The notes under the pieces: generated by a model | Seen by the model: only the letters and a program-made list of their open reading frames with translations | What the model was told of the DNA's origin: nothing | Databases searched by the model: none | Translations under genes and position numbers: made by a program | DNA from: a bacterium | Lineage (GTDB): Bacteria > CG2-30-53-67 > CG2-30-70-394 | DNA length: 19,424 bases | Reading direction: 5' to 3' | Assembly (NCBI GenBank): GCA_024278555.1 | Contig: JAJRSX010000139.1 | Coordinates: forward strand, 1-19,424 | Shown: in pieces, positions 1-19,424 of the stretch | Position numbering within the stretch: position 1 is the stretch's first letter | Layout: each line of letters opens with the position of its first letter

Positions 1-76
1 AGGGATTTGAACCCCCGGTGGCTTGCACCACATCTGATTTCGAGTCAGACGCCTTCGACCGCTCGGCCATCTCTCC
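1..76 (-). tRNA. tRNA-Ser (anticodon CGA), 3' end cut by the window edge
   Basis: Read on the minus strand, the gene starts at 76 with GGAGAGATGGCCGAGCGG. The anticodon stem TCTGA/TCAGA encloses the loop CTCGAAA, giving anticodon CGA, which reads UCG. A long variable arm typical of serine tRNAs (GTGGTGCAAGCCAC) and the T-arm follow. The window ends before the 3' acceptor strand, so roughly 12-14 bases are missing. The variable arm and T-arm, about 30 bases, are identical to those of the neighbouring tRNA-Ser(GGA), which suggests duplication or gene conversion between the two. Confidence 0.93.
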
Positions 77-190
77 GTGTTCGCGACGGGCCTCCGGGGC
101 CGCGGCCCCGATCACCCGCAATCTGTCTGTCTGATCAACCCTGCCGGTGGGCACCCCGAGGCAGAGCCCCGAACGCCCGTTTCGAAAATG

Positions 191-278
191 TGGCGGAGAG
201 GGGGGGATTTGAACCCCCGGTGGCTTGCACCACACACGATTTCCAGTCGTGCACCTTCGGCCGCTCGGTCACCTCTCC
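191..278 (-). tRNA. tRNA-Ser (anticodon GGA)
   Basis: This is a complete 88-base class II tRNA on the minus strand. It begins GGAGAGGTGACCGAGCGG and ends in an encoded CCA at 193-191. The anticodon stem CACGA/TCGTG encloses CTGGAAA, giving anticodon GGA for UCC/UCU. The long variable arm is the same as in the CGA tRNA at 1-76. It lies 48 bases downstream of tadA on the same strand, and I saw no clear promoter of its own in that gap, so co-transcription with tadA is possible. Confidence 0.95.
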
Positions 279-326
279 ACGATGGGTGCACGCCGTGGCG
301 CGCAGGGGGGCTATTCTCCCCGGCCT

Positions 327-803
327 TCACTTCGCCCGCAAGTTGGCAAAGAACTCGTCGAGGAGGCTCCGGCACGGCGTCGCCTCAATGCCGCCGCTGA
401 CCGCCACCCGGTGGTTGAGGCGGGGGTCGCGCGGCAGGTCGAACTGGGAGCCGACCGCGCCGTACTTCGGGTCGGTGGCGCCGAAGACCAGGCGGCCGAC
501 CCGCGCCTGGACCAGGGCGCCGGCGCACATGACGCACGGCTCGAGGGTGCAGTAGAGGGTGGCGTCGTCGAGGCGCCACCGGCCGAGGGTGGCGCAGGCG
601 GCGCGGATGGCGACGAGCTCGGCGTGGGCGAGGGGGTCCTGGTCCACCTCCCGCCGGTTGAACCCCTCCCCCACCACCCCCCCGTCGACCACCACCACCG
701 CGCCCACCGGCACCTCGCCCAGATCAAGGGCCTCCCGCGCGAGCGCGAGTGCCTCACCCATGAAGCGGCGGTCGGTTGCCGGAGAGGGAGAAAAAACGTT
801 CAC
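327..803 (-). CDS. tadA: tRNA-specific adenosine deaminase TadA
   Basis: TadA deaminates A34 to inosine in the anticodon of tRNA-Arg(ACG) in the cytoplasm. The 158-residue product has the zinc-dependent deaminase motifs: HAE (zinc ligand H60, proton-shuttling E62) and PCVMCAG (zinc ligands C90 and C93). Length and layout match bacterial TadA (about 150-170 residues). The annotated start is a GTG at 803. An in-frame ATG at 761 would remove 14 residues, but the residues just before it (DRRFMGEALALA) align with the family's N-terminal helix, so the longer form is preferred. Neither start has a clear Shine-Dalgarno sequence. Two tRNA-Ser genes lie downstream on the same strand. Serine tRNAs are not the usual TadA substrates in bacteria, so the neighbourhood fits general tRNA biology rather than a specific partnership. 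Confidence 0.93.
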   Translation of the reverse strand: MNVFSPSPATDRRFMGEALALAREALDLGEVPVGAVVVVDGGVVGEGFNRREVDQDPLAHAELVAIRAACATLGRWRLDDATLYCTLEPCVMCAGALVQARVGRLVFGATDPKYGAVGSQFDLPRDPRLNHRVAVSGGIEATPCRSLLDEFFANLRAK

Positions 804-1283
804 AACGGAAGAGCTTCCTATCTCGTCACCGTGTGCGGAGAGATTGCGCCTGCCACGCCCTCATCGTTGCAGGGGAGGGGAGATGTCGCGGGGATGACAA
901 CGCGGCTGCGGAGACGGACTTGAAGGCAATTTCACCGCAGCGGCGCAGAGGTCGCAAAAAACCACAGAGAACGGGGGACAGTCTCCGCTTGGCTTCTCTC
1001 CCGAGGTTACGGTTGGCGGCGGGGCGGATCTTGCCCAAAGACCCCCACGGATCCATCTGTCTCACAAAATCGGTAGCGGCAGAACCCCCTCCCTGGGCGG
1101 TTTGCCATGAGAGGCGAGACAGCACCGCAGCCTGGTCATCCCCTGCGGTTCTCTGCGGCCTCGGTGTCTCTGTGGTGAGAACCGCCCTCGGGGCCGCTGC
1201 CGCCCCTCCCGGCACCCCGCCTTTAGCAGTCCGCCGCAAGCCGTAAGCTGTACGGTCGCGCCTCCCCCGCCTCTGACCCGCCC
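804..1283. other. Gene-free interval of about 480 bases
   Basis: No open frame here on either strand resembles a known protein. The frames present are GC-driven and have no ribosome binding site. The recognisable content is a pair of facing CACAGAG-type repeats, annotated separately at 931-1181. The roughly 165 bases between the arms show no remnant of a GxxExxY gene or transposase. The interval must hold the promoters for tadA (leftward) and the iron-sulfur gene (rightward), but I could not pick out convincing -35/-10 pairs. Confidence 0.5.
931..1181. repeat. Facing pair of CACAGAG-type repeats with no gene between
   Basis: The left arm (931-974) begins TTCACCGCAGCGGCGCAGAG. The right arm, read on the minus strand from 1181, begins TTCTCACCACAGAGACACCG. 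The arms share an imperfect inverted match over about 38 bases. The same family, in the same outward-in arrangement, flanks the GxxExxY gene near 18414-18856. Here about 165 bases of non-coding sequence lie between the arms, so this may be an emptied or non-autonomous version of that unit. That relationship is inference. Confidence 0.55.
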
Positions 1284-1925
1284 ATGGCCGACGAAATCAC
1301 CCTCCGCATCCAGGGGCTGACCCTCACCGCAACCCCGGGGATGACCCTCCTCCAGGCCCTGGCGGCGAACGGGGTCAGCCTGGTGGGGCGGGTGGGGTGC
1401 CTCGGCGGGGTGTGCGGCGCCTGCGTCGGCAGCTACCCGGACCCGGAGAGCGGCGCGCCGCGCACCGCCCTCGCCTGCCAGTTTCTGGTGCGCGACGGCC
1501 TCGACTTTCAGTTCTCCGCCGTCGCCGGCGGCCCGCCGCTGGCCTACCGCAGCGCGGCCCTGAGCGCCGATCTCCCCGGCCTGATGGCGACCCACCCGGA
1601 GGCGGTCCGCTGCCGGGCGTGCGAGGCGTGCACCCTGGTCTGCCCGCTGGGGATCGACGCCATGGCCGGGGTCCTGGAGGCGGCCCAGGGGCGGCTCGCC
1701 GAGGCAGGCGAACGGCTCACCCCGTGCGTCTCGTGCAACCTCTGCCAGGCGGTGTGCGAGGTGGGGATCGCACCCCAGCGGCTGATGCTCTACGCCCGCC
1801 GGGCGGTGGCCGCGGCAGCGGCGAAGGGGACGCCGGTGGTCGCGACCGCCACCTCCGAGGCACGCTGGGAGGCGCTCCTGGCCGCCGACCCCGAGACCAT
1901 CGAGACCGCCGTGGAGGCGGAATGA
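1284..1925 (+). CDS. SdhB/FrdB-like iron-sulfur protein ([2Fe-2S] plus two [4Fe-4S]-type motifs)
   Basis: This 213-residue protein probably passes electrons to or from the flavoprotein encoded immediately downstream. Residues 1-80 form a plant-type ferredoxin domain with a CLGGVCGAC motif and a fourth cysteine about 20 residues on (TALAC). Two four-cysteine motifs follow, CRACEACTLVCP and CVSCNLCQAVC, the usual layout of a dicluster ferredoxin domain in SdhB/FrdB proteins. In classical SdhB one cysteine position in the second motif differs so as to hold [3Fe-4S]; here all four cysteines are present. Its stop overlaps the flavoprotein start (ATGA at 1922-1925), which implies translational coupling. 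There is no membrane anchor gene nearby, so a soluble enzyme, or one whose anchor is elsewhere, is likely. The physiological substrate cannot be told from sequence. Confidence 0.82.
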   Translation: MADEITLRIQGLTLTATPGMTLLQALAANGVSLVGRVGCLGGVCGACVGSYPDPESGAPRTALACQFLVRDGLDFQFSAVAGGPPLAYRSAALSADLPGLMATHPEAVRCRACEACTLVCPLGIDAMAGVLEAAQGRLAEAGERLTPCVSCNLCQAVCEVGIAPQRLMLYARRAVAAAAAKGTPVVATATSEARWEALLAADPETIETAVEAE

Positions 1926-3460
1926 GCGCCCCCCTGGCCTGCGCCCTGGAGGCGCTCCTCGGAGCCGGCGAGCCGGCCCCACCGCCGCCTCTCGACGCGG
2001 CGGCCCAGCAGGCGCTGCTCGACCGTTTCCACCCGGACCACCGCACCGACCACAAGCGGCCCCTGCGGGTCGGGGCGAACGCGGGCCTCCTGGTGGATGG
2101 GGAGCTCGCCGACTGCCTGGAGGGGCGGCCGCGGCTCCCTGACGGCTTCGTCCCGGGTCGGCCGGAGGCGACCTGCGACGTCCTCGTCCTCGGCGGCGGC
2201 GGCGCCGGGGTGTGCGCGGCGCTGGCCGCCCGCGACGCCGGCGCCGACACCCTCCTGGCCAGCAAGCTGCGTATCGGCGACTCGAACACGATCATGGCCG
2301 AGGGGGGGATGCAGGCGGCGATCGGCGACGGCGACGACCCGGGCCGCCACTTCGCCGACGCTCTCGCCGGCGGCCACTTCGCCAACGACCGGCCCCTCCT
2401 GCGGGCCCTGGTGGAGGCGGCACCCGCCACCGCCCAGTGGCTTGGCGAGCTCGGGGTGCGCTGGGACCGGGATGCGGCGGGCCGACCCCGCCTGCGCCGT
2501 GGCGCCGCCACCAGCCGGCCGCGCCTGCTCGCCTGCGCCGACTACACCGGCCTGGAGATCATGCGGGTCCTCGCCGCCGAGCTGGAGGCGGCGGCGATCC
2601 CCACCCTCGCCTATCACCCGGTGGTCGAGCTCCTCACCGACGGGGAGGGGAGGGTCACCGGCGCCGTGCTGATCGACCTCCACGACTAGAGGCTGCACGT
2701 GATCGCGGCGCGCCAGACGGTGATCGCCACCGGCGGCGCCGGCCGCCTCCACCTCGGCGGCGCCCCCACCTCCAACCACTTCGGCGCCACCGGCGACGGC
2801 CTCGTGGTCGCCTACCGGGCGGGTGCCCCCCTGGTCCACCCGGAGTCGTTCCAGTACCACCCCACCGGCATCGCCCACCCGCCGGCCCTGGCCGGCGCCC
2901 TGATCACCGAGGGGATCCGCTCCGCCGGCGGCCGGCTGCGCAACGGGGCGGGCGACCGCTTCGTGGACGAGCTGTTGCCGCGCGACGTGGTCGCCGCGGC
3001 GGTGTGGGCGGAGGTCGCGGCCGGTCGCGGGGTCGACCTCCCGGACGGCGGTGGCGCGGTGTGGCTCGACTGCCGCCACGTGGCGCGGCTGGCGGAGCGC
3101 TTCCCGTCGGTCCACGCCAAGCTGGCGCTGGTCGGGGTCGACCTCGCCACCACCCCGGTCCCCACCGCCCCCACCCTCCACTACCAAAACGGCGGCATCG
3201 TCACCGGCGTCGACGGTGCCACCCCGATTCCCGGCCTGCGCGCCTGCGGCGAGGTGGCCGGCGGCGCCCACGGCACCAACCGGCTGATGGGCAACGCCCT
3301 CCTAGAGGTGGTGGCCACCGGCCGCGCCACCGGCGCCGCCGCTGCCCGCGCCGCCCGCGAAGGCGACCTCGGCCCCACCACCCTCGACCACCTGGCGGCG
3401 TGGCCCGGCGACGGCCCGCCGTCGCCCAGGCTCCTGCCCGACGACGGCGCCGCCGCCTGA
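1922..3460 (+). pseudogene. SdhA/FrdA/NadB-family flavoprotein interrupted by an in-frame TAG
   Basis: Conceptually this is a 512-codon FAD-dependent fumarate reductase/succinate dehydrogenase/L-aspartate oxidase-like subunit. The N-terminal half has the FAD dinucleotide motif (VLGGGGAGVCAALAARDAGA) and a SNTIMAEGGMQAA loop. In membrane SdhA the loop reads SHT and its His binds FAD covalently; here Asn replaces it, so FAD would be bound non-covalently. The other half has YHPTG, ALITEGIRSAGG, LPRDVV and the C-terminal FAD contact EVAGGAHGTNRLMGNALLEV. A TAG at 2687-2689 splits the frame between LIDLHD and RLHVIAARQTVIATGGAG with no shift. A GTG at 2699 could in principle restart translation, but the fragments would divide one FAD-binding fold. 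Either the gene carries a recent nonsense mutation, or the base is a sequencing error, or the codon is read through. Neighbouring genes such as lysA use TAG as a normal stop. Confidence 0.8.
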
Positions 3461-3474
3461 ACCGGCGGCATGGG

Positions 3475-3560
3475 GTAGGAGCGGGATGCACCCGCGATCC
3501 GCGGCCTTTGGCCGCGGCAGGCCCTCCGGGCCTGCTCGCCGGCGGGAGCCGGCTCCTTCC
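3475..3560. repeat. REP-like hairpin cluster (BIME-type) between convergent genes
   Basis: Four consecutive hairpins fill the 123-base gap between two convergent genes: GCGGG-ATGCA-CCCGC (3481-3495), CCGCGGCC-TTT-GGCCGCGG (3499-3517), GCAGGCCC-TCC-GGGCCTGC (3517-3535) and GCCGGC-GGGA-GCCGGC (3538-3553). The outer two carry the REP-like head GTAGGAGCG...CGCGA in opposite orientations (the right copy, on the minus strand, reads GGAAGGAGCCGGCTCC). Facing REP units in a convergent gap match bacterial interspersed mosaic elements. Such a cluster may also act as a two-way transcription barrier. Confidence 0.7.
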
Positions 3561-3583
3561 GGGTGACCGGCCGGTCCGGTGGT

Positions 3584-4408
3584 CTACGCCAGGTCCACCA
3601 CCTGCAGCCAGTGGTGGTCCGAGTAGGGGTAGTCGTTGACGTGCAAAAAGGCGGTGGGGGGGGGGGCGGGGCTGCGCACCAGGCAGTGGTCGATGGTCGA
3701 CGCGGCCGCGAGCGGGGCGTTGTCGCGCCAGCGCAATTGCGGGGTGGTGGCGGTGCGGCAATCGATGAGGTCGCAGGCGAGGAGGCGGCGGTAGAGGGGG
3801 TGGCGATCGTCGAGGTTGAAGTCGCCAAGCAGGGCCACTCCGGACTCTTCGGGTACCTCCGCTACCGCGTCGCACAGGGCAGTGATGTGGCGAGGGAGGG
3901 GGTCACAGTGGACGCTCGCCACCCAGAAGGGGCCGTCCGCCACCTCCAGCTCCACGAACAGGGGCACCCGGCGGGTGAGATCGCCTGCCTCCTGGGGCAG
4001 GGTGAGGCGGTGGCTGGAGCGCACCGGCAGGCGCGACAGGACCACCGTCCCCCACTGGAGGCCGGCCATCTCCTCGTCCTGGTAGCAGGAGGTGGGGAGC
4101 GGCTCGCCGACCACCGTGTAGTCGGGCAGCCGCCCGGCGAGGTCGGCGAGCTGGTCATAACGGGGCGGTAGCGTGGGGCGGCCGACCCGCTCGGCGAGCC
4201 AGTCGCGCCAGGTGGTCGCCATGGCCGCCGCCTCCCACTGCACCACCTCCTGGAGACAGAGGACATCCGGGGCGAGCTCGTCGAGGACCGCCACGATTCG
4301 CTCCCGCCGCTCCTCCCACGGCGGAAAGCAGGGGCGATCCGCGTCGGCGCCGTCGCCGTCGTTGTGGTCGACGAAGGCGAGGTTGAGGGTGGCGAGGCGG
4401 AGGGGCAT
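3584..4408 (-). CDS. Endonuclease/exonuclease/phosphatase family protein
   Basis: The 274-residue product has the metal-dependent motifs of the EEP superfamily in order: an N-terminal TLNLAF strand, CLQEV (catalytic Glu), SVHCDPLPRH, LLGDFNLDD (Asp/Asn pair), TIDHCLV and the C-terminal SDHHWL. These are the residues that hold Mg2+ and cleave phosphodiester or phosphoester bonds. There is no signal peptide or membrane segment, so it should be cytoplasmic. The family includes AP endonucleases, DNase I-like enzymes, sphingomyelinases and inositol phosphatases. I cannot choose among them, although the lack of AP-endonuclease specificity features argues against XthA. The gene stands alone and converges on the flavoprotein gene. 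The ATG at 4408 is chosen because the first catalytic strand begins within a few residues of it. Confidence 0.85.
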   Translation of the reverse strand: MPLRLATLNLAFVDHNDGDGADADRPCFPPWEERRERIVAVLDELAPDVLCLQEVVQWEAAAMATTWRDWLAERVGRPTLPPRYDQLADLAGRLPDYTVVGEPLPTSCYQDEEMAGLQWGTVVLSRLPVRSSHRLTLPQEAGDLTRRVPLFVELEVADGPFWVASVHCDPLPRHITALCDAVAEVPEESGVALLGDFNLDDRHPLYRRLLACDLIDCRTATTPQLRWRDNAPLAAASTIDHCLVRSPAPPPTAFLHVNDYPYSDHHWLQVVDLA

Positions 4409-4497
4409 CGTACGACGAGCAACGAGGTGGTGGCGGCTCGCCCGGACCGGGGGTGACCCTCACCGAGATAAACGAACCAGGCAGCGGGGGCGCAAGG

Positions 4498-4851
4498 ATG
4501 GCAAAGGGGTACGAGGCGAACAAGCAGCACCTGGCGGAGATCCAGCGGCTGGGCAAGGAGCTGGGCCGGCGCGCCCACTTCTCCTGCGAGTGGTGTGGTG
4601 CCAAGGAGGGGCTGGCACCGGTGGATACCCAGCCCGCCCTGGAGCCCGAGGTGGAGAACCTGGTGCTCCTCTGCCACGGGTGCCGCGCCCTGTACGACGG
4701 CGGCGACGCCGACCCGAACCGCCTGCGCCACCTGGAGGGGGCGCTGTGGAGCGGCGCGCCGGTGGTGGCGCGCACCGCCGCGGCGCTGCTGCGGCGCCTC
4801 GGCGCCGACTGGGCGGAGGAGGTCATCGAGCAGGTCGGCATCGACCTGTGA
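4498..4851 (+). CDS. Small zinc-ribbon protein resembling the PhnA-like N-terminal domain
   Basis: The product has 117 residues. An N-terminal basic helix (MAKGYEANKQHLAEIQRLGKE) is followed by two CxxC knuckles, CEWC and CHGC, about 35 residues apart, suitable for one zinc ion. A helical tail contains LWSGAPVVARTAAALLRRL. The layout resembles, from memory, the N-terminal zinc-ribbon region of proteins labelled PhnA in gammaproteobacteria (MAKG start, RRAxxxCExC, CLMLCxxC, WSExPAVQ). This gene ends after that region and lacks the C-terminal domain of full-length PhnA. No phosphonate genes are nearby, so the name should not be read as a function. HNH nuclease identity is unlikely because the His residues are absent. 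ATG 4498 is preferred over an in-frame upstream start at 4453 because a purine-rich stretch precedes it and homology begins there. Confidence 0.68.
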   Translation: MAKGYEANKQHLAEIQRLGKELGRRAHFSCEWCGAKEGLAPVDTQPALEPEVENLVLLCHGCRALYDGGDADPNRLRHLEGALWSGAPVVARTAAALLRRLGADWAEEVIEQVGIDL

Positions 4852-4911
4852 CCACTCCATTCCGAGGCGGAACGGGAGGCCGGTGCAGCGAGGACGGCGC
4901 CACGCCTTCCT

Positions 4912-4939
4912 TTCCCTCCCCCTGCGTCTCTGCGCGAGG
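4912..4939 (-). repeat. Solo CGCAGAG-type repeat upstream of the gene at 5034
   Basis: On the plus strand this reads CCCTGCGTCTCTGCGCGAGG. Similar pieces occur at 6991-7013 (CGCCTCTCTGCGCGAC) and 11971-11995 (CCTCCGCGCCTCCGCGCGAG). All three have the same orientation and lie roughly 80-180 bases before a plus-strand start codon. They look like single units of the CACAGAG-type repeat family seen in pairs elsewhere in the window. Confidence 0.4.
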
Positions 4940-5033
4940 CTTCGCCCAACGTTAGGGAGCGGCCCGCCGTTTTGTGTGGTCCGGCGATCTGTGCGACCAA
5001 CGGGGAGGTCCAACTTCCCCCTTTCGGTATCCC

Positions 5034-5858
5034 ATGGCTGATCTCACCCCCCTCATCGATCTCCTCGCCGGCGACCTCGCCGCGGAGCGACCGCTCACCG
5101 CGGCGGTCATCGCCCACATCGCCGCCGAGTACAACTTCCCCGCCGACGAGCTCGACCGCTTCTTCACCACCCGCCTCCCCTCCCTGGAGGAGTTCGAGGT
5201 GGAGATCTCCCTGTCACGCCTCTTTACCCCGGACAGTGACCTCCGGGCGCGGGCCTTCGCCCTCGTCCCCGACCGCGGCCTCACCGCCGAGGAGGAGCAG
5301 GAGGTGGTGGAGCGTCTCGGCGAACGGGGTATCGTCTGCCCCCTGCGGTCCGGGAGCGACGACTACCCGATGGCGATGGTGCCGGTCCTCCTGGAGCGGT
5401 ACGTGCGCCTCCTCAACCTGCGCGCCCCTCTCGACCCGGAGGTGGCCCGCCTGATCCAGGAGGCGGTCCCCGAGGACGACCGTCTCGCGGCGCGCCACTG
5501 GTGCAGCCTCCCCCAGTGGCAGGGCGAAGAGCGGTCGCGACTCCTGGCCGCCTGGCTCGCCGCCGCGGGTGAGCGGGCCAGCTTCCGCCTCGACCGGCTC
5601 ATCTACCTCACCGGGGTAGTGAAGAGCTACCGGCCGCACGACCTCGACGACCTCGACCGCCAGCTCACCAACCTCGCCGACGCCCTCGACAATATCGACG
5701 CCAACCCCTTCTTCAGCGAGGAGCTAGAGGAGAGCCACGCTGAGCAGCACCAGGCCTCGGACCACGCCGCCGCCCGCCGCGCCGAGATCGCCCGCGAGCA
5801 GGCGATCACCGCCGCCCTGCGCGCCGACCTCAAGGCAATGGCCGCCGGCGACGAATAG
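5034..5858 (+). CDS. Unrecognised 274-residue protein
   Basis: I do not recognise the family. The product is acidic, largely helical and soluble, with no signal peptide or membrane segment. The N-terminal 60 residues (MADLTPLIDLLAGDLAAERP onward) look like a helical domain. The centre contains QEAVPEDDRLAARHWCSLPQWQGEERSR-type charged segments. Residues about 215-274 are rich in Asp, Glu, Ala and Arg and probably form a long helix or coiled coil (EELEESHAEQHQASDHAAAR). GC-rich codon use matches its neighbours, so it is probably a real native gene. The ATG at 5034 is chosen; an in-frame GTG at 4974 exists, but the segment between looks non-coding. It stands alone between the zinc-ribbon gene and tRNA-Asn. 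Confidence 0.7.
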   Translation: MADLTPLIDLLAGDLAAERPLTAAVIAHIAAEYNFPADELDRFFTTRLPSLEEFEVEISLSRLFTPDSDLRARAFALVPDRGLTAEEEQEVVERLGERGIVCPLRSGSDDYPMAMVPVLLERYVRLLNLRAPLDPEVARLIQEAVPEDDRLAARHWCSLPQWQGEERSRLLAAWLAAAGERASFRLDRLIYLTGVVKSYRPHDLDDLDRQLTNLADALDNIDANPFFSEELEESHAEQHQASDHAAARRAEIAREQAITAALRADLKAMAAGDE

Positions 5859-5878
5859 CTCCCGGCGGGTGGAGGATC

Positions 5879-5908
5879 TTGATTTTTCTCCATTCAGGGT
5901 GGTACAAG
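5879..5908 (+). promoter_or_regulatory. Probable sigma-70 promoter of tRNA-Asn
   Basis: TTGATT (5879-5884) and TACAAG (5903-5908) are separated by 18 bases. The -10 box ends 19 bases before the mature tRNA start. The AT-rich spacer stands out from its GC-rich surroundings. The same -10 hexamer appears in the proposed promoter at 13331-13359. Confidence 0.5.
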
Positions 5909-5927
5909 CCCGGCCCCGTTTTGCTGT

Positions 5928-6003
5928 TCCCCGATAGCTCAGCTGGTAGAGCAGCGGACTGTTAATCCGCTTGTCGCAGGTTCGAGTCCTGCTCGGGGAG
6001 CCA
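5928..6003 (+). tRNA. tRNA-Asn (anticodon GTT)
   Basis: This is a 76-base tRNA with the CCA end encoded at 6001-6003. The acceptor stem is TCCCCGA/TCGGGGA. The D-arm is AGCTCAGCTGGTAGAGC and the anticodon stem-loop is CGGACTGTTAATCCG with anticodon GTT. The T-arm is CAGGTTCGAGTCCTG. It closely resembles bacterial tRNA-Asn over its whole length. Confidence 0.97.
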
Positions 6004-6014
6004 GAATCTCCAAG

Positions 6015-6047
6015 GGGGTTACTGTTTCGTCGCGGTAGCCCCTTTTT
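6015..6047 (+). terminator. Rho-independent terminator after tRNA-Asn
   Basis: GGGGTTACTG (6015-6024) pairs with CGGTAGCCCC (6033-6042) as a 10-bp stem with two G-U wobbles and an 8-base loop. Five T residues follow directly. It begins 11 bases after the tRNA CCA end. Confidence 0.8.
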
Positions 6048-6075
6048 GGTGGCCGGTGGTGAAGCCCCTCCGCCC

Positions 6076-6777
6076 CTACCGGCGCCGCAGTGGCCCGAGG
6101 GCGGCGAGGACCGCTTGGAGCTCCGCCCCCAGAGGCGCCTCGACGGCGAGGCGCTCACCGGTGGCCGGATGGGCCAGGTAGAGGGCCTGGGCGTGGAGGA
6201 AGAGGCGGGTGAGGCCGTAGCGGCGCCCCAGGAGGCGGTTGAAGGGTCCGCTCCCGTAACGGCGATCCCCCGCCAGCGGATGGCCGAGGTGGGCGAGGTG
6301 GACCCGGAGCTGGTGGGTGCGACCGGTCTCCGGGGTGAGCTCGACCAGAGCCGCCTGCACCCAGGCGCTCACCGTCCGGTAGCGGGTCGCCGCCGGCCGC
6401 CCCGCCGGGTCGACCACCACCTTGTGGCGGCCGGCGTCGGCGGCGGTCGGATCGGCGCGCAACAGGGGCGCGTCGATCCGACCCGCCGCCTCCTCGAGCC
6501 GGCCCTGGCAGAGGGCGAGGTACCGCTTCTCCACCGCCTTGGCGACAAACGCCCGCCGCAGGGCCGCCGCCACCTCCGACCGAGCGACGAGGAGACAGCC
6601 GCTGGTCTCCCGATCCAGCCGGTGGGCGGGGGCGTAGCCGTCGAGGCCGGCCGCGGCAAGGAGCGGCAGGAGGGTCTCGACCCCGGCCACCCCGCTGCCG
6701 CCGTGGACCGCCACGCCGGCCGGCTTGTCCACCACGGCGAGCCACCGGTCACGGTAGAGGATCGAGAGACGCGCCAT
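6076..6777 (-). CDS. RluA-family RNA pseudouridine synthase
   Basis: The enzyme converts specific uridines in rRNA or tRNA to pseudouridine. The 233-residue product has the RluA-family catalytic motif HRLDRETSG with catalytic Asp55. It also has the downstream motifs KRYLALCQG, ETGRTHQLRVHLAHLGHPLAGD and LFLHAQAL. There is no N-terminal S4 RNA-binding domain, so it is of the compact RluA/TruC kind rather than RluC/RluD. The exact target (23S position 746 and tRNA position 32, tRNA position 65, or another site) cannot be decided from sequence. The ATG at 6777 is chosen because the first conserved strand (LSILYRDRWLAVVDKPAG) begins within four residues. The gene is transcribed away from hflX, and the repeat-rich region 6841-6960 lies in the divergent gap. 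Confidence 0.9.
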   Translation of the reverse strand: MARLSILYRDRWLAVVDKPAGVAVHGGSGVAGVETLLPLLAAAGLDGYAPAHRLDRETSGCLLVARSEVAAALRRAFVAKAVEKRYLALCQGRLEEAAGRIDAPLLRADPTAADAGRHKVVVDPAGRPAATRYRTVSAWVQAALVELTPETGRTHQLRVHLAHLGHPLAGDRRYGSGPFNRLLGRRYGLTRLFLHAQALYLAHPATGERLAVEAPLGAELQAVLAALGPLRRR

Positions 6778-6840
6778 GGCCGGCCACTATACGGCCTCCC
6801 ACTGCCCTGCCGGTTCACCTCCGGGGTCACCAGCGAGAAA

Positions 6841-6960
6841 TTGGGGTCAAATTGTCAAAAAATTGGGGTCAGAATTGGGGTCAGGCTTGCAAACTTGCAA
6901 GTTTGCCCGTCGATGGCCAACAGGGAGGTCCAAACTTGCAAGTTTGCAAGCCTGACCCCA
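6841..6960. repeat. Element with perfect 30-bp inverted arms, nested palindromes and TTGGGGTCA direct repeats
   Basis: Bases 6876-6905 and 6931-6960 are exact 30-bp inverted copies separated by 25 bases. Each arm contains the 16-bp perfect palindrome CAAACTTGCAAGTTTG, so hairpins can form within and between arms. To the left, the arm's leading TTGGGGTCA occurs twice more (starting 6841 and 6863). It is much more AT-rich than its surroundings. GGGGTCAG-headed inverted units are typical of REP-like elements mobilised by Y1-type REP-associated tyrosine transposases; that link is from general knowledge, and no such gene is in this window. It lies between the divergent rluA-family gene and hflX. 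Confidence 0.85.
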
Positions 6961-7192
6961 GAGCAGACCCTCGGTCAGATCCCCCCTCTGCATCTCCCGC
7001 CTCTCTGCGCGACAATCCAACCGACGGTGATGGCCATGGCGCGTCCCCTTTGCCTCGCCCTGCCGTTGGGGTAAAGAGCGCCTGCACACCCCCTCCCCCC
7101 GGAGCCCCCCCATCTCCACGACCATCCACGGCACCACCCGCGGCCTCAAACCGAGTGAGATTCGCTCCCTCGAGCGTCTCTACCGGCGGCGC

Positions 7193-8767
7193 ATGGGGCG
7201 CGGGGAGTGGATCAGCGACGAGGCGGCGCGCCAGATCACCGAGATCTCCTCCCGCCTCCGCCGCCAGGTCGGCCTGCTCATCGGCCGCGACGGCAAGGTG
7301 AGCCACGTACTGCTCGGCGATCAGACACAGCTCACCATCCCGCGCCTGGCCCGCGAGCGCACCGGCCCCGGCCGTCTGCGTGGCCTGCGCCTGGTCCACA
7401 CCCACCTGGCCGGCGAGCCCCTGTCGCGCGACGACATCACCGACCTGGCCCTCCTGCGGCTCGATCTCATCGCCGCGATCACCTGCACTGCCGGCGGCTT
7501 CCCCGACCAGGCTTTCCTCGCCCACATCGACCCGGAGGGGGAGGGCGCGGCGCCGGTGGTCGTCCTGGAGGGGGCGCACTTTCACGAAGTCGACTTCGAC
7601 TTCGTGGAGGTCGTGGAGGAGGTGGAGGCGAGTCTCGCCCGTGGCCGGCGGGCGAAGGCGGTGGCCGGCCGCGAGGGGGCGCTGCTCCTGGGCAGCTTCC
7701 CGCCGAAGGCGGAGAGCGCCGGGGCGATGGAGGAGCTCGCCGCCCTGTGCACCGCCTGCGGCCTCGACCCGATGGAGCAGGTGGTCCAGCACCGGCGACG
7801 GCCCGACGCCAAGACCGTCTTCGGCTCCGGCAAGCTCGTCGAGGTGATCACCACGGCGCTCCACCGCGGCGCCACCACCCTGGTCTTCTTCCAGGACCTC
7901 ACCCCGGCCCAGGCCAAGGCGATCACCGCCCTCTCCGACCTCAAGGTCCTGGACCGCACCCAGGTGATCCTCGACATCTTCGCCCGCCAGGCCGGCACCC
8001 GGGAGGCGAAGCTGCGGGTCGAACTCGCCCAGCTCACCTACCTCAAGCCACGCCTCGTCGGCCTCTTCCCGCAGCTCTCGCGGCTGGGCGGCGGCATCGG
8101 CACCCGCGGCCCCGGAGAGACCAAGCTGGAGGTGGATCGGCGGCGGATCGACAGCCGCATCGCCCACCTCAAGCGGCAGCTCACCACCGTCGCCGCCGGC
8201 CAGGCCCTGCGCCGCCGGAAGCGGCAACGCGCCGGGGTGCCGATCCTCTCCATCGTCGGCTACACCAACGCTGGCAAGACGACCCTCCTAAACGGGCTCA
8301 CCGCCTCGGCCCTGGAGGCCGCCGACCGCCCCTTCGCGACGCTCGACACGGCGAGCCGCCGCCTGCGCTTCCCGCGCGACCGCGAGGTCCTGATCACCGA
8401 CACGGTCGGCTTCATCCGTGACCTCCCCGAGTCGCTCCTCGGTGCCTTCAAGGCGACCCTGGACGAGCTCGCCGACGCCGACGTGCTGCTCCACGTGGTC
8501 GACTGCGCCGCTGCCGACTTCCGCGACCAGATCGCCACCGTGGACGGGCTCCTCGCCGAGCTCGGCCTCGCCGGCACCCCCCGGGTCCTCGTCTTCAACA
8601 AGGTCGACGCCCTGGACCCGGAGCAGGCGACGCGCCGCTGCCGCGAGTGGGGCGCCATCGGCTGCTCCGCCATCGACCGCGCCACCCTCCGCCCCCTGAT
8701 GGCCGCCCTCGAGCCACGCCTCTTCCCCGAGGGAAAAGGGGACAGGACCCTTTTTCGACACTCTTGA
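7193..8767 (+). CDS. hflX: GTPase HflX (ribosome-splitting factor), long form
   Basis: HflX binds the ribosomal E-site region and splits stalled or heat-damaged ribosomes. This frame gives 524 residues. The N-terminal part is the extra domain of long HflX proteins. The HflX subdomain follows with VFGSGKLVEV, DRTQVILDIFARQAGT and GGGIGTRGPGETKLE. The G domain has G1 GYTNAGKTT, G3 DTVGF, G4 NKVD and G5 CSA. Recognisable family sequence continues in frame upstream of ATG 7193 (TIHGTTRGLKPSEIRSLERL, encoded from 7121), but there is no ATG, GTG or TTG as far as the upstream stop at 7028. A GGAG at 7101-7104 sits seven bases before an ATC at 7112, the best candidate for the true start. The last 11 residues (GKGDRTLFRHS) come from the inverted repeat at 8732-8822 and are not family sequence. 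Confidence 0.93.
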   Translation: MGRGEWISDEAARQITEISSRLRRQVGLLIGRDGKVSHVLLGDQTQLTIPRLARERTGPGRLRGLRLVHTHLAGEPLSRDDITDLALLRLDLIAAITCTAGGFPDQAFLAHIDPEGEGAAPVVVLEGAHFHEVDFDFVEVVEEVEASLARGRRAKAVAGREGALLLGSFPPKAESAGAMEELAALCTACGLDPMEQVVQHRRRPDAKTVFGSGKLVEVITTALHRGATTLVFFQDLTPAQAKAITALSDLKVLDRTQVILDIFARQAGTREAKLRVELAQLTYLKPRLVGLFPQLSRLGGGIGTRGPGETKLEVDRRRIDSRIAHLKRQLTTVAAGQALRRRKRQRAGVPILSIVGYTNAGKTTLLNGLTASALEAADRPFATLDTASRRLRFPRDREVLITDTVGFIRDLPESLLGAFKATLDELADADVLLHVVDCAAADFRDQIATVDGLLAELGLAGTPRVLVFNKVDALDPEQATRRCREWGAIGCSAIDRATLRPLMAALEPRLFPEGKGDRTLFRHS

Positions 8768-8822
8768 GTGTGGTGAGGCCGAGAATGTCGCGGCGGCGAA
8801 AAAGGGTCCTGTCCCCTTTTCC
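8732..8822. repeat. Perfect 26-bp inverted repeat element overlapping the hflX 3' end
   Basis: Bases 8732-8757 and 8797-8822 are exact 26-bp inverted copies beginning GGAAAAGGGGACAGGACCC. They enclose 39 bases that include a smaller ACACTC-TT-GAGTGT hairpin. The GGGGACAGG-type head is typical of small REP-like units. The left arm supplies the final hflX codons and its stop lies in the spacer (8765-8767), so the element probably landed in the end of the gene. As RNA it would form a long hairpin that may attenuate read-through into the lipoprotein gene. Confidence 0.85.
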
Positions 8823-8888
8823 ATGCTTCACCTCGCCCGCGGTTCGTGGTTTGGTATTCGTCCCGCTGTCGCCCTCTCCGGTGTTGCC

Positions 8889-9923
8889 ATGGCCCGCTTG
8901 ACCCTCCTCCGCTTTGCCCTCTTTGCCGGCCTCCTCGCTTTCGCCGCCTGTGGCAAGAAGGGGGATCCGTTGCCGCCGGGGACCCATGTGCCGGCGCCGG
9001 TGCGTGATTTCCGGGCGGTGGCCCGCGGGCTGGAGGTACGCCTCACCTGGCGGGCACCGGCCGGCAACGAGGCGGGCGGGGCGCCGGCCGACGTGGCCAG
9101 CTACCTCCTCTACCGCGAGGACGTGGCCGAGCGGATCGCCTCCGAGTGCGACTGCCGCCAGTGGGAGCTCTTCGACACCGTCGACCTCGAATACCCGGCC
9201 AACGCCTTTGTCCACGGCGACCGGGTCGAGTACATCCTGCCCCTCGCCGCCTTCGAGCGGCGCGGCCTCTTTGCCTTCACCGTCGCCGCCCGCAGCCACT
9301 ACGACGTCGCCTCGGCCATGGCGCCGGAGCAGGTGGTCAACCTGGCACCGCCGCCGTCGCGGGTACGCGGGCTGGTCGCCGCCGCCGGGGAGCGTGCGGT
9401 GCGGTTGTCGTGGCGCCCGTCGGCCGGCGCCGCCGCCTACCGCATCTACCGCTTCGCCCCGGGCACCCCCTTGCCGGACACCCCCACCACCACCGTGCCG
9501 GAGCCGCCCTACGTTGATGAGGCGGTGCGCATGGGTGAGCAATACGCCTACGCGGTGACCGCCATCGGGGCGGGTGATCCGCCACCCGAGTCGCAGCCCT
9601 CCGAGGTGGTGACCGCCGCTCCCCGCGACCGCACCCCGCCCCCACCCCCGAGCAACCTGGTGGCGATCCCCCTCCCCGGCGAGGTCCGCCTCTCCTGGCA
9701 GCCACCGGCCGAGCCGGTCGCCTTCTACCGTGTCTGGCGCACCACCGGCATCGGCGAGGGGAGCCCCATCGGCCGGGTCCCCGGTGCCCACACTACCTAC
9801 ACCGACAAGGGGGTAGAGCCGGGCGGCAACTACCGCTACCGGGTCATCGCCGTTGACGGTGCGGGCAACGAGTCCAAGCCTTCTCCCTGGGCCGGTGCCG
9901 GGCTGGAGCACCTCCTGCCGTAG
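8889..9923 (+). CDS. Fibronectin type III lipoprotein with LptM-like N-terminus, upstream of lysA
   Basis: The 344-residue product begins with a lipoprotein signal (MARLTLLRFALFAGLLAFAAC; lipobox LAFAAC with Cys21). The mature end, CGKKGDPLPPG, resembles the CGxKGPLxxP start of LptM/YifL, the small lipoprotein often encoded next to lysA. Unlike LptM, about 320 further residues follow, with fibronectin type III-like strands: LTWRAPAGN with SYLLYRED, VRLSWRPSAGAAAYRIYRFA and VRLSWQPPAEPVAFYRVWRT. Each has the conserved Trp and the Tyr-rich YxxYR strand. It should be anchored in the outer membrane facing the periplasm, with a binding or scaffold role. ATG 8889 gives a normal-length signal peptide; the in-frame ATG at 8823 would place non-signal sequence first and begins inside the adjacent repeat. 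lysA follows after 106 bases. Confidence 0.82.
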   Translation: MARLTLLRFALFAGLLAFAACGKKGDPLPPGTHVPAPVRDFRAVARGLEVRLTWRAPAGNEAGGAPADVASYLLYREDVAERIASECDCRQWELFDTVDLEYPANAFVHGDRVEYILPLAAFERRGLFAFTVAARSHYDVASAMAPEQVVNLAPPPSRVRGLVAAAGERAVRLSWRPSAGAAAYRIYRFAPGTPLPDTPTTTVPEPPYVDEAVRMGEQYAYAVTAIGAGDPPPESQPSEVVTAAPRDRTPPPPPSNLVAIPLPGEVRLSWQPPAEPVAFYRVWRTTGIGEGSPIGRVPGAHTTYTDKGVEPGGNYRYRVIAVDGAGNESKPSPWAGAGLEHLLP

Positions 9924-10029
9924 GACAGGATCCGAAGTCTGGGTTGCTCCCCACCGCCACGGCTATACTGGCCAGCCCACCCACCGCCGCCGCAACCGTG
10001 CGGCGCGGTTCTCTCGGAGCCACCTGACG

Positions 10030-11286
10030 ATGGAGCCCTTTGTCTACCGTGACGGCCGCCTCTTTGCCGAGGGGGTCGACCTCGCCACCGTCGCCGAGGC
10101 GGTGGGGACCCCCTTTTATTGCTACTCCCACGGCCACCTGAGCGCCCAGGCGGAGGGGTTCGACGGCGCCTTCGGGGAGTTGCCGCACCTCACCTGCTTT
10201 TCGGTGAAGGCGTGCTCCAACCTCGCCATCCTGGCGCTCATGGCCCGCCGGGGGCTGGGGTTCGACATTGTCTCCGGCGGTGAGCTGGCCCGCTGTCTGG
10301 CCGCCGGCGCCGATCCCACGAAGATCGTCTACTCCGGGGTGGGCAAGAGCGCCGCCGAGATGCGCCAGGCGCTGGAGGCGGGGATCCGCTGCTTCAACGT
10401 CGAGTCGCCCGGCGAGCTCGACCTCCTCGACCGGGTGGCCGGCAAGCTCGGTGTGCGGGCGCCGGTGGCCCTGCGGGTGAACCCGGACGTCGATCCGCAG
10501 ACCCACCCGTACATCTCCACCGGCTTGAAGGAGAACAAGTTCGGCATCTCCCACCGGGAGGCGGTGGCGGAGTACCGGCGCGCCGCGGCCATGGCGAACA
10601 TCGACGTGGTGGGGGTGGACTGCCACATCGGCTCCCAGCTCACTACCGTGCAGCCCTTCCTCGACGCCCTCGACCGGCTCCTGGCCCTGGTGGAGCGGTT
10701 GGGCGAGGCGGGGGTGGCGGTGCGCCACCTTGACCTCGGCGGCGGCCTCGGCATCCGCTACGACAACGAGGCCCCCCCCACCCCGGCGGAGTACGCCGGG
10801 GCGCTGGTCGAGCGCATCGCCCCCACCGGCCTCACCCTGATCCTGGAGCCGGGCAGGGTCCTGGTGGGCAACGGCGGTTGCTTCGTCACCCGGGTGCTCT
10901 ACACCAAGGGGAACGAGGGCAAGCGGTTCGTCATCGTTGACGGGGGGATGAACGACCTGGTGCGCCCCGCCCTCTACGGCGCCTACCAGGAGATCCTGCC
11001 GGTGGCGGCCCACCGGTCGCGGCCGAACCGGATCGTCGACGTGGTCGGGCCGATCTGTGAGACCGGCGACTTCCTCGCCCGCTCGCGCGAGCTGCCGGTG
11101 GTCCGCCCGGGCGAGCTCCTGGCGGTGATGTCCGCCGGCGCCTACGGCTTCTCCATGGCCTCCACCTACAACACCCGCCCGCGGGTCGCGGAGGTGATGG
11201 TCCGGGGCGACCGCTACCACGTGATCCGCGAGCGGGAGACGGTGGCGAGCCTGATGGCGGGCGAGCAGATCCCCGAGGGCGTGTAG
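10030..11286 (+). CDS. lysA: Diaminopimelate decarboxylase LysA
   Basis: LysA decarboxylates meso-diaminopimelate to L-lysine with pyridoxal phosphate, the last step of lysine synthesis. The 418-residue product is normal length for the family. It shows the PLP-binding FSVKACSN with Lys60, GFDIVSGGELAR, CHIGSQL, LDLGGGLGI, EPGR, the CETGDFL active-site cysteine loop and GAYGFSMASTYNTRPR. The usual sequence after the lysine is AN; here it is AC, a mild variant. ATG 10030 is supported by GGAG about 11 bases upstream and by the family start MEPFVYRDG. It ends in TAG, which shows that TAG acts as a stop in this organism. dapF, a common neighbour, is not adjacent; the downstream gap instead holds a decayed mobile element. 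Confidence 0.96.
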   Translation: MEPFVYRDGRLFAEGVDLATVAEAVGTPFYCYSHGHLSAQAEGFDGAFGELPHLTCFSVKACSNLAILALMARRGLGFDIVSGGELARCLAAGADPTKIVYSGVGKSAAEMRQALEAGIRCFNVESPGELDLLDRVAGKLGVRAPVALRVNPDVDPQTHPYISTGLKENKFGISHREAVAEYRRAAAMANIDVVGVDCHIGSQLTTVQPFLDALDRLLALVERLGEAGVAVRHLDLGGGLGIRYDNEAPPTPAEYAGALVERIAPTGLTLILEPGRVLVGNGGCFVTRVLYTKGNEGKRFVIVDGGMNDLVRPALYGAYQEILPVAAHRSRPNRIVDVVGPICETGDFLARSRELPVVRPGELLAVMSAGAYGFSMASTYNTRPRVAEVMVRGDRYHVIRERETVASLMAGEQIPEGV

Positions 11287-11356
11287 GGCAGATTTTGTGC
11301 CGCCCCTCGAAGGCGTCACCGGTGGTGGTGATCGGCCTTGCAGGGGGCTGGAAGCG

Positions 11357-11912
11357 GTTTTATCGCAAAGAGGATCAGCGAAAATATCTCAATGTTTTTA
11401 TTGATTATAGATACATTTCAGTCTATACATAAATATGTCTACCCCGCTCCCTACCCCGCCCGTTTCGACCCTGCGCACCTTCCGGCGCACCCACCGGCCC
11501 TTCTTCGCCCAGGCGATGGAGCGGACGCTGAAGATGGCCCAGCAGCAGGGGGTGCTGGATCCCGAGCGGGGCGTCGCTGCCTGGCCACCGGGTGAGCTCG
11601 CGTCTGAGTGAGACGATTCAGGCGGAGATCCTGCTCAAGGTGTTGGCCTACAACCTGATACGGTTGGAGACGGCGGCGGCGGCGGTGCCGATTTGTGTCA
11701 GCTTGGTGGCCCCCCCACCGGGATCCGCATCTTCGCCGCCCGGGTGCCCCTTCCCCCAGTCGAACCCCCGTCCGGACCCGTCAACGCCGTGCTCCTTACT
11801 CTACCCCGTCTGATCGCCGTAGAGGCCGACCGCGGCCCATTTTGGGGCCATTTTCGGAATGAAAATCCGGTGCAACCGAGTTATTTCCGCTGATCCTCTC
11901 TGCGTTGAAAAC
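11357..11912. mobile_element. Decayed insertion-sequence-like unit with about 30-bp terminal inverted repeats
   Basis: The left end (11357-11386) contains AAGAGGATCAGCGAAAATA. The right end (11882-11912), read on the minus strand, contains GAGAGGATCAGCGGAAATA. About 27 of 30 positions match with one gap. Inside, 11381-11436 is strikingly AT-rich and holds a promoter-like TTGATT-17-TATACA (11401-11429) just before a 58-codon frame (11435-11611, MSTPLPTPPVSTLRTFRRTH...). A second frame from GTG 11592 reads SETIQAEILLKVLAYNLIRLE, which resembles the C-terminal helix of DDE transposases (IS1182/IS4-like, from memory). The rest of any transposase is gone. Neither frame is likely to make a working protein. 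Confidence 0.55.
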
Positions 11913-12078
11913 CCCACTCGGCACGATCCCCCGGCCTCCCACCGTCGACACCGCCTCCCCGCCCCCGCCGTCCTCCGCGCCTCCGCGCGAGAATGCACCT
12001 GACGATGATGGATCAGCCGCCCCGGTTGCCGCCGCCGGCCGCCGCCCGTACGGTCTCACCGTCTATCCGACCGGTGTC

Positions 12079-13134
12079 ATGACCTTCCAGCTTCCCCCCC
12101 TCCTTCGCGACCGCCAGGTCCTCGCCCTCCTCGGGGTGATCGTCGTCGCCCTCGTCCTGGTGGTCGGCTTCTCCGGGGCGATCGCCCCCTTCCTCGCCGC
12201 GGCGGTGATCGCCTATGTCCTGGAGCGGATGATCCGTGTCCTCGGTCGTGTCGGTGTCCCCCGCTGGGCCTCCTTCGGCGCCATCTATCTCGCCTTCTTC
12301 CTTGCCCTCCTGTGGAGCTTCTTCTGGCTCCTGCCGGCGGTGGTGGGGCAGCTCCGCGCCCTGGTGGGCGACCTGCCGCGGATCATCTCGGCGGTGCAGA
12401 CCACGGCGGCGGCGCGCCTGGAGGAGACCCGCCGGCTGGTGGGGGCGGGCTACGTCGAGGAGGTGACCCACCGCCTCTCCGACCAGCTCCGCGAGGCGGG
12501 ACAGGCGGCGGTGACCGGCGTCATCCAGGGGATCCCGGGGCTCATCACCCTCCTCGTCTACATGGTCCTGGTCACCTTCCTGGTCTTCTTCTTCATCAAG
12601 GACAAGCAGCGGATCCTCGACTGGATCTGCCGCTTCTGGCCCCGCGACCGGCTGCTGCTGAACCGGGTCCTCAAGGACGTCGACTGCCAGATGGGCCGCT
12701 ACGTCACCGGCAAGCTGTGGGAGGTGGTGATCGTCACCGTCGCCACCGAGATCGCCTTCGAGCTGCTCGGCCTGCGCTACGCCTTCCTGCTTGCCCTGAT
12801 CGCCGGCGTCTCGGTCCTCATCCCGTACATCGGCGCCCTGGCGGTGGCCGCGCCGGTGGCGCTCCTCGCCTTCGCCCAGTGGGGCTTCACCTGGGACGCG
12901 GGGTGGGTGCTCCTCGCCTACGGCCTGATCCAGCTCGTCGACGGCAACCTCCTGGCGCCGGTGATCGTCGGCGAGGCGGTCCACCTCCACCCCACCGCGA
13001 TCATCCTGGCGCTCCTGGTCTTCGGCTCGGTCTGGGGGGTGTGGGGCGCCTTCTTCGCGGTGCCGTTGGCGGTGGTGGTGAAGTCGGTCCTCGACGCCCT
13101 CTCCCAGGGAGAGGGAGAGGGAGGCTCGGTCTAG
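12079..13134 (+). CDS. AI-2E family transporter (YdiK/PerM-type permease)
   Basis: This 351-residue inner-membrane protein belongs to the AI-2E transporter family (PF01594 type). Hydrophobic segments start at about residues 12, 36, 70, 160, 225, 240 and 310. The loop after the third or fourth segment contains the family's amphipathic region (ISAVQTTAAARLEETRRLVG). Also present are VTFLVFFFIKDKQRIL, the signature after the central membrane segments, and PYIGALAVAAPV with LIQLVDGNLLAPVIVGEAVHLHP. Most members have no proven substrate, and one branch acts as Na+/H+ antiporters, so export of autoinducer-2 should not be assumed. The frame is open from about 11905, but that leader contains a CGCAGAG-type repeat and Pro-rich non-family sequence. 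ATG 12079 is therefore chosen, although no Shine-Dalgarno sequence is clear. It ends with TAG. Confidence 0.9.
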   Translation: MTFQLPPLLRDRQVLALLGVIVVALVLVVGFSGAIAPFLAAAVIAYVLERMIRVLGRVGVPRWASFGAIYLAFFLALLWSFFWLLPAVVGQLRALVGDLPRIISAVQTTAAARLEETRRLVGAGYVEEVTHRLSDQLREAGQAAVTGVIQGIPGLITLLVYMVLVTFLVFFFIKDKQRILDWICRFWPRDRLLLNRVLKDVDCQMGRYVTGKLWEVVIVTVATEIAFELLGLRYAFLLALIAGVSVLIPYIGALAVAAPVALLAFAQWGFTWDAGWVLLAYGLIQLVDGNLLAPVIVGEAVHLHPTAIILALLVFGSVWGVWGAFFAVPLAVVVKSVLDALSQGEGEGGSV

Positions 13135-13210
13135 GAGCCTGCCGGACTTTGGTCCGATCTGCTGCGGGAAAGCGGAGCTCGGCCCGGATCGCGAGCGGGA
13201 GCTCGCTCCC
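13133..13210. repeat. REP-like hairpin pair downstream of the AI-2E family gene
   Basis: TAGGAGCC at 13133 leads into the hairpin CGGAC-TTTG-GTCCG (13143-13156). A second unit, read on the minus strand as GTGGGAGCGAGCTCCCGCTC, forms GCGAGC-GGGA-GCTCGC (13191-13206). The facing GTRGGAGC heads are the same type as in the cluster at 3475-3560. Placement directly after a stop codon suits a REP unit that may also stabilise or end the upstream transcript. Confidence 0.6.
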
Positions 13211-13330
13211 ACCACGCGACCGCCGGTCCGGTGGCAGGTTGTCCCCCTTCCGTGGCCGTCGCCTTCGGGGTGACCGGCGTCGCCCGGTGAGCGAGTGCGA
13301 CAATACCTGGCCTTTCGTGTAAGAAAGTAG

Positions 13331-13359
13331 TTGACTGCGGCGTTGATGAATCGTACAAG
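13331..13359 (+). promoter_or_regulatory. Probable sigma-70 promoter of the merR-parA operon
   Basis: TTGACT (13331-13336) and TACAAG (13354-13359) are spaced by exactly 17 bases, which leaves a leader of about 45 bases before ATG 13411. The stretch is AT-richer than its surroundings. The normal 17-base spacing argues against classical MerR activation, which uses over-long 19-20 base spacers. Confidence 0.55.
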
Positions 13360-13410
13360 GCCCGCGTAACCGCCGCTCGTCCCATCGTTTACCTAGCGGA
13401 GCGGGTCGCC

Positions 13411-13875
13411 ATGGCCGAGGCTAGACGCCTGTTTGCGCCACGCGAGATCGTGGGGATCCTTGGGATCACCCACCGGCAGCTCTCGCATTGGGCGAAGAGC
13501 GGCCTGGTGGTCCCAGGCGCGCACACCCGCGGCGGCCACGCCCGCTACACCTTCCAGGACCTCGTCGCCCTGGCGACGGTGAAGAGGCTCCTGGATAGCG
13601 GCGTGCCTCTGCAGCGGGTGCGGAGGTCGGTGGGGGCGCTCCGCCGCCTCCTGCCCACCGTCCGCCGACCCTTGGTGGAGCTCACCCTGGTGGCGAGCGA
13701 GTCCGTGGTCTTGGTCATCTACGAAGAGACCGCCTTCGAGGCCCTCACCGGCCAGCAGTGGATCATCGACGTCGCCGCCCTGGCGCGCGACGTGGCCCGA
13801 TACCAACGCCGTCGCGGCCCCGACCCCGAGGCCGCGGCAGAGGAGAAACCCCACAGGAGCGCCTCGGGCATGTGA
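13411..13875 (+). CDS. MerR-family helix-turn-helix protein, first gene of the parA operon
   Basis: The 154-residue product has a MerR-type winged helix-turn-helix at residues 5-75: FAPREIVGILGITHRQLSHW, a GGHARYTFQDL wing and a second helix pair, VKRLLDSGVPLQRVRRSVGA. The rest is not a metal-binding MerR effector domain and has no Cys pair. It is a short beta-rich region, LVELTLVASESVVLVIYEET, followed by FEALTGQQWIIDVAALARDV and a basic, Glu-rich tail. GGAG lies nine bases before ATG 13411. The stop is 36 bases before the ParA-CBM48 gene. It probably either autoregulates the operon or acts as the DNA- or cargo-linked partner of the ParA ATPase; HTH proteins of this small type often pair with ParA proteins. 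Which role applies is open. Confidence 0.85.
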   Translation: MAEARRLFAPREIVGILGITHRQLSHWAKSGLVVPGAHTRGGHARYTFQDLVALATVKRLLDSGVPLQRVRRSVGALRRLLPTVRRPLVELTLVASESVVLVIYEETAFEALTGQQWIIDVAALARDVARYQRRRGPDPEAAAEEKPHRSASGM

Positions 13876-13911
13876 TCTTTTGCCGCGCGGCGCGGAAAGG
13901 GAGGTGGTGCG

Positions 13912-14997
13912 ATGGACGTCTGGACAGTGGCCAACCAGAAGGGCGGATGCGGCAAGACCACCACCGCGGTGCACCTCGCCGCCTGCTTCGCCGAGGCGGA
14001 CCGGCGTACCCTCCTCGTGGACCTCGACCCCCAGGGCCACGCCGGCCTCGCCCTCGGGATCGCGGCCGAGCGCGACGGCAGCTACGAGGCGCTCACCGGC
14101 CGCGGCGAGGCGACCGGCCTCACCCTCGCCACCGAGGTGGAGGGGGTGTCGCTCCTGGCCGGCTCCCTGTCGCTGGCGGCGGTGGAGCAGGAGCTCGGCG
14201 GTGAGGGAGGGCGCGAGCGCCGCCTGGCCGACACCCTCGCGACGGTCGCGGGGGACTACGACGAGGCGGTCATCGACTGCCCGCCGAGCCTCGGCCTGCT
14301 CACCGTCAACGGACTGTGGGCGGCGGACCGGGTGGTGGTGCCGGTGGAGCCGGGGCGCTTTGCCATCGACGGCCTGGCGCGCCTCGGCGAGACCGTCGCC
14401 CTGGTGGAGGCGTCCGCCGGCCGCGCCATCGCCCGCGACGTCCTGCTCACCCTCTTCGACCGGCGCACCCGCTGTGCCCGGCGGGGAGAGGGGGCGGTGG
14501 CCGAGGCGGCGGTGGGGCGGCTGCTCGATGCCCGGGTCCGCCCCTGCACCCGCCTGCGGGACGCCGCCTGCGCCGGGGTGCCGGTGACCCGCCTCGACCG
14601 GCGCTCCAACGCCGCCCAGGACTACCGGGCGGTGGCCGAGGAGCTCCTCGGCCGGCGGGCCGCCGATCGGGTCGAGCACCGGGAGGAGGTACCCTTCAAC
14701 CCCCTGCCGATCGGGCCGATCTACGGCCCCATCCCGATCCAGGGGGGCGTCCTCATCCGCGTCGCCGGCCCCGCCCGGCAGGTGCAGGTGGCCGGGAGCT
14801 TCAACGGCTGGGAGCCGGACCGCGACGTGGTCACCCGGCGCGAGGCCGACGGCACCTGGGAGAAGGTCGTCTACCTCGACCCGGGGAGCTACGAATACCG
14901 CCTGGTGGTCGACGGCGAGTGGCAGCCGGACCCGGCGAACGAGGCTCGCGTCCCCAACCCCCTCGGCGGCGACAACTCCGAGCTGCATGTCGGGTGA
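13912..14997 (+). CDS. ParA-family ATPase fused to a CBM48/AMPK-beta-type glycogen-binding domain
   Basis: Residues 1-255 are a ParA/Soj ATPase: deviant Walker A KGGCGKTT (signature Lys10, Lys15), LLVDLDPQGHA (Walker A') and VIDCPPSLGLLT (Walker B, Asp122). The C-terminal ParA region follows, including the NAAQDYRAVAEELL helix. After a Pro-rich linker (about 260-275), residues 278-360 form an early-set beta sandwich of the CBM48/AMPK1-CBM type: VQVAGSFNGWEPDRD, GTWEKVVYLDPGSYEYRLVV, DGEW and NSELHV. The glycogen-contacting residues of AMPK beta (Trp, Lys, Trp, Asn) correspond to W300, R330, W337 and N355, so the site looks competent. ParA proteins form ATP-dependent DNA-bound gradients that move cargo; here the cargo domain appears built in. 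A strong ribosome site, GGGAGGTGG, precedes the ATG. The next gene starts three bases after the stop. Carbohydrate binding and granule positioning are inference. Confidence 0.9.
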   Translation: MDVWTVANQKGGCGKTTTAVHLAACFAEADRRTLLVDLDPQGHAGLALGIAAERDGSYEALTGRGEATGLTLATEVEGVSLLAGSLSLAAVEQELGGEGGRERRLADTLATVAGDYDEAVIDCPPSLGLLTVNGLWAADRVVVPVEPGRFAIDGLARLGETVALVEASAGRAIARDVLLTLFDRRTRCARRGEGAVAEAAVGRLLDARVRPCTRLRDAACAGVPVTRLDRRSNAAQDYRAVAEELLGRRAADRVEHREEVPFNPLPIGPIYGPIPIQGGVLIRVAGPARQVQVAGSFNGWEPDRDVVTRREADGTWEKVVYLDPGSYEYRLVVDGEWQPDPANEARVPNPLGGDNSELHVG

Positions 14998-15000
14998 GGC

Positions 15001-15813
15001 GTGGCCTCGCAGCCGCCCACCGCCCCGGAGGCGAGCCGCCTCGCCCGCCTCGCCCCGCTGCTCCTCTCGGGGGCGGGCGGCGCCGGGGAGCCGGCGCCGC
15101 CACGGAGAGGCGCCGCCGGCGATCGCGCACCGCCGGCGCCGCGGCCGGCCCAGGGGGCGCCGCGTCTCCTCGCCGTGGGCCACCCCACCGACCCCCTGGT
15201 CACCACCCTTCTCGCCACCCGCCTCGCCCTCGCCCTGGGCGAGCGCGGCGTGGCGGTGCGCCTGGTGGACTCCGCCGGCGCCCCGTGGTTCCGCGACGCG
15301 GTGGTCGCCGAGGCCGACCCCCTCCCCACCCTCACCCCGGGGGCGCCGGTGCCCGCCGAGGGGTGGGGGGAGGTGGTGGTGGTCGCCCTGCCCGCGGGCT
15401 CTCTCCACCCCTACCTCACCCGCGGCGGCGGCAGCGGGATCGAGTTGATCGTCGCGGTGGGGGAGGGGACGGCGGAGCTCGGCCACGCCTATGCCCGTCT
15501 GCGCGAGGCGTCGCGGTGGCTCTCCGGCGGCCGCCTCGGCATCTGCCCCCTCGCCGCGACCGTGGTAGGGGCGCGCACCACCTTCCACCGCCTCGCCCGC
15601 GCCTGCCGGACCCTCCTGCACACGGAGGTGGTGAGCGACGGCTACCTGCCGGCCACCGCCACCGCGCTGCGCCGTGGCGCCGCGGGCGGCAGCCCCGAAG
15701 CGGTGGCGATCGCCGAGTCGATCACCCGCCTCGCCGCCCTCCTGATCACCGACGGGCCGCCACCGGAGCGGCCCACGGCCACCACCCTCACCACCCTCCT
15801 GCAACCCCTCTGA
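15001..15813 (+). CDS. ParA/MinD-like protein without a Walker A motif
   Basis: This 270-residue product is second to the ParA-CBM48 gene in a tight array. Residues about 55-105 read RLLAVGHPTDPLVTTLLATR...GERGVAVRLVDSAG. The pattern mirrors the first strand, P-loop, helix and second strand of ParA/MinD/FlhG proteins, but GHPTDPLVTT stands where KGGxGKTT should be. Both nucleotide-binding lysines are absent. Later strands (VVVVALPAGSLHPYL, IELIVAVGEG and LGICPLAATVVGARTTFHRL) continue the fold. The N-terminal 50 residues are Pro/Ala-rich and probably disordered. It is likely an inactive ATPase-fold partner or dimerisation mate. The start is the GTG at 15001, with GGGTGAGG just before it overlapping the end of the previous gene. 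Homology to ParA is my reading of the pattern and needs a structure-based test. Confidence 0.7.
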   Translation: MASQPPTAPEASRLARLAPLLLSGAGGAGEPAPPRRGAAGDRAPPAPRPAQGAPRLLAVGHPTDPLVTTLLATRLALALGERGVAVRLVDSAGAPWFRDAVVAEADPLPTLTPGAPVPAEGWGEVVVVALPAGSLHPYLTRGGGSGIELIVAVGEGTAELGHAYARLREASRWLSGGRLGICPLAATVVGARTTFHRLARACRTLLHTEVVSDGYLPATATALRRGAAGGSPEAVAIAESITRLAALLITDGPPPERPTATTLTTLLQPL

Positions 15814-15827
15814 CCGGAGTTCCCGCC

Positions 15828-16364
15828 ATGGCCGATCCCCTCCCCCGTATCGAGATCGCCCCCTTCGGTGACGCCGCGACCCTGCGCGCCGCCGTGGGCA
15901 GCGCCGTCGACCAGCTCCGGCCGCCGGCGACCCTGCTGGATGCCGCCTTCGAGGTGTGCGGCCACGGCGCGGTCGTGGTCCTGGCGGTGGAGGGGGACGG
16001 GCGCCTCTGCCTCTGCCTCCCCTACCGGGGGGGTGAGGCGGTGCGTGTCGAGCGGGTCGTGGTGGCGGCGCGCACCGCCGCCAACTTCCTCCCGTGGATC
16101 CGCCGCATCTTCCCGGACGCCGCCATTGGCGAGCAGCCGCCGCGGCCGGTGGTGGTGGCCGAGCAACTGGAGGCGGAGGTGGTGGAGCTGGTGGCGCGGG
16201 TCGCCGGCGGGAGCTGCTACACCTACCTTCCGGTGCGGGTGGCGGGCGAACGGGTCGTCCTCCTGCGCCCCGCCGGCGCCCCCCTGCCCCCCTTTCGCAC
16301 CGGCCCGGCCGACGCCTGGGACCACCTCAGCGGCGAGGAGGAGCGGGTTCTTTTTGGCGGCTGA
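15828..16364 (+). CDS. Unrecognised protein, last gene of the parA-CBM48 operon
   Basis: The 178-residue product belongs to no family I recognise. It seems to be a compact alpha/beta protein. Alternating strands include AVVVLAVEGDGRLCLCLPY, VRVERVVVAA and YTYLPVRVAGERVVLLRP, and one helix reads ANFLPWIRRIF. It has no signal peptide or membrane segment. It begins 14 bases after the preceding stop with GGAG eight bases before ATG 15828, so it is almost certainly co-transcribed with the ParA-CBM48 and ParA-like genes. By position it is a candidate adaptor or cargo factor of that system. Its stop codon lies in the loop of a hairpin (16348-16380). Confidence 0.72.
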   Translation: MADPLPRIEIAPFGDAATLRAAVGSAVDQLRPPATLLDAAFEVCGHGAVVVLAVEGDGRLCLCLPYRGGEAVRVERVVVAARTAANFLPWIRRIFPDAAIGEQPPRPVVVAEQLEAEVVELVARVAGGSCYTYLPVRVAGERVVLLRPAGAPLPPFRTGPADAWDHLSGEEERVLFGG

Positions 16365-16370
16365 CGCCGC

Positions 16371-16409
16371 AAAAAAAGAACGGCGGCCCTCCCTGTGGAA
16401 GGCCGCCGT
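16371..16409 (-). terminator. Rho-independent terminator of the PEP-CTERM gene
   Basis: On the minus strand ACGGCGGCC (16409-16401) pairs with GGCCGCCGT (16388-16380) around a 12-base loop, and is followed by TCTTTTTTT. A second palindrome (16348-16380, TTCTTTTTGGCGGC facing GCCGCAAAAAAAGAA) overlaps the T-tract and the end of the convergent operon. The region therefore separates two convergent transcripts. Confidence 0.85.
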
Positions 16410-16430
16410 CATTGCCGGGAGACGGAGACG

Positions 16431-17225
16431 CTAGGCGCGCCGGCGGGCGGCGGCGAGGCCGATCAACGCCAGGGCCACCAGCCCCGCCGAGGCGGGCTCG
16501 GGGACCGGGAGGACCTCGAAGTAGCTGTCGAGGGTCGCGGTGTCGCCGGCCGAGAGGTCGAAGATGTTGACGATGCCGATGGAGGACATCACCGCCGGCC
16601 CCGGCTGGGTGACGCCGGGCATGCCGAAGGAGGGGGGGATGACAAAGGAGGCGAAGCCGCCCGCGGCGCCGGAGTAGGTGAGGCCGTTGCCCGGGGGGAT
16701 CATCGTCTGCACCCCGGTGCCGTCGATCCGGGCCTCATAGATCGCGCCGCCTCCCATGGGTGCCAAGAGGTGGGCGGAACCGTCGTTATTCGTGTCGACC
16801 ACCGTGCCGCCGAGGGTGCCGCCCATGCGCGAGGAGGGGGTGATCGGCGGGAAGACCGGCGCCCCGGCGGCCACGCCGAAGACCTGGTCGGTCGAGTTGG
16901 TGTTGGTGATCACCGTATGGAGGGTGACGAAGGGGTCGAGGTTGGTGGTGAGCATCCAGGTGAAGTCCCAGACGTCCATCATGGTCATGGTGCCCGAGAT
17001 CGTCTTCGTCCCGTCCGGGTTGATGGTCGTTTGCATGGTGGCGCTCATGCCGGCCAATGCGTTGAGCGTGGCCAGGTCCATGGCGTCGAAGGATTGGCTC
17101 GTCCCATCCATCCCGGTGACCGTGATGCCCATCGACGGTCCGGTGATCATGACCGCCCCGGCGGGCGCGGCAACGAGAATCGGTAGCGCGATAGCGGCAA
17201 ACCAGCGTGTGAACCTTCTTTTCAT
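16431..17225 (-). CDS. PEP-CTERM domain exported protein
   Basis: This 264-residue secreted protein has an N-terminal signal peptide (MKRRFTRWFAAIALPILVAA, cleavage near PAGA) and a C-terminal PEP-CTERM tail: VPEPASAG, a hydrophobic helix (LVALALIGLAAA) and a basic end RRRA. Exosortase (XrtA/EpsH type) recognises this tail and removes it on the way to the surface or exopolysaccharide matrix. The body is rich in Thr, Gly and Met and has only a Ser/Thr-rich beta character, so no enzymatic role is apparent. ATG 17225 is chosen over an upstream in-frame start at 17312 because the signal peptide begins there and GGGGGA precedes it by six bases. The upstream frame also crosses the sigma-54 promoter. 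No exosortase or exopolysaccharide gene is in the window. Confidence 0.9.
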   Translation of the reverse strand: MKRRFTRWFAAIALPILVAAPAGAVMITGPSMGITVTGMDGTSQSFDAMDLATLNALAGMSATMQTTINPDGTKTISGTMTMMDVWDFTWMLTTNLDPFVTLHTVITNTNSTDQVFGVAAGAPVFPPITPSSRMGGTLGGTVVDTNNDGSAHLLAPMGGGAIYEARIDGTGVQTMIPPGNGLTYSGAAGGFASFVIPPSFGMPGVTQPGPAVMSSIGIVNIFDLSAGDTATLDSYFEVLPVPEPASAGLVALALIGLAAARRRA

Positions 17226-17300
17226 GGTGTCCCCCGGACAGGTGTGCGGTTGTGGTCGTTCCCCCGGTGGCGCCAAACACGCCGCGGATGCGGGGGTGGA

Positions 17301-17317
17301 TGCAAATCTCATGCCAG
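17301..17317 (-). promoter_or_regulatory. Sigma-54 (RpoN) -24/-12 promoter of the PEP-CTERM gene
   Basis: Minus-strand CTGGCATGAGATTTGCA fits the consensus YTGGCACGrNNNTTGCW at every position but one (T for C after TGGCA), with correct GG-GC spacing. Transcription should start about 12 bases beyond the GC, leaving a leader of about 65 bases. Sigma-54 control of PEP-CTERM genes through PrsK/PrsR-type two-component systems is known in other proteobacteria. Confidence 0.82.
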
Positions 17318-17374
17318 AGGTAGTGTTTTCTTGTTTTCCAAAAGGTTGCGGAAAAATGGGGAGGTGGGGGAGAA

Positions 17375-17393
17375 AAATGTCGTAAAGACATTT
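17375..17393 (-). promoter_or_regulatory. Palindrome upstream of the sigma-54 promoter, candidate activator site
   Basis: AAATGTC-GTAAA-GACATTT is a perfect 7-bp inverted repeat with a 5-base centre. It lies about 60 bases upstream of the -24 element relative to transcription. Sigma-54 promoters need an upstream-bound AAA+ activator, and a TGTC-N5-GACA dyad is a reasonable binding site. Its assignment to a PrsR-like regulator is inference. Confidence 0.55.
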
Positions 17394-17452
17394 GACACTG
17401 TATCTTGCCGCACCCTCCCGCGTGCATGGCTTATTTCTGATCCAACAAAGGG

Positions 17453-18391
17453 TTACGCCTCCTCGGCGGGTGTCTCACCGGGTGTCTCAATCTGAGATGG
17501 TGGATTTTCACCACCCTCCTCCCCGGTGGTCGAGTTCCCCCGTGCTCGCTCCCAGGCGGTGCGAAACTCGGCCAGGTGGGGCCGCGCCTCCTCCTCGCGG
17601 GTGAGGTAGGCCTCCGCGTCGGCCTCGGCGCGCGCCAACCCCTCGGGGGTGGTCTGGCCGGGGAGGAGGGCCCAGCGGAGGTAGATGAGGTAGGTGTTCA
17701 CCACATCCGTCTCGCAATAGCTGCGGATCGCGGCCACGTTACCTGCCCGGTAGAGGGCGTCGACCTGGCTGCCGTCCACCCCGACCTTGCCCGGCGCGCC
17801 GACCAGGGCGGCCACCTCGTCCATGCGGCAGCGGGCCGCGGCGCCGAACTCGGAGGTCGCCTCCAACAGGTCGCAGTGCCAGTCGAGGCTGTAGCGGCTG
17901 TTGTAGTTCGCCCACCGGTCGCCGGCGCGAAACAGCGAGGCGGCGGAGAGGCCGTGGAGCATGGCGCGGTAGCGCAAGACCGGCAGGTCGAAGCCGCGGC
18001 CGTTCCAGCTCACCAGACAGGGCCGCCGCCCCTCGGCGAGCTTGCGCTCCAGGAAGGCGAAGAAGCTGTGCACCAGCTCCCGCTCCGAGCTCGCCTCGCT
18101 ACCGATGGAGGCGACCCCCTTGAGGGCGTACTCGCACTCCCCCCACACGGTGTCGCGCCCCCACGGCGTCGGGGTGCCGGTGACCTCCACATAGCAGTAC
18201 GAGATCGCCACGACCCGCCAGAAGGGCTGGCGCAAAAAGTCGCTCTTCCCGCCGCTCCGCTCCAGGTGGTAGGCGCGCAGGGCCTCGCCGATCTCCGCCT
18301 CCGGGGCGCCCTGCATCTCCAGGAGCCGCCCCCCGGCCACCGGGTCGGCGACGGTCTCGATGTCAAAGACGAAGAGGGGCGGAGGGGACAT
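17453..18391 (-). CDS. PolB-like 3'-5' exonuclease
   Basis: This 312-residue protein of the DnaQ-like fold belongs to the stand-alone group related to the proofreading domain of family B polymerases (Pfam DNA_pol_B_exo2 type). It has the three exonuclease motifs: Exo I FDIET (Asp10, Glu12), Exo II SWNGRGFDLPVLRYRA and Exo III YCETDVVNTYLIYLR, which carries the YxxxD signature. These bind two metal ions and remove 3' nucleotides from DNA or RNA. The last 50 residues are acidic and low-complexity (TGEEGGENPPSQIETPGETP), probably a disordered tail. ATG 18391 is chosen because the first motif follows within ten residues. It lies between the PEP-CTERM promoter and the repeat-flanked GxxExxY gene, all on the minus strand. 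Confidence 0.9.
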   Translation of the reverse strand: MSPPPLFVFDIETVADPVAGGRLLEMQGAPEAEIGEALRAYHLERSGGKSDFLRQPFWRVVAISYCYVEVTGTPTPWGRDTVWGECEYALKGVASIGSEASSERELVHSFFAFLERKLAEGRRPCLVSWNGRGFDLPVLRYRAMLHGLSAASLFRAGDRWANYNSRYSLDWHCDLLEATSEFGAAARCRMDEVAALVGAPGKVGVDGSQVDALYRAGNVAAIRSYCETDVVNTYLIYLRWALLPGQTTPEGLARAEADAEAYLTREEEARPHLAEFRTAWERARGNSTTGEEGGENPPSQIETPGETPAEEA

Positions 18392-18413
18392 GGCGTTCTC
18401 TTGGACGGGGTTG

Positions 18414-18856
18414 TTACTACAGAGACATAGAGGGCACAGCGAGGGCTTGGGGGTTTAGAGAGCGAAGCGGCGGATGCCGTCTTTGAGTACGGGGACATGA
18501 AAGTTGATCAGCAAGCCCAGACGGTATCCAGAAAGGCGCAGGTAGGAGAGGAGTTGCGCCTCGTGTATGGGCAGGACTGTCTCTACTGCCTTCAGCTCGA
18601 CGATCACGGCGTTGTCGACCACGAGGTCGAGGCGGTAGTCGCAGCCCAGTCGTATGCCCTTGTAGTCGAGGGGGAGGTGCACCTGCCGGATGAAGTCCAG
18701 GCTGTGCGACGCAAGCTCGTGGCACAGCGCCTCCTCGCAAGCAGACTCAAGCAGCCCCGGGCCTGGCCATCGGTGCACCTCAATAGCTGCACCGATGATC
18801 TCACCGGTGAGCTGACCACCCAGCTCTCTGTGCCCTCTGTGTCTCTGTGGTGAAAT
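18414..18856. mobile_element. GxxExxY cassette bounded by inverted CACAGAG-type repeats
   Basis: The left arm (18414-18445) reads TTACTACAGAGACATAGAGG and continues GCACAGCGAG. The right arm (18856-18821, minus strand) reads ATTTCACCACAGAGACACAG and continues AGGGCACAGAGAG. They agree at nearly every position over about 30 bases. The enclosed 375 bases hold almost exactly one gene, and its codons 2-12 are written by the right arm. The right arm begins a few bases after the stop of the SLC13 gene. The enclosed DNA is visibly less GC-rich than either neighbour. These are features of a small transferable gene unit; no transposase is present. Confidence 0.6.
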
Positions 18857-18859
18857 CAT
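18455..18859 (-). CDS. GxxExxY family protein (PD-(D/E)XK nuclease-like fold)
   Basis: The 134-residue product has the family's opening helix LTGEIIGAAIEVHR followed by GPGLLESACEEAL. The motif that names the family normally reads GxxExxY; here the positions are G35, E38 and C41, so the Tyr is replaced by Cys. Downstream, RQVHLPLDYKGIRLGCDYRL, DLVVDNAVIVELKAVE and QLLSYLRLSGYRLGLLINF follow. The Asp and ELK residues match a PD-(D/E)XK-like nuclease core, but the biological role of the family is unknown. The N-terminal MISPQRHRGHREL is encoded by the CACAGAG-type repeat and is probably not part of the fold. ATG 18859 is two bases after the SLC13 stop, and GGGGA inside the end of that gene can serve as ribosome site. 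It may thus be expressed as a passenger of the SLC13 transcript. Confidence 0.87.
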   Translation of the reverse strand: MISPQRHRGHRELGGQLTGEIIGAAIEVHRWPGPGLLESACEEALCHELASHSLDFIRQVHLPLDYKGIRLGCDYRLDLVVDNAVIVELKAVETVLPIHEAQLLSYLRLSGYRLGLLINFHVPVLKDGIRRFAL

Positions 18860-18861
18860 AG

Positions 18862-19424
18862 TCAGTTCCCCGCAACAAGCGCCCACGGCGGGGTCATGGC
18901 GGGATCGATGTGGAAGAGGGCGAGACCCAGGAGGTAGACGGAGGCGGTGATCACCACCACGCCCACGAGGTTGAGGAGGAGCCCGGCGCGGGCCATGTCG
19001 CCGATGGTGAGCCGCCGGGCGCCGAAGACGATGGCGTTGGGCGGGGTGGCCACCGGCATCATGAAGGCGCACGACGCCGACAGGGTCGCCGGGATCATCA
19101 GCAAGAGCGGGTGGGTGTGCAGCGCCACCGCCGCCTCGGCGACGATCGGCAGGACCATCTGGGTGGTGGCGGTGTTGGAGGTGAGCTCGGTGAGGAAGGT
19201 CATCGCCGTGGAGACCCCCGCCATCATCCCCACCGGGCCGATCCCGGCCATGGCGGTGAGGTGGCCGGCGAGGTAGTTGCCGAGCCCCGACGCCTTCACC
19301 CCGGCGGCGAGGGCGAAGCCGCCGCCGAGGAGCAGGACGATCCCCCACGGCAACCTGCGCGCCGTCTCCCAGTCGAGCAGGGCGGTCTCCCCGCCACGCG
19401 CCGGGATGACGAAGAGCAGCGCGG
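18862..19424 (-). CDS. SLC13/DASS-family anion symporter, C-terminal part (5' end outside the window)
   Basis: The visible 187 residues are the C-terminal portion of a divalent anion:Na+ symporter (dicarboxylate, citrate or sulfate type), an inner-membrane transporter. Signature elements are WGIVLLLGGGFALA, the second SNT substrate/Na+ site in TELTSNTATTQMVLP, and CAFMMPVATPPNAIVFG. Two or three more hydrophobic helices follow, ending VAGN. The frame is open to the window edge, so the gene begins beyond 19424. In the family the second SNT motif binds carboxylate substrate, which favours dicarboxylate transport, but sulfate or phosphate relatives cannot be excluded. If dicarboxylates are used, this fits broadly with the fumarate/succinate-type enzyme near 1284-3460, although the two loci are 15 kb apart. 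The GxxExxY unit abuts its 3' end. Confidence 0.92.
   Translation of the reverse strand, partial: ALLFVIPARGGETALLDWETARRLPWGIVLLLGGGFALAAGVKASGLGNYLAGHLTAMAGIGPVGMMAGVSTAMTFLTELTSNTATTQMVLPIVAEAAVALHTHPLLLMIPATLSASCAFMMPVATPPNAIVFGARRLTIGDMARAGLLLNLVGVVVITASVYLLGLALFHIDPAMTPPWALVAGN

Follow-up and report, generated by a model that had tools for sequence, protein, structure and literature searches.

ParA-type ATPases place plasmids, chromosomes, carboxysomes, chemoreceptors and flagella. To our knowledge storage polysaccharides are not among their cargoes, and we know of no alpha-glucan cargo for the McdAB, ParC, FlhG, PpfA and VirC1 systems. ParB-type tails by themselves stimulate ParA (PMC12462528), and the partners of other positioning ATPases have been proposed to use the same tail scheme (PMC10241942). 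Here we analyzed a stretch of 19,424 nt of bacterial DNA (the window), in which four tightly packed genes on the forward strand (13411–16364) encode a MerR-type helix-turn-helix (HTH) protein, a ParA ATPase fused to a carbohydrate-binding module (ParA–CBM48), a Walker-less ParA-like protein and a small orphan protein. The initial annotation had proposed that this locus either positions glycogen granules or encodes a glycogen-gated ATPase, and knew of no described system of this make-up. In agreement with the latter, we found no published description of a ParA–CBM48 system in the open-access literature.

The four-gene operon and its distribution

The first gene (13411..13875, + strand) encodes a MerR_1-type HTH protein of 154 aa (Pfam MerR_1, E 9e-15). 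It is followed by the fusion gene (13912–14997, + strand), by gene 3 (15001..15813, + strand; 270 aa, GTG start) and by gene 4 (15828..16364, + strand; 178 aa). We recovered all four ORFs in the order and with the gaps of 36, 3 and 14 bases given initially; the single promoter claimed with them was not confirmed, as the promoter scan found no sigma-70-like promoter. The gene spacing nevertheless fits an operon. Homologues of gene 1 with 44–56% identity lie directly upstream of the fusion at four other loci (L045, L046, L052 and L055) and also directly upstream of a ParA without CBM in L076, and an HTH ORF occupies the same place in 8 of 9 Nitrospirota operons. The HTH gene product probably regulates the operon.

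Full-length homologues of the fusion, with about 32–42% identity, were observed across many phyla, including Gammaproteobacteria, Deltaproteobacteria/Myxococcota, Omnitrophota (at least 147 of 285 genomes), Auribacterota, Planctomycetota, Gemmatimonadota, Rokubacteria and Nitrospirota. The occurrence of full-length fusions in so many unrelated genomes rejects the possibility that the fusion is an isolated assembly artefact. The four-gene order recurs in several groups as well, so that the HTH, Walker-less and orphan genes do co-occur with the fusion there. Because the same domain architecture and gene order are found again in many distantly related genomes, the system is beyond chance. The composition of the locus varies between groups: Omnitrophota fusion loci usually have neither gene 3 nor gene 4, and in one Nitrospirota group (L076, L288, L289 and L293) the four-gene operon is present without a CBM48 on the ParA. 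For one of these four, L076, the genome keeps GlgA although the ParA has no CBM.

The ATPase domain of the fusion

The N-terminal part of the fusion (13912..14661, + strand) is a Soj-like ParA ATPase domain with the deviant Walker A motif KGGCGKT. It matches Pfam AAA_31 above the cut-off (E 1e-42) and the solved ParA 8ray (E 1e-45), and the relatives of solved structure nearest to it are Soj/ParA proteins. The ParA/MinD pattern KGGxxGK[ST] is present with both lysines, as are Walker A' and B. The two signature lysines, which had been reported as kept, are indeed there: K10 and K15 are invariant in an alignment of 22 fusion homologues, together with G11, G12, G14, D37, D39, D117 and D122. In a tree the fusion ATPases stand apart from 79 Soj-type ParAs (support 100/98), and this sequence comparison supports a distinct ParA subfamily. 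As the genome of the window has a separate parA–parB pair elsewhere, the fusion is an additional ParA. Nucleoid binding by the fusion is not assured, because the position of the Soj DNA-contacting arginine is R/K in only 19 of the 22 homologues.

Gene 3 and gene 4 as putative partners

Neither gene 3 nor gene 4 matches a Pfam family, and instead of the ParB/Srx domain of a ParABS partner they have predicted ParA-like and PD-(D/E)XK folds. Gene 3 has no Walker A, but a profile–profile comparison (hhalign) relates it to the ParA part of the fusion (E 5.5e-7, probability 92%), and its AlphaFold model (mean pLDDT 64) has FlhG as best match (Z 18.1, rmsd 3.1 over 190 residues). Near its N-terminus lies the conserved peptide SRLARLAPLLLSGA (15034..15075, + strand), which we propose to activate the ATPase. 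Thus, gene 3 joins a pseudo-ParA fold to a conserved peptide at the N-terminus that is similar to the tail with which ParB activates ParA, a combination that is new here. We built a matrix of 14 columns from such tails at 18 loci. When 733 ORFs were ranked with this matrix, the top 13 included six genes that immediately follow an Omnitrophota fusion; when 769 ORFs in the vicinity of ordinary ParAs were ranked, the top 15 included four ParB N-termini. Of the Nitrospirota partners, 8 of 9 scored 20–36. The partner tail is thus found again in different phyla and is similar to ParB tails, and it is predicted to stimulate the ATPase. The usual Omnitrophota partner is small, contains a hydrophobic segment that probably anchors it in the membrane, and is encoded directly upstream of the fusion. 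This protein was not picked up by the matrix; by eye only, its sequence IYEHLAKIYLD was regarded as the same kind of tail.

For gene 4, sequence alone was silent in Pfam and gave in the PDB only a match to NucS at E 0.63, so the fold assignment comes from the AlphaFold model (pLDDT 83, pTM 0.78). This model matches NucS 2vld (Z 11.0, rmsd 2.4 over 107 residues) and 5gke (Z 10.9; Foldseek E 7e-4), which is consistent with a PD-(D/E)XK fold. The catalytic D…E-x-K signature was not found: all 13 family sequences are without E-x-K, and gene 4 of the window also has no catalytic D. Its C-terminal motif LSGEEERVLFGG (16326..16361, + strand; consensus [LI][ST]xxExxxF) is conserved in the alignment, and E171 is nearly invariant in the family. 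The gene 4 family profile gave matches at 17 loci, all belonging to the ParA–CBM48-type system; about three weak matches in Nitrospirota (L296–L298) do not belong to it. As modelled, gene 4 is a degenerate NucS/EndoMS-like PD-(D/E)XK fold protein without the catalytic E-x-K, which is likewise new here.

The carbohydrate-binding module

The C-terminal part of the fusion (14743..14997, + strand) matches Pfam AMPK1_CBM (E 3e-10; 40.6 bits compared to a curated cut-off of 26.8) and CBM_48 (E 6e-5, also above cut-off), and it aligns with AMPK beta-2 chains (E 6e-7). Its best matches are alpha-glucan binders. Taken together with the ATPase domain, this points to a ParA/MinD-type spatial-organization system whose ATPase would itself be attached to a granule of alpha-glucan (glycogen) through the AMPK-type CBM48 at its C-terminus, a reading to which we give a probability of roughly 45%. 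The linker between ParA and CBM can be as short as a few tens of residues or as long as several hundred, and the CBM is always last, which suits a tether. The same domain could also use glycogen as a signal: the CBM48 would report the alpha-glucan status, as in AMPK, and gate an ATPase that organizes another target, such as the pseudo-nuclease complex, a DNA locus or a membrane site. The CBM is of the AMPK-beta rather than the branching-enzyme type, the operon survives the absence of the CBM in one group, as expected of add-on sensing, and the HTH and pseudo-nuclease suggest a DNA-linked target. However, linkers of several hundred residues are poorly suited to allosteric gating, and the Omnitrophota operon, usually without pseudo-ParA and pseudo-nuclease, adjoins alpha-glucan enzymes, so that we consider gating by glycogen somewhat unlikely.

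CBM48-like domains can also act as protein contacts. For the fusion this would mean a module that no longer binds sugar, attached to a ParA-type organizer of unrelated cargo, and the CBM-free operons would fit such a loss. We therefore compared the sugar-contact residues of AMPK beta, which we take to be W100, K126, W133 and N150. Alignment to AMPK beta chains bore out the counterparts proposed initially (W300, R330, W337 and N355). In a set of 84 non-redundant fusion CBMs, all 79 sequences that cover W300 and all 78 that cover W337 have W there, the position of R330 is R or K in 72 of 84, and N355 is kept in 40 and replaced by D in 38. The substitution of D for N in half of the homologues is in line with a protein-contact module. 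The other columns average a 54% majority residue, and invariant stacking tryptophans with a mostly kept basic contact in an otherwise variable domain are hard to account for unless sugar is bound. These alignments support a strongly conserved carbohydrate-binding site, and although two carrier genomes without strong glycogen genes (see below) speak for a protein module, we regard it as unlikely.

Glycogen genes and genomic neighbourhood

Returning to the proposed tethering of the ATPase to glycogen, we searched the carrier genomes for glycogen metabolism. Strong GlgA was found in 23 of 30 carriers, most carriers encode glycogen synthase and/or GT35 phosphorylase, and the genome of the window has GlgA and two GT35 phosphorylase homologues. 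However, two operon-bearing genomes (G061 and G070, of L046 and L055) show neither a strong GlgA nor any phosphorylase or GH13, so that the absence of glycogen metabolism, named initially as an argument against the proposal, applies in part. No glycogen gene lies in the window's own 19 kb, and none was noticed beside the operon in class relatives. In Omnitrophota a GH57 gene is located within about 6 kb of the operon in 20 of 40 sampled genomes, where about 1 is expected (the genomes are not phylogenetically independent), and in L062 GH77 (MalQ) and glycogen phosphorylase are also next door. The fusion associates with phosphorylase in Omnitrophota (odds ratio 3.4, p 8e-6, without correction for kinship). 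Genome size, completeness and kinship confound both this association and the one with GlgA.

In one Gemmatimonadota branch the neighbours of the operon look like exopolysaccharide genes. By inspection, the fusion at L038, L060 and L061 adjoins O-antigen-ligase, glycosyltransferase and WecA-like genes, and a DUF212 gene (Pfam) lies directly upstream in L038 and L059. Along with a weak BcsQ similarity of the fusion in Pfam and the apparent membrane anchor of the usual Omnitrophota partner, this context would fit a system that positions the machinery for an exopolysaccharide or an envelope glucan, in the manner of BcsQ and cellulose synthase. Such a role is quite improbable in our view: the fusion reaches only 56 bits against the BcsQ NCBIfam equivalog cut-off of 157.85, its best CBM matches are alpha-glucan binders, and comparable neighbours were noticed neither in the window nor at most other loci. 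A mobile-element or defence module, such as the remnant of a plasmid partition locus or an anti-phage system, suggested by a ParA next to a nuclease-like fold and by the score of the HTH with the MADS protein model mad1, is already disfavoured and highly improbable, as PADLOC gave only this match and a weak P-loop match for the system genes and no other specific defence model, no full-length fusion was found among the viral-contig matches listed, and the operon is common across whole clades.

Proposed mechanism

In the preferred granule-tethering model, the ATP-bound ParA part would dimerise and bind the nucleoid non-specifically, as in Soj/McdA, and the CBM48 on its linker of very variable length would hold an alpha-glucan particle, as the conserved contact residues suggest. 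The short ParB-type N-terminal peptide of the partner, the conservation of which is observed, should trigger ATP hydrolysis and release. In the lineage of the window this partner would be the pseudo-ParA encoded with the pseudo-nuclease, a possible DNA-binding protein; for Omnitrophota, the small upstream protein would usually take this role. Glycogen stores would as a result be spaced, equally partitioned or anchored with respect to the nucleoid or membrane. That many lineages actively position or partition their glycogen stores in this way, by a dedicated ParA-type ATPase with its own glycogen-binding module, activated by the ParB-like tail of a pseudo-ParA or membrane-anchored partner, we put forward as a tentative proposal. 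Of the original suggestion, a real conserved system and a kept sugar site stand, and a GH57 linkage in Omnitrophota is added to them, but glycogen is not the universal cargo, since operons without CBM48 and two operon genomes without strong GlgA, phosphorylase or GH13 exist.

If true, this would be a granule segregation system for a storage polysaccharide, for which we found no described precedent in the open-access literature. The conserved multi-phylum operon, which is very common in Omnitrophota, makes it directly testable whether the location and inheritance of glycogen are under bacterial control. It also adds a new partner class, a pseudo-ParA with a ParB-like tail, and besides this a pseudo-nuclease subunit. 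Even if the cargo is not glycogen, the system is informative on how ParA systems evolve new cargo.

Comparison with known systems

Chromosomal ParABS (Soj/Spo0J) shares with this locus the Soj-type ATPase domain and an adjacent partner with a basic/aliphatic N-terminal tail (compare QALGRGLGSLIPE in the ParB of the window genome and KRLGRGLEEISHIFLS in the partner at L033). In contrast to ParABS, the partner here has no ParB/Srx or parS-binding domain, its body being of pseudo-ParA or membrane type, and the ATPase carries a CBM48 in a genome with its own parAB elsewhere. Gene 4 shares its predicted fold with the C-terminal nuclease domain of NucS/EndoMS, but without E-x-K and with the N-terminal NucS domain missing. 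BcsQ, the cellulose synthase organizer, is also a ParA-like protein tied to a polysaccharide system, whereas it has no CBM and belongs to a different operon. The glycogen-binding domain of AMPK beta represents the closest solved relatives of the fusion CBM, with the W, K/R, W and N/D contacts kept; here it is fused to a ParA ATPase in bacteria, with no kinase. Finally, McdAB and the ParC, FlhG, PpfA and VirC1 systems likewise combine a dedicated ParA-type ATPase with an adjacent, diverse N-terminal-tail partner; unlike in these and other ParA/MinD cargo systems, a carbohydrate-binding module is located on the ATPase itself, where it would read the cargo or a signal.

The four-gene operon in the window

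We re-read the open reading frames (ORFs) and searched them with Pfam, and the four-gene cluster described in the initial annotation turned out to be correct in coordinates and content. The co-directional genes encode a MerR-type HTH protein (gene 1, 13411-13875; MerR_1, E 9e-15), the ParA-CBM48 fusion (gene 2, 13912-14997; AAA_31, AMPK1_CBM and CBM_48 above cut-off), a pseudo-ParA (gene 3, 15001-15813) and a pseudo-nuclease (gene 4, 15828-16364), the last two without a Pfam match, and are separated in this order by 36, 3 and 14 bases. The single promoter is the sole detail of that observation without support, as a sigma-70 scan for the operon found none. A PEP-CTERM protein gene (16431-17312, minus strand) is convergent with the operon, and a terminator-like hairpin (minus strand, 16410-16379) lies between them.

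Distribution of the fusion and of the operon

A search for ParA-CBM48 fusions across genomes revealed many distant carriers, so that the fusion is not confined to one genome. We found it at full length in 5 genomes of the same class (a sixth copy is truncated by a contig end) and in 2 more distant genomes; in G001, a 94% complete genome of the same genus, only an ordinary ParA and no full-length fusion was found. When 84,980 species were scanned with an alignment, at least 21 further full-length fusions came to light (loci L045-L064 and L066), and the matches listed include Gammaproteobacteria (Thiogranum), Deltaproteobacteria, Myxococcales, Auribacter, Omnitrophota, Planctomycetota, Gemmatimonadales and Rokubacteria. 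For Omnitrophota, 147 of 285 sampled genomes scored below about 1e-119, with the profile spanned end to end among the matches listed; the score distribution is bimodal, with 197 of the 285 genomes on its upper side. In a maximum-likelihood tree of ParA domains, 79 ordinary Soj-type ParAs formed one branch (100/98), outside which the fusions and two CBM-less relatives were placed, and the fusion label required 3 changes compared to 25.8 in shuffles. The window genome (3.06 Mb in 211 contigs, listed as 100% complete with 0.68% contamination, the window being the entire contig C116) carries a separate parA-parB pair of the ordinary type, on contig C127. From the recurrence across taxa, the tree and this separate pair it follows that the fusion ParA is a distinct ParA subfamily.

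The operon is conserved as well. The full order HTH, ParA, pseudo-ParA, pseudo-nuclease occurs in the window and in L045, L046, L052, L055 and L076. Nine Nitrospirota operons have the HTH gene upstream except L288, where no HTH ORF was called; the gene 3 tail (see below) went unrecognised in L294. Genes 2 to 4 are retained in class relatives, and the upstream gene, where visible, codes for an NtrC-type regulator. Most sampled Omnitrophota have a different partner set, in which a gene for a protein of ~190 residues lies immediately 5' of the fusion (33 of 46 loci); this protein has a highly conserved start of the IYEHLAKIYLD type, then lysines and a hydrophobic stretch, and judged by eye only it may represent the same scheme, with the tail on a membrane anchor. 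L048, L053, L054 and many of L235-L274 conserve two proteins just 3' of the Omnitrophota fusion, one small and DUF4870-like, the other lysine-rich with a part resembling EF-Tu domain 2 (IGxVTHYFPHVxAAVIKLK). An exported, perhaps outer-membrane, protein is conserved upstream in the Omnitrophota cluster (L247 2331-3932 and relatives, 30 of 46 loci).

Putative partner proteins

Gene 3 had been labelled a Walker-less ParA-like protein, which agrees with our data: Walker A is gone in the window protein, profile-profile alignment relates it to the fusion ParA (probability 92%, E 5.5e-7), and its predicted structure (mean pLDDT 64, tail lower) matches MinD-like FlhG (Z 18.1, rmsd 3.1 over 190 residues). 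Across phyla its conserved part is a short N-terminal peptide, the tail: RGLEEISHIFLS (L033), RLARISHHFLS (L052), RNLREISHFFLS (L047), RGLADVSHVFLS (L057) and RLARLAPLLLS (window). We built a matrix of 14 columns from 18 tails, excluding test-set sequences. Among 733 ORFs near Omnitrophota fusions, the top 2 and altogether 6 of the top 13 matches were the gene immediately downstream of the fusion; among 769 ORFs near ordinary ParAs, the best match was the L076 partner and 4 of the top 15 were ParB N-termini of the LGRGLDALL type. By this comparison gene 3 is a pseudo-ParA with a ParB-like tail. Published work shows that the ParB tail, whose motif of aliphatic and basic residues spans positions 11-19 in M. 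xanthus and includes R13, suffices to stimulate ParA (PMC12462528), and partners of other ParA/MinD positioning ATPases have been shown or suggested to act likewise through a charged N-terminal tail (PMC10241942). On the grounds of this likeness and of the published tail action, gene 3 is most likely an ATPase-stimulating partner.

The predicted structure of gene 4 (pLDDT 83, pTM 0.78) is good given its six-sequence alignment. It best matches NucS/EndoMS (2vld, Z 11.0, 2.4 A over 107; 5gke, Z 10.9; Foldseek E 7e-4), ahead of restriction and Shedu nucleases, and catalytic E-x-K was found in none of 13 family members. The model has the fold of a pseudo-nuclease, from which we can only guess that it might bind DNA. 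The gene 4 profile gave 17 matches among ORFs of the loci studied, all inside the operon and including loci outside its building set, and 9 genuine matches in 295 Nitrospirota genomes, each adjoining a ParA of this system. Gene 4 is therefore part of the system.

Carbohydrate module and linker

Among solved structures, AMPK beta subunits come closest to the fusion CBM (E 6e-7), followed by pullulanase, glucan phosphatases and GlgB, and the four residues previously proposed as sugar contacts (W300, R330, W337 and N355) do align with the AMPK contact residues. In 84 non-redundant CBMs of the subfamily, in which columns average 54% majority residue, W300 is tryptophan in 79 of 79 sequences covering it and W337 in 78 of 78; 72 have R or K at position 330, and position 355 is N in 40 and D in 38. 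The sugar-binding site is preserved. ParA and CBM are joined by a linker whose length ranges from tens to several hundred residues; it contains acidic repeats in L292 and L295 and is rich in Ala/Lys in L294. Such an appearance would be expected of a flexible tether to carbohydrate. Two class relatives also encode stand-alone CBM48 proteins of ~95 aa, relatives of the fusion CBM (L041 7006-7284; L042 2073-2363).

Association with alpha-glucan metabolism

GH57 genes occur in 22 of 46 Omnitrophota fusion neighbourhoods, and a whole-genome search placed one within ~6 kb of the fusion in 20 of 40 sampled Omnitrophota, compared to ~1 expected by chance from about two GH57 genes per genome. Of Omnitrophota genomes with the fusion 77% contain phosphorylase, compared to 50% of those without it (p 8e-6), and 257 of 285 contain GlgA; all these counts are uncorrected for kinship and completeness. 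Downstream of the L062 fusion lie genes for GH77, GH57-DUF3536 and glycogen phosphorylase. The operon is linked to alpha-glucan enzymes in this one phylum, Omnitrophota. Glycogen metabolism in carriers, which the initial annotation proposed to check, was recovered in part: strong GlgA is present in 23 of 30 carrier genomes, among them the window genome (GlgA and two GT35 phosphorylase homologues; no GH13 found), but in G061 and G070, the genomes of L046 and L055, which carry the operon, we found no strong GlgA, phosphorylase or GH13.

Two further observations speak against the glucan link. In four Nitrospirota operons the ParA ends approximately where the CBM would start (L076 6001-6903, L288 4395-5279, L289 4109-5011 and L293 4564-5403; Pfam on two), and a Gemmatimonadota branch of fusions lies among likely exopolysaccharide genes. 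The CBM-less ParAs (...KFLGPILIEEIL...) provide a natural deletion for comparison. A DUF212 (divergent PAP2) gene lies directly 5' of the fusion in three loci, two of them analysed with Pfam: L038 (3807-4292), L059 (5373-5795) and L061 (5334-5807).

Proposed function and relation to known systems

We assign a probability of roughly 0.45 to a system that positions or partitions an alpha-glucan granule: the ParA part would bind the nucleoid, the gene 3 tail would activate the ATPase, CBM48 would bind the glucan, and granule placement would be the outcome. That the system senses glucan rather than positions granules we consider unlikely, and the remaining probability goes to other cargo. The initial annotation knew of no described system of this make-up, and our search of open-access papers likewise turned up no earlier account. 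The fusion system is neither ParABS nor McdAB, but it seems to work in the manner of ParA/MinD positioning systems.

Follow-up and report, generated by a model that had tools for sequence, protein, structure and literature searches.

Genes of the GxxExxY family were found to be bracketed, in many bacterial and archaeal phyla, by two inward-facing DNA arms that are each built from three similar 7-mers. The 7-mer varies together with the protein, copies of the arm are dispersed in the genomes that carry the gene, and the number of copies is linked to the presence of the gene. We consider the most probable explanation (about 0.6) to be that GxxExxY is a chromosomal PD-(D/E)XK endonuclease that targets the triple 7-mer iteron flanking its own gene, the two forming a repeat-spreading system. 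The family has only passing mentions, with no role given, in the open-access literature, where we found neither a link between GxxExxY and a repeat nor the sequences of the repeat in any relevant setting.

The window, the whole stretch of 19,424 nucleotides analysed here, corresponds to contig 116 of the genome designated G000 (3.06 Mb, 211 contigs). Its GxxExxY gene lies between the genes for an SLC13-type transporter and a PolB-like 3'-5' exonuclease. The features of the window are as follows.

18455..18859, minus strand: GxxExxY gene, 134 aa, PD-(D/E)XK nuclease family (TIGR04256/PF13366 profile matches, predicted fold and invariant D78/E88/K90)
18416..18443, plus strand: downstream (3') arm, inward, TACAGAG-A-CATAGAG-GG-CACAGCG (repeat and probe scans)
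18824..18851, minus strand: upstream (5') arm, inward, CACAGAG-A-CACAGAG-GG-CACAGAG, overlapping the first codons (repeat and probe scans)
1148..1179, minus strand: arm of a second, gene-less unit, CACAGAG-A-CACCGAG-GC-CGCAGAG (mismatch-limited scan, 1151-1174, and sequence)
933..959, plus strand: degenerate inward partner of the 1148..1179 arm, CACCGCAGCGGCGCAGAGGTCGCAAAA (direct reading; missed by the mismatch-limited scan)

The two arms around the gene are 28 nt each, 89% complementary and separated by 380 nt. Both point inward and follow the plan CACAGAG-N-CACAGAG-NN-CACAGAG. A CACAGAGRCACAGAGGGCACAGAG probe matched the right arm exactly and the left arm with 3 mismatches; allowing up to 3 mismatches, it had 3 matches in the window versus 0 expected from dinucleotide shuffles. 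The second unit, at about 933-1179, has a spacer of ~190 nt without a gene. When the inverted repeat was considered alone, a match of 25/28 was also obtained with one or more of 200 Markov shuffles, overlapping palindromes being allowed. The arms are nevertheless regarded as non-random because the genome contains 88 copies (up to 3 mismatches) against 0 for the reversed pattern. The first-pass annotation had placed the gene inside inverted CACAGAG-type repeats and had described it as less GC-rich than its neighbours; both statements were confirmed, with a GC content of 60% for the gene versus 71-72% for the neighbours. It had also pointed out that one repeat encodes the N-terminus. Translation would start at the ATG at 18857-18859, 2 nt beyond the SLC13 stop codon, and most of codons 2-12 (ISPQRHRGHRE) do fall within the right arm, but an N-terminus of this kind is possible in only 25 of 98 loci. 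We therefore treated it as incidental and dropped it as a functional feature. Residues 1-9, which are largely repeat-encoded, are disordered in the AlphaFold2 model.

The window protein passes the curated cut-offs of both family models, TIGR04256 (E 6e-41, 139.4 bits versus a cut-off of 35) and PF13366 (E 5e-39, 133.7 bits versus 22), and thus belongs to the GxxExxY/PDDEXK_3 family. In its AlphaFold2 model (pLDDT 90.5), the nearest solved folds are PD-(D/E)XK nucleases, namely Cas4 (4ic1, Z 9.8, the best), Hjc, BglII, BamHI and XisH, in a comparison where Z below 8 is common by chance. Asp-78, Glu-88 and Lys-90 are invariant in a 51-sequence alignment, so that the PD-(D/E)XK catalytic core is conserved. 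Foldseek gave no match in the PDB at E ≤ 0.001, and no solved structure was matched by sequence at E ≤ 1; the fold assignment is accordingly based on the family model together with the catalytic residues and on structural Z-scores of middling size. GxxExxY is predicted to have a PD-(D/E)XK fold with conserved catalytic residues. It shares the predicted fold and the D...E-x-K core with Cas4, Hjc resolvases, BglII/BamHI and XisH, but differs from these nucleases in being tied to dispersed iterons, a tie that we did not find for them.

To what extent GxxExxY genes are bracketed elsewhere was determined with a scan that assumes no sequence and looks for three similar 7-mers spaced 8-10 nt apart with their reverse complement on the other side. 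Inverted triple 7-mers were present on both flanks of 98 of 177 GxxExxY loci from many phyla, versus none of 446 neighbouring windows. In an earlier set of eighty further loci from bacteria and archaea, at least two tandem inward units were seen on both sides in 49/74, versus 0/257 neighbouring windows. Mispaired flanks taken from different loci were positive in 24/177, because the consensus is widely shared. Flanks in direct orientation were positive in 36/177, which we attribute mainly to loci with the whole pair on one side. Many loci outside the 98 have two-unit or wider-spaced arms when inspected by eye. Two other statistics were set aside: a strand-reversed score as an orientation control, which is the same test mirrored, and a local alignment score, which was too noisy since gapped alignments run on. 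The comparison across genomes that the first-pass annotation had proposed thus revealed bracketing far more often than in neighbouring DNA, so that its first refuting condition, repeats being no commoner around these genes than in other places, did not hold. Its description of a short repeat-bounded unit was borne out as well: the length between outer arm ends has a median of about 500 bp, and the unit therefore holds the GxxExxY gene and nothing else. Its CACAGAG-type label, by contrast, was too narrow; repeats do flank the gene, but they form a 7-mer family that differs by protein clade.

The 7-mers seen at the loci include CACAGAG, CGCAGAG, CACGGAG, CACGAAG, CACAAAG, CGCAAAG, CGCAGAT, CACGGAT and CACGAAT, among others. 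Before the tree was tested, ten 7-mers had their frame assigned manually; one ambiguous locus was excluded. When the last base of the 7-mer (...AG or ...AT) was mapped onto a tree of 97 proteins, only 6 changes were required versus 23.6 after shuffling (0/200 shuffles as low); this tree has few columns and leaves many forks unresolved, and the claim is limited to clustering. Phylum labels on the same tree are clustered yet split, with 21 changes where the least possible is 6. Protein and 7-mer thus co-diversify. Six genomes (G073, G184, G192, G196, G203 and G344) contain paralogues with different arms; that paralogues of different clades have different arms within one genome argues against one host-wide repeat. 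The dispersed GAT motif was present in 14/18 genomes with a classified ...T-type locus versus 4/25 others (p 1e-4). No contrast was observed between ...G-type loci and the exact GAG pattern (16/31 versus 5/12), as expected if many such loci carry AAG or GGG units; we do not count this as positive evidence. Linked inheritance of gene and arms alone could produce the match between protein and repeat without any recognition. It could not account for gene-less copies at scattered sites, nor for the way in which these depend on the gene.

That dependence was examined in 386 sampled genomes, 89 of which (about a fifth) have a GxxExxY gene. The exact GAG triple occurs in 43 genomes, of which 34 are gene-positive (odds ratio 20, p 8e-17); 459 copies are in gene-positive versus 15 in gene-negative genomes. 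The corresponding figures for the GAT triple are 25 of 29 genomes (odds ratio 29, p 7e-14) and 305 versus 11 copies. Either triple is found in 59 genomes, 47 of which have the gene (p 1e-24). These p-values take genomes as independent; most of the genomes belong to different families. Neither exact motif was detected in 42 of the 89 gene-positive genomes, partly because the scan covered exact GAG and GAT triples from a larger set of 7-mer types. The repeat that flanks the enzyme gene is therefore also dispersed in the same genome, and repeats are more numerous where the gene is kept.

A similar relationship was seen among seven species of the genus of G054, which is probably cyanobacterial as judged from its HIP1 density. 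G054 and G065, which have the gene, contain 136 and 123 arms. G060 and G063 retain only a remnant of the 3' end of the gene at the same locus, with no family match elsewhere in the genome, and contain 34 and 21 arms. G061, G062 and G064, with neither gene nor remnant, have 3, 0 and 1. Arm number thus tracks gene presence, which is suggestive, coming from one genus and one or two losses. The arms of G054 are single 30-nt modules, GGGAAC followed by three 7-mers, located at unrelated loci. In G054, the arm that is intact at G060:C1:2876767 is split at the orthologous position by a different repeat, GTAGGGGCACGCCCTTGTGGCTGCCC.

Recognition of the iteron by GxxExxY, maintaining or spreading the arms, is the simplest reading because it covers the bracketing, the cognate variation, the co-occurrence and the decay after gene loss. 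In the scheme that we propose, the unit of about 0.5 kb consists of the gene alone between two inward arms, and copies of the arm, single or as gene-less inverted doublets, lie scattered between other genes. The enzyme would bind its own iterons and nick or cut there, the arms might then be copied to new places via repair or a transposition-like step, and the arm population would decay once the gene is lost.

By analogy, the best reading is a REPIN-RAYT-like partnership that would be run by an unrelated, iteron-recognising nuclease. RAYT genes occur in single copy on the chromosome, with their own repeat on the flanks, and REPINs are more numerous in those E. coli genomes that possess a RAYT (PMC8049555, PMC3116915). 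GxxExxY is likewise chromosomal and has at its flanks the repeat of which further copies are dispersed through its genome; here too the repeats occur as inverted doublets and singlets, are matched in class to the enzyme clade and are more numerous in gene-keeping genomes, and the gene is absent or nearly so from plasmids. The GxxExxY-iteron pair is nonetheless not a member of the REPIN-RAYT group. RAYTs are HUH (Y1) tyrosine transposases, whereas GxxExxY is a predicted PD-(D/E)XK protein matching only PF13366/TIGR04256. REPIN-RAYT repeats are palindromic and tagged with GTAG or CGTC, whereas that of GxxExxY consists of three direct 7-mers, and some GxxExxY genomes, unlike those of REPIN-RAYT, hold several cognate pairs. 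With homing endonucleases GxxExxY shares a small nuclease gene whose spread could come from cutting its own target; the target differs, as it is a repeat present in many copies and on either flank of the gene, and not a gene-less allele.

An iteron that varies with the protein is a concrete candidate substrate for GxxExxY. If the proposed reading is true, it accounts for a large class of interspersed repeats that spans many phyla, and it represents a second, independent origin of the arrangement, known from REPINs, of a repeat population plus a chromosomal enzyme; the varied cognate pairs would suit learning how a very small nuclease recognises sequence. We advance more tentatively the broader idea that a lone PD-(D/E)XK nuclease, relying on none of the DDE, HUH or serine/tyrosine recombinase chemistries, may recognise a triple 7-mer and thereby spread arms of 24-30 nt, together with inverted doublets, through many bacterial and archaeal phyla in dozens of cognate enzyme-iteron pairs, which would amount to a widespread undescribed class of mobile repeats.

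The chief alternative is an ordinary autonomous transposon, with GxxExxY as the transposase, the arms as terminal repeats and the gene-less doublets as its MITEs. The core unit indeed resembles IS elements and MITEs, being short, with one gene between inverted repeats and gene-less derivatives that have the same ends, and its distribution across phyla is scattered. In G000, where the 88 arms plus three more seen with a degenerate pattern were counted, 25 of 26 neighbouring arm pairs within 600 nt are inward, with recurrent offsets of 97 and 130, and the gene-less units have a common spacer, as expected for copies of one element. The sole close pair that is not inward consists of the arms on either side of the contig 142 gene. 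Each of the three intact GxxExxY genes in G000 carries arms; two are inside a pair, and the third is flanked on either side by a full inward pair. In the SLC13-exonuclease gap of the congener G001, gene and arms are absent (213 nt versus 484), but the spacers cannot be aligned into a clean junction. Neither this gap nor the cyanobacterial genus nor the G054/G060 arms yielded a clean insertion junction or target duplication of the core unit. The gaps of G060 and G063 were rejected as clean empty sites; part of the 3' end of the gene is kept there, and they are therefore deletions. The polymorphic arms of G054 and G060 were likewise rejected as insertions, since they lie in low-complexity DNA that turns over, and show no target duplication. 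In contrast to IS elements and MITEs, no target duplication was found at the arms, the ends are direct iterons, and single arms are common (0 of 12 examined G054 arms had a partner). One or a few gene copies stand beside tens to over a hundred arms, up to 126 for one gene. GxxExxY is also nearly absent from plasmids (8 of 72,556) and viruses (1 locus among viral contigs); arms are present at this viral locus and in a record from Bacteroides finegoldii as well. Taken together, these properties make a transposon of the ordinary kind unlikely.

Still less likely is that other transposases or recombination account for the spread of the repeats, with GxxExxY only targeting or tolerating them. Many G000 units in fact lie within longer MITEs whose terminal repeats are GCCTATCCCCTTAGCTCATGA. 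Copies of 400-454 bp with these ends and a nested iteron pair lie at L018 1333-1787, L012 1448-1881 and L013 1368-1771, and 9-bp target duplications (ATTGCCCTA, TCGCGTAAA) were found in 2 of the 3 MITE copies with both ends. MITE context was assigned to 42 of 69 examined G000 arms (~60%); other transposases have therefore contributed part of the copies in this genome. The other 27 arms, however, lie outside such context. Arms are also rare in gene-negative genomes (15 of 474 GAG copies), their number drops with gene loss in the cyanobacterial genus, and the repeat type tracks the protein clade, all of which argue against this alternative. A second long unit with other ends (AGAGGATCAGCGGAAA ... 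TTTCCGCTGATCCTCT) encloses the same iteron pair at L011 (about 1269-1736) and L027 (about 1255-1736).

It is very improbable that the arms are operator or terminator elements regulating GxxExxY, with the dispersed copies as regulon sites or remnants: the arms do lie near the two ends of the gene (at median distances of 56 and 43 nt to the conserved domain) and inverted pairs can form a strong hairpin, but this leaves unexplained the single 30-nt arms at unrelated G054 loci, the gene-less doublets with conserved spacers and the presence of a matching arm on both sides.

Several local arrangements of the arms were also recorded. A short hairpin is located just outside many G000 arms (L002, L068-L106), with stem changes on both sides (GACCTTGAAGGTC, GGCCTTGAAGGCC, CCCTCGAAGGGG); it is absent from the G054 arms examined. 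Outward close pairs with offsets of about 40-46 nt, unlike those of G000, are present at G055:C1:250403-250466, G152:C146:4182-4250 and G152:C334:3459-3528. At G214:C423:51-3157, plus- and minus-strand GAT arms alternate near a GxxExxY gene, resembling a REPIN cluster, with a period of about 108 nt at the start. In G153, a genome with 61 GAT triples, at least six of the ten GxxExxY matches lie within about 41 kb (G153:C1:786477-827837).
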